Positions 1 to 64,000 of a stretch of 64,000 nucleotides of DNA are shown here, one piece after another. This DNA comes from Pseudoalteromonas sp. G4 (GTDB lineage Bacteria; Pseudomonadota; Gammaproteobacteria; Enterobacterales; Alteromonadaceae), in NCBI RefSeq assembly GCF_028875915.1, contig NZ_JAPEHW010000012.1, positions 1-64,000 on the forward strand, read 5' to 3'. Within the stretch, counting starts at the first letter, position 1, and each line of letters begins with the position of its first letter. The notes beneath the pieces are model-generated. The model did not search any database and was not told the DNA's origin. It saw only the letters and a program-made list of their open reading frames with translations. Position numbers and translations under genes: made by a program.

Positions 1-49
1 ACGCCTTGGTTTAGGCGCTAAAACTTTCTTATATCTCAAACTTAAAACT

Positions 50-1258
50 ATGTTAGCAGCAACAAAAACAGTTAATCAGGGTATCAAAGACTATATTCAA
101 ATCACCTTTGCTTATTGGGGGTTTACGTTAACCGATGGCGCGCTGCGCATGTTGGTGGTGCTTTACTTTCACACACTTGGTTATTCACCAATTGAAGTTG
201 CCATGCTGTTTTTGTTTTACGAATTTTTTGGCATTGTGACAAACCTTTTTGGCGGCTGGTTAGGTGCGCGCTTTGGTTTGAAGGTTACTTTGTTTAGTGG
301 ACTATTTTTGCAAATAAGTGCGCTGTTATTACTGGCGCAAACTCAGTGGTTGAGTGTTGCTTATGTCATGGCATTGCAGGCCATATCGGGTATTGCTAAA
401 GATCTCAATAAAATGAGTGCTAAAACCGCAATTAAACAGTTGGTACCTAAAAACGAAAATAGCACGCTATTTAAATGGGTTGCACTGCTAACTGGATCAA
501 AGAATACGTTAAAAGGCTGCGGCTTCTTTTTAGGTGGGTTGTTGTTAGCGGTATTTGGTTATCAACACAGTTTATATATTTTAGCAGCGGGGCTTGGCGT
601 AATTTCATTGCTGGTGGCTTTGCAACTAAAAGGGAGCCTAGAAGCAAAAGCGTATAAACCTAAATTCAGTCACATATTTTCATCAAGCAACAAAGTAAAC
701 TTACTTTCGTTTGCCCGCTGTTTTTTATTTGCCAGTCGCGATGTATGGTTTGTTGTTGCATTACCCGTTTTTTTAACCATGCAAGCCGGTTGGACAAGTA
801 CTGAAGTGGGCACCATGATGGCTGCTTGGGTCATTATTTATGGCATCTTTCAGTCAACTACGCCAAAAGCGTTTAAGCTATTGAATAAGCAAGCCAATGC
901 GCGCGCTGCATTGATTGCGGCAATAGCGCTGTTAATGGTGATTTTACTAATGCTGTTAGCAGCTTACCTGAGAATGCCATTAGTTGATATCGCCATCTTA
1001 GGACTGATACTCTTTGCAATTATTTTTGCCATTAACTCTGCCATTCATTCTTTTTTGATTGTGCATTATGCCCGTGATGAAGGTGCATCAATGGATGTTG
1101 GGCTTTATTATATGGCGAATGCTTGCGGCAGGTTATTTGGTACTGTGTTATCTGGAGTGATTTATCAGCAGTTCGGACTCGTGGCTTGTTTGATTGTTAG
1201 CGGCTTATTTGTTGCGATTTGCTTGCCGATTACTGCGAAATTAACACAAAACAGTTAA
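50..1258 (+). CDS. arsJ: Organoarsenical efflux MFS transporter ArsJ
   Basis: A 402-residue major-facilitator protein with about 12 hydrophobic segments. It carries blocks typical of ArsJ: TLTDGALRMLVV near residue 26, GIVTNLFGGWLGAR near 60, SGIAKDLNKMSAKTAIK near 113 and LTGSKNTLKGCGFFLGG near 147. In the known pathway a dedicated GAPDH makes 1-arseno-3-phosphoglycerate and ArsJ exports it across the inner membrane, giving arsenate resistance. The partner gapdh gene normally lies next to arsJ; here it could only lie beyond the left edge, and the first 49 bases are too short to identify it. The ATG at 50 gives the usual family N-terminus, although the frame stays open to the window edge. The substrate is inferred from family membership. 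Confidence 0.87.
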   Translation: MLAATKTVNQGIKDYIQITFAYWGFTLTDGALRMLVVLYFHTLGYSPIEVAMLFLFYEFFGIVTNLFGGWLGARFGLKVTLFSGLFLQISALLLLAQTQWLSVAYVMALQAISGIAKDLNKMSAKTAIKQLVPKNENSTLFKWVALLTGSKNTLKGCGFFLGGLLLAVFGYQHSLYILAAGLGVISLLVALQLKGSLEAKAYKPKFSHIFSSSNKVNLLSFARCFLFASRDVWFVVALPVFLTMQAGWTSTEVGTMMAAWVIIYGIFQSTTPKAFKLLNKQANARAALIAAIALLMVILLMLLAAYLRMPLVDIAILGLILFAIIFAINSAIHSFLIVHYARDEGASMDVGLYYMANACGRLFGTVLSGVIYQQFGLVACLIVSGLFVAICLPITAKLTQNS

Positions 1259-1288
1259 ACTTCAGCAAAAAATTGTTGGACGTTAGTT

Positions 1289-3685
1289 TTGCTACCTATT
1301 CAAAGTGTTTATCACACACTAGTTACTGAATTATCAAATAACGAGCGAGTTGTATTGCAGGCGCCACCGGGTGCCGGTAAATCAACTTGGTTGCCGTTAC
1401 AGCTAATCAAAGATAACCACTTTAAACGTATTATTATGCTTGAGCCACGTAGGCTCGCTGCGCGAAATATCGCAAGCTTTCTGGCTGAATGCTTAGATGA
1501 ACCATTAGGGCAAACCATAGGTTTACGCATTCGCGGTGAAAGTATTGTTAGCAAACAAACGCGCTTAGAAATTGTCACCGAAGGCATGCTCACTCGCATG
1601 TTACAAGACGATCCTGAGTTAAACGGGGTCGATTTAGTTATTTTCGATGAGTTTCACGAACGCTCAATTCAGGCTGAAACAGCATTGGCACTGGCATTTG
1701 AGGTGCAACTGGCGTATCGCGATGATTTAAAATTGCTGATCATGTCTGCAACCTTAGATGGTGAGCGGCTATCAGCAGAGTTTGATGCGCCTTTAGTACA
1801 AAGTGAAGGTCGTCAGTTTCCAATTTCTGAAGTTTATACACCGCTTACTAATGAAGCTGATTGGCTGTCACAAATTGCGCCGCTTACACTTAAAGCGATG
1901 GCTGAGCAAACGGGCAGTGCTTTAGTTTTTTTACCGGGTGTGAAAGAAATTAAAGCCGTTGAAAGCGCCTTACTTGATGCTAAAAATGCAGGGCTTATTG
2001 AGCAAAATACCGCTATTTATGCGCTTTTTGGCAAGCAAGATAAAAAAACGCAGCAAGCAGCGCTAAAACCGTGTGAAGGTGATAAACGCAAAATCGTGCT
2101 GACCACGAATGTTGCTGAAACCAGTTTGACCATTGATGGCATTCGAATTGTGGTGGATTCTGGTAAAGAGAAAATTACCCAATACAATGTAAAAAATGGC
2201 ATCAGCCAATTGCTTACTGTAAATATTGCTAAGTCTTCTGCAGTTCAACGCGCGGGTCGTGCCGGTCGAATCGAAGCGGGTGTTGTTTATCGCCTTGGTA
2301 GTAAAGAGCTGTTTGAACGCCGTGCTAATCACACAACCCCAGAAATATTACGAAGCGATATTAGCCAACTTGTTTTAGAGTGCGCTAATTGGGGGACGCA
2401 CATCCATGATTTAGTGCTGCTTGATAAACCAAGCGCAAAACAAATAGCTGCAGCAACTGAGTTATTGCTGATGCTTGAGGCGATAGACGGTGATGGCAAA
2501 ATCACTTCGCTTGGCAGAAAAATTTTAAGTTATGGTACTGAACTTCGCTTTGCCCATATGTTGATTAAAGCCGAGCAGCTCGATGCGGATTACCCTGGTA
2601 TTTATCATTTAGCTGTTTACTTGGTCGCACTTTTTACCAGTCAAACGAATCGCAGCAGTGATATTGCAACAGGGCTTAACCTGCAACTTAATACGCCGCA
2701 TGGGAGTTTTGAAAAAGAACTGACACTTTGGCTTAAACGCTTAAAGTTAAAACTTGCATTTCCTGATAGAATTGCACAAAAGCGCGGAAATGGCCTGCGT
2801 TTAGCTAACGGTGCAGGTGCCACGTTACATTCCGATTTTCCGCTGCAAGACCCTTTGCTTTGTATAGGCGATATGGGTGGTGCCACTGGGCAGCATGTAT
2901 TTAATGCCTGTAAATGTGATTTAACACTGATTGAAAGTGCACTACCTTATTTGTTTTCGAATAAAAATATTGCACAGTTTGATGAAAATGCTGGGCGCTT
3001 TATTGCTGAAACCCATTACTGTTTGGGGCAACTCGTACTTTCGCGAAAACCAAGCAGTAAAACCGTAAGTGCTGATGAAAAAGCCGCTGCGTGGTGCGCC
3101 ATTATCGCTAAAAAAGGCTGGCAATTAATTACCTTAGATGAAGATGCTGAGCAATATATAGTGAGGCTAACGCTTGCGCATAAATATTTGCCAAATGAAT
3201 TTCCAGCCATCAATAAACAGTTTTTATTTGAGAGCTTGGCAAGCTGGTTGGCACCTTATCTACGCGACGTAAATAGCCTTACGGCACTTAAAAAAGTAGC
3301 GATTTTACCTGCGCTTGAAAACCTAATTGATTGGCAACAGCAAACGCGTTTAGATGAGCTGTTGCCCGAACGTCTTGTTGTACCAACGGGATCAAAACTA
3401 AAAATTCACTATCAAGTTGATGGACCAGCAAAGCTCGCAGTGAAAATGCAGGAGATGTATGGTGTTGCCACTACGCCAACCCTTGCTGGTGGTCATTTAG
3501 CGCTTGCTATCGAGTTACTGTCACCCGCCATGAGGCCACTGCAAATTACTCAGGACTTAGCAGGTTTTTGGGCATCGAGCTATCGTGAAGTGCAAAAAGA
3601 AATGAAAGGACGCTACCCTAAACATTTTTGGCCGGATGATCCCGCTAATGCTAAGGCAACTAACAAAGTAAAAAGCAGAATGTAA
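1289..3685 (+). CDS. hrpB: ATP-dependent helicase HrpB
   Basis: A 798-residue DExH helicase of the HrpB family. Visible motifs: Walker A APPGAGKST (residues 25-33), DEFH (120-123), SAT (153-155), QRAGRAGR (motif VI), and the HrpB C-terminal signature REVQKEMKGRYPKHFWPDDP at the end. The start is TTG with no clear Shine-Dalgarno sequence; it gives the family N-terminus LPIQSV. It lies 30 nt after arsJ and may be read through from it. HrpB is a non-essential RNA-helicase-like protein of uncertain role in gammaproteobacteria. Around residues 484-490 (about 2738-2755) the run LKRLKLKLAFPDRIA joins two blocks that in E. coli are separated by about 14 more residues, suggesting an in-frame deletion of roughly 42 nt. 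Family call is certain; integrity is less so. Confidence 0.95.
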   Translation: MLPIQSVYHTLVTELSNNERVVLQAPPGAGKSTWLPLQLIKDNHFKRIIMLEPRRLAARNIASFLAECLDEPLGQTIGLRIRGESIVSKQTRLEIVTEGMLTRMLQDDPELNGVDLVIFDEFHERSIQAETALALAFEVQLAYRDDLKLLIMSATLDGERLSAEFDAPLVQSEGRQFPISEVYTPLTNEADWLSQIAPLTLKAMAEQTGSALVFLPGVKEIKAVESALLDAKNAGLIEQNTAIYALFGKQDKKTQQAALKPCEGDKRKIVLTTNVAETSLTIDGIRIVVDSGKEKITQYNVKNGISQLLTVNIAKSSAVQRAGRAGRIEAGVVYRLGSKELFERRANHTTPEILRSDISQLVLECANWGTHIHDLVLLDKPSAKQIAAATELLLMLEAIDGDGKITSLGRKILSYGTELRFAHMLIKAEQLDADYPGIYHLAVYLVALFTSQTNRSSDIATGLNLQLNTPHGSFEKELTLWLKRLKLKLAFPDRIAQKRGNGLRLANGAGATLHSDFPLQDPLLCIGDMGGATGQHVFNACKCDLTLIESALPYLFSNKNIAQFDENAGRFIAETHYCLGQLVLSRKPSSKTVSADEKAAAWCAIIAKKGWQLITLDEDAEQYIVRLTLAHKYLPNEFPAINKQFLFESLASWLAPYLRDVNSLTALKKVAILPALENLIDWQQQTRLDELLPERLVVPTGSKLKIHYQVDGPAKLAVKMQEMYGVATTPTLAGGHLALAIELLSPAMRPLQITQDLAGFWASSYREVQKEMKGRYPKHFWPDDPANAKATNKVKSRM

Positions 3686-3702
3686 CTTCACTCTGCTTTT
3701 TT
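3671..3702 (+). terminator. Rho-independent terminator of hrpB
   Basis: A perfect 9-bp stem AAAAGCAGA / TCTGCTTTT (3671-3679 and 3692-3700) followed by more T residues. The left arm lies inside the last hrpB codons and the stop codon sits in the loop. The A-rich left arm also gives a T tract on the minus strand, so it may serve the convergent DUF3429 gene too. Confidence 0.8.
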
Positions 3703-3712
3703 GCGGTATAAG

Positions 3713-4135
3713 TTAAATTTGGGTCACGTTATGATGCAGTTGTGCTGCAAAGAATAAATGACACACTAATACCACCCCAGTAATGCGCTCACGCATGCGC
3801 TGATAATCAGGCGCTAAAATCGGCCAATCCTCTGTGCGTTTTTGTAATGCCAATATAAACACATAGCATACACCTAAATAGAGTAGGGCGAGTTTAGTGT
3901 CGAAGAGGGCAAGTGCCAGCGTTGGAATTGTCGGTAACACTACCAGCCAGTTAAACTTATTGCTATTTGATGTACGCCATAGGCTGCCAGCCACAAAACT
4001 CATAATGCTAATGCTGTAAAATAAAAACGCTTGGCTTAATAATGGGTTTTCAAATAAAAAGTGGGCACCTACTAACAATAAAAATGGCACTAAGCCAAGA
4101 TAGCCCAAAAATGTTTGATTGTTGTATTTAGACAT
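3713..4135 (-). CDS. DUF3429 family membrane protein
   Basis: A small inner-membrane protein of about 140 residues with four to five hydrophobic helices. It resembles the DUF3429 family: LGYLGLVPFLLL near the N-terminus, then FYSISIMSFVAGSLW, and a basic C-terminal segment YQRMRERIT before the last helix. The function of the family is not established. Three in-frame starts exist: TTG at 4150, ATG at 4141 and ATG at 4135. The last is chosen because a GAAG lies 7 nt upstream of it. It converges with hrpB and shares that gene's terminator. Confidence 0.7.
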   Translation of the reverse strand: MSKYNNQTFLGYLGLVPFLLLVGAHFLFENPLLSQAFLFYSISIMSFVAGSLWRTSNSNKFNWLVVLPTIPTLALALFDTKLALLYLGVCYVFILALQKRTEDWPILAPDYQRMRERITGVVLVCHLFFAAQLHHNVTQI

Positions 4136-4265
4136 AAGCATACTTCGCAATGGAGATTAATAGTGATTGTACGCGAGAATAATCGAATTTGTTTAGTTTA
4201 TTATGGATTTAGATAAACTAGCTTTGTTATGCTGTTTAGAGTTTAAGCTCTATTTTGGCGGTTAA

Positions 4266-4958
4266 GTGGGTACTCTTCAACAAACGCAAGATTTTAGCTG
4301 GCCAAATAACTGGCTTAATGATGCACATATTAGCGAACTAAAATTAATTTTTGCTAGTTGTTTTAAAGGCATTTCATGCGATGAGTATTATTTAAAATAC
4401 TTTGAAGATAGCAAAGCGTTTAAGCGCGTGCTGCGCCTTTATTATGCTGATGAACGTATTGTCGGTTATTGCTTACTTACCTTTGAACGCTCAAATAAAA
4501 AGGTGTTAATTCGTGCATCTGCGGGGTTTTATCCTAAATTCCGACAAGGTGGCAATACGTTAGGGTTTTCTATTCGACAGGCATTTAAATACTGGTTAAC
4601 GCATCCTTGGCAGCAAATTTATTATGCCGATACTATGCTCAGCCCTGCAATGTATCGTGCAATAGCTAAACGTGTGGCAATAGCCTATCCCAGCAAGCAG
4701 TTTTTAGACGCTGGGCAATCTTTGTTTGCGTTGTTTAACGCTTCAGGCATAGAAAGTCGCTATACAAAAACCACCTGCTTAGTGAAAACAGGGCGCAGCA
4801 GTAATTACAATGCACAAGAGTTGGACGCCTTTTTTTCAAGTGATAAACCTGAAATTACGTTTTATTGTAAGGCAAACCCAGACTTTGCATCTGGGATTGC
4901 GTTGTTTGTTATTATTCCCGTAAACCTAAAGCAGTTAGTGCTTACGCTTTTTAAGTAG
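4266..4958 (+). CDS. Uncharacterised protein, possible N-acyltransferase-like fold
   Basis: A 230-residue soluble protein starting at GTG with GGCGG a few bases upstream. I do not recognise its family with certainty. The middle part (VLRLYYADERIVGYCLLTFER..., then RASAGFYPKFRQGGNTLGFSIRQAFKYW) looks like the strand-helix pattern and basic acyl-CoA loop (RQGGNT) of GNAT-type acetyltransferases, but the classical R/QxxGxG/A motif is only approximate. No signal peptide or membrane segment is seen; the C-terminal 20 residues are hydrophobic. It ends 1 nt before the stop codon of the convergent tas gene, so the pair share their 3' ends. Confidence 0.6.
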   Translation: MGTLQQTQDFSWPNNWLNDAHISELKLIFASCFKGISCDEYYLKYFEDSKAFKRVLRLYYADERIVGYCLLTFERSNKKVLIRASAGFYPKFRQGGNTLGFSIRQAFKYWLTHPWQQIYYADTMLSPAMYRAIAKRVAIAYPSKQFLDAGQSLFALFNASGIESRYTKTTCLVKTGRSSNYNAQELDAFFSSDKPEITFYCKANPDFASGIALFVIIPVNLKQLVLTLFK

Positions 4959-4959
4959 A

Positions 4960-6012
4960 CTAGTAAGGCAGCGGGTATTTACGCCAAATTTCATCGACTT
5001 GTGCCATAAAGTCAGCTGGCAGGTTGAGTTCAAATGCTGCCACGTTTTCTTGCAATTGGTTAAGTGTCGTTGCGCCAATGATGGTCGATGTTATGCCATC
5101 AACTTTATCACACCAAGCCAGTGCCAGTTGGCTAGGTGTAATGCCTAACTTTTTGGCAAGTTGACAGTATTCTGCAACGGCTTGCTGTGAAAATTCTGTA
5201 TCCCTAAATAACCCTTGACGCTGAATAAGTGTCCAGCGGCTGCCTTCAGGGCGTGCATTATTGAGGTATTTACCGCTTAGCATGCCAGTTGCCAGTGGCG
5301 ACCAAGGTAAATAGGCAATGTCTTCGTGCACGCAGTGCTCAATTAAATACGGCCAATCTTTTGCGTGCAGTAAATTAAACTCATTCTGAATCGATACTGG
5401 TCTTGGCAAATTATGTTCTTTGGCAAGTTCAATAAACGTATGAATACCCCAAGTGGTGTCATCTGACAGACCAAAATGGCGGATTTTCCCAGCTTTAATA
5501 CAGTGGTCAAGCCCCTGCAAAATATCGAGCATTTGTGCTTTATGTGCCTTTGTATCGACATCAGTAAAACTAATCTGATTTGGTCTATGCTTTGCGAAAT
5601 GCGGTGAAGTACGATTTGGCCAATGTAACTGATATACGTCGATGGTATCGATTTGTAGGCGTTTTAAAGATGCATCAACAGCGTCAATAACCGCTTGACC
5701 AGTGATGTCAGAGGCATTTCTTACCCAAGGTAAACCATTGCCTGCAATTTTGGTTGCAATCACCCAGTCATTTCGTTTTTGTGGGTTTTTAGCAAAGTAA
5801 TTACCAATGATTTCTTCTGTTTTACCGTAAGTTTCTGGTGTGGGGGGCACAGCATACATTTCAGCTGTATCCATAAAGTTGATACCACATTCACTGGCAA
5901 AATCAATTTGCTGATCGGCATCTTGTTGGTTGTTTTGCACACCCCATGTCATGGTGCCTAAACAAATACGAGAAACATCAAGATTGGAACTGCCTAATTT
6001 TGCGTATTTCAT
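4960..6012 (-). CDS. tas: NADP(H)-dependent aldo/keto reductase, Tas-like
   Basis: A 350-residue (beta/alpha)8 aldo/keto reductase that aligns along its whole length with E. coli Tas (346 residues). Recognisable blocks: LGTMTWGVQN, FMDTAEMYAVPP with the catalytic Asp and Tyr, the catalytic Lys in VIATKIAG, the His in DVYQLHWPNRT, and GKIRHFGLSDD. The IIGATTLNQLQEN segment near the end is the NADPH-binding loop. The physiological substrate of Tas is not settled. Monocistronic on the minus strand. Confidence 0.87.
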   Translation of the reverse strand: MKYAKLGSSNLDVSRICLGTMTWGVQNNQQDADQQIDFASECGINFMDTAEMYAVPPTPETYGKTEEIIGNYFAKNPQKRNDWVIATKIAGNGLPWVRNASDITGQAVIDAVDASLKRLQIDTIDVYQLHWPNRTSPHFAKHRPNQISFTDVDTKAHKAQMLDILQGLDHCIKAGKIRHFGLSDDTTWGIHTFIELAKEHNLPRPVSIQNEFNLLHAKDWPYLIEHCVHEDIAYLPWSPLATGMLSGKYLNNARPEGSRWTLIQRQGLFRDTEFSQQAVAEYCQLAKKLGITPSQLALAWCDKVDGITSTIIGATTLNQLQENVAAFELNLPADFMAQVDEIWRKYPLPY

Positions 6013-6227
6013 AGCTATCCTTCTGATTTTTAGAATGAGTTTTTAGAGTAACGCTTTGCTGTTATTAATTCTGATGATTTTGTCTGAGCCTGTTACCAAG
6101 CGCAGTTTGTTTAATGCACAACAAAGAATCATTTGAAAGTTATAATGGGGGTTTAAAGTGGTATTGGCAATGAAATGCGATACAAAAATCGGTATGATTA
6201 ACACGATTTTTCTCAATTCTAAGTGCA

Positions 6228-8510
6228 ATGACAGATAAAAAGAAACCAGCTAAAGCCACAACAGCAAAAACGGCCAGCAAAAAGAAACCTCGCGCGAAAA
6301 AACAAGCTCCAACTCGTAATCAACCGAGTTGGATTAAACGTATTGCCGTTTTTTCATTTAAGCTTGGTATTGGCCTATGTTTGGCACTTGCCCTTTATTT
6401 GATTTACTTAGATAGCAAAATAAGCCACAAATTCGAAGGCAACAAATGGCAGTTGCCAGCGCAAATTTACGCGCGTGCGATGACCTTCTACCCGGGCCAG
6501 TATTTATCAAAAGATGAGGTGATTTGGGAATTGCAGCGTCTAAATTACTCTGAAGTTAATCGTATTAATAATACTGGGCAATATGTTGTTAAAGGCAACT
6601 CTATCCGCATTTATCGTCGCGCTTTTGAGTTTTATGATGGTTCTGAGCAGCAAATGGGATTTGACTTAATCTTCGGCCCTAAAAAGCTTGCGGCGATTAA
6701 AGGTGAGCAGGGGGAAAGCTTGGCTATGGCGCGATTAGAGCCAGTGCAACTGGCGCGCTTAGCAAATGAAACCAAACAAGATCGTGAGTTTGTGCCGCTC
6801 AGTCATATTCCTAAAGTCGTACAAGAAACCTTACTTTTGGTTGAAGATCGTAATTTTTACGAGCACCATGGTGTTTCAGTATGGTCAATTGTCCGTGCCC
6901 TTGTGGCTAATATCCGTGCTGGTCGCACAGTACAAGGCGGCAGCACGCTGACGCAACAATTAGCTAAGAACTTTTATTTAAGCCGTGACCGCACCCTAAC
7001 GCGTAAAATTAACGAAGCGTTAATTGCCTTAATTTTAGATTTTAGATACAGCAAAGATGAGATTTTAGAAGCCTATTTAAATGAGGTATACCTTGGTCAG
7101 TCGCGCTCGCAAGGGGTGCACGGTTTTGGTCTTGCTAGTGAGTTTTATTTTGGTAAACCGCTTAATGAAATTGAATACGACCAAGTTGCTTTATTAGTTG
7201 CGATGGTTAAAGGGCCGAGTTACTACAATCCGCGTCGCTTTAAAGAACGTACGATGGAAAGGCGTGATTTGGTGCTGCGTTTAATGGTTGAAAACGGTTT
7301 AATCTCAACGAAAAGCTACAAACTGGCACTTGCGCGCGACATTAAAATTGAGCCGCTATCACGGTTTGATATAAACCAGCATCCAGGCTATATGGATTTA
7401 GTGCGCCGCGAACTAAAAGATATTCTTGATTCGAAAGACACTATTGATGCTGGGGTACGGGTATTTACGTATTTTGATTTACAAAAACAAGCTGCGATGG
7501 AAAAGTCGTTTGAAACAGGGTTGCCTTATTTAGAACGTTTAAAATCGACTTCTAAGCTTGAGGCAGCAATGTTGTCGGTTAATGTGAAATATGGCGGTGT
7601 GTCTGCCTTGGTAGGCGCTCGCGATAGCGACTTTAATGGTTTTAACCGAGCGCTTGATACCAAGCGTAATATTGGCTCATTAGTTAAGCCAGCCATCTAT
7701 ATGACTGCATTTGAGTCAGGCAAATATACCCTCGGCAGCTTAGTTGATGACGAGCCTATGGAGATTAGTGATGAAGCCGGTCACACTTGGTCACCGTCTA
7801 ATTTTGACCAAAGATTCCGCGGTAAAATGCCACTTTATCAGGCGTTTATTGGTTTAGATCTTGGCTTACCAGCTGTCACTGAGTCGATTAAACGCTTAGG
7901 GGTTGAGCAGTCTATTAATCAATACCCGTCGTTATTACTAGGCGCGCAAGAGCTTTCGCCTATTGATGTTGCACAGATGTATTCAACCATTGCATTTGAT
8001 GGTGACTACCGCAATATCACCTCTGTTGCAGCAATTACGAATGCGGTTGGTGAGTTGATTTACCAGCATCAAAGCACACCGATAAGGCGTTTTTCACCAG
8101 CCACTAGCTATATGACCAAATACGCAATGCAAAAGGTAACACGTGAAGGCACCGCGAAACGCTTAAAATTACATTTCCCAACCATTCAGTTAGCGGGTAA
8201 AACGGGCTCAACCAATAACTTGCGTGATAGCTGGTTTGCCGGTTTTGACCAAAATACGGTAACCGTTACTTGGGTTGGTCGTGATGATAATAAACCGACG
8301 AAGTTAACTGGTAGCGTTGGTGCTTTAGAGCTTTATATTCGCTATTTGCGACAGCTCAATCCAGAATCAATCGCAACACCTAGGCCACCGTCAATTAAAT
8401 GGGCGTTTGTAAATACAGAAACAGGCAAGCAAGCACCACCAGGCTGTGGCACTGTGCTTAAATTGCCGATACCAGCAGAGTTATTTAATTCACGGCCGCG
8501 CTGTAATTAA
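6228..8510 (+). CDS. mrcB: Bifunctional penicillin-binding protein 1B
   Basis: A 760-residue class A PBP that polymerises and cross-links peptidoglycan in the periplasm. It has a Lys-rich cytoplasmic tail (residues 1-37), one membrane anchor (about 40-62), a UB2H-like region, then a GT51 glycosyltransferase domain with EDRNFYEHHG (about 206), GGSTLTQQLAKNF and DEILEAYLNEVYLG. The transpeptidase domain has SLVK (SxxK, about 484) and KTGST (about 657). The SxN motif is missing: LYQAFI runs straight into GLDLGLPAVTES, where E. coli PBP1B has about ten extra residues including Ser-x-Asn. This is consistent with an in-frame loss of about 30 nt near 7845-7853. Glycosyltransferase function looks intact; transpeptidase function is doubtful if the sequence is correct. 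Confidence 0.95.
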   Translation: MTDKKKPAKATTAKTASKKKPRAKKQAPTRNQPSWIKRIAVFSFKLGIGLCLALALYLIYLDSKISHKFEGNKWQLPAQIYARAMTFYPGQYLSKDEVIWELQRLNYSEVNRINNTGQYVVKGNSIRIYRRAFEFYDGSEQQMGFDLIFGPKKLAAIKGEQGESLAMARLEPVQLARLANETKQDREFVPLSHIPKVVQETLLLVEDRNFYEHHGVSVWSIVRALVANIRAGRTVQGGSTLTQQLAKNFYLSRDRTLTRKINEALIALILDFRYSKDEILEAYLNEVYLGQSRSQGVHGFGLASEFYFGKPLNEIEYDQVALLVAMVKGPSYYNPRRFKERTMERRDLVLRLMVENGLISTKSYKLALARDIKIEPLSRFDINQHPGYMDLVRRELKDILDSKDTIDAGVRVFTYFDLQKQAAMEKSFETGLPYLERLKSTSKLEAAMLSVNVKYGGVSALVGARDSDFNGFNRALDTKRNIGSLVKPAIYMTAFESGKYTLGSLVDDEPMEISDEAGHTWSPSNFDQRFRGKMPLYQAFIGLDLGLPAVTESIKRLGVEQSINQYPSLLLGAQELSPIDVAQMYSTIAFDGDYRNITSVAAITNAVGELIYQHQSTPIRRFSPATSYMTKYAMQKVTREGTAKRLKLHFPTIQLAGKTGSTNNLRDSWFAGFDQNTVTVTWVGRDDNKPTKLTGSVGALELYIRYLRQLNPESIATPRPPSIKWAFVNTETGKQAPPGCGTVLKLPIPAELFNSRPRCN

Positions 8511-8535
8511 CCCTAACTCGGTTTATTGACCATAA

Positions 8536-8559
8536 AAAACCACGCAAGTGCGTGGTTTT
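8536..8559. terminator. Bidirectional terminator between mrcB and hemL
   Basis: A perfect 10-bp stem AAAACCACGC / GCGTGGTTTT with an AAGT loop, between the convergent genes mrcB and hemL. The A/T-rich arm ends provide a T tract in either direction. Confidence 0.85.
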
Positions 8560-8583
8560 ATAAATTAAATCTAACTTATTTGC

Positions 8584-9864
8584 TTAAAGCTTAGCAAATG
8601 CACGCTCTGCAGCTGCGATAGTTGCTTCAATTTCAGCATCACCGTGTGCCGTAGAAACAAAGCCCGCTTCAAACGCACTTGGTGCAAGATAAACACCTTC
8701 ATCAAGCATTAAGTGGAAGAACTTTTTAAAGCGTTCTAAATCACATTCTGTTGCTTGCTGGTAAGTGGTTACTGTTTCTTCAGATGTAAAGAAGAAGCCG
8801 TACATGCCGCCAGCGTAGTTAGTCGTGAGCGGAATGCCTGCTTTTTCAGCAGCAGCTTTAAAGCCTTCACAAATACGCTTACTTTTCGCTTCAAGCTCGT
8901 CATGAAGACCGTCAACATCTAATAGCTCAAGAGCTTTTAAACCAGCAGCCATCGCAATTGGGTTACCAGAAAGCGTACCCGCTTGATAAACAGGGCCAAT
9001 TGGTGCGATGTAATCCATGATTTCAGTTTTACCACCAAATGCACCTACCGGCATACCACCACCAATCACTTTACCTAAACAGGTTAAATCAGGTGTGATG
9101 TTGTAATAAGCCTGTGCACCGCCTTTTGCAACGCGGAAGCCAGTCATTACTTCATCAAAAATCAGTACTGATTTATACTCGTCACAAACTGCACGTAAAC
9201 CTTCTAAGAAGCCAGCAACGGGTGGGATACAGTTCATATTACCTGCAACAGGTTCAACGATAATACACGCGATATCATCACCAAATTTAGCGAAAATTTC
9301 TTTTACTTCATCAAGCTTGTTAAACGACACAGTAAGTGTGTGCTTAGCAAAATCTTCAGGAATACCCGGTGAATTTGGCACGCCCATAGTCAGAGCGCCA
9401 GAGCCCGCTTTTACTAGGAGTGAATCAGCGTGTCCGTGATAGCAACCTTCAAACTTTAAGATTTTATCTTTGCCGGTAAAACCACGCGCTAGGCGAATTG
9501 CACTCATGGTGGCTTCAGTGCCTGAGCTTACCATGCGTACTTTTTCGATTGATGGCACGAGTGCTTTTACTTTCTCGGCCATTAGAATTTCAGTTTCAGT
9601 AGGCGCGCCGTAGCTTAAACCGTTTTCAACGGCTTCAAGCACTGCTTGCTTAATTGCACTGTGATTATGGCCTAAAATCATTGGGCCCCAAGAGCCAACA
9701 TAGTCAATGTACTTGTTATTGTCGGCGTCATACGTAAATGCACCTTCAGCTTTAGTGATAAAGCGTGGTGTGCCACCTACACCATTAAATGCGCGCACTG
9801 GTGAGTTAACACCACCTGGGATAGAGGCTTGTGCTCTATCAAATAAATCTTGGCTAATTGTCAT
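8584..9864 (-). CDS. hemL: Glutamate-1-semialdehyde 2,1-aminomutase
   Basis: A 426-residue PLP enzyme, the same length as E. coli HemL. It converts glutamate-1-semialdehyde to 5-aminolevulinate, the first committed tetrapyrrole precursor in the C5 pathway. Visible: [12 protein letters not shown] at the N-terminus, [34 protein letters not shown], the cofactor Asp in [11 protein letters not shown], and the PLP lysine in [16 protein letters not shown]. It lies 19 nt downstream of pyrB on the same strand and is probably co-transcribed with it, with hemJ two genes upstream. Confidence 0.98.
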
Positions 9865-9883
9865 AATTTGTTCCAGCTAAGGG

Positions 9884-10900
9884 TTAGGTATTTTGCTTAC
9901 GGCTAAACCATGGCACTTCGGTTTCATATTTGTCGACGAGACCGTCAACACCTAGCGTTAATGCAAACAGCGCCATACGTACCAGTACACCATTTTGTAC
10001 TTGACGGAAAATCGCTAGGTTATCGTTACTATTTAAGTCGTTATCAAGCTCATTGGCATCACCACGGCTGTCACGCGGTAGTGGGTGCATCAATACTGAG
10101 TTAGGTTTGCAGTGGGCGTCATAAATTGCTTGGCTGATACGGAAACCACCGCGGTATTTATTTGCTTCTTCTTGTGAAGGAAAACGCTCTTCTTGAATAC
10201 GTGTTTGATACACGATATCAGCAGCAAGATTGCCTTCCATTTGGCTCACGATATCAACTTGGTGGCCAGCATTAGTGACTGCATCAACAATGTAATCTGG
10301 CATTTGCAGACCATCAGGGGCAACAAGTGAAAACTTGATATCTTTGTAGTGACATAAAAGCTTTGATAGCGAATGTACGGTACGGCCGTATTTTAAATCA
10401 CCGACAAGGGCAATGTGCATGCCATCAACTTTACGGTCAAAACGGGCAAGTTCTTTATCAATGGTTAATAAATCAAGTAACGCTTGTGTTGGGTGTTCAT
10501 TTGGACCGTCGCCGCCATTAAGAACAGGCACCGTCGAACCGCCAGCAAACTCTGCAACGGAGTGTGCTTCTGGGTGGCGCATCGCAACGGCATCAGCGTA
10601 TGATGAGATTACGCGGGCAGTATCATAAAGTGACTCACCTTTTGCTAGCGCAGAAGATTGCATTCCCGTTGTTTCACGAACGAGTCCGCCGAGTAAATTA
10701 AATGCTGTACCAAAACTTACACGAGTACGCGTGCTTGGCTCGAAAAATAAATTCGCAAGAATGGCACCTTCAAGTACCTTTGTACGTTTTTGCTTTTTCG
10801 CATAGGGTTCCATTTTTCGCGCAACATCGAAAATGGTTTCAATCGCATCGCGGTTTAACTCATTTACAGACAGAATATGTTGGCCAACAAAGTTTGACAT
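9884..10900 (-). CDS. pyrB: Aspartate carbamoyltransferase catalytic subunit
   Basis: A 338-residue enzyme of pyrimidine synthesis joining carbamoyl phosphate and aspartate. Diagnostic motifs: FEPSTRTRVSF (carbamoyl phosphate loop, about residues 53-63), ALAKGES, MRHPEAHS, NGGDGPNEHPTQALLDL, and LMHPLPRDSRGDANE. It is about 30 residues longer than E. coli PyrB (311), as in other marine Alteromonadales, and has no pyrI regulatory gene beside it. No leader peptide or attenuator of the enteric pyrBI type was found upstream. Confidence 0.96.
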   Translation of the reverse strand: MSNFVGQHILSVNELNRDAIETIFDVARKMEPYAKKQKRTKVLEGAILANLFFEPSTRTRVSFGTAFNLLGGLVRETTGMQSSALAKGESLYDTARVISSYADAVAMRHPEAHSVAEFAGGSTVPVLNGGDGPNEHPTQALLDLLTIDKELARFDRKVDGMHIALVGDLKYGRTVHSLSKLLCHYKDIKFSLVAPDGLQMPDYIVDAVTNAGHQVDIVSQMEGNLAADIVYQTRIQEERFPSQEEANKYRGGFRISQAIYDAHCKPNSVLMHPLPRDSRGDANELDNDLNSNDNLAIFRQVQNGVLVRMALFALTLGVDGLVDKYETEVPWFSRKQNT

Positions 10901-10948
10901 GATTTAGGTCCTGAGCAGTTGTTTTCGGGCGCTAATATAGCAGATTTT

Positions 10949-11383
10949 TTAAAAACTTGGTTTCATTACTGCTAAGATCACAATCGCTAGCAATATTAAA
11001 ACAGGTAATTCATTGAAAATGCGATAAAACCTATCGCTTCGTTTGTTTCTATCATGCTTAAAATCAGCAAGTAATTTAAAGCAATAGCCATGATAGATAT
11101 AAAGCAGAAGTACCAGCTTCAGTTTAATGTGAAGCCAAATACTCAATTTTACCCACTCCATACCGTACATATGCATAAGGGCAATACCAAATACACCGGT
11201 TAAAACCGCAAACGGCGTTACAAAAAATAGTAAGCGTCGCTCCATAATTTTAAGCATGGCGCTGTTGCTGCGTTCTTCAGTCATTGCGTGATAAACAAAT
11301 AAACGGGGAAGGTAAAATATGCCGGCAAACCAAGCCACCATAAAAAAGATATGTAGTGCTTTAATTAGTAAAAGGGTGTTCAT
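10949..11383 (-). CDS. hemJ: Protoporphyrinogen oxidase HemJ
   Basis: A 144-residue inner-membrane protein with four predicted helices, of the HemJ/UPF0093 family. It oxidises protoporphyrinogen IX to protoporphyrin IX. Signature features: the N-terminal KALHIFFMVAWFAGIFYLPRLFVYH with two conserved histidines, and later HIKLKLVLLLYIYHGYC with the conserved Lys/Leu/His pattern. The neighbouring hemL supports a haem role. It sits 12 nt after the ClC gene and 48 nt before pyrB. Confidence 0.87.
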   Translation of the reverse strand: MNTLLLIKALHIFFMVAWFAGIFYLPRLFVYHAMTEERSNSAMLKIMERRLLFFVTPFAVLTGVFGIALMHMYGMEWVKLSIWLHIKLKLVLLLYIYHGYCFKLLADFKHDRNKRSDRFYRIFNELPVLILLAIVILAVMKPSF

Positions 11384-11395
11384 TATTGTTATGTC

Positions 11396-13102
11396 CTAAA
11401 GCAGTGCGTTGCGGATCATTAAAATCTGGCGAATATCGTCCCAGCGAATAATGCCCAAAATATCATTGTCTTTAAGTTGATCATATACGTAGATAACACC
11501 AGAACGGTTGTCTCTCAGTATTTCAAAGGCATCACCTAAAGTGGCTTGACTAGATACGCCTTGCATTTCAATATAGCGAATAGTAACGCTTTCTTCTGCT
11601 GTTAAGTTTAAGTCATACTCTGCAAGGCGATAGCCATTTTCTTCATCAAAGACTATAAGTGGTGTTTGCGCATCAGCCGCATCCAAAGACTCTGCGATAA
11701 GTGCTTTATCATCGCTGTAAAGTAAATTGAATTTATCACTCATTTCCTCAATTACACCGACTTTTTGCAGCGCTTCAACCGCAGGGGATACTTGGTATTT
11801 TAAACCTTGGAAATCCAACTGTTGCAAAAATATAGAGCGGTTGCCAAAGCCTTGTAGTGCCGTTAAATAAGCCGACACAATGACTAGCATAGCTGGCACG
11901 ATAATAGTATGACTTGCGGTTAGCTCCATTACGGTCATCAGTGCTGCAAGTGGTGCATTTAAAGTGGCTGCCAATAAACCCGCCATGCCAAGTACTGCGT
12001 AGGTGCCAGTAATATTTACTTCTGGATTAATAAAATGCGCAAAATAACTCATTAATGAGCCCAAGATAACGCCTAATCCAATTACGGGGCCAATGATGCC
12101 ACCAGGAATACCTAAACCTAATGCAAATAAGGTCGCTAATAACTTTGCGATTAAAATAGTGGTTAGCAGTTGCACTTGTTCAGGCGAACTGACAGCAATA
12201 TCAATGGCGCTCATGCCTGACCCCATTGCTTGTGGCACTAAGTAGCCAATCGCGCCAGTAATAATGCCCGCCAAGATTAAACGTGGGAACATATTTACCG
12301 ATTTAAACGTACGAATTATCAGCATCAAGTTTTTGTTAAAACCATAAGCAACAGCACCGAGCACAATGCCGCAAACAATTAAATAGGGGTAATGCCAAGG
12401 CGGAATAGACTCAACTTGGATCAGCGCAAGTTCAGTGTCCGAACCAAATACAAACTGTGTAGTAATGGCACCTGTTACCGATGCCAGAATAACCGGTACG
12501 AAAATATGTACTTTATATTCTCTAAGTACTACTTCCATTACAAAAATAACCGCAGCAAGCGGTGTATTAAATGAAGCGGATATACCAGCAGCTACACCAC
12601 AACCAGTTAAGGTACGCATTGCGTTATAAGGTAGGTGTAAATAACTGGCAATAACACTGGCACCTGCGGCACCCATATGAACAGAAGGGCCTTCACGGCC
12701 AACCGAAAAGCCACTAATTAACGCTACCGCGCCACCAACAAATTGGTTCACCGCATTCCAGATGGGCATTTGTCCATAATTTTGTTTAATGCGGTGAATA
12801 ACATAGGGAATACCTAAGCGATAGTGCTTAAAGCCAGTTAGGTAAGCGAAAGTTGCAATAAATACCGCGGCGAGAATTGGCAATATTAATCTTTCAGTTT
12901 CAGGAAGTTGAGTGAAGTTATCGTATTCGCTAACAAAGCCGCTTTGGCCAATTAATACCACTAAGCGAAACATAATAATCAACATCGCAGCAACAAGTCC
13001 GGCAAGAACACCAAGTAACGCTAATTGAATACTCGATTTAGGACGAGCCACGACCCTACGTAAGGTCGCCAAATTATTAGTTACTTTTTGGCTAAATGTC
13101 AT
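11396..13102 (-). CDS. ClC-family chloride channel/transporter with C-terminal CBS region
   Basis: A 568-residue ClC protein with 10 or more membrane helices. The anion-pathway motifs GREGPSVHMGA (holding the gating glutamate) and GIPGGIIGPVIGLG are clear; the first motif GSGIPG is replaced by YRLGIPYVIH. At the position of the E. coli ClcA internal proton glutamate (E203) the sequence reads FVMEVVLREY, so the residue is Val, as in ClcB-like proteins. Whether it is a channel or an H+-coupled exchanger cannot be settled by sequence. The last 150 residues look like a CBS regulatory region. First gene of a likely clc-hemJ-pyrB-hemL run. Confidence 0.9.
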   Translation of the reverse strand: MTFSQKVTNNLATLRRVVARPKSSIQLALLGVLAGLVAAMLIIMFRLVVLIGQSGFVSEYDNFTQLPETERLILPILAAVFIATFAYLTGFKHYRLGIPYVIHRIKQNYGQMPIWNAVNQFVGGAVALISGFSVGREGPSVHMGAAGASVIASYLHLPYNAMRTLTGCGVAAGISASFNTPLAAVIFVMEVVLREYKVHIFVPVILASVTGAITTQFVFGSDTELALIQVESIPPWHYPYLIVCGIVLGAVAYGFNKNLMLIIRTFKSVNMFPRLILAGIITGAIGYLVPQAMGSGMSAIDIAVSSPEQVQLLTTILIAKLLATLFALGLGIPGGIIGPVIGLGVILGSLMSYFAHFINPEVNITGTYAVLGMAGLLAATLNAPLAALMTVMELTASHTIIVPAMLVIVSAYLTALQGFGNRSIFLQQLDFQGLKYQVSPAVEALQKVGVIEEMSDKFNLLYSDDKALIAESLDAADAQTPLIVFDEENGYRLAEYDLNLTAEESVTIRYIEMQGVSSQATLGDAFEILRDNRSGVIYVYDQLKDNDILGIIRWDDIRQILMIRNALL

Positions 13103-13263
13103 GCGCTTGTTGTCGGAAATTCAGTGGGATAATAGTGCTCTAATTATAACAGCATAATAGTAATAAAAAATAAGATAATTTACCCAATAGTTAATGATCT
13201 AACGCAATAAAATGGTTTAGATACATAACGACTTAATTAGTACAAAAGGCGATAGCGCTAAAC

Positions 13264-13292
13264 TTGATTAAATTGGTCAGGTATTAGATAAT
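13264..13292 (+). promoter_or_regulatory. Putative sigma-70 promoter of erpA
   Basis: TTGATT (13264-13269) and GATAAT (13287-13292) are separated by exactly 17 nt, matching -35 TTGACA at 4/6 and -10 TATAAT at 5/6. The predicted start of transcription, near 13299, gives a leader of about 20 nt before the preferred erpA ATG. Confidence 0.55.
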
Positions 13293-13320
13293 TCGCCTAT
13301 TCATATAGATGGGTCGAAGT

Positions 13321-13659
13321 ATGTCTGATCAATTACCAATTAAATTTAGCGACAAAGCTGCAAATAAAGTTAAGCAGCTTATCGAGGAAGAAGAAAACCC
13401 AGCATTAAAATTACGTGTTTATGTAACAGGTGGTGGGTGCTCAGGTTTCCAATATGGTTTTACATTTGATGAGAAAACCAATCCGGGTGACCTAGAAATA
13501 GAGAAAAGCGGTGTAACTCTTGTGGTTGATCCTATGAGTTTGCAGTACTTAGTTGACGGTGAAGTTGACTATACCGAAGGTTTAGAAGGTTCTCGTTTCT
13601 TCGTAAATAACCCCAATGCAACAACAACCTGTGGTTGTGGAGCATCGTTTAGTGTTTAA
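13321..13659 (+). CDS. erpA: Iron-sulfur cluster insertion protein ErpA
   Basis: An A-type carrier of about 112 residues that delivers Fe-S clusters to apoproteins, including IspG/IspH in E. coli. The three cluster-binding cysteines are present in [11 protein letters not shown] and [11 protein letters not shown]. The sequence follows E. coli ErpA closely ([37 protein letters not shown]). An in-frame ATG at 13309 exists, but it would have almost no leader from the predicted promoter; the ATG at 13321 gives the usual MSD start. Monocistronic, with its own promoter and terminator. Confidence 0.96.
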
Positions 13660-13685
13660 CGAAATTGGTTTATAAACTCAATTTA

Positions 13686-13717
13686 AAAATGCCACTTTTA
13701 CAGTGGCATTTTGTTTT
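13686..13717 (+). terminator. Terminator of erpA
   Basis: A perfect 11-bp stem AAAATGCCACT / AGTGGCATTTT (13686-13696 and 13702-13712) with a 5-nt loop, followed by GTTTTT. Confidence 0.88.
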
Positions 13718-13840
13718 TAGGCTTTGGGAAATAAAATGAAGTAAATATGTTGAAGATGTTACATTTTTTAACTTACATATACTGTTGAGAAAGATTATCA
13801 TCTATTAAGAAATTGCTGCCTATATGTGCTGGAGAAGGGA

Positions 13841-14929
13841 ATGCACCTATTCAAAAAACTGAGTACTCAGCTCAACGAAAAACCTTACATTATTGCTGTG
13901 TTTATTACGATTTTTATTATTTTGTGGATGATGTCGGGTGGCTCAAACGCAAGCGAACAATCAACAGCAAAACCAGAGCAACGCATTGCTAAGGTGAAAG
14001 TAGAAACCCTTTATGCCAAGCCAATTAATCGCTCGCTTCAACTTTATGGTCGCACTGAACCAAATAAAGTTGCCCGTGTTGCTGCACGCCAAGAAGGTGA
14101 AGTAATTGAAATTTTAGTAAAAGAAGGCCAATTCGTTGAGCGTGGTACGGTGATTCTTAAATTGGATAAATCTGATTTAGACCAGCAAATCACAGCTGCA
14201 AAAGCCTCTTTAGCGCAAAGTGAAGTTGAATATCAAGGTGCGTTAAAACTCAAGCAAAAAGGCTTAAATGATCAATCAGCATTAGCAAGAGCAAAAGCGA
14301 GCCTTGAGCAAGCAAAAGCCAATTTAGCTAATTTAGAGCTTTCGTTAGCACGCACCGAAATTCGCGCACCATTTTCAGGAGTAATTAACCAGCGTTTAGT
14401 TGAACTTGGTGATTACTTAGGCCGTGGCGACCCAATTCTAGAGCTAGCAGATTTAAACCCTTTAATTGTGCGCGCCAACGTTACACAAAAAGAAGTGATG
14501 GGGCTAAAAGTAGGGCAAGACGTCTCTGGTTTATTTATTAATAACAAAACGTACCCAGGTAAAATTCGTTATATTGCATCTGTCGCTGATGACAATACTA
14601 ATACATTTAAAATTGAAGCCGCATTTGAAAACCCAAATATGCAATATCGTGCAGGGTTTTCAACCCAACTTGATATTACCTATGATGAAGTGAACGCGAT
14701 TCATTTAAGTCCAGCATTTATGGCGCTTGATGAAGATGGCAATATCGGCGTAAAAACGGTTGATAGTGAAAACCGTGTTGTGTTTTCGCCAATTGATGTT
14801 GTTAAATCAGAAGCATCCGGCGTATGGATGGCAAGTCTTGGCGACAAAGCAAATGTGATTACTTTAGGGCAGGGATTTGTGCGCATTGGTGACACAGTTG
14901 AGCCGGTTTTTGCTACAGAGCAAGAGTAG
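13841..14929 (+). CDS. RND efflux periplasmic adaptor (membrane fusion protein)
   Basis: About 362 residues: a membrane anchor at 13-32, then a HlyD/AcrA-type adaptor. A lipoyl half-motif (RVAARQEGEVIEILVKEGQFVERGTVILKLD) precedes an alpha-helical hairpin rich in Gln/Ala/Lys, then RTEIRAPFSGVINQRLVELGDYL and the beta-barrel. It links the RND pump to an outer-membrane channel, not encoded nearby. The ATG at 13841 is chosen over the GTG at 13826 because GGAG lies 6 nt upstream. It ends 9 nt before the permease gene, so the two form an operon. Substrate unknown. Confidence 0.9.
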   Translation: MHLFKKLSTQLNEKPYIIAVFITIFIILWMMSGGSNASEQSTAKPEQRIAKVKVETLYAKPINRSLQLYGRTEPNKVARVAARQEGEVIEILVKEGQFVERGTVILKLDKSDLDQQITAAKASLAQSEVEYQGALKLKQKGLNDQSALARAKASLEQAKANLANLELSLARTEIRAPFSGVINQRLVELGDYLGRGDPILELADLNPLIVRANVTQKEVMGLKVGQDVSGLFINNKTYPGKIRYIASVADDNTNTFKIEAAFENPNMQYRAGFSTQLDITYDEVNAIHLSPAFMALDEDGNIGVKTVDSENRVVFSPIDVVKSEASGVWMASLGDKANVITLGQGFVRIGDTVEPVFATEQE

Positions 14930-14938
14930 AGGTTATCT

Positions 14939-17900
14939 ATGCGTACCCTGATTGATGCCTCATTAAGTCGCACCCGTACAGTATTATCAATTTTTATATT
15001 GTTAATTATTTCTGGCTGGGTGACTTATAAAAATATTCCAAAAGAAGCAAACCCAGATGTAACCATTCCGTTTATTTATGTGTCGATAGTGCACGATGGT
15101 ATTTCGCCTGAAGATGCCGAGCGCCTGTTGGTTCGTCCAATGGAAATCGAGCTACGAGCTATTGAAGGTGTGAAGGAAATGACCGCGGTGGCAAGTGAAG
15201 GACATGCGTCTGTAACGCTTGAATTTTTTGCCGGTACAGATCCGAAAGAGGCACTTGCCGATGTGCGCGATAAAGTGTCGTTGGCAAAAGCCAAGCTGCC
15301 TTCAGAAACGGAAGAGCCTGAAGTACATGAAGTACTGATGGAAGATCAGCAACCAACGATTACTTTAACGCTATCGGGCGATATTCCAGAGCGCGGATTA
15401 CTGACCATTGCACGTAATTTAAAAGACGAACTTGAATCTATTTCGAGCGTACTTGAAGTGGAAATTGGTGGTGAGCGTGAAGATATGGTTGAGATTGTTG
15501 TCGACCCACTTTTGATGGAGTCGTATGGTCTTGACCAAAGTGATATTTATAGCTTACTGACAAATAATAACCGCCTAGTTGCTGCCGGTACATTAGATAC
15601 AGGTAAAGGCCGTTTTGCGGTAAAAATCCCCTCTGTTTTTGAAACCATTCAAGATGTTATGGAACAACCGGTTAAAGTATCGGGCGATAAAGTAGTGCGC
15701 TTTATGGATGTAGCGCAAATTAGACGTTCTTATAAAGATCCAAACTCAATTGCTCGTATTAATGGTCAACAAGCCGTATCACTGGAAGTTAAAAAACGTG
15801 CTGGTGAAAATATTATCGACACAGTTGATCAAGTAAAAGCCAAAGTAGAAGAAAGCAAAGTCATTTGGCCGAATCATATTAAGGTGACTTACACCGGTGA
15901 TATGAGTAAAGACGTAAAAGACATGCTTTCTGATTTACAAAATAATGTACTTTCTGCCGTGCTTTTAGTGGTGATTGTGATTATTGCGATTCTTGGCACA
16001 CGCTCGGCGTTTTTAGTGGGTGTAGCAATTCCAGGCTCTTTCTTAACGGGTATTTTAGTGATTGCGATTTTTGGCTTAACCGTCAACATCGTTGTGCTTT
16101 TTGCTTTAATTATGGCTGTGGGCATGCTGGTTGATGGTGCCATCGTAGTGAGTGAATTTGCAGATCGCATGATGAGCGAAGGCATGCCGCGTAAAAAAGC
16201 CTATTCGGTTGCGGCAAAACGCATGGCGTGGCCAATTATTGCGTCAACTGCTACTACCTTAGCTGCATTTGCACCGTTAATTTTTTGGCCAGGGATGATG
16301 GGTGAGTTTATGAAATACTTACCGATTACCCTAATTGCCACTTTATCAGCATCCTTACTCATGGCGCTTGTATTTGTTCCGACCATTGGTAGTTTGATTG
16401 GTAAAGTACGTCCGCTTACGGATGAACAAAAGAAAAACTTATTACGTTCGGAAGAGGGTAACTTAACAGAATTAGAGGGTGTAACTGGGCGTTATGTTCG
16501 TCTATTGGATAGCGCAATAAAACGTCCACTTCTAAGCTTGTTTGCTGCTATCGGCTTTTCAATTTTAGTGTTTTTTGGCTACGGTATGTCTGGTCTTGGT
16601 GTAGAGTTTTTCCCTGATGTTGAACCCAATGGTATTAACTTAAAAGTGCGTAGTTACGGTGATTTGTCGATTTATGAAAAAGACCAAATCATGAAAGATA
16701 TTGAGCAACGCATTTTACCTGTCGAAGGTATTAAAACGCTTTACTCCCGCTCTGGTGGCAAGGACATTGTAGGTTCACTTCGCATGAATCTAAAAGACTG
16801 GGATAAACGTCGTCCTGCTGATCAAATTATCGAGGAAGTTCTTGGCAATACATCAGATTTAGCTGGCGTCGAAATTGAAATTCGCAAGGATGAGAACGGT
16901 CCAGGTGGTGGTAAAGATTTATCAATTGAACTCAGTTCTAAATTCCCCGATGCACTTAATGAAGAAGCGCGTCGAATTCGTAATGCGATAGAAAATGATG
17001 GTGCGTTTATTAATGTGGATGACTCAGGCTCAAAACCAGGCATTGAGTGGCAATTGAAACTTAACCGTGCAGATGCTGCGCGTTTTGGTGCGGATGCAAC
17101 CATGCTTGGTGCCAATGTTCAAATGGTGACAAATGGCCTTAAGCTTGGTGAATACCGCCCTGATGATGTGGACGATGAAATTGATATTCGCGTTCGCTTT
17201 CCAGCAGATAAACGTGATTTAGGCAGACTTGAAACGCTGCGAGTGAAAACTCAGCACGGCCAAGTGCCAATTACTCACTTTATAGAGCGTAAAGCGGTAC
17301 AAAAAGTGGATACCATTAACCGTGTTGATAGCCATCGTGTTGTAACGGTAAATGCAGATGTTAAAGCGGGAGAGCAGCTTTCCAAGGCGCTGCCTCGTTT
17401 GCAAGCGCAGTTAGAAGCACAAGGCTTAGATCCGCGTGTAAAACTTAAAGTGCGTGGCGAAAATGAAGAACAAGATGAATCTATGGTGTTCTTAGAAAAA
17501 GCCTTCTTAGTTGCGTTATTTGTGATGGGCATAATCTTGGTAACGCAATTTAATAGCTTCTATCAAGCCATGCTTATTTTAAGTGCGGTGCTTTTCTCAA
17601 CCGTAGGCGTGTTCTTAGGATTAATCGTCTTGCAGCAACCGTTTGGTATTGTGATGTCAGGTATCGGTGTTATTTCGCTTGCGGGAATTGTGGTGAACAA
17701 TAACATTGTATTAATTGATACCTATAATGTACTTCGCAAGCAAGGCATGGCACAACATGAAGCAATACTTCGTACAGGGGCACAGCGCTTAAGGCCTGTA
17801 TTGCTTACAACAGTAACCACTATTTTGGGTTTAATGCCTATGGTGCTTCAGGTAAATATTGACTTATTTAACCGTGAGATTGCATTTGGTGCACCATCAA

Positions 17901-18055
17901 CGCAATGGTGGGTACAACTCTCAACTGCCGTTGCAGGAGGTCTTGCGTTTGCTACCGTGCTTACTTTGGTTTTAACACCTTGTTTATTAGCACTTCGAAA
18001 AAAGCCTGTTAAATACCACGAAGCTGAAATTGTGGAACACAAACTAGCAAGCTAA
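14939..18055 (+). CDS. RND efflux permease, AcrB/HAE1 superfamily
   Basis: A 1038-residue inner-membrane proton-driven pump with the usual duplicated layout: one helix, a large periplasmic loop, six helices, a second loop and five helices. In helix 4 the AcrB pair D407/D408 reads VDGAIVVSEF, so only the first Asp is kept. In helix 10 the AcrB Lys940 position reads VNNNIVLID, i.e. Asn; Arg971 is conserved (QRLRPVLLT). The coupling residues therefore differ from AcrB, as in other VDG-type subfamilies. Operon partner of the adaptor just upstream. No outer-membrane factor or regulator is adjacent, so the substrate cannot be inferred. Confidence 0.92.
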   Translation: MRTLIDASLSRTRTVLSIFILLIISGWVTYKNIPKEANPDVTIPFIYVSIVHDGISPEDAERLLVRPMEIELRAIEGVKEMTAVASEGHASVTLEFFAGTDPKEALADVRDKVSLAKAKLPSETEEPEVHEVLMEDQQPTITLTLSGDIPERGLLTIARNLKDELESISSVLEVEIGGEREDMVEIVVDPLLMESYGLDQSDIYSLLTNNNRLVAAGTLDTGKGRFAVKIPSVFETIQDVMEQPVKVSGDKVVRFMDVAQIRRSYKDPNSIARINGQQAVSLEVKKRAGENIIDTVDQVKAKVEESKVIWPNHIKVTYTGDMSKDVKDMLSDLQNNVLSAVLLVVIVIIAILGTRSAFLVGVAIPGSFLTGILVIAIFGLTVNIVVLFALIMAVGMLVDGAIVVSEFADRMMSEGMPRKKAYSVAAKRMAWPIIASTATTLAAFAPLIFWPGMMGEFMKYLPITLIATLSASLLMALVFVPTIGSLIGKVRPLTDEQKKNLLRSEEGNLTELEGVTGRYVRLLDSAIKRPLLSLFAAIGFSILVFFGYGMSGLGVEFFPDVEPNGINLKVRSYGDLSIYEKDQIMKDIEQRILPVEGIKTLYSRSGGKDIVGSLRMNLKDWDKRRPADQIIEEVLGNTSDLAGVEIEIRKDENGPGGGKDLSIELSSKFPDALNEEARRIRNAIENDGAFINVDDSGSKPGIEWQLKLNRADAARFGADATMLGANVQMVTNGLKLGEYRPDDVDDEIDIRVRFPADKRDLGRLETLRVKTQHGQVPITHFIERKAVQKVDTINRVDSHRVVTVNADVKAGEQLSKALPRLQAQLEAQGLDPRVKLKVRGENEEQDESMVFLEKAFLVALFVMGIILVTQFNSFYQAMLILSAVLFSTVGVFLGLIVLQQPFGIVMSGIGVISLAGIVVNNNIVLIDTYNVLRKQGMAQHEAILRTGAQRLRPVLLTTVTTILGLMPMVLQVNIDLFNREIAFGAPSTQWWVQLSTAVAGGLAFATVLTLVLTPCLLALRKKPVKYHEAEIVEHKLAS

Positions 18056-18083
18056 TTTGGTTAAGTAAAAAAGCACATAACTA

Positions 18084-18113
18084 AAAAAGAGCATCATTTG
18101 ATGCTCTTTTTTT
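18084..18113. terminator. Terminator of the RND efflux operon
   Basis: A 12-bp A-rich stem around AAGAGCATC / GATGCTCTT (18084-18095 and 18100-18111) with a 4-nt loop, followed by a T tract on the plus strand. The A-rich left arm also provides a T tract for the small minus-strand gene that ends at 18115. Confidence 0.85.
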
Positions 18114-18114
18114 G

Positions 18115-18291
18115 TCAGTTCGTTTTTGTGATATGTAGCATTAAGGTAAAGAAGCCTAAAATCACGCAACTTAAGGCCAAAATATAGAAAAACCCTTTCT
18201 TACCTTGTTTTAAAGGGATGTTGTTCACTTTTAAAAAGTAATACCACGCAAAGCACAATAGAATAGGGAGTATAAAAAACAGTCTAATCAT
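18115..18291 (-). CDS. Small two-helix membrane protein, 58 residues
   Basis: An ATG-to-TGA frame of 58 codons begins MIRLFFILPILLCFAWYYFL and ends MLHITKTN. It has two hydrophobic helices (about residues 3-20 and 34-53) joined by a basic loop, KVNNIPLKQGKKG. Support for its being real: the membrane-hairpin layout, the positively charged loop, and a stop codon directly at the bidirectional terminator of the RND operon. I recall similar short two-helix proteins with a QGK(R/K)GF loop in Vibrio and Shewanella, but have no name or function for them. No strong ribosome-binding site is visible. Confidence 0.6.
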   Translation of the reverse strand: MIRLFFILPILLCFAWYYFLKVNNIPLKQGKKGFFYILALSCVILGFFTLMLHITKTN

Positions 18292-18644
18292 ATAGATGAA
18301 TACTTAGTTATTGTTTTAATAGGGTATAGCAAAAAACTCAATGGTGCCAGTGGGGGGAAATTGTTGCTTACTAAGAGCTAGTTAATAAGGGTTATAAAGA
18401 AAAATAATAATACTAAATTTTTATGCACTTTTAATAATTACTTATATTAAATATTTCTGTTTTTTGCATTTAGTCGCTATTCTTTGTGGATTAACCGCAA
18501 ACTTTATAGGGCAATTACTCAAAATAGGTAGAATGCCTTAACTAAAATTTATACTAGATATTGTATATTTTAATCAATATTCTAAGTGTGGTTTTGTTTG
18601 GTAGATAGAAAAAGTATTTCCAATCATCAATAGGAGAAGTAATC
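18292..18644. other. AT-rich intergenic region with one possible operator
   Basis: A very AT-rich stretch without a gene. The only structure of note is an inverted repeat, ATATTG-N11-CAATAT, at 18558-18580, about 65 nt upstream of the XRE regulator gene; it could be an operator for that regulator. No tRNA-like fold or conserved small ORF was seen. Confidence 0.4.
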
Positions 18645-18884
18645 ATGATGGGGAAAACTGTTGCATCTGAAGAGAATTCGCGCCTAACACAATGGCTTAA
18701 AGTCAAACGCCAAGAGAAAGGCCACACTATGCGCAGCCTTGCACAGGTACTTGGTACACCGCATTCATTTGTTGGTAAAATTGAAAATCAAGAGCGTCGA
18801 TTAGACGTAGTTGAATTTATTCGTTACTGCCAAGCGCTTGAAATTGACCCAATTGAAGGCTTAACTATTTTAAAAAGTGAATAA
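18645..18884 (+). CDS. XRE-family helix-turn-helix protein, 79 residues
   Basis: A minimal DNA-binding protein that is almost only a Cro/CI-type HTH: WLKVKRQEKGHTMRSLAQVLGTPHSFVGKIENQERRLDVVEFIRYCQALEIDP. A good Shine-Dalgarno sequence (AGGAG, 8 nt upstream) fixes the start at the first of two tandem ATGs. It stands alone between convergent or unrelated genes, with no toxin partner next to it. It could be an autoregulated repressor; the target is unknown. Confidence 0.83.
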   Translation: MMGKTVASEENSRLTQWLKVKRQEKGHTMRSLAQVLGTPHSFVGKIENQERRLDVVEFIRYCQALEIDPIEGLTILKSE

Positions 18885-18911
18885 TCATTCACTTCAATAA
18901 AATAGATTTTT

Positions 18912-18940
18912 AATGATGCATGGATGCATTATTGCTTTTT
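18912..18940. terminator. Terminator between the XRE gene and ampG
   Basis: A 9-bp stem (18912-18920 with 18925-18933, one G-T pair) with a TGGA loop, followed by GCTTTTT. It overlaps the ampG stop codon. A second hairpin lies just before it at 18875-18894 (AAGTGAAT / ATTCACTT) but has no T tract. Confidence 0.55.
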
Positions 18941-20284
18941 ATAGAAGTCAGCTTCTAATGCCATTAAGCGATCTTTTATCAAATATAAAAATATCAATGA
19001 TGGTATCACCATCAAGGCTGTAATTAAGAAAAACAGCGCCCAATTACCCTCAAGAAAATCGACCAGATACCCTGAAGAACCCGACAATAACGTTCTACCT
19101 AAATTACCAAGTGATGCTAATAATGCATAATGCGTAGCACTAAAGGCACGATCACATAGCATTGAAATAAACGCGACCATAGCAACCAGTGACCAAGCTT
19201 GGGTAAAACCATCCACCAAAATAGCCATTGCATAGAGGCTTTCTTTTGGCCCGACCATGGCTATTAATGAGAACATCAGATTCGATGCAGCCATAGCAAT
19301 GCCACTAATAAATAAGCCTTTCACAATGCCATAGCGTGAGTTAAATAAACTGCCAAGAAAGGCAAAAATTATCGTAATTAAGCCGGTGCCAAGTTTTGAA
19401 TAAGTGGCAATTTGAGAATTAGAAAAACCAACTTCTTTGTAAAATACAATCGACATACGCCCTAAAAAGGCCTCACCAATTTTAAAAAGAAAAATAAACG
19501 CCAGCAGGGCAAGGGCAGTTTTAACACCGTTGCGATTGAAGAATGAACTGATTGGTGCAGCAACTGTCACCCAAAGCCAAGCACCAACGCGTTTAACTAG
19601 AGACGAATCGTTTTGAATAAATTCTGCTTCCAATGCTTTATGTACGTATTCACGATTGGACTTGGGTTCTTTTGCTAAAAATACACCTAACATCAACGTC
19701 AACATAACCAGGGCTAAAACCAAGTAAACTTGTGTCCATTGCCAATCGGGTAAGTCAGCAATGTAAAATGGCAAAGCACCTAATAATGCATAGCCTGTCC
19801 ACCAACCAGAAGTTGCCATTGTGGCGGCCGCTGTGGTTTTGTGGGTTTCATTTTCATCGAGCGTATCAATACGAAAAGCATCGATAGCAATATCTTGCGT
19901 TGCCCCTGCCAGCGCAATAACAAAGCAGCACAGTGCCACAGAATACAGCTGATTCTGGATATTTACTTGGCTTAGCCACAGCGTTGCAAACAAGATGCAT
20001 ACTTGGCTTAGTAAAATCCAACTACGGCGTTGACCGAGCTGTTTGTGTAACAAAGGGAGTTTTACGCGGTCGACTAAAGGTGACCACAAAAAGTTAACGC
20101 TATAACAAACAAATACAATACCAAAAAGGCCAATCATTGAGCGTGAAAGGCCTTCATCTTTCAGCCAGGCAGACATAACTGAGCCGATTAATACCCAAGG
20201 AAATCCACTGGTAATACCAAAGGCAAAAATATTGATTAATCGGCGGTCTTTAAAATAGCCAAGATACTCTGACACTGTAACCAT
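18929..20284 (-). CDS. ampG: AmpG-family muropeptide permease
   Basis: A 451-residue MFS protein with about 12 helices. AmpG-like blocks: ITSGFPWVLIGSVMSAWLKDEGLS, FLWSPLVDRVKLP, RRSWILLSQV, GATQDIAIDAFRIDTL, and FSATHYALLASLGNLGR near the C-terminus. AmpG imports GlcNAc-anhydro-muropeptides for cell-wall recycling. The nearby yajG-type lipoprotein and bolA gene recall the E. coli ampG-yajG-bolA neighbourhood, which supports the call. Confidence 0.87.
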   Translation of the reverse strand: MVTVSEYLGYFKDRRLINIFAFGITSGFPWVLIGSVMSAWLKDEGLSRSMIGLFGIVFVCYSVNFLWSPLVDRVKLPLLHKQLGQRRSWILLSQVCILFATLWLSQVNIQNQLYSVALCCFVIALAGATQDIAIDAFRIDTLDENETHKTTAAATMATSGWWTGYALLGALPFYIADLPDWQWTQVYLVLALVMLTLMLGVFLAKEPKSNREYVHKALEAEFIQNDSSLVKRVGAWLWVTVAAPISSFFNRNGVKTALALLAFIFLFKIGEAFLGRMSIVFYKEVGFSNSQIATYSKLGTGLITIIFAFLGSLFNSRYGIVKGLFISGIAMAASNLMFSLIAMVGPKESLYAMAILVDGFTQAWSLVAMVAFISMLCDRAFSATHYALLASLGNLGRTLLSGSSGYLVDFLEGNWALFFLITALMVIPSLIFLYLIKDRLMALEADFYKKQ

Positions 20285-20328
20285 AGTTGTTATGTTTAAC
20301 CTGTTATTCTTATTATTAAATTACGTGT

Positions 20329-20949
20329 TTATTGAGCTGGTTCAAGTACTTGCGCTTTTAAGATAACTACGGGTTCTTTTGGAACAAAACACCAGCCAAG
20401 TTTATCGTGGCATCCTGTTTCTACACGCATTATTTTATCAAGGGTTTCAGTACCTTCAGTAACATAACCAAATACTGCAAAACCCCATTCACGACCAGGG
20501 TTTAAATGGTCATTGTCATTCATATTAAAAAAGAATTGGCGAGTGGCTGAATGTGGTTTACGGTCTTGGTAAGCCATCGCGATGGTATACATGTCATTTT
20601 TAAGACCGTTACCGCTTTCGTTGGGAATTTCAGGACCCATATAAGCGCCATCGTATTTTTTATCATAGCCACCACCTTGAATAACAAAGTCGCGCTCTTG
20701 TTCGGCATCATGTTCAACACGATGGAAAACGGTATCTTCGTAACCCCCATCTACCACATAACCTAAAAAGTTATTTACTGTGATAGGTGCTTTTCGGCGA
20801 TCAAGTTCAACTACAATATCACCCATAGTGGTAGTGAGTTTGACCATTGGGTAAGCGTTATCTTTTTGAACAAATTCGCCTTTTTTAACAAGGTTGGCGC
20901 TACTGACAAAACTTGTTAGCGCAATCAATAGTGATACTAAATATTTCAT
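20329..20949 (-). CDS. Secreted cyclophilin-type peptidyl-prolyl isomerase
   Basis: 206 residues with an N-terminal signal peptide (MKYLVSLLIALTSFVSSA), then a cyclophilin domain: VKLTTTMGDIVVELD, AP(I)TVNNFLGYV, FHRV, FVIQGGG, IPNESGNGLKNDMYTIAMAY, TRQFFFNMNDN and WGFAVFGYVTEG. It should assist proline isomerisation in periplasmic proteins. An insertion of acidic residues lies between the HRV and IQGGG strands. The C-terminus has two cysteines (GCHDKLGWCF) that could form a disulfide. Probably in one operon with rlmG and yajG upstream. Confidence 0.88.
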   Translation of the reverse strand: MKYLVSLLIALTSFVSSANLVKKGEFVQKDNAYPMVKLTTTMGDIVVELDRRKAPITVNNFLGYVVDGGYEDTVFHRVEHDAEQERDFVIQGGGYDKKYDGAYMGPEIPNESGNGLKNDMYTIAMAYQDRKPHSATRQFFFNMNDNDHLNPGREWGFAVFGYVTEGTETLDKIMRVETGCHDKLGWCFVPKEPVVILKAQVLEPAQ

Positions 20950-20961
20950 TAACCTTTACTC

Positions 20962-21522
20962 CTAGCGGTTGATTGCGTTAATAAATTCAGGGTCGGTTAC
21001 AATACGAGTAATCATTTCTTCAAGTAAGCGATTTACTTGCTGCTCTATTTTGGCTTTATCATAGCCAAGTGGTGCTTCACTCTGTTTGTTGCCTTTGTAG
21101 CGTTTTGCAAAGCGATGCTCGGTCGTTTCAATCACAACCTCTAACTCAGCTTTTGTGGTGGTAGTATGCTTGTGCAATTGCTGATTAATGATGGTATTAA
21201 GTTGCTGAATATTAACGTCGAGCGCTTTGCCCATGCCACTGTTGTTAGCGCCAACCTGTGCTAATGCTTGCTCAATGGCTGGCTTAATCGAATCTGCAAT
21301 GTACTTATCGGCAAGTGCCTTTGTGCCATCGCTGTTTTTGATAGTTACCGTAGTAAAGCTGGCACGTTTATCATTGACTGATAAGCTCACATCTTGTTGT
21401 GCTGATTTTTGGTGTGTTTGCGTGTAATTTGGGCTGAAAATAAATTGCTGTGAAGTTGAGCTACAGCCAGACATTAATCCGAGAGTAATGGCGAATAGGG
21501 TAATTTTATGTTTTGAGTTCAT
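20962..21522 (-). CDS. yajG: YajG-family lipoprotein
   Basis: A 186-residue lipoprotein with the lipobox LMSGC at residues 16-20, followed by Ser/Thr residues, so outer-membrane sorting is likely. The rest matches the YajG family in length and pattern (FIFSPNY, VSLSVNDKR, a mixed alpha/beta body and a C-terminal helix DPEFINAIN). Function unknown. In E. coli yajG lies beside ampG, as here apart from the cyclophilin gene between them. It starts 2 nt after rlmG ends, so the two are translationally close. Confidence 0.8.
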   Translation of the reverse strand: MNSKHKITLFAITLGLMSGCSSTSQQFIFSPNYTQTHQKSAQQDVSLSVNDKRASFTTVTIKNSDGTKALADKYIADSIKPAIEQALAQVGANNSGMGKALDVNIQQLNTIINQQLHKHTTTTKAELEVVIETTEHRFAKRYKGNKQSEAPLGYDKAKIEQQVNRLLEEMITRIVTDPEFINAINR

Positions 21523-21524
21523 AG

Positions 21525-22694
21525 TTATAATGCTCTCTTTTTAGCGCTTAAAACGACAAATTTCTTATTTGAGCCTAATAGTTTGTAGCCACCAAATAGG
21601 CGTTTTAACTTTTCATGGTAATTTAAATGACGGTTGCCAACAATACGTAATTCGCCACCTTCACGTAAACAGCGGAAGCTATCAACAAACATTTGCCACG
21701 CAATATGGTCTGTAACGGCTTGTTGTTGGTGAAATGGTGGATTACATAAAATCAAATCGGCACTGTTACTTTCTACGCCTGTCAGACAGTCATTGTGTAA
21801 AAAAGTGCAGTTTTCTAGCTGTTCTGGCAGATTTGTTGTGACATTGTGCTTAGCTGAAGCAACCGCCATAGCTGATTCATCAACAAAGGTCACAAGTGCG
21901 TTAGGGCAGCGGTCAAGAGTTGTTAATCCAATTACACCATTACCACAGCCTAAATCGACGATACGCTGTTTTTTATTGCCTTGAGGTAAGTAATTAATAA
22001 AAAAGCGAGCACCAATATCTAGCGAGTCACGGCTAAATACATTCGCGTGATTCGTAATAGTGAAAGATGATTTTTCCAATGGCCAAACTACAGGGAATTT
22101 ACAATCTTGGGCTTTATTATGTTGCTTAGTTAAAATTAAACGGGCTTTTTTTACCGCTAATGAGGTTGTTGTTGGCCCAGAAAAACGCTCAAATAATTGA
22201 ATTGTCGAAGAGTGAATGTCTTTTACTTTACCCGCTGCAATAATTGGCGTGTCTTGGCATAAAACTTTGCTTAATTGGCTGAGTAAAAAAGTTAGATAGC
22301 CTGCGTTTTTTGGTACTTTTATCAGCACCAAATCAATGTCGTTTGGCAGAGTGTCTAAACTTTTTAGAAAAACGGTATTGTCGCTATCAAGCTGATTTTG
22401 CTCTAAGTTGTATTGCGCGGCTTGTTCAGCTACAAAAGAATCATTCAAGTGGTAAATATATGCATTATTAAATGCACAAGCGAGCGCGCCAAACCCATCA
22501 TTTATAACAAGTACTTTTGTGTTACTTGTGACCTGATGGTGTTCTTCAATATAATTAACTAAATATTCGTCTGCAGCGTCCCATGCTTGAAGGCTCGCAT
22601 TTTTTTGTTTTAGCGGAAAGCGAGAAAGAGTAAAGGTTTTTTCGCCAAGCTGTGCGATTTCATTTACCTGCTGGTCTGAAGGGTATTGCGACAT
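21525..22694 (-). CDS. rlmG: 23S rRNA (guanine-1835-N2)-methyltransferase RlmG
   Basis: 389 residues with two Rossmann-like halves typical of RsmC/RlmG. The SAM-binding motif is VDLGCGNGVIGL (about residue 243) and the catalytic motif CNPPFHQQQAVTDHIAW (about 315). The end, GNRHLNYHEKLKRLFGG, is diagnostic for RlmG. It modifies G1835 of 23S rRNA. It heads the minus-strand run rlmG-yajG-cyclophilin-ampG and is divergent from alkB. Confidence 0.92.
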   Translation of the reverse strand: MSQYPSDQQVNEIAQLGEKTFTLSRFPLKQKNASLQAWDAADEYLVNYIEEHHQVTSNTKVLVINDGFGALACAFNNAYIYHLNDSFVAEQAAQYNLEQNQLDSDNTVFLKSLDTLPNDIDLVLIKVPKNAGYLTFLLSQLSKVLCQDTPIIAAGKVKDIHSSTIQLFERFSGPTTTSLAVKKARLILTKQHNKAQDCKFPVVWPLEKSSFTITNHANVFSRDSLDIGARFFINYLPQGNKKQRIVDLGCGNGVIGLTTLDRCPNALVTFVDESAMAVASAKHNVTTNLPEQLENCTFLHNDCLTGVESNSADLILCNPPFHQQQAVTDHIAWQMFVDSFRCLREGGELRIVGNRHLNYHEKLKRLFGGYKLLGSNKKFVVLSAKKRAL

Positions 22695-22735
22695 AACGAC
22701 GTTATTAATTTAGTTGTAAAGGTGCATAGTTTATC

Positions 22736-23347
22736 ATGGCTTGGAATGATCCTAACAGCATTGAGCGAATAAAAAAGGCAAAGTGCGTATTGCCAGATTT
22801 TTACTATTTTGAGCACTTTATTGCTGAGCCCAAAGCCAATGCGCTATATCAACAATTGCTATCACTCAATTGGCAGCAACCAACATTAACCATATTTAAT
22901 AAAGCGCATACCATTCCCCGCAAGCAAATTTATATGGGGGATAAAGGCACTGGATATCGCTATTCTAACCAGTTGTTTTTACCAGAACCTTGGCATGCCA
23001 GTGTGCTTAATTTAAAAAACACCTTAAATAATTGGTTTGGTACACAATTTAATGCTGTGTTACTTAATTGGTATCGCAGTGGTGAAGATAAAATGGGTTG
23101 GCATGCTGATGATGAAGCCGAACTGGATTTCTCACCAATTATTGCGTCGATTTCAATTGGTGCTGTACGAAAGTTTAAGATACGAGAAAATAGCACAAAA
23201 CAAGTAACTGACTTACCGCTTGCTAATGGTAGTTGTTTGTTAATGACCGGACGTAGTCAGGAGAATTATCAACATTCATTACCCGTGCAAAAACGGGTTG
23301 TTGATGGACGAATAAACCTGACGTTTCGCAATGTTTGTGGCGTATAA
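22736..23347 (+). CDS. AlkB-like 2-oxoglutarate/Fe(II) dioxygenase
   Basis: A 203-residue enzyme resembling AlkB homologues of the ABH2/ABH3 type, which reverse alkylation damage in nucleic acids. Metal and cosubstrate residues are visible: WHADDE holds the HxD pair, the later HSLPVQKR holds the distal His, and RINLTFRNV holds the arginines that bind 2-oxoglutarate. PRKQIYMGD and NWYRSGEDKMGWHADDE are typical of the family. It precedes bolA by 28 nt. No Ada box or SOS box was seen upstream. Confidence 0.87.
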   Translation: MAWNDPNSIERIKKAKCVLPDFYYFEHFIAEPKANALYQQLLSLNWQQPTLTIFNKAHTIPRKQIYMGDKGTGYRYSNQLFLPEPWHASVLNLKNTLNNWFGTQFNAVLLNWYRSGEDKMGWHADDEAELDFSPIIASISIGAVRKFKIRENSTKQVTDLPLANGSCLLMTGRSQENYQHSLPVQKRVVDGRINLTFRNVCGV

Positions 23348-23375
23348 TGGCGAAAAATATTTAAGAGGCACACTT

Positions 23376-23684
23376 ATGTCGATGTTAGAGCAAATCGAAT
23401 CAAAACTGAAAAATGCGTTTACGTATGATCACCTAGAGGTAATTAATGAAAGCCATATGCACAGCCGTGGCACTGAATCTCATTTTAAGGTGATTCTTGT
23501 CAGCAATGATTTTGAAGGTAAGCGTCTACTGCAATGTCATCGTATGATCAATGACGTATTGGCGGATGAATTAGCAAATCATATCCATGCGTTAGCAATT
23601 CATACTTACACTCCGACTCAGTGGCAAAATGCTGACATTCCCAATTCGCCAAAATGTTTAGGCGGCTCTAAATTTGATATGTAA
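23376..23684 (+). CDS. bolA: BolA-family protein
   Basis: About 102 residues with the BolA fold: IESKLKNAF at the start, HLEVINESHMHSRGTESHFKVILVSNDFEGKRLLQCHRMIND, ending HALAIHTYTP. The conserved histidine of the RGTESHFK block and the FxGxxxxxRH-like helix match BolA. The start is the ATG at 23376 with AAGAGG 7 nt upstream, not the earlier in-frame ATG inside alkB. BolA proteins work with monothiol glutaredoxins in Fe-S metabolism and influence cell shape. Confidence 0.9.
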   Translation: MSMLEQIESKLKNAFTYDHLEVINESHMHSRGTESHFKVILVSNDFEGKRLLQCHRMINDVLADELANHIHALAIHTYTPTQWQNADIPNSPKCLGGSKFDM

Positions 23685-23799
23685 CTAAAAAATACTATTA
23701 ATATGCTTGTGTCCAGCCGTGTATGCTCAACAGGTTGGACTTTTAACCCTGTTAATTAAGTGTTACATTTTCCCTTTTGAAACGATAACAATAATTAAC

Positions 23800-24342
23800 A
23801 TGGATGCAGTCAGTTCCAATTCGCCTTCGTCAAACTTACTTAAAATAGCCAATAAGCTCGATAATTTTATTGAATTTATCGGGCGCAGTATTGCTTGGTT
23901 TAGTTTTGCTATGGTGATATTAATGTTTGCCATTGTGCTTTTACGCTATGGTTTTAGCCTTGGCTGGATTGCACTGCAAGAATCTGTTCTTTATCTCCAT
24001 GCTTATTTGTTTATGCTTGGCTGTAGTTATGCACTTAAACATGACGAACATGTGCGTGTTGATGTGTTTTACCGTCGTTTTTCCCCCTTCAAAAAAGCCC
24101 TAGTGAATCTACTTGGTCATTTAATTTTGCTTTGGCCTGTGGCTATTTTTATTTTGCTAGTGAGTTTTGATTATGTCGCTGTGTCTTGGCAAATTAAAGA
24201 GCAGTCTCAAGAGGCTGGCGGTTTACCTTTTGTCTATCTTCTTAAAAGCTTAATTCCAGCGATGAGTATTTTATTACTGATACAAAGTGTGAGTGAGCTT
24301 TGTAAAAGTTTAAATGTGCTGCTTAAAAAGGGAGAAAGCTAA
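23800..24342 (+). CDS. dctQ: TRAP transporter small permease (DctQ type)
   Basis: About 180 residues with four membrane helices, the normal size for a TRAP Q subunit. Helix-loop features: IAWFSFAMVILMFAIVLLRYGF, WIALQESVLYLHAYLFMLGCSYALKHDEHVRVDVFYRRFSP (the family's conserved block) and SLIPAMSILLLIQSVSEL. The start at MDAVSS is preferred; a longer frame from 23707 has an N-terminus unlike the family. Its stop overlaps the ATG of the large permease (TAATG). Confidence 0.85.
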   Translation: MDAVSSNSPSSNLLKIANKLDNFIEFIGRSIAWFSFAMVILMFAIVLLRYGFSLGWIALQESVLYLHAYLFMLGCSYALKHDEHVRVDVFYRRFSPFKKALVNLLGHLILLWPVAIFILLVSFDYVAVSWQIKEQSQEAGGLPFVYLLKSLIPAMSILLLIQSVSELCKSLNVLLKKGES

Positions 24343-25721
24343 TGGAATACATGGCTATTCTTCTCTTTGTGTGTGTGTGTTTGGTCTTATTATTAGGCTT
24401 TCCTGTGGCATTTTCACTTGCCGGTACTGCACTTATCTTTGCCGGAATTGGCAGCCTTTTTGGTATTTTTGATGGCGCGTTTTTACACGCTCTACCAAAT
24501 CGCTTATTTGGCATAGTCACTAATAGCACCTTAATTGCCGTGCCGTTATTTGTATTTATGGGGGTGATGCTGGAAAAATCGAAAGTTGCTGAAAATCTGC
24601 TGGATGCCATGGCCGTGGTTATGGGTAAACGCAAAGCGGGCATGGGCATAGCGGTAACCTTAGTTGGAATGTTACTCGCTGCAAGTACAGGCATTGTGGG
24701 TGCAACCGTTGTAACTATGGGTCTATTGGCACTACCGACGATGTTAAAGCGCGGATATAGCGAGCAATATAGCTGCGGTATTATCACTGCAACGGGCACG
24801 CTTGGTCAGATTATTCCACCTTCAATTGCCCTGGTATTGTTAGGTGATGTTTTATCGAGTAGCTATCAGCAAGCACAACTTAATATGGGGATTTTCTCAC
24901 CTGAAAATGTCAGTGTAGGGGATTTGTTCGCAGGTGCTGTGATCCCCGGCATGATTTTAGTGGGGCTTTATATTCTGTACTCAGTGTTTGTTGCGATAGT
25001 TAAACCTGAGCAAGTTCCAGCTTTACTTGATGAAGATATTGAGCATATTAAAAAGCGTAAGCAAGTATCGCTATTTGTAGCGCTTGTGCCGCCACTTATG
25101 CTGATTTTTATTGTACTTGGCTCCATTTTATTTGGTATTGCTACACCAACAGAAGCAGCTGGAGTGGGGGCATTTGGTGCAATTATGTTAGCTATTTGGC
25201 AAAAGCAGTTTAACCTCACAAATCTAAACGCGGTAATGCAAAGCACCACCAAAGTCACCGCCATGGTGTTTATGATTTTAATCGGTGCATCACTGTTTTC
25301 ACTGGTTTTTAGAGGATTTGGCGGCGAAGAACTGATTGCTGAAATGTTTGAAGCATTACCCGGTGGCTTATTTGGCGCGATGTTTGTTGTAATGTTGGTG
25401 ATGTTTTTACTTGGCTTTATTTTGGATTTTATTGAAATCACCTTTGTAGTTGTGCCAATCGTTGCGCCGATTTTATTAATGATGGGGGCTGATCCAATCT
25501 GGCTTGGCATTATGATTGCTGTAAATCTACAAACCTCATTTTTAACCCCGCCTTTTGGCTTTGCACTGTTTTATTTACGCGGTGTTGCACCAAAATCGGT
25601 GTTAACCTCGCAAATTTACAAAGGCGTGATACCTTTTATTATTATTCAATTGATTTTATTGGCGTTAATGGCAGCGTATCCAAGTTTAGTAACTTGGTTA
25701 CCTAGTCAGCTTTATGCATAA
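24342..25721 (+). CDS. dctM: TRAP transporter large permease (DctM type)
   Basis: A 459-residue, roughly 13-helix permease that moves the substrate together with Na+. Typical parts: LLGFPVAFSLAGTAL, VPLFVFMGVMLEKS, STGIVGATVVTMGLLALPTMLKRGYSEQYSCGIITATGTLGQIIPPSI, FGIATPTEAAGVGAFGA and NLQTSFLTPPFGFALFYLRGVAP. It belongs to the branch with longer M subunits that carry an extra loop after PPSI (DVLSSSYQQAQ...). Ribosome-binding site GGGAG upstream. Operon dctQ-dctM-dctP. Confidence 0.92.
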   Translation: MEYMAILLFVCVCLVLLLGFPVAFSLAGTALIFAGIGSLFGIFDGAFLHALPNRLFGIVTNSTLIAVPLFVFMGVMLEKSKVAENLLDAMAVVMGKRKAGMGIAVTLVGMLLAASTGIVGATVVTMGLLALPTMLKRGYSEQYSCGIITATGTLGQIIPPSIALVLLGDVLSSSYQQAQLNMGIFSPENVSVGDLFAGAVIPGMILVGLYILYSVFVAIVKPEQVPALLDEDIEHIKKRKQVSLFVALVPPLMLIFIVLGSILFGIATPTEAAGVGAFGAIMLAIWQKQFNLTNLNAVMQSTTKVTAMVFMILIGASLFSLVFRGFGGEELIAEMFEALPGGLFGAMFVVMLVMFLLGFILDFIEITFVVVPIVAPILLMMGADPIWLGIMIAVNLQTSFLTPPFGFALFYLRGVAPKSVLTSQIYKGVIPFIIIQLILLALMAAYPSLVTWLPSQLYA

Positions 25722-25751
25722 AATTATTGCAATGGAACGCACGGAGGAAGC

Positions 25752-26849
25752 ATGAAAAAACTCAGTACATTAATCACTTCGATTGCCTTGGCAATTGGTT
25801 TAAGTGGTTGTGGTCAAGAACAACAAAAAAGTAATGCAACAACAAATACAGCAGAAGTACAACAAAGCTTTAAATGGAAGCTAGTGACCAGTTGGCCAAA
25901 GAATTATCCAGGTCTAGGTACCGCTCCTGAACGTTTCGCAGAAAATGTAGAAGCGATGAGTAATGGCCGCTTAAAAATTAAAGTCTATGGCGCGGGCGAG
26001 TTAGTACCGGGTTTTGAGGTCTTTGATACGGTTTCAAGTGGTACAGCTGAGATGGGTCATAGTGCTGCTTATTATTGGAAAGGAAAAATTCCTGCGGCGC
26101 AATTCTTTACGGCAATCCCATTTGGTATGAACGCGCAAGAAGTTAACGGTTGGCTGCACCACGGTGGTGGTATGGAGTTATGGAAAGAGCTTTATGCTCC
26201 TTATAACTTAATTCCTGCGGCTGGTGGTAATACTGGTGTGCAAATGGCTGGCTGGTTTAAAAAAGAAGTAAATAGCGTTGAGGATTTAAAAGGCCTAAAA
26301 ATGCGTATTCCAGGTTTAGGTGGTGAAGTGCTGGAAAAACTCGGTGGCGTGCCATTATCGCTTACTGGCGGAGAGATCTTCACTGCGCTGCAAACTGGTG
26401 CTATTGATGCGACTGAATGGGTTGGTCCATACAACGACTTAGCATTTGGCTTAAATAAAGCAGCAGAGTTTTATTACTATTCTGGCTGGCACGAGCCAGG
26501 CGCAAATTTAGAGTTTTTAATTAACAAAGAGGCGTTTGCTTCATTACCAAGTGATTTGCAAGCTATTGTGACCTCAGCGATGCGAACTGCTAATCAGGAT
26601 ATGCTTGATGAATACACTGCACGCAACAACACAGCGCTTGATCAGCTGAAAAACAAGCACAATGTGAAGCTGCGTAAATTCTCGCCAGAAGTAATGCAGG
26701 CGCTAAAAGCAGCCACTATGGAAGTTATTAGCGAGCAAGCGCGCAATGATGAAGCGGTTGCCAAAGTGTGGCGCTCTTACTCTGAATTCTTACAACAGGT
26801 GAAAGCCTATCATCAGATTTCGGAAATGGAATATTATTCGAATCGATAA
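25752..26849 (+). CDS. dctP: TRAP transporter substrate-binding lipoprotein, 2-oxo-acid type
   Basis: A 365-residue solute-binding protein. Residues 1-20 form a lipoprotein signal ending in LSGC, so it is tethered rather than free. The body (WKLVTSWPKNYPGLGTAPERFAE, GTAEMGHSAAYYWKGK, EWVGPYNDLAFGLNKAAEFYYYSGWHEPGANLEFLIN) closely resembles the TakP branch, which binds 2-oxo acids with a metal ion. The WVGPYND and WHEPG segments supply the ligand/metal residues in that branch. The substrate is inferred from resemblance only. Last gene of the TRAP operon, followed by a terminator. Confidence 0.87.
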   Translation: MKKLSTLITSIALAIGLSGCGQEQQKSNATTNTAEVQQSFKWKLVTSWPKNYPGLGTAPERFAENVEAMSNGRLKIKVYGAGELVPGFEVFDTVSSGTAEMGHSAAYYWKGKIPAAQFFTAIPFGMNAQEVNGWLHHGGGMELWKELYAPYNLIPAAGGNTGVQMAGWFKKEVNSVEDLKGLKMRIPGLGGEVLEKLGGVPLSLTGGEIFTALQTGAIDATEWVGPYNDLAFGLNKAAEFYYYSGWHEPGANLEFLINKEAFASLPSDLQAIVTSAMRTANQDMLDEYTARNNTALDQLKNKHNVKLRKFSPEVMQALKAATMEVISEQARNDEAVAKVWRSYSEFLQQVKAYHQISEMEYYSNR

Positions 26850-26863
26850 CAAGATAAGATGTT

Positions 26864-26885
26864 AGGGGGCGTAAGCCCCTTTTTT
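26864..26885 (+). terminator. Terminator of the TRAP operon
   Basis: Stem GGGGC / GCCCC with a GTAA loop, extended by one G-T and one A-T pair, followed by six T residues. Confidence 0.88.
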
Positions 26886-26982
26886 ATGAAAATTATTTGC
26901 TGATCAGACCTGTTTATCAGTGCTTTGCTTTAAACTAGCAACAATTTTAAAAGATTTTATTAGGTAAAAGTGGAATTAACTT

Positions 26983-28170
26983 ATGGTTATCAAGCCTAAA
27001 ATTCGTGGTTTTATTTGTACAAATGCACACCCAGTTGGCTGTGCTGCTCATGTAAAAGAACAGATTGAATATGTGAAGTCACAAGGGCAGTTAGAAAATG
27101 GTCCTAAAAATGTACTTGTGATCGGTGCATCAACAGGTTACGGCCTTGCATCTCGTATTACAGCTGCATTTGGTGCTGGTGCGAAGACGTTAGGTATCTT
27201 TTTTGAAAAAGAAGGTACAGAGAAAAAAACAGGCTCAGCGGGTTGGTATAACACTGCTGCGTTTCAGGCTGAAGCTGAGGCGGCAGGTCTTTGGTCAAAA
27301 AATATTAATGGCGATGCATTTTCTAATGAATTAAAAGAAAAAACGATTGCAACCATTAAAGAAGAGCTTGGCAAAGTAGACCTTATAATTTACAGCTTAG
27401 CGTCGCCGCGTCGTACCGATCCTAATACGGGTGAAACCTATTCATCAGTACTTAAGCCAATTGGTAACTCTGTAACAACCAAAAACTTAAATACTTCTAA
27501 GCGTGTTATTGATGAAGTGACGGTTGAAGCAGCAAACGAAGAAGAAATCGCAAATACTGTAAAAGTAATGGGCGGTGAAGACTGGGAAATGTGGCTTGAT
27601 GCGCTACAACAGGCTGACGTTCTTGCTGATGGTTTTAAAACATCTGCTTATACCTATATTGGTAAAGAATTAACATGGCCAATTTACGGTCATGCAACAA
27701 TTGGTAAAGCAAAAGAAGACTTAGATCGTGCAGCCGCAGCAATTAAAGATAAAACAGCGAGCCTAAATGGTGAAGCGTATGTTTCTTCACTAAATGCTGT
27801 TGTAACGCAAGCGAGCTCTGCAATTCCAATTATGCCACTTTACATTTCTGGTCTTTTCAAAGTAATGAAAGAAGATGGCACTTACGAAGGTACAATTGAG
27901 CAGATCAATGGCTTATTCCGTGAAAACCTTTACGGTGATAACCCACGTTTTGACGAAGGCGGCCATTTATTCCAAAATTACAAAGAATTGGAAGATGACG
28001 TTCAAGCACGCGTACAAACTATTTGGGATACTGTAGATAGCGATTCAATTGACGAACTTACGGATTACGTAAGCTATCACAATGAGTTTTTAAAACTATT
28101 CGGTTTTGGTATTGATAGCGTAGATTATGACGCTGATGTAAACCCAGTTGCAGATATCGAGTTAGTGTAA
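26983..28170 (+). CDS. fabV: Trans-2-enoyl-ACP reductase FabV
   Basis: A 395-residue NADH-dependent enoyl-ACP reductase that completes each round of fatty-acid elongation. FabV hallmarks: [20 protein letters not shown] at the N-terminus, the nucleotide motif [12 protein letters not shown], and the catalytic [22 protein letters not shown] holding the Tyr-x8-Lys pair. FabV is naturally less sensitive to triclosan than FabI. It stands alone between the TRAP terminator and the nqr operon. Confidence 0.97.
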
Positions 28171-28189
28171 AACTCAGACTCTCTTATTT

Positions 28190-28235
28190 AGAGTTCAGAA
28201 GGTTGGTGTTGTAGAGCGCCGATATTCTGGACTCT
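28190..28235. repeat. 46-nt imperfect palindrome between fabV and nqrA
   Basis: Outer arms AGAGTTCAGAA (28190-28200) and TTCTGGACTCT (28225-28235) pair over 11 bp with one G-T. After one mismatch, inner arms GTTGGTG (28202-28208) and CGCCGAT (28217-28223) pair over 7 bp with G-T pairs, leaving an 8-nt loop. No T tract follows, so it is not a standard terminator. It resembles REP-like elements or a processed RNA hairpin. No second copy was noticed in the window. Confidence 0.5.
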
Positions 28236-28546
28236 TAATTCTCAATTCTGTTCATCTTTTCCCTGCTGAAAATTTCTCACGTAACACTTTTGGCTAATTG
28301 ATTTCCTCAGATTGGTGATCGACCCAGAAGATTAGTGCGTTTAGATACTTGTAAAGTACAAATTTTAGGCTTTAATTTGTAAGCATAAATTTCAATTTAG
28401 ACTCGCATAGTCAACCGAATTAATGTTAAAATTCGGGGAATATGTATAGATTCGATTGTATTGCCTAATATTTGCACTTTTGTGAATGTTTGGTGGTACA
28501 TGGTTAGATTTTTCAGTTTCTTTTCATTAATGTAATGCAAGTGCGT
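28236..28546 (+). other. Upstream region of the nqr operon
   Basis: About 310 nt without a gene. It should contain the nqr promoter, but no hexamer pair stands out strongly; TTGTAA near 28350 followed 17 nt later by TTAATT is the best weak candidate. No riboswitch-like fold was recognised. Confidence 0.35.
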
Positions 28547-29890
28547 ATGATCAACATAAAAAAAGGTCTGGACTTGCCAATTGAAGGCGCACCTTCGCAG
28601 GTGATTCATGACGGTTCTGCCGTTAAACGAGTCGCTGTGCTAGGTGAAGAATTTATTGGTATGCGTCCTACCATGCATGTTCGTGTGGATGACCAAGTCA
28701 AAAAAGGCCAAGTTCTTTTTGAAGACAAAAAGACTCCTGGCGTTAAATATACTGCACCAGCCTCTGGTGTTGTTAAAGAAATCAACCGCGGTGCTAAGCG
28801 TGTTTTGCAATCTGTTGTTATTGAAGTTAACGGCAGTGAGCAAGTGACGTTTGCGTCTTTCTCGGCAGGTGAGCTAGCGAACCTTGACCGTGCAAAAGTG
28901 CAAGAAGTACTGGTTGAATCAGGTCAATGGCCGGCGCTTCGTACCCGTCCATTTAGCAAAGTTCCAGCTTTGGATGCAACGCCAAGCTCGATTTTTGTTA
29001 CTGCAATTGACACTAACCCATTAGCAGCGGATCCAGCGATTGTTATTGCTGAGCAAGCTGAAGCATTTGAAGCAGGCCTTGCGGTTGTTTCTCGCTTAAC
29101 TGACGGTAAAGTGTTTGTTTGTAAAGCGCCTGGTGCAACAGTTCCTTCTTCATCTGTAGCTCAAGTAGAAGTACATGAGTTTGGTGGTAAGCACCCTGCA
29201 GGTCTAGTTGGTACTCACATTCACTTCTTAGATGCTGTTTCTGCTAACAAGCAAGTATGGCACTTAGGTTACCAGGATGTGATTGCATTCGGTAAGCTAT
29301 TCCTAACAGGTGAAATCTTCACTGATCGTGTTGTGTCTTTAGCTGGTCCTACAGTTAAAAACCCACGTTTAATTAAGACTCAACTAGGTGCATCTACAGA
29401 TGACATCGTTGCAGGTGAGTTAGAAGATGGCGAAAACCGTGTGATTTCTGGTTCTGTACTTTCGGGTACAACGGCAAGCGGCCCTCATGCTTTCTTAGGT
29501 CGTTACCACACTCAGATCACTGCATTGTTAGAAGGTCGTGAGAAAGAATTATTCGGTTGGATTGCTCCAGGTTCGAAGAAGTTCTCTGTAACACGTACTT
29601 TCCTATCGCATTTAGCGCCTAGTCGTTTATTTAAAATGACGACATCAACAGGTGGCTCAAGCCGTTCTATGGTGCCAATTGGTAACTATGAGCGCATTAT
29701 GCCTTTAGATATCCTTCCTACTTTATTACTGCGTGATTTAATCGCGGGTGATTTAGATGGTGCGATTTCGCTAGGTGCACTTGAGCTAGATGAAGAAGAT
29801 TTAGCGCTATGTACCTTCGTTTGTCCAGGTAAATACGAGTATGGTCCAATCCTTCGTGAACGCCTGACTACTATTGAGAAGGAAGGTTAA
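28547..29890 (+). CDS. nqrA: Na+-translocating NADH:quinone reductase subunit A
   Basis: A 447-residue subunit close to V. cholerae NqrA in length and sequence: [16 protein letters not shown] at the start, [64 protein letters not shown], ending [20 protein letters not shown]. It is the cytoplasmic subunit linked to quinone binding. The ATG at 28547 gives the family N-terminus; an in-frame ATG four codons upstream is less likely. First gene of the six-gene nqr operon. Confidence 0.96.
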
Positions 29891-29894
29891 TCCC

Positions 29895-31094
29895 ATGGGC
29901 TTAAAGAAGTTTCTTGAAGATATCGAGCCGCATTTTGAACCAGGTGGTAAACACGAAAAATGGTATGCGCTATATGAAGCTGCAGCTACTATTTTCTACA
30001 CACCGGGTCATGTAACAAAAGCTGGCTCTCACGTACGTGATAATATCGACCTTAAACGTATTATGATCTTAGTATGGATGGCAACATTCCCAGCTATGTT
30101 CTTTGGTATGTTTAACATTGGTCATCAAGCGTCAATCGCGCTTGCTAATGGTTTTGCTTTAGGTGATTCATGGCAGGTTGCGTTATTCCAACTTTTTGGT
30201 GGTGATTTAACCGCTACTTCTGGTTGGGGCGCGAAAATGTTCTATGGTGCCTGTTTCTTCCTACCAATCTACGCAACTGTGTTTGCAGTAGGTGGTTTCT
30301 GGGAAGTACTATTTGCATCAGTACGTAAACACGAAGTTAACGAAGGCTTCTTCGTAACATCAGTACTATTCGCTCTTATCTTGCCTGCGACAATTCCGCT
30401 TTGGCAGGTAGCACTAGGTATTACCTTTGGTGTAGTAATGGCGAAAGAAGTATTTGGTGGTACAGGCCGTAACTTCTTAAACCCGGCATTAGCGGGTCGT
30501 GCGTTCTTATTCTTTGCATATCCAGCACAAATCTCAGGTGATACTGTGTGGACTGCGGTAGATGGTTTCTCAGGTGCAACTTACCTAGGTCAAGCTGTTG
30601 TTGGTAGCATCGACTACAACAACATGGAACTATGGTTAAATGCATTCTACGGCTTTATTCAAGGTTCTGTGGGTGAGACATCAACGCTAGCGCTTATGAT
30701 TGGTGGTTTAGCACTAATCTATTTCCGTATCGCTTCATGGCGCATCGTACTAGGTGTGTTTGCTGGTATGGTTGCTACGTCATTCCTACTAAATGGTATC
30801 GGTTCTGAAACGAATAACATGTTTGCAATGCCTTGGCATTGGCACCTTGTACTAGGTGGTTTCGCATTTGGTATGTTCTTCATGGCGACCGACCCAGTTT
30901 CTGCATCTTTCACAGATAAAGGTAAGTGGGCATACGGTATTCTTATTGGTGTAATGGTTGTTTTAATCCGTGTAGTAAACCCTGCATACCCAGAAGGTAT
31001 GATGCTAGCGATTCTATTTGCTAACTTGTTTGCGCCGTTATTCGACCACTTTGTAGTTCAGTCGAACATCAAGAGGAGATTGGCTCGTGGCTAG
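29895..31094 (+). CDS. nqrB: Na+-translocating NADH:quinone reductase subunit B
   Basis: A 399-residue membrane subunit with about ten helices. It carries covalent FMN on the Thr of FSGATYLGQ, which matches the SGAT flavinylation motif, and contributes to the Na+ pathway. Start ATG at 29895 with AAGGAAGG upstream, giving [23 protein letters not shown]. It is somewhat shorter than V. cholerae NqrB (415) because of a shorter loop after the first helix; this looks like normal family variation. The last residues overlap nqrC by 8 nt. Confidence 0.96.
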
Positions 31095-31863
31095 TAATAA
31101 CGAATCTATCGGTAAAACACTTGGTGTTGTAGTTGGCCTATGTTTAGTATGTGCGGTTGTTGTATCTATGGCAGCTGTTCAACTTCGTCCTCTACAGCAA
31201 GCAAACAAAACACAAGACGTTCAGCGTAATATTCTAGCTGCAGCTGGTTTTACTGACGTTAAAAATGTGTCGGAAACATTCAATGCCAACATTGAAGCGC
31301 GTTTAGTTAATCTTGAATCAGGTGAATTTGTTACAGACAAGTCGCTATCTGGATTAGATGTTGATAACGAAATCGATAAGTTTGATTTTGAAATGACTAA
31401 GTTCGATGCTAAACGTAGCTTTAAACTTGAAAAAGCAAACGATTTAGCTGGTGTTCAGCGTATGACGACTGAATCGCCAGTTTATTTTGCAAAAAATGAC
31501 AGCGGTAAAGTTGAAACTATTATTCTACCAGTTCAAGGTTACGGCCTTTGGGGTATTATGTATGGTTTCCTAGCGTTAGATACTGATACTAAAACAGTTA
31601 AAGCGATTAACTTCTACAAGCACAATGAAACTCCAGGTCTTGGTGGTGAAATCCAAAACCCGAAGTGGACAGCGACTTGGGAAGACAAGCAATTACCAGT
31701 TGATATTGTAAAAGGTACAGCAGGTAACAATGTGCATAAAGTGGATGGTTTATCTGGTGCAACGCTTACTTCGGTTGGTGTTGATAACACATTCAAGTTC
31801 TGGACAAGCGATAAAGCGTTTGGTCCATTCCTTGCGAAAGTACGTGAAGGAGCATTGAACTAA
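31087..31863 (+). CDS. nqrC: Na+-translocating NADH:quinone reductase subunit C
   Basis: A 258-residue subunit with one N-terminal membrane helix (about 11-31) and a periplasmic domain holding the second covalent FMN on the Thr of [13 protein letters not shown] start overlapping nqrB by 8 nt. [12 protein letters not shown] is the usual family block. The FMN is attached by ApbE, encoded downstream. Confidence 0.96.
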
Positions 31864-32492
31864 TGGCTAATTCAAAAGAAATGAAAGAAGTCTTATTTGG
31901 TCCTGTTTTTGCGAACAACCCAATTGCACTTCAAGTACTGGGTATTTGTTCTGCACTAGCAGTTACTTCAAGCCTTAAAAATGCGCTTATCATGTCAATC
32001 GCATTGACATTAGTAACGGCTTTCTCGAGCTTATTCATCTCGATGATCCGTAACCACATTCCATCAAGTGTACGTATTATCGTACAGATGACGATTATTG
32101 CATCGTTAGTAATCGTTGTTGACCAAACGCTACAAGCGTTTGTTTATGCAACTGCGAAAGAGCTTTCAGTATTCGTTGGTCTAATTATTACAAACTGTAT
32201 CGTAATGGGCCGCGCGGAAGCATATGCAATGAAGTCACCACCAATGATGTCTTTCCTAGATGGTATTGGTAATGGTCTTGGTTACTCAGTAGTACTACTT
32301 ACAGTAGGCTTCATTCGTGAGCTATTCGGTAAAGGTACACTGTTTGATGTTGAAATCTTACCGTTAGTTTCTGAGGGTGGTTTCTATCAGCCAATGGGTC
32401 TTCTAATTCTTCCACCAAGTTCTTTCTTCATCATTGGTTTATTCATTTGGGTACTTCGTACTTATAAGAAAGACCAAGTAGAGAAAGCATAA
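31863..32492 (+). CDS. nqrD: Na+-translocating NADH:quinone reductase subunit D
   Basis: A 209-residue, six-helix inner-membrane subunit. [20 protein letters not shown] contains the first cluster cysteine and [22 protein letters not shown] the second; together with NqrE these hold the intramembrane Fe-S cluster. Its ATG shares a base with the nqrC stop (TAATG). Confidence 0.96.
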
Positions 32493-32502
32493 GAGGTAAG
32501 AG

Positions 32503-33091
32503 ATGGAACATTATATTAATCTATTTATCAAAGCGGCTTTCTTTCTTCCTAGGTATGTGTACATTCCTAGCGGTATCAAAGAAAGTTACTACCTCTTTAG
32601 GTCTTGGTGTTGCTGTAATCTTCGTATTAGGTGTTGCAGTACCAGTAAACAACTTGGTTTACCACAACTTGCTTGCACCAGGTGCACTTGAGTGGTTAGG
32701 TTACCCTGAAGCTGACTTAAGCTTCCTTAAGTTCCTAACATTCATCGGTGTTATCGCAGCACTTGTGCAAATCCTTGAAATGGCACTTGATAAGTTCTTC
32801 CCGCCGCTATACAACGCGCTGGGTATCTTCTTACCACTTATCACTGTTAACTGTGCGATTTTTGGTGCAGTAGCATTCATGGTTGAGCGTAACTACAACT
32901 TCACAGAATCAGTGGTATTTGGTATTGGTTCTGGTGTGGGTTGGGCGCTTGCGATTGTTGCATTAGCAGGTATCCGTGAGAAGATGAAGTATGCTGATAT
33001 TCCTGATGGTTTACGTGGTTTAGGTATTACCTTTATCACTGTAGGTCTAATGGGTCTTGGCTTTATGTCATTCTCTGGTATTTCACTTTAA
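32503..33091 (+). pseudogene. nqrE: Na+-translocating NADH:quinone reductase subunit E, frameshifted near the N-terminus
   Basis: The reading frame starts normally (ATG 32503 after [24 protein letters not shown]) and is then lost. From ATG 32555 another frame continues as perfect NqrE ([16 protein letters not shown] ... [11 protein letters not shown]). Missing is the conserved stretch equivalent to V. cholerae residues 14-20 (IENMALS) in helix 1. Back-translating the family sequence predicts CTTTC-N15-CTTTC at this point; losing one repeat and the spacer removes exactly 20 nt and gives the observed CTTTCTTTC at 32537-32545. Both cluster cysteines (MCTF, NCAIF) are in the downstream frame. A product from 32555 would lack half of helix 1. 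True mutation or assembly error cannot be told apart here. Confidence 0.9.
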
Positions 33092-33111
33092 GGTAGCGAG
33101 GAAACTATACG

Positions 33112-34338
33112 ATGGAAACTGTTGTATTAGGCGTAAGCATGTTCGTCGCTATTGTTGTAGTGTTAGTTTTAGTGATTATTGCAGCTAAATCTAAGCTAGT
33201 ACCAAGCGGCAACGTAACAATTGGAATTAATGGCGATCCTGAAAAAGCGATCGTTACTCAGCCTGGCTCTAAGTTGTTAGGCGCACTTGCTGATGCGGGT
33301 ATCTTCGTATCTTCAGCTTGTGGTGGCGGTGGCTCTTGTGGCCAGTGTCGCGTAGACGTTCATTCAGGTGGTGGTGATATTCTACCAACTGAGCTTGACC
33401 ACATTACGAAAGGTGAAGCGCGTGAAGGTTGTCGTTTAGCATGTCAGGTTGCTGTTAAAGGCGACATGGAAATTGAACTAGAAGAGTCAATTTTCGGTGT
33501 TAAAAAGTGGGAATGTACAGTTATCTCTAACGATAACAAAGCAACGTTCATCAAAGAGCTTAAGCTTGCAATTCCTGATGGCGAATCTGTACCTTTCCGT
33601 GCAGGTGGTTACATCCAGATTGAAGCGCCAGCTCACCACGTTAAATATGCAGACTATGATATTCCAGAAGAGTATCGTGGTGATTGGGAGCACTTTGGCT
33701 TCTTTGCGCTTGAGTCTAAAGTTGACGAAGAGACTATCCGTGCATATTCAATGGCTAACTACCCAGAAGAAGAAGGCATTATCATGCTTAACGTGCGTAT
33801 CGCTACGCCGCCACCGCGTGATTTAAGCTTACCTTGCGGTAAGATGTCATCTTACATCTGGTCACTTAAAGAAGGTGACAAGGTTACTATTTCTGGTCCA
33901 TTCGGTGAGTTCTTTGCGAAAGACACTGATGCCGAGATGGTATTCGTAGGTGGTGGTGCAGGTATGGCACCAATGCGTTCACACATTTTCGACCAACTTA
34001 AGCGTCTTAAATCTGACCGTAAGATGAGCTTCTGGTACGGTGCGCGTTCTAAGCGTGAGATGTTCTACGTTGAAGATTTCGACGGCCTACAGGCTGAGAA
34101 TGATAACTTCGTATGGCATTGTGCATTATCAGATCCACAACCAGAAGATAACTGGGAAGGTTACACAGGCTTTATCCATAACGTTCTTTATGAAAACTAT
34201 CTACGTGATCATGAAGCACCGGAAGACTGTGAATACTACATGTGTGGTCCGCCGATGATGAACGCGGCAGTAATTAACATGCTGAAAGACTTGGGTGTTG
34301 AAGATGAAAACATCCTACTTGATGACTTCGGTGGTTAA
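33112..34338 (+). CDS. nqrF: Na+-translocating NADH:quinone reductase subunit F
   Basis: A 408-residue NADH-oxidising subunit. An N-terminal helix (4-24) is followed by a ferredoxin domain with cysteines in [12 protein letters not shown] and CRLACQV (2Fe-2S), then an FAD-binding block [11 protein letters not shown] and the NADH-binding block [13 protein letters not shown], ending with [10 protein letters not shown]. Electrons enter the complex here. Spacing and ribosome-binding site (GCGAGGAAA) are normal. Confidence 0.97.
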
Positions 34339-34376
34339 TTTTACGTAAAAAGATAAATTTTTACGATACGATTCAG

Positions 34377-34413
34377 GCTCCTAAATCAGCTATAATGGTT
34401 TAGGAGCTTTTTT
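34377..34413 (+). terminator. Terminator between nqrF and apbE
   Basis: A 9-bp stem GCTCCTAAA / TTTAGGAGC (34377-34385 and 34399-34407) followed by six T residues. It separates nqrA-F from apbE, so apbE probably depends on read-through or its own promoter. The loop contains TATAAT, but no suitable -35 was found. Confidence 0.8.
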
Positions 34414-34431
34414 ATGCAAGATTGAAAATTT

Positions 34432-35454
34432 ATGAAACGATTTTATTACTCAGTATTTTTCTTATTCCTCTTTTTATTGGCAGCTTGTGATCAGGCTCCT
34501 AATCAATCAAAGATGCAAGAAGTGTTACTTCAAGGAAAAACAATGGGTACCACCTTTACAATTAAGGTATTTGTGCCTGAAGAAAAAGTAACTGAGCTAA
34601 GCTTATTTAGTGATGTTACTAAGATATTGAAAGACGTTAATCAATCAATGTCTACGTATATCCCTGATTCGGAAATTAATCAGTTCAATCGTTTGCCTGC
34701 CGGGCAGAACTTTATTATTTCTGAAGACTTTCGCCGTGTAACCGCAGAGTCTATTCGCTTAGGGGTAAGTACGGGCACGCTAGATGTAACTATGGGCCCT
34801 TTAATTGATTTGTGGGGGTTTGGTCCTGATAATCGCCCTGAAACGATTCCAAGTGATGCAATAATTGCTGAAATAAAGCAGCGTATTGGTGTTGATAAAC
34901 TAAAATTGACACCTAATGGCCTAATGAAGACTGTAGATGGACTTGAAGTTAGTTACTCTGCGACAGCGAAAGGTTTTGGTATTGATAAGGTAGCTGAATA
35001 TTTAGACTCGCTTTCGCTAACTAATTATATGGTTGAAATTGGCGGTGAAATTAGAACATCAGGCCACAAACCAAATCATTCTCCTTGGGTGTTGGCAATT
35101 GAACAACCAGATGCAGCACCTGGCACTCGTGAGTTTCATAAGTTAATTAGAGTAAATGATATTGCTATGGCAACATCTGGCGATTATCGCATTTTTTATG
35201 ATGTTGATGGTGTGCATTATTCTCATTTAATTCACCCTGAAACAGGCAAGCCAGTGCGTCAAGATTTAGTTTCGGTTACTGTGCTACATTCATCTGCAAT
35301 GACAGCTGATGGACTTGCTACAGCACTCACCGTGATGGGGACAGAGCAGGCTAAACTCTATGCTGAGCAGCATAACCTTCCTGTTTACTTAATTAGTAAG
35401 ACTCCTGAAGGTCTTGTAACTTTCGCAAGTAAGGCGTTTGAGCCATATCTATAA
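34432..35454 (+). CDS. apbE: FAD:protein FMN transferase ApbE
   Basis: A 340-residue periplasmic lipoprotein (lipobox LLAAC). It transfers FMN from FAD to the threonines of NqrB and NqrC. Family blocks: GKTMGTTFTIKVF, MSTYIPDSEINQFN, TLDVTMGPLIDLWGFGP, YSATAKGFGIDKVAEYL, and a metal-binding C-terminal part HLIHPETGKPV ... SAMTADGLATALTVMG. Its position just after nqrF fits its role as maturase of this complex. Confidence 0.95.
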   Translation: MKRFYYSVFFLFLFLLAACDQAPNQSKMQEVLLQGKTMGTTFTIKVFVPEEKVTELSLFSDVTKILKDVNQSMSTYIPDSEINQFNRLPAGQNFIISEDFRRVTAESIRLGVSTGTLDVTMGPLIDLWGFGPDNRPETIPSDAIIAEIKQRIGVDKLKLTPNGLMKTVDGLEVSYSATAKGFGIDKVAEYLDSLSLTNYMVEIGGEIRTSGHKPNHSPWVLAIEQPDAAPGTREFHKLIRVNDIAMATSGDYRIFYDVDGVHYSHLIHPETGKPVRQDLVSVTVLHSSAMTADGLATALTVMGTEQAKLYAEQHNLPVYLISKTPEGLVTFASKAFEPYL

Positions 35455-35465
35455 GTTGTTTTTCT

Positions 35466-35504
35466 GTTGAGTAGTTTAGATTTTTAAACTGCTCAACTTT
35501 TCTT
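35466..35504 (+). terminator. Terminator of apbE
   Basis: A 13-bp stem with one G-T pair, GTTGAGTAGTTTA (35466-35478) with TAAACTGCTCAAC (35485-35497), and a 6-nt loop, followed by TTTTCTT. Confidence 0.83.
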
Positions 35505-35616
35505 CTTTAATGCTAGGTGTTTTCAGAGCTTGCTTTGGCTCAACTATTCACCAATTCTTTATTACATTTTTTACTATTAAGTCGTATAATTGAACCACTT
35601 TTTTAAGGGGCCAACT

Positions 35617-35829
35617 ATGTCTATCTTTTTTCTTACATTTGGATTATTAGTTATTATCGCACTTGCAATGGCTGTAGGTGTTATTGTGCAAAAGAAATCA
35701 ATGGCGAGTAGCTGTGGTGGTTTAGGTGCAATGGGTATAGACAAGGTATGTGACTGTGACGATCCGTGCGAAGCACGTAAACAGCGTTTAGCAAAAGAGC
35801 GTCGCTGGAATAAAGACCGCATTATTTAA
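35617..35829 (+). CDS. nqrM: Na+-NQR maturation protein NqrM
   Basis: About 70 residues: one membrane helix (about 3-25) followed by a cysteine-rich tail SSCGGLGAMG ... VCDCDDPCEARKQR. The four conserved cysteines are those of NqrM (formerly DUF539), thought to deliver iron for the Cys4[Fe] centre between NqrD and NqrE. The ATG at 35617 is chosen for the ribosome-binding site AAGGGG upstream; an earlier in-frame ATG (35590) adds an atypical N-terminus. With apbE it completes the NQR assembly set. Confidence 0.92.
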   Translation: MSIFFLTFGLLVIIALAMAVGVIVQKKSMASSCGGLGAMGIDKVCDCDDPCEARKQRLAKERRWNKDRII

Positions 35830-35850
35830 AAGATTAAAATTTTAATGAAT

Positions 35851-35878
35851 AAAAAGGCCATCATATGATGGCCTTTTT
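35851..35878. terminator. Bidirectional terminator between nqrM and the M56 gene
   Basis: A perfect 28-nt palindrome centred on CATATG with A5 at one end and T5 at the other, between the convergent genes nqrM and the M56/TonB gene. It works as a terminator in both directions. Confidence 0.88.
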
Positions 35879-35900
35879 ATTATTATTTTGAAGTGTATTA

Positions 35901-37781
35901 TCAATATCTTCTTGCAATTCTACTTCCAGTAACAGGTCTTAAGAATTGGCTTGGGTCATTAAAACTGAAGACTTTGCTAACTTTAGTTTCAACCTTTGTA
36001 TCACCTTGTAATGCAGGTTCAAAACGCCATTTTTGTAACGCTCTAGAAATTGTACGCTTAAAGCTTCTAGGCACTCCAGATTGATATTCAATGTCTGTAA
36101 TTTTACCATTTACATCAACAGTGAATGTAACAGAGATATCTTCTTGGCCTTGTAAGTTAGAAAACACTCTCGGGTACTCTGGCATTACTGACTCAAGTAG
36201 TTTTGCCTCGACAAATTTTGTTTTCTCAATAGGAGTTGAAACAGCCTTAGTTAACTCTTCTGTTTCTGTTATTTCAGATGGTGTTATTGCTTGCTCTTCA
36301 ATAATTACAGGCTGTGATTGCTCAAAGGCACGTGTAGTCACATTAGTCATCTCTAAGTTAACTGACGTTTGTGTTTCTTCGTTTGAATCTTGAGTTTCAA
36401 TAGCAAGCTCTTGGTACTCTACAAATTCAACTTCTGTGTTAACAGCATCCTTAGTGGCAAGTGAAACGATTTCTGGTGTTTCGATAGGTTCTTCTTGTTC
36501 GTAAACAGTTTGTTTATTTACGATGTCAGCTTGTGCAATTGGGTCGGCAGATTCAGGTTCTGGTAGTTCGTTTGAAGCAGATTGAGTTACCTGCGAAGAA
36601 ACAGTTTCTTTCAATTCGGTTTTATTATTTTTGCTATCTAAAAAGGTATTGCTTGGAACTTGTGCACTTATAATTAACGGCTTTGATGCTTCGACCTTTT
36701 TAGTTTCAACAGGTTTTGCATCGAGTACCATTACATGTTGATTCTCAAGCGGGGTTGTCTTGATAGGCTCAGCTTGAGTCATTGCAATTACTTTTGAAGC
36801 AGTGAAAATGCTTGGGATCACAAGTACAGCAGCTAAAGCTGCAAGCCACTGATTACCATAACGCGGTGCACAACTATGTTGACCAACTGCGCGGTGAATA
36901 CGTGACTTCAGATCACCGCCAGTAGCCGCCATGGCAAGCTCTGGAATGTTTTGTCTCAGCACTTCGGCTTCGGTAAGCGCGCGTGCATAGTGTAAATGAT
37001 TACCACAATGATGTAGCGCAATATCATCACAACAATATTCACGTTCAATACGAATTTGTTTTGAGATCCACTTTACTGCGGGGTGGAAAAATAATACTAA
37101 TTCGACAAACGTTTGAATCAAATTTACCAAGTAGTCGTAGCGCTTAATATGAGCAAGCTCATGTGCCATTAACATTTCTAGTTGGGCAATAGTAAGTCCA
37201 CTCGCTAAATTCGCGGGTAAAAGTACGACAGGTTTAATCCAACCAATAGCCATAGGAACTTGTGCTGTTAATGAAATAACTAAGCGCGAGCGTTTAGCAA
37301 CAGATAGTTGCAGCTTAAGTTGATTAAAGATCTGTTCCAGTTTATCTGAAGGCTGCACGATGTTAGTTGTAGTCAATTTATGAACTTGCAACATTTGCCA
37401 GCCAAGTCGCACACTTAGCAAGGCAACACCACACATCCAAGCGACAGCAATCAGCGGTGTGAAATCGGATAGGTACAATTGACCTATGACATCAGCTTGA
37501 GTTGCAACGGAAATCACGCTTGAACTTGCAAGGGGGGGAGTTGCGAAACTTGTCTGCTCAGGTTGTGATATAAGCAAGAAGGTAATTGTAGGGGCAATAA
37601 CGCACAGTGTTAAACTTAATAACGAAACTAAATAACGAAGTTCGCTGTGTTTATTGCTTGTGAGTTTTTTAACACACAAAAGAATGCCAGCAATTGCTAA
37701 GCCTTGCCATAAAAAGTGTAAAAGAGTTAGAGAAATAGAATGCAGAAGGTCACTTTCTAATAATGAGGGCAATATATCCAT
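35901..37781 (-). CDS. M56 (BlaR1-like) metallopeptidase with C-terminal TonB domain
   Basis: 626 residues. Helices at about 15-36, 50-71 and 109-131, then a zinc metalloprotease with HELAH (207-211) and the second metal motif in REYCCDDIAL, then a helix near 310-332. A periplasmic linker of about 200 residues rich in Glu/Gln/Thr/Pro follows. The last 90 residues (AKLLESVMPEYPRVFSNLQGQ, then TVDVNGKITDIEY, RALQKWRFEP) are a TonB C-terminal domain. In BlaR1 the C-terminal part is a beta-lactam sensor and the protease cleaves BlaI; here the sensor is replaced by TonB_C, so the signal is unknown. It starts 9 nt after blaI: same operon. Confidence 0.9.
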   Translation of the reverse strand: MDILPSLLESDLLHSISLTLLHFLWQGLAIAGILLCVKKLTSNKHSELRYLVSLLSLTLCVIAPTITFLLISQPEQTSFATPPLASSSVISVATQADVIGQLYLSDFTPLIAVAWMCGVALLSVRLGWQMLQVHKLTTTNIVQPSDKLEQIFNQLKLQLSVAKRSRLVISLTAQVPMAIGWIKPVVLLPANLASGLTIAQLEMLMAHELAHIKRYDYLVNLIQTFVELVLFFHPAVKWISKQIRIEREYCCDDIALHHCGNHLHYARALTEAEVLRQNIPELAMAATGGDLKSRIHRAVGQHSCAPRYGNQWLAALAAVLVIPSIFTASKVIAMTQAEPIKTTPLENQHVMVLDAKPVETKKVEASKPLIISAQVPSNTFLDSKNNKTELKETVSSQVTQSASNELPEPESADPIAQADIVNKQTVYEQEEPIETPEIVSLATKDAVNTEVEFVEYQELAIETQDSNEETQTSVNLEMTNVTTRAFEQSQPVIIEEQAITPSEITETEELTKAVSTPIEKTKFVEAKLLESVMPEYPRVFSNLQGQEDISVTFTVDVNGKITDIEYQSGVPRSFKRTISRALQKWRFEPALQGDTKVETKVSKVFSFNDPSQFLRPVTGSRIARRY

Positions 37782-37790
37782 AGTGTTTGC

Positions 37791-38174
37791 TTACTTATTA
37801 TTTTTTTCAAGAGAGTCTAAAAGAGTACGAATTTCACTGATTTCTTCTGAACTTGCTTTGTCGCCAAGTGCGCGCATAACAAGGTCAAAACGTGAACCAC
37901 CAAATGCTTTATTGACAATATCAGACAGCAAAGAAGATTGTGTTTGCTCCACAGAGTTAGCTGCAGAATAAACATGAGCTCGGGTTGATTCATCACGGGT
38001 GACAAGCCCTTTTTCATGCATAATTTGCAGCATTTTTAGAACAGTGGTGTAACCAATTTTTTGCGTTTCACTGATATGTTCATGTAACGTTCGTACAGTA
38101 GCAGGCTGAATACGCCAAAGCACATTTAAAATATTTAGCTCAGCACTGGTAGGTACGCGTTTATTTTTATTCAT
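37791..38174 (-). CDS. blaI: BlaI/MecI/CopY-family transcriptional repressor
   Basis: 127 residues with the winged-helix domain of BlaI-type repressors: PTSAELNILNVLWRIQPATVRTLHEHI, then IGYTTVLKMLQIMHEKGLVTRDES as recognition helix and wing, and a C-terminal dimerisation helix region. Such repressors bind dyad operators and are inactivated by proteolysis by the partner M56 protein, here the next gene. A matching palindrome lies 4 bp upstream of its ATG, suggesting autoregulation. No beta-lactamase gene is present in the window. Confidence 0.92.
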   Translation of the reverse strand: MNKNKRVPTSAELNILNVLWRIQPATVRTLHEHISETQKIGYTTVLKMLQIMHEKGLVTRDESTRAHVYSAANSVEQTQSSLLSDIVNKAFGGSRFDLVMRALGDKASSEEISEIRTLLDSLEKNNK

Positions 38175-38177
38175 AAT

Positions 38178-38193
38178 TACGTCACTTTTCGTA
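38178..38193. promoter_or_regulatory. Putative BlaI operator upstream of blaI
   Basis: TACG-N8-CGTA dyad (TACGTCACTTTTCGTA) ending 4 bp before the blaI start codon. The same 16-bp layout occurs twice upstream of the first gene of the operon. Inferred operator for the BlaI-type repressor. Confidence 0.6.
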
Positions 38194-38228
38194 GATTAAT
38201 CTTTACTCTAAGTGATTGAGTTAATTTG

Positions 38229-38990
38229 TCAACAAATTAACTCGTGCATATTTTGTTTGTAACGTCGAGACAGGTTGAGATTAGCCCCATTTTTAAGCGT
38301 TACAATATAGTCACCGTTGTCAGTTGGGCGTATTTCGCGAATAGCTTGCTTCTTAATAATTGCAGAGCGGTGAATTCGTATAAACCCGTAAGGCAATAGC
38401 TGTTGTTCCATTGAAGACAATGTTTGACGATGAAGAATCGTGCGTTCGTTTTCACTTAAATGCAGTTCAACGTAGTTGCCAGCACCGCCGACCCATGAAA
38501 TTTCATCAGGTGTTAAAAATTTAATGCGACCAGCGTCTTTTAGAACAATTTGACGATCATCTGGCTTATTTGGGGTAAGCTTTTGCATTAATGAACTCAC
38601 AAGGTCAAACTGCTTTTTCTCAGGGGAAAGCAAGCGCGATAATTTATCGAATGTTTTGCCTAGACGCGAGCTCGCAATAGGCTCCAATATAAAGTCAAAT
38701 AAATCAAACTCAAATGCCTTAGCGGCATCAATTCGATTATTAGATAACAGTACTATTTCAGTTGAACTTGCCAACGATTGTAATGTAATCCAATCGTTTT
38801 CTTTGATGAGCTCATGTTGAATAAAGAGCACTTTGGCGCTTGTTTCTTTACAGGCTTTTATTAACTTCGTAAAACAAGATTCAACATTACTTAATGCAAA
38901 AAGCGAGTTATCAATTTGTTTTGAGATAATGTCTTTGAATGCAGGGTCGTTATGACCAATTACCAGATTAAATCTATCCATTTTATCCAC
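38229..38990 (-). CDS. LytTR-family DNA-binding regulator with degenerate receiver-like domain
   Basis: About 250 residues. The C-terminal 100 form a LytTR domain: RIKFLTPDEISWVGGAGNYVELHL, LHRQTLSSMEQQL, FIRIHRSAIIKKQAIREIRP and the final DYIVTLKNGANLNLSRRYK. The N-terminal 120 residues look like a receiver fold (FNLVIGHNDPAFKDII ... KVLFIQHELIKEND ... EIVLLSNNRIDAAKAFEFDLFDFILEPI), but the phosphorylatable Asp of the third strand is absent (FIQHE). The KP pair is also replaced by EP. It is therefore probably not phosphorylated. GTG start at 38990 or ATG at 38981. First gene of the LytTR-blaI-M56 operon. Confidence 0.87.
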   Translation of the reverse strand: MDKMDRFNLVIGHNDPAFKDIISKQIDNSLFALSNVESCFTKLIKACKETSAKVLFIQHELIKENDWITLQSLASSTEIVLLSNNRIDAAKAFEFDLFDFILEPIASSRLGKTFDKLSRLLSPEKKQFDLVSSLMQKLTPNKPDDRQIVLKDAGRIKFLTPDEISWVGGAGNYVELHLSENERTILHRQTLSSMEQQLLPYGFIRIHRSAIIKKQAIREIRPTDNGDYIVTLKNGANLNLSRRYKQNMHELIC

Positions 38991-38995
38991 CTAAT

Positions 38996-39011
38996 TACGA
39001 TGCCTTTCGTA
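38996..39011. promoter_or_regulatory. Putative BlaI operator O1 upstream of the LytTR gene
   Basis: TACG-N8-CGTA (TACGATGCCTTTCGTA), 6 bp before the GTG of the LytTR gene. Five-base arms TACGA/TCGTA apply if one central mismatch is allowed. Confidence 0.62.
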
Positions 39012-39019
39012 TTTAATAT

Positions 39020-39035
39020 TACGAAACTTATCGTA
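39020..39035. promoter_or_regulatory. Putative BlaI operator O2 upstream of the LytTR gene
   Basis: TACGA-N6-TCGTA (TACGAAACTTATCGTA), centred 24 bp from O1. The two sites together form a larger near-palindrome, as expected for cooperative dimer binding. Confidence 0.65.
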
Positions 39036-39095
39036 ATAGTCAATGGTTAATTGTAAATGCTTATAAATGAATAGTTTTTTTGGTTTTTAGAAGGG

Positions 39096-39117
39096 AGGAG
39101 CAAACTTAATTGCTCCT
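39096..39117 (-). terminator. Hairpin downstream of the DUF3192 lipoprotein gene
   Basis: An 8-bp stem AGGAGCAA / TTGCTCCT with a 6-nt loop, just after the lipoprotein stop codon on the minus strand. No proper T tract follows, so termination is uncertain. Confidence 0.45.
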
Positions 39118-39126
39118 TTGAATTGA

Positions 39127-39492
39127 CTAGTTTTTAAGTTGGTTTAACGCATTTTCGCCCCAACCAGTTAACTGATTATTTTTAAAAACAAGCGGTGTAC
39201 ATTCGTCCTTAGTGGTTTTTCCATCAGAATGAATTGAGTTTGTTGCGTAATAAAGTACACGAAATTCAGTATCGCCTTGTTTAACTAACTCAGAAAAACT
39301 TGGTGTGCCCAATTTATTTATTACTTGTTGGTACTCTTTACCAAGTTCCATATTTGCGATTGCTTTACGATTGTTCTCATGGGTTCTTTCCCAGCTAGAA
39401 GTATGGCTGGTTTTACCGTCACCACCAACAGCGACAACGCAGCCTGTTAGTAATGGAAGAGTAAGTGCTGATGCTAAAACTAAGTATTTCAT
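39127..39492 (-). CDS. DUF3192-family lipoprotein
   Basis: About 121 residues: lipoprotein signal MKYLVLASALTLPLLTGC, then SWERTHENNRKAIANMELGKEYQQVINKLGTPSFSELVKQGD and a C-terminal half TTKDECTPLVFKNNQLTGWGENAL. The pattern GxxYxxVxxxLGxPxF resembles SmpA/BamE-like folds and defines DUF3192 in Alteromonadales. Function unknown. The start is the Met before the signal peptide; the frame extends 28 codons upstream without a plausible N-terminus. Confidence 0.78.
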   Translation of the reverse strand: MKYLVLASALTLPLLTGCVVAVGGDGKTSHTSSWERTHENNRKAIANMELGKEYQQVINKLGTPSFSELVKQGDTEFRVLYYATNSIHSDGKTTKDECTPLVFKNNQLTGWGENALNQLKN

Positions 39493-39686
39493 AAAAATCC
39501 TTGAATAAATTTCAAATATTATATTTTTCATTTCTATAGCAGAAACGGTGCCACAAATTATTGTCTTATTTATCAATGGTTTGGTTTTTTGGTTTTGTGA
39601 TGTGTTTAGTGTTTAAAACTAAATGTTAGTGATTTTGACTAAAAATAAAGTCTTGCTGAAAGTTATTTAAATAGTTCATAATTAAA

Positions 39687-39702
39687 CTGTATATATAAAC
39701 AG
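39687..39702 (+). promoter_or_regulatory. LexA (SOS) box of dinB
   Basis: CTGTATATATAAACAG fits the gammaproteobacterial LexA consensus CTGT-N8-ACAG exactly and ends 10 nt before the dinB start codon. It predicts induction of dinB by DNA damage. Confidence 0.9.
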
Positions 39703-39712
39703 TGTTTTTATT

Positions 39713-40751
39713 TTGAAAAAATTTATACATATCGATATGGATTGTTTTTATGCCGCTGTTGAAATGCGTGACAATCCCGACTTAAGAGATAAACCCATTG
39801 CTATAGGTGGTAAACACCGAAGAGGGGTGTTAGCTACTGCAAATTATATTGCGCGCCAGTATGGTGTGCGCTCTGCTATGTCTAACTATAAGGCGTTGCA
39901 ATTGTGCCCAGACTTACTGATTGTGCCAGGTCGAATGTCGGTTTATAAAGAAGTATCATGCCAAGTGCGCGATATTTTTGCTAAATATACGGATTTAATA
40001 GAGCCACTGTCGTTAGATGAAGCTTATCTTGATGTAACAGATTGCAAACTTCATTCTGGTAGCGCAACTTTAATTGCCAATGCTATTCGAGACGAAATTT
40101 ATCAAACAACGGGATTAACAGCGTCTGCTGGAATTGCGCCAATTAAATTTGTAGCTAAAATCGCGAGCGATGAAAATAAACCTAATGGCTATTGTTTAAT
40201 ACCGCCCCATCGCGTACATACATTTCTAAAGTCGCTCAACCTAAAAAAAATTCCAGGGGTAGGAAAAGTGACTCTGGAGAAGTTAAATGCATCTGGCTTA
40301 TTTGTTGGGGAAGACGTACTTAATTTGGGATTAAATCAAATGCAGGTAAAGTTTGGCAATTGGGGGGCTGAGCTTTTTAAAAAGTGTAACGGTGAAGTGA
40401 TTGGCAGTATTAATATGTCACGAATTCGAAAATCACTGTCGGTAGAGCATACTTACGAATATGACAAAACAACACTTGCACAGTGTTTAGAAGAGCTTCC
40501 TAAGCTTCGTGCAGAGCTTGATGCAAGACTCGCAGCAAAAGGGTTGTTAAATAGAATTTCAAAGCTGTCAGTTAAAGTAAAGTTTAATGACTTTGTGAGT
40601 ACAAAACCGTTTAGACGACACTATTTTTTCTCGTTTAATTGAAAAAGCTTACCGACGAGGAGCTAACAAAGGGGTCAGGCTATTAGGTATTGGTGTCGGT
40701 ATTTCTGAGAACCAATCCACTCAAGATCAGCTTGCAATGTTTGAAACTTGA
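39713..40751 (+). pseudogene. dinB: DNA polymerase IV, frameshifted near the C-terminus
   Basis: A Y-family translesion polymerase. The first frame (from TTG 39713, 309 codons) has KKFIHIDMDCFYAAVEMRDNP with the catalytic Asp, SLDEAYLDV with the Asp-Glu pair, and the helix-hairpin-helix LKKIPGVGKVTLEKL. After KVKFNDFVST (about residue 296) the frame is lost at 40601-40610; a second frame continues RLDDTIFSRLIEKAY ... RLLGIGVG ... QLAMFET to TGA 40749-40751. The second frame includes a clamp-binding QLAMF. About six residues normally present between the halves are missing, so 17-20 nt appear deleted. The TTG start, 10 nt after the LexA box and without a Shine-Dalgarno sequence, is odd but required to keep the catalytic Asp. 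Confidence 0.9.
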
Positions 40752-40841
40752 ATTTTCTAAATTTAACCCCATATTTAAGCCATCTTTTCTAAACTAACGC
40801 GACATTACAATGCGTTATTATTCGTTCAGTAAGGTTTAAAA

Positions 40842-42368
40842 ATGACTTCACCTAAGGCGCTTCAAGCGGCATCTATTTCAGATTTACCTCAATACATTGA
40901 TGGCTTAATTGTTATTTCGCCAGACTTATCTCTTTTACCAGATGAATTTAAAGAAAGTGTATTAAAAACGGCTCAATACGACAGACGTATTGGGAAAAAA
41001 TCACTTTTATTGGTAAATGATGAAGCGCCAGGTAAACGTCTAATTTTAGCGCCAACGGGTCCATTAAACCGTGATTATGATGACGTGCGTCGTTATTTTG
41101 ATGCAGCAAAGCAAGGGATTTTAGAAGCAAAACAAGCTGGCTCAATAAATCCAGCGATTCTAGTGCTTGGCCATCAAGATGCGCGCTATCAGCAAGCAAT
41201 AAGTGTATCTTATTTAGGTGCCTGCCAAGCATTATGGCAACCACTCGAAGCACGAGAATATCATGGTGCTGAAATTGAACCAGTGCAGTCTATTACCATG
41301 ATTGGTGAATTCGATAGCCATTATGCGCATGCAATTGCAATGGGTCAGTACGCCGCGCGTGATCTATGTGGTACAGAGCCTGAGCGTATGGCTCCTCCAA
41401 GGTTTGCTGATTACTGTGAAGAATTATTTGAGAACACTGCTGTTTCGGTTGAAGTCATTTCTGACACACAATTCATTGATGCAAATTACCCGATGCTAAG
41501 CACGGTTGCTCGTGCTTCATATGCAGTTGAGCGTCATCACCCTCGAGTGATTAAGCTAGAATATGTACCACAAGGTGATATTGAAAGAACACTTTTATTT
41601 GTTGGTAAGGGGCTTGTTTATGATACCGGTGGTGCTGACTTAAAAGTAGGTGGTGCAATGGCGGGTATGAGTCGCGATAAAGGTGGTGCGGCATCTGTTG
41701 CGGGTTTTATGAAGAGTATTGCTGAACATCAACCTAAAGGCGTTAAAGTAATCGCGTACTTAGCTGTTGTTCGTAATTCAATCGGTTCTGACTGTTTTGT
41801 GCCAGATGAGATTATTACAAGTCGTGAAGGTGTGCGCGTACGTATTGGTAACACCGATGCTGAAGGTCGTTTAGCAATGGGTGATTTACTAAGTGAAATT
41901 AAAGATGTTGCAAAAGGTGAAGTGAATCCAGTGGTATTTACTGTTGCAACACTAACAGGTCACGCCGCACGCGCTATGGGGCCTTATACTGCGCTGGTTG
42001 AAAATGGAGCATCAAAAGTACTTAACTTATCGCACAATATCGCAGCGCAAGGTGATTTATGGGCTGATGGCTCAGAAGTTTCACGTGAGCGTCGTGAAGA
42101 TTACAGCTTTATCGCACCTAAAACATTAGCAGATGATGTACTTTCAAGTAACAATGCACCATCAGCAATTACTGCACGTGGACACCAATTCCCAATGGCA
42201 TTTTTAGCTGTGGCTTCTGGTTTAGACAAACACGGTGCAAGCTCTGAATTACCTATTCCATATATACATGTGGACATTGCTGGAAGTGGCGTTGAAGGTG
42301 GCGATTGGCAACATGGCAAACCAACCGCTGCATCACTAGCGAGTATTTATGCGACATTTTGTGCTTAA
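40842..42368 (+). CDS. M17-family leucyl aminopeptidase-like protein
   Basis: A 508-residue metallo-aminopeptidase of family M17. The catalytic domain shows VGKGLVYDTGGADLKVGGAMAGMSRDKGGAA, with metal-binding Lys/Asp residues, and NTDAEGRLAMGDLL, the family signature. It is longer and divergent from PepA; bicarbonate-binding Arg is in NTDAEGR. Likely cytoplasmic peptide turnover. Monocistronic. Confidence 0.9.
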   Translation: MTSPKALQAASISDLPQYIDGLIVISPDLSLLPDEFKESVLKTAQYDRRIGKKSLLLVNDEAPGKRLILAPTGPLNRDYDDVRRYFDAAKQGILEAKQAGSINPAILVLGHQDARYQQAISVSYLGACQALWQPLEAREYHGAEIEPVQSITMIGEFDSHYAHAIAMGQYAARDLCGTEPERMAPPRFADYCEELFENTAVSVEVISDTQFIDANYPMLSTVARASYAVERHHPRVIKLEYVPQGDIERTLLFVGKGLVYDTGGADLKVGGAMAGMSRDKGGAASVAGFMKSIAEHQPKGVKVIAYLAVVRNSIGSDCFVPDEIITSREGVRVRIGNTDAEGRLAMGDLLSEIKDVAKGEVNPVVFTVATLTGHAARAMGPYTALVENGASKVLNLSHNIAAQGDLWADGSEVSRERREDYSFIAPKTLADDVLSSNNAPSAITARGHQFPMAFLAVASGLDKHGASSELPIPYIHVDIAGSGVEGGDWQHGKPTAASLASIYATFCA

Positions 42369-42386
42369 TTAGATTAGAAGCGAAAC

Positions 42387-42415
42387 AAAAAGGCCAAACA
42401 GTGTTTGGCCTTTTT
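42387..42415. terminator. Bidirectional terminator between the M17 gene and the chemoreceptor
   Basis: A 13-bp stem AAAAAGGCCAAAC / GTTTGGCCTTTTT with a 3-nt loop between convergent genes. Confidence 0.88.
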
Positions 42416-42417
42416 GT

Positions 42418-44055
42418 TTAATCTAATTTGAAGCGATTGACCACTGCGCTCATTTCTTCGCTGCTTGCAATTAACTCACTACTTGCAGCGTTGAGTTGAT
42501 GGGTATTGTTTAATGATTCATCGGCCATGCCTGCTAATTCATTTATGCGCATATTAGCCTCACTTGCGGCTTGGCTTTGTTCATCTGTGGCGCGAGCAAT
42601 TTGGCTGTTCATTTCTGAAATCACATTCATAAGCTCATCAATTTGATTGAGTACTTCATCAGCCTGACTTGCTTGAGTCACCGTTTCTTTTGAAGTGGAT
42701 TGTGAAGCTGTTACCGCTGAAACAGCTTCTTGAGCGCCATGTTGCAGTTTTTGAATCATCTGTTGAATTTCTTCAGTGCTTTGTCCTGTTCTGCTTGCAA
42801 GTGTTCTTACTTCATCTGCTACTACCGCAAAACCGCGTCCTTGTTCACCGGCCCGAGCAGCTTCAATAGCTGCATTTAACGCCAGTAAATTAGTCTGTTC
42901 AGCAATACCGCGAATAACATCAAGCACTGCACCTATGTTGTCGCTTTCAGCGGCCAGTGATGCAACCACTTCACTAACATGATCAATATTATTTGAGAGA
43001 GATTCAATCTGACTAATTGTTTGGGTTACAACACCTTTACCTGCTTGGGTATTTTCGCGAGCTTGATTTGCAGCTTGCTCTGCTGCGTTAGCATTATCGC
43101 TTACTTCTCTTATTTGTGCAGTCATTTGCTCCATAGCAGTAGCAACTTGTGTGGTATTGTCTGACTGCATTTGGATATATTCTTGGCTGTTATCGCTTGT
43201 TTGTGCCACCATATTTGCTTGATGTAACACTTGTTGCGATGTATTTGCAACTTGCTTAAGTGAGTCACGCATTTTGTCTGAAAACTCATTAAAGTATGCT
43301 GATAAACGGGCGATTTCATCGTTGCCATCGGAAGTAAGTTTACGGGTTAAGTCTCCTTCGCCACGAGCAACATCTTTCATTAATTTGGTTGCCTCAATGG
43401 TTGGTAGGATAATGCTTTTACCGATTAAATAAGCAAGCAAGCCAACAAGTGCAATGATTACTATGGTTTGAATTAATAATTTTGTTGCTTGCTCGGCAAA
43501 AAGTTCGTCGAGGTTATCCAAGTAAATACCAGAGCCAATAATCCAGCCCCAAGGTTTAAACCCTTTCACATACGATATTTTATCAACAGGATCTTTAGCG
43601 CCAGGCATCGGCCATTGGTAAGGTACAAAGCCTTCGCCTTTTTGCCTAACGATATCGGCCATTTCAACAAATAGGGCCACACCATTTGGATCTTTTACAT
43701 TCGCTAATGACTTGCCATTTAGTTCGGGCTTCATTGGATGCATGATCATGGTAGGCGACGTATCATTAATCCAATAATAATTGTTTCCTTCATAACGCAT
43801 TTCACTAATAGCAGATTTTGCTGCTTGTTTGGCTTGATCTTCAGTGAGTTCACCATTTATTTGCTGTTTGTGATAAGCCTCAATAATACTGTGCGCAGCT
43901 TCGACTAAACTTCGGGTTTTTTGATATGACTCATCTTTTAATAAATGATACTGAGAGTTCAATGTGGCGGCGCTTAATAATGCTAAGCCGAGTATGATTA
44001 AGCTAACCAGTATGGCTAAACGTTGTTGAATAGTGATGCGGCGAAGTGTTGTCAT
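42418..44055 (-). CDS. Methyl-accepting chemotaxis protein with Cache sensor
   Basis: 545 residues: N-terminal helix (about 11-30), a periplasmic single-Cache domain with [27 protein letters not shown] and [16 protein letters not shown], a second helix (about 190-212), HAMP, and the cytoplasmic signalling tip [37 protein letters not shown]. The Cache type resembles receptors for small carboxylates and similar ligands, but the ligand is not predictable here. No C-terminal CheR-docking pentapeptide is present (ends NRFKLD). Confidence 0.93.
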
Positions 44056-44150
44056 AATGCCACCCTTATTTGATTTATTGTTTTAATATTAGACTATATT
44101 TTTTGAAATATAATTTGACCTAAGACATTCTTTTTATAAAAGAAATAGAA

Positions 44151-44171
44151 AAAGCGGGCAAGCCCGCTTTT
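44151..44171 (-). terminator. Terminator of the S9 peptidase gene
   Basis: Stem AAAGCGGG / CCCGCTTT around a CAAG loop (44151-44158 and 44163-44170). On the minus strand it is followed by a T tract, as expected for the upstream S9 peptidase gene. Confidence 0.75.
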
Positions 44172-44197
44172 AATCCATAAGACTAATTGTTTAGTCG

Positions 44198-46411
44198 TTA
44201 TTTTTGGAAGTGGCGATTAAAGAAATCAGTAATTGTCTGATGCAAATGTGTTTGCACTTTCTTGCCTCGCAGGCTGTGCTTAGAGCCTGGGTAAGTCATC
44301 ATTTCAAATTGCTGAGCGTTATCTTGTAATTGTTTAAATAACTTAGTTGCATGGGTAAACAATACGTTATCGTCGGCCATGCCGTGATAAATCATTAGTG
44401 GACCAGATAAGCCCTCTGCATAAGGGAAGACAGCACTCTTTTCGTAACCTTGAGCATTTGTGTCTGGGTGACCTAAATAGCGCTCAGTGTAATGAGTGTC
44501 GTACAGTGCCCAATCAGTCACTGGTGCTCCTGATACGCCCGCTTTAAAGTAGTCACCCGCTTTAAACATGGTCATTAGTGCCATATAGCCACCATAGCTA
44601 TGGCCGTAAATACCGATACGCTCTGGATCTACATAATTTAGAGTACGTAAGAATTCAACGCCTTTAATTTGGTCTTGTACTTCAATTTCACCTAAGTGTT
44701 TGTAGATAGGATCTTCAAACTTTTTACCTCGATTGTATGAACCACGGTTATCCAATTGAAAAACAACATAGCCTTGTTGTGCCATATATTGGAAATATAG
44801 GTTTTTGCTACGCCAGCTATTAGTAACACGCTGCGCATGAGGCCCACCATAAACATTGACCATTACAGGATACTTTTTGCCTGCTTCAAGTGACTTAGGT
44901 TTAAATAGTCGGTAATGCATTAGCTGGCCATCATCTGCTTTAAGTGTGCCGTATTCAGGCTCAACTAAATCGTTCAGATAAGGTGTTAATGGGTGATTAT
45001 TATCAAGTCGATTTGGCTCTAACCAAGTAATAAAATTACCTAAATTATCGCGCAGTGATACTTGTGCAGGCTGATTTACACTAGAGCTTCGGTCAATAAA
45101 GGTTTGGTTATCTTTTGCCATGACAACTGAATGGAATTTACCTGTTTCAGTTAAACGACGAGGTTTTGATTTTTCAAATAGTTTTACTGAATATAAGTGA
45201 CTTTCAAGCGGTGTATCTGCACGACCTGAAAAGTAAACTAAGCCATTTTTTTCATCAATGCTTTTGATACTCTCAACAATCCAATCACCTTGGGTAATTT
45301 GGCGTACTAAGGTGCCATCTACTTTGTACAGGTAAAGGTGTTTAAAGCCATCACGCTCTGATGCCCAAACAAAGTGCTTTTTATCATCAAGAAAACGCAA
45401 ATCAAAATGCAAGTTAATCCAGGTGTTACTTGTTTCTGTCAGAGCTGTTTTTTGTTTTTTGCTATCACTATTATAAAAACGCAGTTCTAAACGTTGTTGC
45501 GAGCGATTTTGCCATTGGTAAGACAGTGTTTTATCATCTTTTAACCATTGTGCTCTGGCAAGATAAATGTCTTTATCTTCACCCATATCGACCCAATCAA
45601 TTTGCTGTGAGTTAAGGCTTACAACACCCAGTTGAATATCGACATTATTGGTACCGGTAAACGGGTAACGTTGGTTAAAGAGCTTTACTTCATCAGCGTA
45701 AATCTCGTTACGAATCGCTTCCGCAACAGGTGATTCATCAATACGTGTAAATGCAATTTTTTCTTCATTGCCGCTCCACCAATAGCCTGTCATTCGGCTC
45801 ATTTCTTCTTGTGCAACAAACTCAGCCATACCGTTTTTAATGGTATCAGTGCCATCTTTGGTTAATTGAATTTCTTGTCCTGTAGCTAAGTTTTGTACAA
45901 ATAGGTTTTGCGCTCGAATGTATGAAACAAAATTGCCTTTAGGTGAAATTTTAGCGTCTGTTTCAAATTCAGGTGTGTTAGTCAGTTTACGAGATTGCTG
46001 TTTTGCAAGGTCGTAGTAATAAATATCACCGTTTAGTGGGAAAAGAAGTGCTTTTCCATCTTTAGACCAGATGTATTCCATGATGCCTTTACCAAATACA
46101 CGCATGCGTTCACGGCGTGCTTTTTCTTCGTCTGATAAAGTTTCAGGGCCAGAGAAAATACTATTTGAATCAACTAATAAACGATTGGTTTTGTCTTTTA
46201 AATTGTATTCCCAAAGATCGTAACGGTTATAGTCTTCTTTTTTACCTTGTAGGTAAGTAACACGGCTTCCATCAGGGGAAAACTTTAGTTTTACAGGAGC
46301 TTTACCTGCCAAACTTGGGTCTGAAAAAATGCGCTCAAGGGTTAGCGGCTCAGCAAACGCTGAAGCGCTAATTAAACTTGCCCCTGCTAAAGCAATCAAT
46401 GTCTTATTCAT
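44198..46411 (-). CDS. Periplasmic dipeptidyl peptidase IV-like S9 peptidase
   Basis: 737 residues with a Sec signal peptide (MNKTLIALAGASLISASAFA). An N-terminal eight-bladed propeller of the DPP-IV type with EFVAQEEMSRMTGYWWS (the glutamates that bind the peptide N-terminus) is followed by an alpha/beta hydrolase domain: GHSYGGYMA (Ser), GMADDNVLF (Asp) and GSKHSLRG (His). It removes dipeptides, usually X-Pro, from peptide N-termini. Fits a marine protein-degrading lifestyle. Monocistronic. Confidence 0.92.
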   Translation of the reverse strand: MNKTLIALAGASLISASAFAEPLTLERIFSDPSLAGKAPVKLKFSPDGSRVTYLQGKKEDYNRYDLWEYNLKDKTNRLLVDSNSIFSGPETLSDEEKARRERMRVFGKGIMEYIWSKDGKALLFPLNGDIYYYDLAKQQSRKLTNTPEFETDAKISPKGNFVSYIRAQNLFVQNLATGQEIQLTKDGTDTIKNGMAEFVAQEEMSRMTGYWWSGNEEKIAFTRIDESPVAEAIRNEIYADEVKLFNQRYPFTGTNNVDIQLGVVSLNSQQIDWVDMGEDKDIYLARAQWLKDDKTLSYQWQNRSQQRLELRFYNSDSKKQKTALTETSNTWINLHFDLRFLDDKKHFVWASERDGFKHLYLYKVDGTLVRQITQGDWIVESIKSIDEKNGLVYFSGRADTPLESHLYSVKLFEKSKPRRLTETGKFHSVVMAKDNQTFIDRSSSVNQPAQVSLRDNLGNFITWLEPNRLDNNHPLTPYLNDLVEPEYGTLKADDGQLMHYRLFKPKSLEAGKKYPVMVNVYGGPHAQRVTNSWRSKNLYFQYMAQQGYVVFQLDNRGSYNRGKKFEDPIYKHLGEIEVQDQIKGVEFLRTLNYVDPERIGIYGHSYGGYMALMTMFKAGDYFKAGVSGAPVTDWALYDTHYTERYLGHPDTNAQGYEKSAVFPYAEGLSGPLMIYHGMADDNVLFTHATKLFKQLQDNAQQFEMMTYPGSKHSLRGKKVQTHLHQTITDFFNRHFQK

Positions 46412-46518
46412 TATTTACTCTTAGTTACAGTTATGTGTGATTGCCTGATGGTATGAAGATATAGATCTAATGGCAACTAATTGCTATAAACGACGTAAAG
46501 ATTCAAGAAGGTAAAGTA

Positions 46519-46917
46519 ATGTTTGAGTTAGCAAAAGAATTGCAAAGAGACTGTATTGAAATAGCTGATTGGTCTCTTTGTAAAGTGCTCTTAATGAATG
46601 ATAGTCAGTACCCATGGTTTATTTTGGTACCTAAGGTTGAAGGTGCGCGAGATATTATTGATTTAAATGATGAAGAGCAAAATGAATTACAACATGAATC
46701 ACGTCAACTACAGCATTTGATCCGTGACGTATTCTCACCTTATAAATTAAACGTTGCTGCACTTGGCAACGTTGTTGAACAATTACATATTCATCATATT
46801 GCGCGTTACCAAAATGATGTTGCATGGCCAAAACCGGTTTGGGGAACTTTTCCAGCAAAACCATACCGTAACGAGCAATTACTTAAATTAATTGAACAAT
46901 TTAATTTAACCGAATAA
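46519..46917 (+). CDS. HIT-domain protein
   Basis: A 132-residue histidine-triad protein: FELAKELQRDCIEIADWSLCKVLLMNDSQYPWFILVPKV at the start and QLHIHHIARYQNDVAWPKPVWG as the active-site block. The triad reads HIHH rather than the strict H-x-H-x-H, as in several gammaproteobacterial members. Probably a nucleotide hydrolase or transferase; substrate unknown. Good ribosome-binding site AAGAAGG. Divergent from the S9 peptidase gene. Confidence 0.87.
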   Translation: MFELAKELQRDCIEIADWSLCKVLLMNDSQYPWFILVPKVEGARDIIDLNDEEQNELQHESRQLQHLIRDVFSPYKLNVAALGNVVEQLHIHHIARYQNDVAWPKPVWGTFPAKPYRNEQLLKLIEQFNLTE

Positions 46918-47087
46918 ATTGTTTAACGCAGTGCGATATTTAGGCTAAGCTTATTTTGAAGAGCTTTGAAATATAACATAAAACTATAATCAAAATTTGC
47001 TTAAATATGTTGGTTGAAACCAGTTGGTTACTTGGAGCAACGAGTTCGCTCGGGCAAACAGAAAACTATAAAAAGGACGATTTTTAT

Positions 47088-47927
47088 ATGTCTACAGAAA
47101 ACGCATTACTTACCATTTTAGTTGAGAAAATTAACAACGATACGCTCGTGTTACCAACCCTTCCAGAAGTTGCAGTTAAGGTAAGAGAGGCTGCAGACAA
47201 TCCTGAAATTAATTTGATTGAAATGAGTGATGTAATTGCTCATGACCCGGCACTATCAGCACGTATGATAAAAGTGGCGAATAGCGCTTTTTTAGGCCGC
47301 ACTGTTAAGGTGTCAACGCTAAATCAGGCAGTAACACGTATTGGTTTAAGACAAATTAAAAACATTGCAACAGCAATGGCAATGGAGCAACTATTTGTCT
47401 CTAAAAACAAAATAGTAAAAGAATACCTTTCTAAAAGTTGGCAAAAAACCGTTGATGTTGCGTCATCAGCAATTACCTTGTTGAACTTACATTTGAAAGA
47501 CAATAAACATAGTTCGCTTAATATCGACACAATCACGTTGGCATCGCTTGTGTATAACATTGGTATTTTACCAATTCTTACCGAAGCTGAACGACATCAG
47601 GATGTATTTGCAAACCCGCAATTTTTAGCGCAAGCCATTCAAAAGCTGGGCGGCCGAATTGGTGGTCAGATTATGCGTGCTTGGGATTTCACTGATGACT
47701 TTGTTGAAGTCGCGGAACTTTGGGCAAGCCCAGGGTATAAGCCAGAAAAACCGTGTTATGTCGATTTTATTCGTATTGCAGCAATCAGCGAAGGTTTACT
47801 CAATGTCACTGACCAAGAAGCTGCACTTCAAACTTATGTTGATAAGGGTGTACTCGCAGATATCAGTGTTTTAGAAAGCGATGTTTACAAAGATTTGCTA
47901 AATGACGCGAAGACGATGTTTGCGTAA
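47088..47927 (+). CDS. HDOD-domain signalling protein
   Basis: About 280 residues, nearly all an HDOD domain: LVLPTLPEVAVKVREAADNP, MSDVIAHDPALSARMIKVANSAFLG, LNQAVTRIGLRQIKNIATAMAMEQLF. HDOD proteins are related to HD phosphohydrolases but usually lack the metal-binding residues and act as regulatory scaffolds. The ATG at 47088 is preceded by AAGGA; the earlier in-frame ATG gives an unlikely N-terminus. Confidence 0.87.
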   Translation: MSTENALLTILVEKINNDTLVLPTLPEVAVKVREAADNPEINLIEMSDVIAHDPALSARMIKVANSAFLGRTVKVSTLNQAVTRIGLRQIKNIATAMAMEQLFVSKNKIVKEYLSKSWQKTVDVASSAITLLNLHLKDNKHSSLNIDTITLASLVYNIGILPILTEAERHQDVFANPQFLAQAIQKLGGRIGGQIMRAWDFTDDFVEVAELWASPGYKPEKPCYVDFIRIAAISEGLLNVTDQEAALQTYVDKGVLADISVLESDVYKDLLNDAKTMFA

Positions 47928-47942
47928 GGTTTAATTTTCAAA

Positions 47943-47973
47943 TAAAGCAATAAGGTAAACGCTTATTGCTTTA
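47943..47973. terminator. Hairpin between the convergent HDOD and yibQ genes
   Basis: A perfect 12-bp stem TAAAGCAATAAG / CTTATTGCTTTA with a 7-nt loop. The T tract is poor, so it is a probable but not certain bidirectional terminator. Confidence 0.55.
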
Positions 47974-47994
47974 CCTACTTGTTAATCAGTTTAT

Positions 47995-48747
47995 TTAATC
48001 AGCATTTGACTGATTGGCAAGTCTAATCGGTTTGTCTACAATCAAATCTGATACTGGCACTAATTCAATACCTTCTTCTTTTAATGCCGTGATAGCATTG
48101 GGTAAAAACTTGATCGTTTCAGGGTAGGGGTGCGCAATGGCGATGCCTGAACCTGATTTTTTAGCAATATGAATTAACTGCCTAAGTCTAAACATCATCT
48201 GTTTTTCGTTCGGAATATTATCCAAAAATACCTGACGAGAGGCATTAGCAACTCCAAAAAGCTTTGCCATATTTTGTGCTTGGCTATCTTTAGATGTTTT
48301 GCTGTCAATAAAAAATAAAGAGCGGTCGCGCAGCACTTCCATTGTCCATGCCATAGGCACAACTTTCTGCGTTAAAAACGAACCCATATGATTATTTACG
48401 CCAATCACTTGAGGGTAGTTATCTAGAGCGGCATTTAACTCTTTTTGCAGTGCATCTTTGTCCATATTAGAAGTTAAAGCGCCAGGGCCGAGTGCTTTTC
48501 CGCTTATTGCTTCCATCGGAACGTGCAGTATTACATCGCGAGAGAGTGTGGCGGCACGCTTTGAAAATGAATCAGCATACGGCGTGAAAGGTAAAATAGC
48601 GTATGACAATTGCCCTGATATATCTAATGCCGTCAGATCATTCGCATGATTGCCGATATCGTCAATGAGAATGGCAACACGAGCAGCAAAGCATTGCACA
48701 CTATATATGTTTAATATTAGTAAAATGAAGTAAATAAATGGGCGCAC
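47995..48747 (-). CDS. yibQ: Divergent polysaccharide deacetylase family protein YibQ
   Basis: 250 residues, with a signal peptide followed by ARVAILIDDIGNHANDLTALD, LSYAILPFTPYA, DVILHVPMEA, GVNNHMGSFLT, FFIDSKTSKDS and IAIAHPYPETI. These are the conserved strands of the YibQ/DUF610 NodB-like fold; several metal ligands of true deacetylases are retained in modified form. Periplasmic, enzymatic role unproven. GTG start. Last gene of the gpmM-envC-ctpA-yibQ run. Confidence 0.88.
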   Translation of the reverse strand: MRPFIYFILLILNIYSVQCFAARVAILIDDIGNHANDLTALDISGQLSYAILPFTPYADSFSKRAATLSRDVILHVPMEAISGKALGPGALTSNMDKDALQKELNAALDNYPQVIGVNNHMGSFLTQKVVPMAWTMEVLRDRSLFFIDSKTSKDSQAQNMAKLFGVANASRQVFLDNIPNEKQMMFRLRQLIHIAKKSGSGIAIAHPYPETIKFLPNAITALKEEGIELVPVSDLIVDKPIRLANQSNAD

Positions 48748-48778
48748 ACGTATTCTTATTATTCTTTTATTTTAGTGT

Positions 48779-48795
48779 GGGCTCATCCTGAGCCC
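48779..48795. other. Intercistronic hairpin between ctpA and yibQ
   Basis: Stem GGGCTCA / TGAGCCC with a 3-nt loop in the short gap between ctpA and yibQ. Without a T tract it is more likely an mRNA-stability or processing hairpin than a terminator. Confidence 0.4.
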
Positions 48796-48820
48796 CTCTC
48801 GAAACCTAAGTTATGATGAC

Positions 48821-50002
48821 TTATTTTTCCAATAATTGCCATGCTTTTTCAAGTTGAAGATCATGCACTTTCGCATTAACGAAAGTGTCAGCTTTTAGCG
48901 CAGAAAAACGTTCATTACGTGCTAATTCATTTTGTAAAACTGGGTAATCCGGCGAGATGCCTGTGCCCTCGATGGAGCGACCACTAGGCGTATAATATTT
49001 AGCCGTGGTTAGTTTCAACGCTGTCTGACCATCGCCAAGTGGGATAAGTGATTGCACCGATCCCTTACCGTAAGAGCGTGTGCCAACTAATTGCGCTCTT
49101 TGATTGTCTTGCAGTGCGCCCGCTAATATTTCAGCAGCGGATGCTGAGCCTTCATTAATTAAAACGATGATAGGTGCGCCACTTAATACATCACCTTCTT
49201 GTGCATAGTATTCTTGATTAGCTTCAGCAAAACGCCCTTTGGTACTGACAATTACGCCACTTTCTAAAAATAAATCAGATACTTCTATAGCGCTATCCAA
49301 TATACCACCAGGGTTATCACGTAAATCAATAATGAGGCCGTTTATATCTCCCGCCACAATTTGTGACAAATGAGCCAGTTCTTTTGCCACATCGTAAAGT
49401 GTGTGGTTGTTAAAGTTTATAATGCGAAGGTAAGCGATACCTTGATTATTGATGCTACCGCGTACACTTTTAAGGTCGATTTTTTTACGTTCTACCTCAA
49501 AAAATAGCGGGTCCACATGTCCACTTCGAGCGATTGTCAGTGTTACTTGTGGCTGCTGTTTTTGATTGATTAACTGTGAAACGTGTTTAATGGTTTGGTT
49601 AATTACCGAAGTGCCATTCACTTTTAACAGAATATCACCTTTGGCTAATCCCGCTGTATGAGCTGGAGAGTTTTCCACTGCTGCGACAATAACAATGTGT
49701 TCTTCACGTTGTTCAACTTCAATGCCAAGACCTGTGTAGCGTCCATTGGCAACATTAAATAACGCTTCAAGTTCGTTTTGATCGAGAAATTCAGAATGTG
49801 GGTCGAGCTGTTTGAAAATAGATTCAATTGCATGTTGATTGAGTTTTTGAGCGTCAATATCATCAACATAAAAATGTTGAATATTTGCTAAAACTTCAGC
49901 AATTGAAACTTGTGCGGCTGCTTTTGATTCAGCCCATGCAGGTGTTATCGAAATAACACAGACCAATATGCTTATTTTTAATGTGTTAAGAAAAAAAGTC
50001 AT
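48821..50002 (-). CDS. ctpA: Carboxy-terminal processing peptidase, S41 family
   Basis: About 393 residues: signal peptide, N-terminal cap, PDZ domain (GLGIEVEQREEHIVIVAAVENSPAHTAGLAKGDILLKVNG), then the S41 protease core with DLRDNPGGILDSAIEVSDLF, the Ser in NEGSASAAEILAGAL and the Lys in GTRSYGKGSVQ. A periplasmic protease; in related bacteria such enzymes trim cell-wall hydrolases. The ATG at 50002 is chosen because GAGGAG lies 8 nt upstream; a frame 10 codons longer exists. Lies 39 nt downstream of envC, its likely functional partner. Confidence 0.93.
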   Translation of the reverse strand: MTFFLNTLKISILVCVISITPAWAESKAAAQVSIAEVLANIQHFYVDDIDAQKLNQHAIESIFKQLDPHSEFLDQNELEALFNVANGRYTGLGIEVEQREEHIVIVAAVENSPAHTAGLAKGDILLKVNGTSVINQTIKHVSQLINQKQQPQVTLTIARSGHVDPLFFEVERKKIDLKSVRGSINNQGIAYLRIINFNNHTLYDVAKELAHLSQIVAGDINGLIIDLRDNPGGILDSAIEVSDLFLESGVIVSTKGRFAEANQEYYAQEGDVLSGAPIIVLINEGSASAAEILAGALQDNQRAQLVGTRSYGKGSVQSLIPLGDGQTALKLTTAKYYTPSGRSIEGTGISPDYPVLQNELARNERFSALKADTFVNAKVHDLQLEKAWQLLEK

Positions 50003-50041
50003 TGGCTCACTCCTCAAATGAGGTGTAGCCAATTTTGAATC

Positions 50042-51166
50042 CTAAATTCGTCTACACCATTTAACAGGGTTTACCGCTCTTCCCTTATGCCGTATTTCAA
50101 AGTATAGACTAGGATTTGATTGTCCACCGCTTTGTCCGACTAAAGCAATTTGTTCACCGGCTTTCACTTTGTCACCAACTTCTTTTAAAAGTGCTTGGCT
50201 ATGGCCGTAAAGGCTCATAAATCCTTTACCATGATCAACCACAATTACCCAGCCAAACCCTTTTAACCAGTCAGCAAAAAGAACCTGACCATCAGCAATA
50301 GTTTTAACCGGCGCTCCTTCTTTGCCGCTCATTAAAACGCCTTTCCATTTAAGGCTACCATGCTTTTTCTGGCCAAAACGATGGGTAAGTTTACCGCGAG
50401 AAGGCCAATCGAGTTTGCCTTTACGCGCTTGTAAGCCATTAAGCTTAACTTCACTTTGCGCTAAATCTCGGCTGAGCTGCTCTAGAGTTTGTTTTAAAAC
50501 TTGCTCATTTTGTTTGAGATAAACCAATTGTGATTGGGTTTTTTGCAACGTATTTTTTAATGTTTGGTATTTTTCTTTTTGTTCTTTTTTAGCTGCTAGC
50601 AGCGCGTTTTGCTGCTCTTCTTGTGTTTTTAGCAAAGCTTCGAGCTGCGATTGATTTTGTGCAAGCAGTTGGCGGCTATTTTCTAGTTCAATGAGTGTTG
50701 CTTTTAATTTTTCAAGCTCTTTTATGCGTGCATTATTAAGGTATTGATAGTAATTTAATGTGCGTTCTACATGTTGAACTTGGTCTTGGCTGAGTAATAA
50801 TTTGCCATAGTCATGATTGCCGGTCATAAAGGCACTTTTAAGCTGTGCAGCAAGAGCCGCTTGCTGATTCGCTTTATCTTTCTCTAGCGATTTAATTTTG
50901 TCTTTTAAGGTTGCCTGTTCGGTGAGGTTTAATTCAACATCAAATTTAAGCTGTTTTAGCTTTTTTGAACTGGCAGCAATAGCTGCATCAGCATTTTTGA
51001 GGTCTTGTTCAATTTGATTAAGCAGAATTTGCTGCTCTTTGAATGCTTTATTCGTGTCTTTAAGTTGCTTCTGAACTTGGTTGAGATCGTCTTTGGTACG
51101 CTCGGTATTAGCTTGCACTTGGCAAGCTAATACAAATATAACAGCTAATAAAACAGAGCAGCGCAT
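50042..51166 (-). CDS. envC: Murein hydrolase activator EnvC
   Basis: 374 residues: signal peptide, a long coiled coil (about 22-240) and a C-terminal LytM/M23 domain LTHRFGQKKHGSLKWKGVL ... SLYGHSQ ... SLYFEIRHKGRAVNPVKWC. The zinc ligands of active M23 peptidases are missing (KWKGVL and LYFEIR instead of HxxxD and HxH), as in E. coli EnvC, which activates the amidases AmiA/AmiB at the septum. It starts 3 nt after gpmM ends. Confidence 0.94.
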   Translation of the reverse strand: MRCSVLLAVIFVLACQVQANTERTKDDLNQVQKQLKDTNKAFKEQQILLNQIEQDLKNADAAIAASSKKLKQLKFDVELNLTEQATLKDKIKSLEKDKANQQAALAAQLKSAFMTGNHDYGKLLLSQDQVQHVERTLNYYQYLNNARIKELEKLKATLIELENSRQLLAQNQSQLEALLKTQEEQQNALLAAKKEQKEKYQTLKNTLQKTQSQLVYLKQNEQVLKQTLEQLSRDLAQSEVKLNGLQARKGKLDWPSRGKLTHRFGQKKHGSLKWKGVLMSGKEGAPVKTIADGQVLFADWLKGFGWVIVVDHGKGFMSLYGHSQALLKEVGDKVKAGEQIALVGQSGGQSNPSLYFEIRHKGRAVNPVKWCRRI

Positions 51167-51169
51167 GGC

Positions 51170-52711
51170 TTAATTCAACTTCATAATGGTTTCGCCAGTC
51201 ATTTCGCTTGGCTGCTCCATGCCCATCAGATGAAGCATAGTTGGCGCTACATCACTCAGTTTTTTGCCTTCAAGTGGTGTCGCATTTCGTCCAACATAAA
51301 TAAAAGGTACAGGCTCACTAGTGTGTGCTGTGTGCGCTTGACCCGTTGAAGGGTTAACCATTTGCTCAGCATTACCGTGGTCGGCAGTGATAAGCGCTTC
51401 TGCGCCTGTTTTTTCTAACGCGTCAACTACACGACCAATACAGCTATCTACGGCTTCACAGGCCTTAACTGCAGCGTCAAAGACACCGGAGTGACCAACC
51501 ATATCGCCGTTCGGGTAGTTACAAATAATTGCATCGTATTTACCAGACTCGATTGCTTCAACTAATTTGTCAGTTAGCATTGCCGAGTTCATTTCTGGTT
51601 GTAGATCGTACGTTGCAACTTGAGGTGATGGAATTAAAACACGCTCCTCACCTTCAAACTCAGCTTCACGACCGCCACTGAAGAAAAAGGTAACGTGTGC
51701 GTATTTTTCTGTTTCAGAAATGCGAAGTTGGGTTTTGTTGTGTTTTTCTAACCATTCACCAAACACATTTGCGAGTTTTTCTGGTGGGAAAGCAACGCTG
51801 GTTTTAATATCCGCTGCGTATTCAGTTAACATAACAAAATCAGCAAGTGCAGGGGCTTTTTGTTTAGCAAAACCAGTAAAGTCAGCATCAACAAATGCTC
51901 GTGTCATTTGGCGAGCGCGGTCAGCACGGAAATTCATAAATAACACTGCGTCGCCATCATTGATTGTTGCAGCCTTGTCGCCATCTAAAATAGCTGAAGC
52001 AGACACAAATTCATCGTTTTCGTCGCGTTCATAAGCAGCATTTAATGCGGCTAATGGGCAGTTGAAACTGTATTCTGTGCTACCTTGTGTCATTAAGTTA
52101 TAGGCTTTTTCAACGCGATCCCAGCGGTTATCACGATCCATTGCGAAATAACGGCCAACTAAGCTGGCGATTTGACCCACGCCAAGTGCTTCACATTTTG
52201 CAATGATATCTTTAATTGGTTGTTCTGCGCTGCGCGGCGCTGTATCACGGCCGTCTAAAAAGCCGTGAACGTAGATTTTCTTAGCGCCACGTTTTGCTGC
52301 TACTTCAATTGCTGCAACAATATGTTCATGATGAGAGTGCACGCCACCTGGGCTTAAAAGGCCTAATAGATGAACTGCTTTGTCGTTAGCAACGGCTTTA
52401 TCAATCGCGTTTACAATGGCGGGATTTTCGGCAAACTCGCCATCGTCAATTGCTTTAGTAATTCGTGTAAAGTCTTGGTAAACAATGCGACCAGCACCTA
52501 AATTTACATGGCCAACTTCAGAATTACCCATTTGACCATGAGGTAAGCCTACATCTAAACCAGAACCTGAAATAAGTGTGCTTGGGTATTCTTTCCACAA
52601 GCGATCCATTACCGGGGTGTTAGCTGCTAAAATAGCATTGCTCTCGGTTTTTTCACTGTATCCCCAACCATCTAAGATAATCAGTACTAATGGTTTTTTC
52701 TGTAACGACAT
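51170..52711 (-). CDS. gpmM: 2,3-bisphosphoglycerate-independent phosphoglycerate mutase
   Basis: About 513 residues of the alkaline-phosphatase superfamily, with two Mn2+ ions. Key motifs: [11 protein letters not shown] (metal Asp), [17 protein letters not shown] (catalytic Ser), [32 protein letters not shown], and the late metal motifs [12 protein letters not shown] and [11 protein letters not shown]. It interconverts 3- and 2-phosphoglycerate in glycolysis. The ATG at 52711 is preferred (GAGGA 6 nt upstream). First gene of the minus-strand run. Confidence 0.97.
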
Positions 52712-52915
52712 TCTCATTCCTCATTCAAATAGAATTGCGCGTATAAGCACAGCGCACAAAATAGCGCGTCTTTTATATCATTTTTTCACCACAGATTCAG
52801 CAGTTAAGCCATATGCTTTTAAAATTTTCAATTGAAACCCTAGCAGAGCTAGAATTTATTCATATCATCCGTGTATACTTGGCCACTTTTAATGTAAAGA
52901 AAAATTGAGAAAGTG

Positions 52916-53347
52916 ATGGCACAATTTGTCGAATTTGTTACTAACAACCTGATTTTATGTTTAATTTGGGTTGGCTTATTGGGCGCCATTGTACTTGGGT
53001 GGTTTAAATCTCGCTTTTCAGCTGTGAAACAGGTTAGCCCTCAACAACTGACGCATTTAGTCAACCGTGAAAACGGCCATGTTGTTGATATTCGTGCCTT
53101 AAAAGACTTTAACCAAGGTCATATTGCAGGCAGTGTTCACCTTGCAGCAGAAAAAGCAAAACAAGGTGAGTTTGTAGGCCTTGAAAAGTTTAAATCTGAC
53201 CCAATTATCTTGGTATGTGTTTCAGGTATGACTGCACAGTCTATTGCAAATGGACTGGTTAAAGCAGGTTATGAGCAGGTGAATGTTTTATCAGGTGGTA
53301 TTACTTCTTGGCAAAACGCTAACTTACCGCTTACAACAGGAAAATAA
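52916..53347 (+). CDS. yibN: Membrane-anchored rhodanese-like protein YibN
   Basis: About 143 residues: one N-terminal helix (about 10-30), then a rhodanese domain VVDIRALKDFNQGHIAGSVHLA with the active-site loop CVSGMTAQ and VLSGGITSW. The active-site cysteine is present. It faces the cytoplasm in E. coli and its role is not firmly known. Start at ATG 52916 rather than the GTG one codon before. Divergent from gpmM and first of the yibN-grxC-secB-gpsA run. Confidence 0.92.
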   Translation: MAQFVEFVTNNLILCLIWVGLLGAIVLGWFKSRFSAVKQVSPQQLTHLVNRENGHVVDIRALKDFNQGHIAGSVHLAAEKAKQGEFVGLEKFKSDPIILVCVSGMTAQSIANGLVKAGYEQVNVLSGGITSWQNANLPLTTGK

Positions 53348-53349
53348 TC

Positions 53350-53604
53350 ATGGCGAATATTGTTATCTACACAAAACCAACATGCCCATTTTGTGTAAGA
53401 GCGAAGATGCTTTTAACGCAAAAAGGTGTTGAGTTTACTGAGTTTGATATTGCAGCTCAGCCTGAACTTCGCGATGAAATGATTGAAAAAGCAAACGGTG
53501 GTTACACTGTTCCGCAAATTTTCATTAACAACCAACACATTGGCGGTTGTGATGATATGATGGCGTTAGAACAGTCTGGTCGTCTTGACAGTTTGCTTGT
53601 ATAA
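53350..53604 (+). CDS. grxC: Glutaredoxin 3
   Basis: 84 residues with the dithiol active site CPFC (residues 12-15), then TVPQIFINNQHIGGCDDMMAL with the cis-Pro and glutathione-binding residues. It reduces protein disulfides with glutathione. It starts 2 nt after yibN. Confidence 0.96.
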   Translation: MANIVIYTKPTCPFCVRAKMLLTQKGVEFTEFDIAAQPELRDEMIEKANGGYTVPQIFINNQHIGGCDDMMALEQSGRLDSLLV

Positions 53605-53625
53605 AATAAATTTTAGGAAATTAAA

Positions 53626-54105
53626 ATGACAGAAGAGAATCAAAACTTAGGCGCAGAACAACAAGCAGAAGGTCCTCAGTTTGCAGTTCAACGTATTTAT
53701 GTAAAGGACGTATCATTTGAAACGCCAAACTCACCAGCTATTTTCCAAAAAGAGTGGGCACCAGAAGTTAAATTAGACTTAGATACCCGTTCAAACAAGC
53801 TTGATGATGGTGTTTTTGAAGTTGTTCTTTCTGTAACTGTTCACGCAACAATTGGTGAAGAAACTGCGTTCTTATGTGAAGTACAGCAGGCTGGTATTTT
53901 CGCGATTGGCGTTGCTAACGAAGGTCAACTTGCACACATGCTAGGTGCTTTCTGTCCTAACGTGTTATTCCCTTATGCACGTGAAACTGTTTCAAACATG
54001 GTTAACCGTGGTACTTTCCCGCAGTTAAATCTTGCGCCAGTTAACTTTGATGCATTATTTGCGCAATATGTGCAACAACAAGCATCACAAGCTGCTGACG
54101 CATAA
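53626..54105 (+). CDS. secB: Protein-export chaperone SecB
   Basis: 159 residues: [19 protein letters not shown] at the start and [13 protein letters not shown] ... [39 protein letters not shown], all diagnostic for SecB. A tetrameric chaperone delivering unfolded precursors to SecA. Ribosome-binding site TTAGGA upstream. Co-operonic with grxC and gpsA, as in enterobacteria. Confidence 0.97.
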
Positions 54106-54111
54106 TTTGTT

Positions 54112-55125
54112 ATGACTACTTCAGCAGATAATGCTGTTGCAGTACTAGGGGCGGGCTCTTACGGGACCGCCCTTGCTATTTGTTTTGCCCGAAATGGACA
54201 TGATGTAGTTCTTTGGGGGCGCAATAAGGCACAAATTGAAGAGCTCGCAACAGCACGTGAAAACCAGCGTTATTTACCTGGCGCAGCGTTTCCAGATACC
54301 TTGGCATTAAATGATGATCTTGCTAGCACAGTTTCATCATCAGATGTGGTGCTGGTGGTTGTACCTAGCCATGCGTTTGCCGAAACATTAACGGCAATTA
54401 AACCGCATTTAAGACCAACAGCACGAGTTTTATGGGCAACCAAAGGGCTTGAGCCTAACACTGGTCGTTTATTACAGCAATTAGCTGCAGAAGTGCTAGG
54501 TGATGATGTTAGCCTAGGTGTGTTATCTGGGCCAACATTTGCCAAAGAGATGGCTATTGGATTACCAACCGCGATTTCTCTTTCTTCAGCGGATACTAAG
54601 TTAGTTGAAGATGTTTCTGAAATGCTGCACTGTGGTCGTTCTTTCCGCGTGTATTCCAATGATGACTTGGTTGGTGTGCAACTCGGTGGTGCAATTAAAA
54701 ATGTGATAGCAATTGGCGCGGGCATCTCTGACGGCTTTGGCTTTGGCGCCAATGCACGTACTGCGTTAATTACGCGCGGTCTTGCGGAAATGACTCGTCT
54801 TGGGGTTGCCCTAGGAGCAAAACAAGAAACTTTTATGGGTATGGCAGGCCTCGGTGATTTAATCCTAACCTGTACCGACAATCAATCGCGTAACCGTCGA
54901 TTTGGTTTAGCACTTGGTAAAGGTCAAACTGTTGAGCAAGCACAACAAGAAATTGGTCAAGTAGTTGAAGGCTACCGCAATACCAAAGAAGTGTTTTTGC
55001 TTGCTGAGCGAACAGGCATTGAAATGCCAATTTGTGAACAGATTTATAATGTGCTTTATAAAGGGCAGGATGTAAAACTGGCCGCAATGAATTTGCTCGG
55101 TCGACAGAAAAAAGCAGAAGCTTAA
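54112..55125 (+). CDS. gpsA: Glycerol-3-phosphate dehydrogenase [NAD(P)+]
   Basis: 337 residues: the dinucleotide motif [12 protein letters not shown] near the N-terminus, [32 protein letters not shown], the catalytic Lys in [17 protein letters not shown], and [23 protein letters not shown]. It makes sn-glycerol-3-phosphate for phospholipids. Starts 6 nt after secB; last gene of the operon. Confidence 0.97.
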
Positions 55126-55129
55126 TTTA

Positions 55130-55161
55130 AAAAAGGCTTTAACTTAGGTTAAAGCCTTTTT
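55130..55161. terminator. Bidirectional terminator after gpsA
   Basis: A perfect 14-bp stem AAAAAGGCTTTAAC / GTTAAAGCCTTTTT with a TTAG loop; it overlaps the stop codon of the convergent GGDEF-EAL frame. Confidence 0.9.
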
Positions 55162-56605
55162 AATTTGATTTAGGATGATTTATTAGTACCTTAGTTTGTT
55201 CGATAAACTTTTCTAACTGATCGCAGGGTAGCGGTTTACTAAAAAAGTAACCTTGCACAACATCACACCCCATTACATGCAAGAAATATGATTGCGCTTC
55301 GGTTTCAACCCCTTCGGCAACAACATCAATATTCAAATATTTCGCTAAACGGATAATGGTTGCGGTGATATTTCTATCTTGTTCTGATTTTTCGATATCA
55401 ATCACAAATGAACGGTCTATTTTAAGGCGATCAATCGGGAACTGTTTAAGATAACTTAATGACGAATGGCCAGTGCCAAAATCATCAAGGGCTATGGTAA
55501 ACCCTAAGCGCTTTAACTTGAGCATTTGCTGCAGTGCAAATTCAGGGTCATTCATCATGACACTTTCGGTAATCTCGAGCTCCATGGTGTCCCCTGATAT
55601 CTGGTACTTTTGCAGGTAATTTGTTAAGTCTTCAATTAGATCTGAGCGCTGAAAATGAATAGCTGATAAATTTAATGCCACACGACCGTTGAGCTTTATC
55701 CCTTTTTGTTGCCATTGTTTTATTTGTTGGCAGCACACCTCAATTAATACTCTAGTTAATGGAATAATGGCGTTATTGGCTTCTGCAACGGAGATAAACT
55801 GAGCGGGGCTGCGGATCTCTTGATTGCCATCAGGCCAGCGAGCAAGTGCTTCTACACCACAAATTTGATTGGTTCGGGTATTAAATTTGGGTTGGTAATA
55901 CAAGATAAATTCTTTCTCAACAATAGCGCGATTAATTTCATTTTCGATTGAAAGTGATGCAGGCGAATGGGTTTTTACAGCACGATTAAATATTTGAAAG
56001 GTATTTTTTCCGTTAGATTTTGCATGTTGCAGTGCAGAGTCAGCGCTACGCAATATTGATTCGCTATCATAGCCATTATCGGGGTAAATTGCAGCGCCTA
56101 TACTGGCAGATAAACATAAATCCAAATCATCTAATAGCATGGTGCGCGACAGCTCAGAAAGAAGCTTTTCACAAAGACGCTTAATATTAAAAATATTTAA
56201 TGGTGTGAAAACATGAGGTGGCAATAAAATACCAAACTCATCACCGCCTAAGCTCGCTAGTGTGAAATTTGGTGAAATTGTTTGTTCAAGTCGCTGGGCA
56301 GCCATTTTTAAGACTCTATCGCCGTAACTATGACCGAGAGCATCATTTATCTTATAAAAGTTATCTAGATTGACAATTAAGACGCAGAATTCAGGCTGGC
56401 TACTTGAACTTGCATTAATTGCCAAGTTAAGTTGTTCAATAAACACTGTGCGGTTTAGTAACCCGGTAATTCGATCACGCGTGGCTAAGTCCATTAGTTG
56501 TTTTTCTTGTTGTTTTTGCTGAGTTATATCTTTAAACATACCAACATAATGAATTTCTGTATCAAGGCCTAACTTACTCGGCAGCTTGATTTTGGTTATG
56601 TTCAA
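55160..56605 (-). CDS. C-terminal half of a split sensor protein: PAS end, GGDEF and EAL domains
   Basis: A 481-codon frame. It begins inside a PAS domain (IHYVGMFKDITQQKQQEKQL), then a diguanylate cyclase domain with RDRITGLLNRTVF and intact SLGGDEF, without an RxxD inhibitory site in front of it. The phosphodiesterase domain has GVEALARWP, LNLSAIHF, ELEITESVMM, LDDFGTGHSSLSYL, LKIDRSFV and VAEGVETE; all catalytic residues of an active EAL are present. It should control c-di-GMP. The frame upstream continues in the next entry: one ancestral protein of about 1250 residues, broken at 56621-56630. The first Met lies within the PAS domain, so this is probably not an independent start. Confidence 0.85.
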   Translation of the reverse strand: MNITKIKLPSKLGLDTEIHYVGMFKDITQQKQQEKQLMDLATRDRITGLLNRTVFIEQLNLAINASSSSQPEFCVLIVNLDNFYKINDALGHSYGDRVLKMAAQRLEQTISPNFTLASLGGDEFGILLPPHVFTPLNIFNIKRLCEKLLSELSRTMLLDDLDLCLSASIGAAIYPDNGYDSESILRSADSALQHAKSNGKNTFQIFNRAVKTHSPASLSIENEINRAIVEKEFILYYQPKFNTRTNQICGVEALARWPDGNQEIRSPAQFISVAEANNAIIPLTRVLIEVCCQQIKQWQQKGIKLNGRVALNLSAIHFQRSDLIEDLTNYLQKYQISGDTMELEITESVMMNDPEFALQQMLKLKRLGFTIALDDFGTGHSSLSYLKQFPIDRLKIDRSFVIDIEKSEQDRNITATIIRLAKYLNIDVVAEGVETEAQSYFLHVMGCDVVQGYFFSKPLPCDQLEKFIEQTKVLINHPKSN

Positions 56606-56621
56606 TGAAATTGCGATTAGC

Positions 56622-58895
56622 TCAGCGTTCCTTATCTTTTATTGCGTGTTTAATAATTTGCTCAAGTTTTGTATTACGGGATTCGCCATCAAATACTTTG
56701 AGTTGTTTTCCTTTCACATCTGCTTGGCTAAAGCCGGTAATGGTGTAAAACGTTTTGTTTACATTAAGTACTTTGAGTGCTTCATCACTGATCCAAACCG
56801 CTTCTTGGGTTTGAGCAAGAAGCGCAGATGTTAGCCCATATTGAGCATCTTTGCGGTGTTTAAACCACCAAAGAAACGAGATGATAAACAGGCTAAAAAG
56901 CAGTAATTGTGTGGCAGCTTGCCAAACATTAAATTGAAAATAATGGTGTGAAAAATTAATTGATATGGGCTGCTTAATTAAACCATTACGGTTATAAATT
57001 GAGATTTGTTGCAATGCTTTATTATTCACTAGAAATGCAATCGTATCTTGACCTTGTGGTAAGTTTACCCAAGGCATATCCGCTGAAAACCGATAGCTTA
57101 GGGCGAGGGCGTTAGGGGGTACATCGTTATCAAAAAGAGAAATAACGATATTTGTTTCTTGCTGTGTAAGGGCAAGAGTATCGGTTTTTAAATGAGTGCT
57201 TTGTTCATTTAAATAGATTTCTCTAACTGCTAGCCCGTTAAGTGGATAGATAGCAGCTGAATTTGAAATTGGGTAAGAAAAAATTTGATTATCCTTAACA
57301 AAATGTTGCTGCTTATCGTAGTAAAAGTTAAAGCTGCTATGTAAAAGTGCTGTGTTATCGAACCTGGCAGCAAGTTGCTTTAATTCGACATCAAATAATA
57401 GCACTTGCTCATTTGTATGAAGCCAAATAAAGCGTTCTTGCTGATGCGTAAAGTTGTGTACAGGGTTGTTTAATAAAAGCTCATAATGCCATTCATTTGC
57501 CGTTTTTTTGATTTGCCAAAAACCGTTATTTGTTGCTAAGAAAAACAGGCCGTTATAAAAACTAGCAGATGTGATTTCGCCAACGTGTTGAGGCGTATTA
57601 AAAAACGCAAATGTAACATCGCCAGTGTTTCGGTAAATGCCTTTTGTGGTGACAACGTATGGCGGGCTTTTTCCATCTCCAATCAGGGCAACTGAATGGG
57701 TGAAAGGGAATTTAGTTTGCTGTTGATGGCTTTTAAGATCAAAAGTGTAAATATATTGCGCATCTGAAAACCATAACTCCCCTTGATTGTTTAAGTAAAA
57801 ATGCTCAATATTTTGCTGTTGTATAAGTTGTGAAAGCTGATTGCTGGCAATGTGGTAGCGCCACAAGCCAAATTTGTTCTGTAAGTAAAAATACTCTCCA
57901 TGCCACTGAATTTGTTCAAAATTGTAATCTGAGAATTGCTCCCGAAACACATTTTCTAATTTGGATGGTGTGATATTGAGTGCGTTTAGTGAAGTTAAAT
58001 ACCAATTGGTGTTTTGATGTTTTAATAAAATATCGCCATTTATGAGAGGATAAATGTTACTAACTAGGGAAAGGTTCAAAGCATTCACTTTGCCAATGTC
58101 AAAATGATATTGATAAATATCTCCCTTACTTTCAAGAAATAAGGAAGATCCGCCAATAGAATAAATGGCATCAATTTCAATATTAACTTCAGTGGTTTCA
58201 ATCTCTAATGTGCTAGGGCTAATAAAATAAAGGGCTTTATTTTGGGTAAACCAAAGTCTGTTCTTTCTGTCGATAAAAAGTGATTTTATTGGGTTTGATA
58301 AGTTAAATGTTTTCTTAATATTTTTTGTTTTTTCAAAATAGAGTAATTTATTTGAACTTGTTGTAAGCCAAAATGTATGGTCATTAACGATTTGGTAATC
58401 AAGTACGAACTCACTAAGTGTTGCGGTGAGATTTTCAGGTTTCTGCCACCCTGATTGGTAGTTTAATAGTCGCCCTTTACTGATAAAAAACAATTGATTA
58501 TGTGCACTAGTTAGCTTTGAAACATGTTCACTATAGCGTGTTTCAAGAGCTGGATTTTCAAGGTTGTATTCTAAAAGTTGATTATCAGTCGCTAAAAATA
58601 GGTGGTTATTCACACGCTCAATTTGATGGAATGAGGATTTACTTAAGTGTTTTAAGGTGTTATCACTGACTTTTACTAGCTTATTAGGCGTGAACATATA
58701 CAAGCCTTGCGAGCTCGCAATTAACGATGCACCATTTTTTAATGATGCAATATCATTGATAGTAATGTTCTGTTGCTTAAAATCGGTTAACGCTATTAAT
58801 CTTTGTGATGAAATATCATCTGCATCGCTTTTGAATATGACAAATAGGCATATAAATAACGTTAAGCAACAATGAAAAAGAGTAGGGCGCTTCAA
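56622..58895 (-). CDS. N-terminal half of a split sensor protein: signal peptide, beta-propeller, membrane helix, PAS
   Basis: 757 codons. Signal peptide (residues 1-26), then about 550 residues of repeated propeller strands (for example NRLWFTQNKALYFIS, GELWFSDAQYIYTFD, RFIWLHTNEQVLLFD) of the two-component-regulator-propeller kind. A Y_Y_Y-like beta-sandwich (ALSYRFSADMPWVNLPQGQD) and a helix (VWQAATQLLLFSLFIISFLWWF) follow. The start of a PAS domain ends abruptly ...KDKER-stop. In other proteins the next PAS residue is the conserved Trp; here its codon merges with a later GCTGAG in another frame, so about 40 nt seem lost. Senses an unknown periplasmic signal. Confidence 0.85.
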   Translation of the reverse strand: MKRPTLFHCCLTLFICLFVIFKSDADDISSQRLIALTDFKQQNITINDIASLKNGASLIASSQGLYMFTPNKLVKVSDNTLKHLSKSSFHQIERVNNHLFLATDNQLLEYNLENPALETRYSEHVSKLTSAHNQLFFISKGRLLNYQSGWQKPENLTATLSEFVLDYQIVNDHTFWLTTSSNKLLYFEKTKNIKKTFNLSNPIKSLFIDRKNRLWFTQNKALYFISPSTLEIETTEVNIEIDAIYSIGGSSLFLESKGDIYQYHFDIGKVNALNLSLVSNIYPLINGDILLKHQNTNWYLTSLNALNITPSKLENVFREQFSDYNFEQIQWHGEYFYLQNKFGLWRYHIASNQLSQLIQQQNIEHFYLNNQGELWFSDAQYIYTFDLKSHQQQTKFPFTHSVALIGDGKSPPYVVTTKGIYRNTGDVTFAFFNTPQHVGEITSASFYNGLFFLATNNGFWQIKKTANEWHYELLLNNPVHNFTHQQERFIWLHTNEQVLLFDVELKQLAARFDNTALLHSSFNFYYDKQQHFVKDNQIFSYPISNSAAIYPLNGLAVREIYLNEQSTHLKTDTLALTQQETNIVISLFDNDVPPNALALSYRFSADMPWVNLPQGQDTIAFLVNNKALQQISIYNRNGLIKQPISINFSHHYFQFNVWQAATQLLLFSLFIISFLWWFKHRKDAQYGLTSALLAQTQEAVWISDEALKVLNVNKTFYTITGFSQADVKGKQLKVFDGESRNTKLEQIIKHAIKDKER

Positions 58896-58991
58896 TTAAA
58901 CTGTCTAGCAAGTGTTTTTAAATTGAGCTTAGTTTAATTTTTGCAAAGTGCGAGTTAAAAGCGCCTTATTGGGATGTGAATTTAATTTTTA

Positions 58992-59456
58992 TTAAATAGC
59001 GCCTTCAAAATCAAACTGTCGCCAAGCTTCATACACGAAAACAGCTACGGCATTTGATAAGTTCATACTGCGGCTGTCTGGCATCATTGGGATGCGTAAA
59101 CGTTGCTCATTGGGTAATGATTCAATGAGGTCATTTGGTAAACCGCGTGTTTCTGGGCCAAATAAAAGGCAATCACCGCGTTCAAATTGTGCTTTATGAT
59201 AATGCCCTGAACCTTTGGTGGTGCAAGCATACACTCGTTTAGGCTGGGTTTTTTCTAAAAAAGCTTCTAAGTTGGCGTGGCGTTCTACATGACTAAATTC
59301 ATGGTAATCTAAACCCGCACGACGTACGCGCTTATCATCCCAATCAAAACCCAACGGCTCGATTAAATGTAGTTTAAAGCCGGTATTTGCACATAAGCGA
59401 ATAATGTTACCTGTGTTTGGTGGTATTTCTGGCTGGTACAGCACGATATCTAACAT
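58992..59456 (-). CDS. trmL: tRNA (cytidine/uridine-34-2'-O)-methyltransferase TrmL
   Basis: About 154 residues of the SPOUT knot family: [61 protein letters not shown] and [26 protein letters not shown]. It methylates the wobble base of tRNA-Leu. The start at MLDIVLY is supported by TAGG upstream and by E. coli TrmL length (157); a 29-codon upstream extension is unlikely. Confidence 0.95.
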
Positions 59457-59569
59457 GTTTAACCTACGATTAAGTGTTTTATAGTAGTTTATCAAAGCTT
59501 TCAGGTTCGATACTATAAGTAATAGCAATAGTTCTATGCTCATATTTCACAGGGGCAACACAGTTTATA

Positions 59570-60439
59570 ATGAAAGAAAAAGATTACGCATATTGGGTTA
59601 AGCTCTCTAGTAGCCTAACGTTAGTGTTAGCAAGCACCATGGTTGCTGCAAAGTTTTGGGCGTGGCTTAGCACTGGATCTACTACCATGCTTGGTTCTTT
59701 GACGGATTCTTTACTCGATATTACTGCATCGGCAATTAATTTTTGGGTACTTAGAATTGCTTTAGTACCGGCTGATGACGACCACCGTTTCGGTCATGGC
59801 AAAGCTGAATCTTTAGTAGGACTAGGGCAAGCTGCATTTATTGCGGGTAGTGCGTGTTTACTTGCCTTTTACGGTGTGGAGAGGTTGTTAAACCCTGTTG
59901 TTAGTGAATCGGTAATGACGGGTGTAGCAGTGAGTGTCTATGCACTGTTTTGTACTTTGTTAATAATCACTATTCAGCATTGGGCGCTAAGGCAAACTAA
60001 ATCAGTTGCGATTAAAGCTGATTCGGTACATTACAAAGGGGATTTACTGTTAAACCTGAGTGTCATTGTGGCGCTAGTACTAGCTAACATTGGCTGGGTT
60101 TATAGTGATGGTATTTTTACCCTGCTTATTTCAGGTTACCTTTTTTATAATGCCTATGATGTGGCTCGCGAGGCGACAGACTACCTAATGGATAAAGAAC
60201 TAGATGACGACGTTAAAACTGAGATTGAAAAAGCTATTTTAGCGCATACAGAAGTATTGGGCTTTCATGAGCTCAGAACACGCCAAAGTGGCCCAACTAA
60301 GTTTATTCAGATGCATTTAGAGCTAGATAGCAATTTAACTTTAGCGCATGCTCATCGAATATCTGAAGAGGTTGAAGCCGCTATTCATAAAATAATTGAA
60401 GGCGAAGTCGACGTACTTATTCACAAAGATCCGTTTTAA
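59570..60439 (+). CDS. fieF: Cation-efflux pump FieF (CDF family)
   Basis: 289 residues matching E. coli FieF along its length. Six helices and a cytoplasmic domain. Transport site: LTDSLLDI (two Asp) and HYKGDLLLN (His and Asp); FGHGKAESL is a family signature; C-terminal metal-binding HELRTRQSGPTKFIQMHLELD and HAHRISEEVE. It exports Zn2+/Fe2+ in exchange for protons. The 3' end overlaps the convergent hydrolase gene by 23 nt. Confidence 0.93.
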   Translation: MKEKDYAYWVKLSSSLTLVLASTMVAAKFWAWLSTGSTTMLGSLTDSLLDITASAINFWVLRIALVPADDDHRFGHGKAESLVGLGQAAFIAGSACLLAFYGVERLLNPVVSESVMTGVAVSVYALFCTLLIITIQHWALRQTKSVAIKADSVHYKGDLLLNLSVIVALVLANIGWVYSDGIFTLLISGYLFYNAYDVAREATDYLMDKELDDDVKTEIEKAILAHTEVLGFHELRTRQSGPTKFIQMHLELDSNLTLAHAHRISEEVEAAIHKIIEGEVDVLIHKDPF

Positions 60440-61334
60440 AAAAATCACAAATATCATTTAAGGCAAGACTGCGTATGTGATCTTGCTCAAACAGAATTTC
60501 GTGCCAGCTATTCTCATATACTTTCTTTAAGATTAGGTGGTTGTTATGCACCACTTCATCTTGAGCGCTATTTTTTACAATGGTGTCTAGTTCTGCTTGC
60601 AACAATAAGATTGGTAAAGCGGCTGGCGTTTTGCTGATTTGATCGATTGCGCTAAAGGCTTGTGCTAACCAGCCTACAGTTACACCACCTAATTTTAAGC
60701 CAGGGTTTTCTTTATAAAGTGTTCTAAATGCTGCGTAACGCGGCTCACTTTTCATGAGTTGGTTATTTAAAAATGGCTTTTCTTGGTAACCCGCTTGACC
60801 AAAAAAATAGCGAGTGTTGAATCCAATCGCATTCAACACTTTTACTAAAAGTTTTGCAATTGAATAGGGCAAACCTTGTGTTGGAATACCAAACATTGGG
60901 GCGCTAAGCGCTGCTTTTTTGAAAGGGTGAGAATGATTTGCAAGATATAGGTAGCTAATAGCAGCGCCCATAGAGTGCGCCAGTAAAAAATGAGTGCCTT
61001 GCCAGTTTGCTTTTACAACTTGCTTTACAAACAGCGCTAAACCTTCAATATAATCATTAAAGTGATGAATATAACCTTTATCAACTACAGGAAGTAAACG
61101 GCTAGAAAGGCCTTGTCCCAAATGATCAAACATAAAAATCGCAAACCCTTGGCGATAAAAATCGTATGCAACCTCTTGGTATTTTAGATAGCTCTCACAG
61201 CGGCCATTAACGATTGTTATAGCCGCTTTGGCGTTTTCGGGAATAATAAATGCATAACTAAGTTGGTTACCATGAAAGCTTAATTTTGCATGTGTTACAT
61301 TTTGCCAAAATTGGTCAATATTATTTTGTTTCAT
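60417..61334 (-). CDS. Alpha/beta hydrolase, lysophospholipase PldB-like
   Basis: 305 residues of the S33/Hydrolase_4 family: AITIVNGRCESYLKYQEVAYDF, FMFDHLGQGLSSRLL, the nucleophile elbow LLAHSMGAAISYL, and C-terminal LLQAELDTIVKN (Asp) and NSWHEILFE (His). The order and spacing match E. coli PldB. No signal peptide. It overlaps the cpxA-like gene by 14 nt and is likely in the cpxRA operon. Confidence 0.84.
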   Translation of the reverse strand: MKQNNIDQFWQNVTHAKLSFHGNQLSYAFIIPENAKAAITIVNGRCESYLKYQEVAYDFYRQGFAIFMFDHLGQGLSSRLLPVVDKGYIHHFNDYIEGLALFVKQVVKANWQGTHFLLAHSMGAAISYLYLANHSHPFKKAALSAPMFGIPTQGLPYSIAKLLVKVLNAIGFNTRYFFGQAGYQEKPFLNNQLMKSEPRYAAFRTLYKENPGLKLGGVTVGWLAQAFSAIDQISKTPAALPILLLQAELDTIVKNSAQDEVVHNNHLILKKVYENSWHEILFEQDHIRSLALNDICDFFKTDLCE

Positions 61335-62706
61335 TATTTAGTGTTATGGTTACTTTTAACCCAGAGTTTGGTTGATTTGCTAATGAGATAGCACCTTGAT
61401 GTAATTCAATTGCCTGTTTGGCGATTGCCAAACCAAGCCCGGCTCCGCCGCTTTGCCTTTCACGTGATTGTGAAACTCGGTAAAACGGCTCGAGTAAATA
61501 AGGTAAATCTGCGTCACTTACGCCATCACCATCGTCACAGATGGTAATAATGATGCTATTTTCACTGTCATCAATGGTGCAGTGAATAGCAGACTTAGCA
61601 TACTTAATTGCATTTCTTAATATGTTCTCAAAAGCACTGGCGATTAATGCTGCATCTAGTGGTAGCTGTTTTTGACTAGTACCGCTAATTGTGAGTGTTT
61701 TTTGTTGTTGTTCAGACTCGAATTCAGCATCTTTAAGCACCTGTTGTAAAATAGATTGTAAAGGTTGCTGCTCTTTTTCAATATACTGATTATTCGCTTC
61801 TAATCGTGATAGTTTTAATACATCAGATATCATTTTGTCTAAATTATTTGCCTCTTTTTCAATGCGGGCCAAATAACTTTCTTGCTCACTTGATTGCTTT
61901 AGTTGAGCAAGCCCCGTTGCCATTTGAAGCCGAGTGAGTGGTGAACGTAATTCATGAGAGATATCTGCCATCAGGCGTTTTTGGCTAGTAACTAAAGACT
62001 CTAGTCGCTGTGCCATTTGGTTAAAGTCTTTTGCTAACGTTGTAAGCTCGTCTCCTGATTTATTAGTAACCTCTACGCGAGTATCGAGTTGCCCATTTGC
62101 TAATTGTGAGGTCGCATGTTTTAACGCATTTATTGGTTTAATTAGCACTCGGCTAAAAAACAAGCTGAGCAAAAGAGTTGCGCCAATAACAACGAGTAGC
62201 TTTAGCCATAACGGCATTAACACGATGCGAATACCTAAAGGGGGTGAACGCCAAGGCTCGATATCGTACATAAGGTAGTCTTGGTTTTGATAATTCACCT
62301 TAATAGGCCCTATAGCGCGATACTGCGCTGTTGTGATGATCTGTGGCGCAAGTTGCTGGGTGAATGCCAATAAGCTGACATCAGGTTGCTCTTTAGCTTG
62401 TTGATTAAAAAAAGCAATGTTGCTGTCAGGCAGCGTAAAATAAAGTAAGCGATGACGTGAGATGCGTGGGTGAGATGCCAATTGCTCTAGTGTTTTTTCT
62501 GGCTTTTTCAATTGTGCTCTTTCTAAACCGCTAGCTAGACGTTTGAGGTTTAATAACTTAGGCCCGTGAAGTGTATGACTATCAACGCTAGTTTCAGTTA
62601 ACTGACTGAGCAAGAATAGTACTGAAAAAGTGCATAAAATAGTGAGCCAAAACCAACCAAATATCTTAAAAAATAGATAATTTCTTGGGTTAAAAAGTTT
62701 TAGCAT
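61321..62706 (-). CDS. cpxA: Sensor histidine kinase, CpxA-like
   Basis: 461 residues: helix (about 13-31), periplasmic domain (32-165), helix (about 168-188), HAMP, then the His box MADISHELRSPLTRLQMATGLAQLKQ, which is strikingly CpxA-like, and the ATPase boxes NILRNAIKYA, ICDDGDGVSDADLPYL and GGAGLGLAIAKQAIELH. E. coli CpxA has 457 residues. It senses envelope stress. Its ATG shares a base with the cpxR stop codon. The divergent CpxP/Spy-type gene supports the assignment. Confidence 0.88.
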   Translation of the reverse strand: MLKLFNPRNYLFFKIFGWFWLTILCTFSVLFLLSQLTETSVDSHTLHGPKLLNLKRLASGLERAQLKKPEKTLEQLASHPRISRHRLLYFTLPDSNIAFFNQQAKEQPDVSLLAFTQQLAPQIITTAQYRAIGPIKVNYQNQDYLMYDIEPWRSPPLGIRIVLMPLWLKLLVVIGATLLLSLFFSRVLIKPINALKHATSQLANGQLDTRVEVTNKSGDELTTLAKDFNQMAQRLESLVTSQKRLMADISHELRSPLTRLQMATGLAQLKQSSEQESYLARIEKEANNLDKMISDVLKLSRLEANNQYIEKEQQPLQSILQQVLKDAEFESEQQQKTLTISGTSQKQLPLDAALIASAFENILRNAIKYAKSAIHCTIDDSENSIIITICDDGDGVSDADLPYLLEPFYRVSQSRERQSGGAGLGLAIAKQAIELHQGAISLANQPNSGLKVTITLNNETK

Positions 62707-63386
62707 TAGGCGCTCCCAAGTAAAATATAGCCAGCACCGCGGACTGTTTTTATTTTTTCTTGTTCAATGTGCTCCGCAATCTTTTTGCGAATATTACTTA
62801 CATGCATATCAATTGAGCGGTCAAAAGGGGCTAATTTTCTGCCAAGTACTTGTTCGCTGATTGCCTCTTTACTTACAATTTCGCCTTGATTGTTTAGTAA
62901 TAAAAACAAGATTTCGAACTCAGTACCTGTTAATTCAATTTTGTTCTCAGCAGCGAAAGCTTCTCGTGTATGCGGCGTAAGGCGGATGCCATTTTCTTCT
63001 AACGAATTATTGGCTAGTTGCTGGATATTTTCGATTCGTCGTGTAATGGCTTTTACACGCGCCAATAGCTCTCGGTGGTTAAATGGTTTAGCAAGATAAT
63101 CGTCGGCGCCGAGTTCTAGGCCAAAAATTCGGTCAAAATCTTCGCCCTTAGCTGTTAGCATGATAACCGGCGTTAATTTGGTTTGACGCAGCTGTTTTAG
63201 CACTTCAAAGCCATCAATACCTGGAAGCATCACGTCTAATAATATAACGTCATAGTCATGTGTTTGCGCGTGCGATAAGCCTGTGTCACCTCGATGATAA
63301 GCGGTGATTGAAAATCCGTGCGATGAAAGGTATTCAGTCAATAACTCAACAAGTTCTATATCATCATCTATCAAGAGTACTTTCAT
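62706..63386 (-). CDS. cpxR: Response regulator, CpxR-like
   Basis: 226 residues of the OmpR/PhoB class. Receiver: LLIDDDIELVELL, phospho-Asp in VILLDVMLPGIDGFEVL, Thr in VIMLTAKGEDFDRIFGLELGADDYLAKPF. DNA-binding winged helix: LTGTEFEILFLLLNNQGEIVSKEAISEQVLGRKLAPFDRSIDMHVSNIRKKI ... VRGAGYIL. This follows E. coli CpxR closely. First gene of cpxR-cpxA-hydrolase; divergent from a CpxP/Spy-like gene, with a CpxR-type box between. Confidence 0.92.
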   Translation of the reverse strand: MKVLLIDDDIELVELLTEYLSSHGFSITAYHRGDTGLSHAQTHDYDVILLDVMLPGIDGFEVLKQLRQTKLTPVIMLTAKGEDFDRIFGLELGADDYLAKPFNHRELLARVKAITRRIENIQQLANNSLEENGIRLTPHTREAFAAENKIELTGTEFEILFLLLNNQGEIVSKEAISEQVLGRKLAPFDRSIDMHVSNIRKKIAEHIEQEKIKTVRGAGYILLGSA

Positions 63387-63452
63387 GTTAATACCTAATT
63401 CTGTACAGCTAATAAGTGTATTTTAAGTGCATTTTTACACGGCAAAAAGCAA

Positions 63453-63468
63453 TTTACATAACCTTTAC
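63453..63468. promoter_or_regulatory. Putative CpxR binding site
   Basis: TTTACATAACCTTTAC: two TTTAC (GTAAA on the minus strand) whose starts are 11 bp apart, one base more than the E. coli consensus GTAAA-N5-GTAAA. A third TTTAC lies at 63434-63438. It sits between cpxR and the cpxP/spy-like gene and could serve both. Confidence 0.55.
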
Positions 63469-63542
63469 ATTGCTTTGCGTTGCTTTTCATTGGGCTTGTT
63501 AAAGTAACCATAACATTAAACGAGACCTAACTGGAGAATGTT

Positions 63543-63963
63543 ATGAACTTAAAACTTTTAATATCAGCTGCGTCAATTTCAATTGCAGCGTTTGCAAGTA
63601 CAGCCCTAGAAGCGAAACCTCATAATGCAGGTATGAACATTTATCGAATGTTGCTATCTGAGCGAGCAGTTGAGCGCCTAGATTTGACAACCACTCAGCA
63701 AGAGAAAATTAAAACGATTGCTGAATCAGAAAAAGCAGCAATGGAGGCGCGAAGCGCTTGTTCACGCTGAAATTTTTGATGAAACTGCTTTTCGTCAAGC
63801 TTTTGCTAAAGGCCAAAGCGAAAGAGTGGAAATGGCTGTGTTAAAGGCGAAAAATAAAAACGCGGTTTGGAATACGCTTACTTCAGAGCAGCAAGAAAAA
63901 TTTGAAAAGATGATGAAAAAGCGCAGAGCAAAAATGGCAAAGCATCACAAGAGACAAGGTTAA
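63543..63963 (+). pseudogene. CpxP/Spy-family periplasmic chaperone, frameshifted
   Basis: The frame from ATG 63543 (GGAG upstream) gives a signal peptide (MNLKLLISAASISIAAFASTALEA), then RAVERLDLTTTQQEKIKTIAESEKAAMEA, the first LTxxQ motif. It ends early at 63770. A second frame continues EALVHAEIFDETAFRQAFAKGQ ... VWNTLTSEQQEKFEKMMKKRRAKM with the second LTxxQ motif and a His/Lys-rich end. The switch lies at 63744-63753. Comparison with the family suggests roughly 20 nt missing in the helix between the two halves. Position beside cpxRA matches E. coli cpxP. Broken gene or assembly error. Confidence 0.85.
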
Positions 63964-63967
63964 TAAT

Positions 63968-63999
63968 AAAAAGTGCAATCCGTAGGTTGCACTTTTTTT
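63968..63999 (+). terminator. Terminator of the cpxP/spy-like gene
   Basis: An 11-bp stem AAAAAGTGCAA / TTGCACTTTTT with an 8-nt loop, followed by more T residues to the window end. Confidence 0.85.
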
Positions 64000-64000
64000 A

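Follow-up and report, generated by a model that had tools for sequence, protein, structure and literature searches.

Absence of the SxN segment from the assembled PBP1B gene of Pseudoalteromonas sp. G4

In the 64,000-nucleotide stretch of the Pseudoalteromonas sp. G4 genome analyzed here (the window), mrcB encodes a PBP1B from which the SxN motif of the transpeptidase (TP) active site appeared, on a reading of the letters alone, to be missing, and it was suggested that this might be a natural glycosyltransferase-only PBP1B. The locus therefore raises the question of whether the motif is truly absent and, if so, whether its absence reflects a stable enzyme that only polymerizes glycan, a recent lesion in one strain, or a fault in the draft sequence.

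A PBP1B gene with ten codons missing

The mrcB gene (6228 to 8510, forward strand) encodes a protein of 760 amino acids, as judged from its open reading frame and from Pfam and TIGR02071 matches. An N-terminal helix, which serves as the membrane anchor, is followed by the UB2H domain (PF14814, residues 88 to 170), the glycosyltransferase (GT) domain (Transgly, PF00912, residues 181 to 353; 202.1 bits), and the TP domain (PF00905, residues 451 to 685); the position of UB2H ahead of the GT domain is the architecture of a PBP1B. The PBP_1b equivalog model TIGR02071 gave 832.7 bits against a cut-off of 717.75, and the solved structures closest to the protein are those of E. coli PBP1B. The protein does not class as a monofunctional glycosyltransferase: the MtgA model, TIGR02070, scored 129.4 bits, below its cut-off of 182.65, and PF00905 still matches at residues 451 to 685, whereas MtgA is a GT51 protein with no TP domain.

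The GT domain (6768 to 7286, forward strand) is intact, as the sequence-only reading had stated. The motif columns of the genus alignment contain EDRNFYEHHG, GGSTLTQQ, RKINEALIA, and YLNEVYLG, so that the Pfam match and the motifs together give the conserved GT51 domain of a class A PBP, and the predicted structure of the domain is like that of an intact control. Two of the three motifs of a class A PBP active site are likewise present, in agreement with the same reading, in the TP domain (7578 to 8282, forward strand; delimited by PF00905 and examined through motif columns and model confidence): SxxK occurs as SLVK (S484 to K487) and KTG as KTGS (K658 to G660), the latter being the same in three sister species. 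The third motif, SxN, is absent because the segment that would carry it is missing. From these sequence features the protein is a PBP1B by descent, and very probably not an active bifunctional enzyme. At residue 661, the serine of KTGS is common to the window and the three sister species, and 102 of the 107 genus sequences have threonine after KTG.

The loss is visible in the DNA. When the gene was aligned with those of its nearest relatives, G044, G099, and G063, whose PBP1B proteins share 92 to 93% amino acid identity with that of the window, the sole gap in the window row was one of 30 nt. It is preceded by 1621 nt of the gene, which places the junction between 7848 and 7849 in the assembled sequence, and it removes ten codons, including those of SxN, in frame. 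Across the junction the open reading frame reads ...GKMPLYQAFIGLDLGLPAVTES..., with codons F540-I541-G542 (7845 to 7853, forward strand) spanning the deletion in both the DNA and the protein alignments. The gap edges fall inside codons and the frame is preserved; the codon that spans the junction encodes Ile, where the relatives have Val. The residues lost are SKSINMPAVA by comparison with G099 and G063, or SKSVNLPAVA by comparison with G044, and include the Ser and Asn of SxN. A phmmer comparison with E. coli PBP1B (3vma) left ten residues unmatched at the same place. A mistake in the reading frame or annotation was rejected, since one open frame runs through the junction and the gap is present in the DNA. 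The observation of an SxN-less PBP1B in the window sequence is thus confirmed, and what had been described as an in-frame loss of about ten residues is a loss of exactly ten.

Distribution of the lesion and a second deletion nearby

PBP1B sequences were collected from all 108 genus genomes with a match, the window included, and 107 were aligned, the frame-broken sequence of G047 being left out. SxN is present in 106 of these 107 sequences. The window alone is without it, and is also the sole row with an internal gap over at least four columns that are filled in at least 95% of rows. We rejected the idea of a trait shared by the genus or a clade, since the segment is present in the three sister species and in 103 other genus sequences. 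In the wider order, where 288 of 295 genomes gave a match, SxN was found in all 49 PBP1B proteins sampled, a nonrandom set of the 30 best-scoring loci and 19 hand-picked ones that leans toward high scorers; SxxK and KTG were found in all 50 order-level aligned sequences, the window included. The presence of the segment in relatives had been named beforehand as a possible refutation; it holds for other species, but it does not settle what the window strain has. Viral contigs scanned for exact copies of the junction gave 0 matches, and a scan of genome contigs returned 32 loci named for relatives, among which no second strain of the same species was recognized. A search of the open-access literature found no paper on a naturally SxN-less PBP1B, which is no proof of absence. 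The sequence left out of the genus alignment (L111, G047:C149:31223-33540) is a PBP1B of another Pseudoalteromonas that is split by a frameshift near residue 439, just before the TP domain, possibly through a sequencing error.

Outside the gap, the window shows no change at any of the 264 columns that are invariant in the 106 other genus sequences, 80 of which lie in the TP domain; four further invariant columns fall inside the gap. At TP columns that are at least 95% conserved there are six departures in the window, five of them common to all three sister species and one shared with G044. Changes in the TP region that are private to one of three species number 4 in the window, 9 in G044, and 5 in G063. 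Against the three relatives, dN/dS was 0.012 to 0.034 for the TP region and 0.011 to 0.016 for the GT region, ratios that are rough because dS is high, and for UB2H it was undefined for two pairs. Based on the unchanged invariant columns, the lack of private TP departures at conserved columns, and the low dN/dS, the lesion, if real, would be young. Constraint on the TP domain does not appear to have relaxed after the deletion, which suggests that the deletion is either very young or not real.

A second private deletion lies 5.1 kb from that in mrcB. An hrpB-like helicase gene (1289 to 3685, forward strand; identified by Pfam HrpB_C, DEAD, and Helicase_C matches) lacks 45 nt, or 15 codons, in frame in the alignments, with the junction near 2749/2750. 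All 29 of the other genus sequences retrieved contain the missing segment (30 loci were taken from the 107 genomes searched, one being that of the window); it is only moderately conserved, with one invariant column; among the 307 HrpB sites that are invariant in the 29 others, the single change in the window is inside the gap. There are no N bases at the mrcB or hrpB junction, and both deletions are clean. No short direct repeat was visible at the mrcB junction when it was compared by eye with the relatives; slippage between short repeats is therefore thought unlikely as the cause, the relatives' sequence being taken as a proxy for that of the ancestor.

The background of such events was surveyed with nonoverlapping window open reading frames of at least 100 amino acids, each compared with the syntenic region in G099, G063, or G044. 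Of 54 reading frames, 52 could be matched, although past about 40 kb many of them were compared with G099 only. Exactly two of the 52, those of PBP1B and HrpB, had a deletion of at least 10 amino acids relative to every aligning relative; no such deletion was found in the other 50. Elsewhere in the genome, which is a draft of 179 contigs, no indel of at least 4 amino acids relative to every relative compared was found in 58 genes (30 plus 28), two of which had one relative for comparison; one variable gene among them had a 6-amino-acid deletion and a 6-amino-acid insertion relative to G099 only. Because the only two private deletions found lie within 5.1 kb of each other, a local event is indicated, which may be an assembly fault or two real, recent deletions. 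Both are multiples of three, a coincidence expected about 1 time in 9 by chance if frame were irrelevant, which slightly favors real, frame-selected losses. Taken with the private nature of the mrcB lesion and the absence of TP relaxation, the nearby hrpB deletion is compatible with either a very recent lesion or an error confined to this part of the sequence.

Indels were also seen in two other genes of the window. The gene at 31087 to 31863, putatively NqrC, has a 10-amino-acid insertion near residue 82 that is absent in the three sister species, with no tandem repeat listed there, and a fast-evolving gene of 626 amino acids at 35901 to 37781 (57 to 66% identity) has many small indels and better-conserved neighbors.

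Predicted structure and the remaining cell wall enzymes

AlphaFold2 models were built for the window PBP1B and for an intact control from P. sp. P1-9, with the same 44 picked sequences in the alignment. Mean pLDDT was 83.7 for the window protein and 85.5 for the control, and confidence in the GT domain was much alike in the two models; in successive blocks of residues 501 to 550, however, it was 78, 70, 56, 71, and 71 for the window protein versus 94, 82, 87, 95, and 93 for the control. Two control helices at SxN (S543 to N545), spanning residues 536 to 541 and 545 to 555, are missing from the window model, and the removed residues sit in and between these helices in the relative's model. Comparison with E. 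coli PBP1b (5hl9) gave a Z score of 47.8 and an rmsd of 3.3 over 680 aligned residues for the window model and a Z score of 48.6 and an rmsd of 3.2 over 689 residues for the control, nearly the whole length in each case; the alignment consisted of intact family members, and the models may be biased toward the family fold and may understate the damage. The modeling predicts that the fold survives with a damaged TP pocket and an unaltered GT domain. Because the TP pocket is predicted to be locally disrupted, both transpeptidation and penicillin binding have very probably been lost. As a consequence of the window sequence, a predicted loss of TP function with GT function kept is well supported.

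PMC8119973 describes SXN as being involved in protonating the leaving nitrogen. We infer that, without this motif, the leaving-group nitrogen would go unprotonated in a deformed pocket, and that the TP domain would then neither cross-link nor become acylated by penicillin. The GT domain and UB2H would go on polymerizing lipid II, making the protein a membrane-bound glycan polymerase whose strands could be cross-linked by PBP1A, by class B PBPs, or by the single L,D-transpeptidase found.

A search of the genome returned two PF00912 proteins (PBP1A and the window PBP1B), four PF00905 proteins, and one YkuD L,D-transpeptidase; the PF00912 search found no third GT51 protein in the assembled genome. 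PBP1A, on contig C162, has all three motifs (SNIK, SKN, and KTG); apart from it and the window PBP1B, no class A PBP was found. A second, intact copy of PBP1B in the assembled genome was rejected, as only PBP1A matches besides mrcB. Close to the end of its contig, a class B transpeptidase (L278, G000:C148) has STIK and KTG and, by a crude pattern, no SxN; PBP2 may use SxD. In E. coli, according to PMC5089857 and PMC6428754, PBP1B carrying S510A polymerizes glycan without TP activity, works in some settings, and serves together with L,D-transpeptidase. Given these results and the intact motifs of PBP1A, the loss of PBP1B transpeptidation is plausible and probably survivable.

Competing explanations and comparison with known systems

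The explanation that we favor, and to which we assign an even chance, is a recent, strain-level loss of TP function: an ordinary PBP1B gene would have lost 30 nt in frame in the sequenced strain, leaving a loss-of-function allele that is tolerated through PBP1A and is not a maintained new enzyme class. Several points weigh against it. The hrpB deletion, with nothing of the kind in the 58 genes elsewhere, fits a local assembly fault too, and the mrcB junction has no short direct repeat by eye against relatives. The deletion may also destabilize the whole protein, beyond its TP activity, and the allele may be costly, since PMC12826052 describes one E. coli setting in which PBP1B TP activity is needed. 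The strongest competitor, a substantial possibility that we nevertheless hold to be somewhat less than even, is an assembly or consensus error in which the draft dropped 30 nt from mrcB and 45 nt from hrpB and the PBP1B of the living strain is normal. Such an error would account for two private deletions so close together in a draft of 179 contigs and for the lack of any other decay, with none of the 264 PBP1B sites changed and the one altered HrpB site inside the gap; it sits less well with two clean losses that are both multiples of three, with no N at either junction, and with the 50 of 52 matched window reading frames that have no such deletion.

Other readings accept the deletion and differ on what became of the protein. 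One of them is a stable PBP1B whose TP site was discarded in frame and which acts as a UB2H-regulated glycan polymerase feeding PBP1A and the single L,D-transpeptidase. This reading is consistent with the preserved frame, the intact GT motifs, and the presence in the genome of a PBP1A that has its three motifs, together with one YkuD protein. It is improbable, however: a TP site long discarded should have gathered changes, constraint there is not relaxed, and the form occurs in one genome only. An established natural glycosyltransferase-only PBP1B is thus not supported, given a change confined to one draft genome, an unrelaxed TP domain, and a private in-frame deletion in nearby hrpB. Slightly less probable still is a null allele, in which a TP domain ten residues short fails to fold properly, PBP1B is broken down, and PBP1A alone sustains the cell; the local collapse of model confidence in the predicted TP pocket is in keeping with this, but the overall pLDDT (83.7 versus 85.5) and the full-length match to E. 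coli PBP1b structures argue against it, with the reservation that the model may be biased toward the family fold. We regard as highly improbable a TP domain that still works through a neighboring Ser or Asn in place of SxN. The retention of SLVK, KTG, and all 264 relatives-invariant sites outside the gap would suit a working domain; the junction, FIGLDLG, has no Ser or Asn, and the model lacks the helices on which the placement of the motif depends.

Should the deletion be real, as the favored reading of a recent strain-level loss supposes, the strain would carry a natural separation-of-function allele, GT without TP, in a genome whose search returned only two class A PBPs, and would make it possible to ask directly, in an organism other than E. 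coli, whether PBP1B glycan polymerization matters apart from cross-linking. If the form were instead stably maintained, it would be a naturally occurring equivalent of the S510A protein made in the laboratory, and PBP1B would no longer be a β-lactam target. If the draft is at fault, the locus illustrates how short in-frame gaps can mimic the loss of a catalytic motif, and why the genes nearby should be examined for similar errors.

The window protein resembles the PBP1B of E. coli and other Enterobacterales (TIGR02071) in its UB2H-GT-TP order, its score above the curated cut-off, its SxxK and KTG motifs, and its whole-length structural match; unlike them, it is without ten residues that include SxN and very probably is neither a transpeptidase nor a penicillin-binding protein. 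With MtgA, which has no TP or UB2H domain, it would share a net activity of glycan polymerization only, although the window protein is a full-length PBP1B. It is also reminiscent of the TP-dead PBP1B made in the laboratory by the S510A substitution, as described in PMC5089857, PMC6428754, and PMC12826052, in that GT function is predicted to be kept and TP function lost. S510A is one engineered substitution of the nucleophile, whereas the window sequence has a deletion of another motif, seen in a draft genome.
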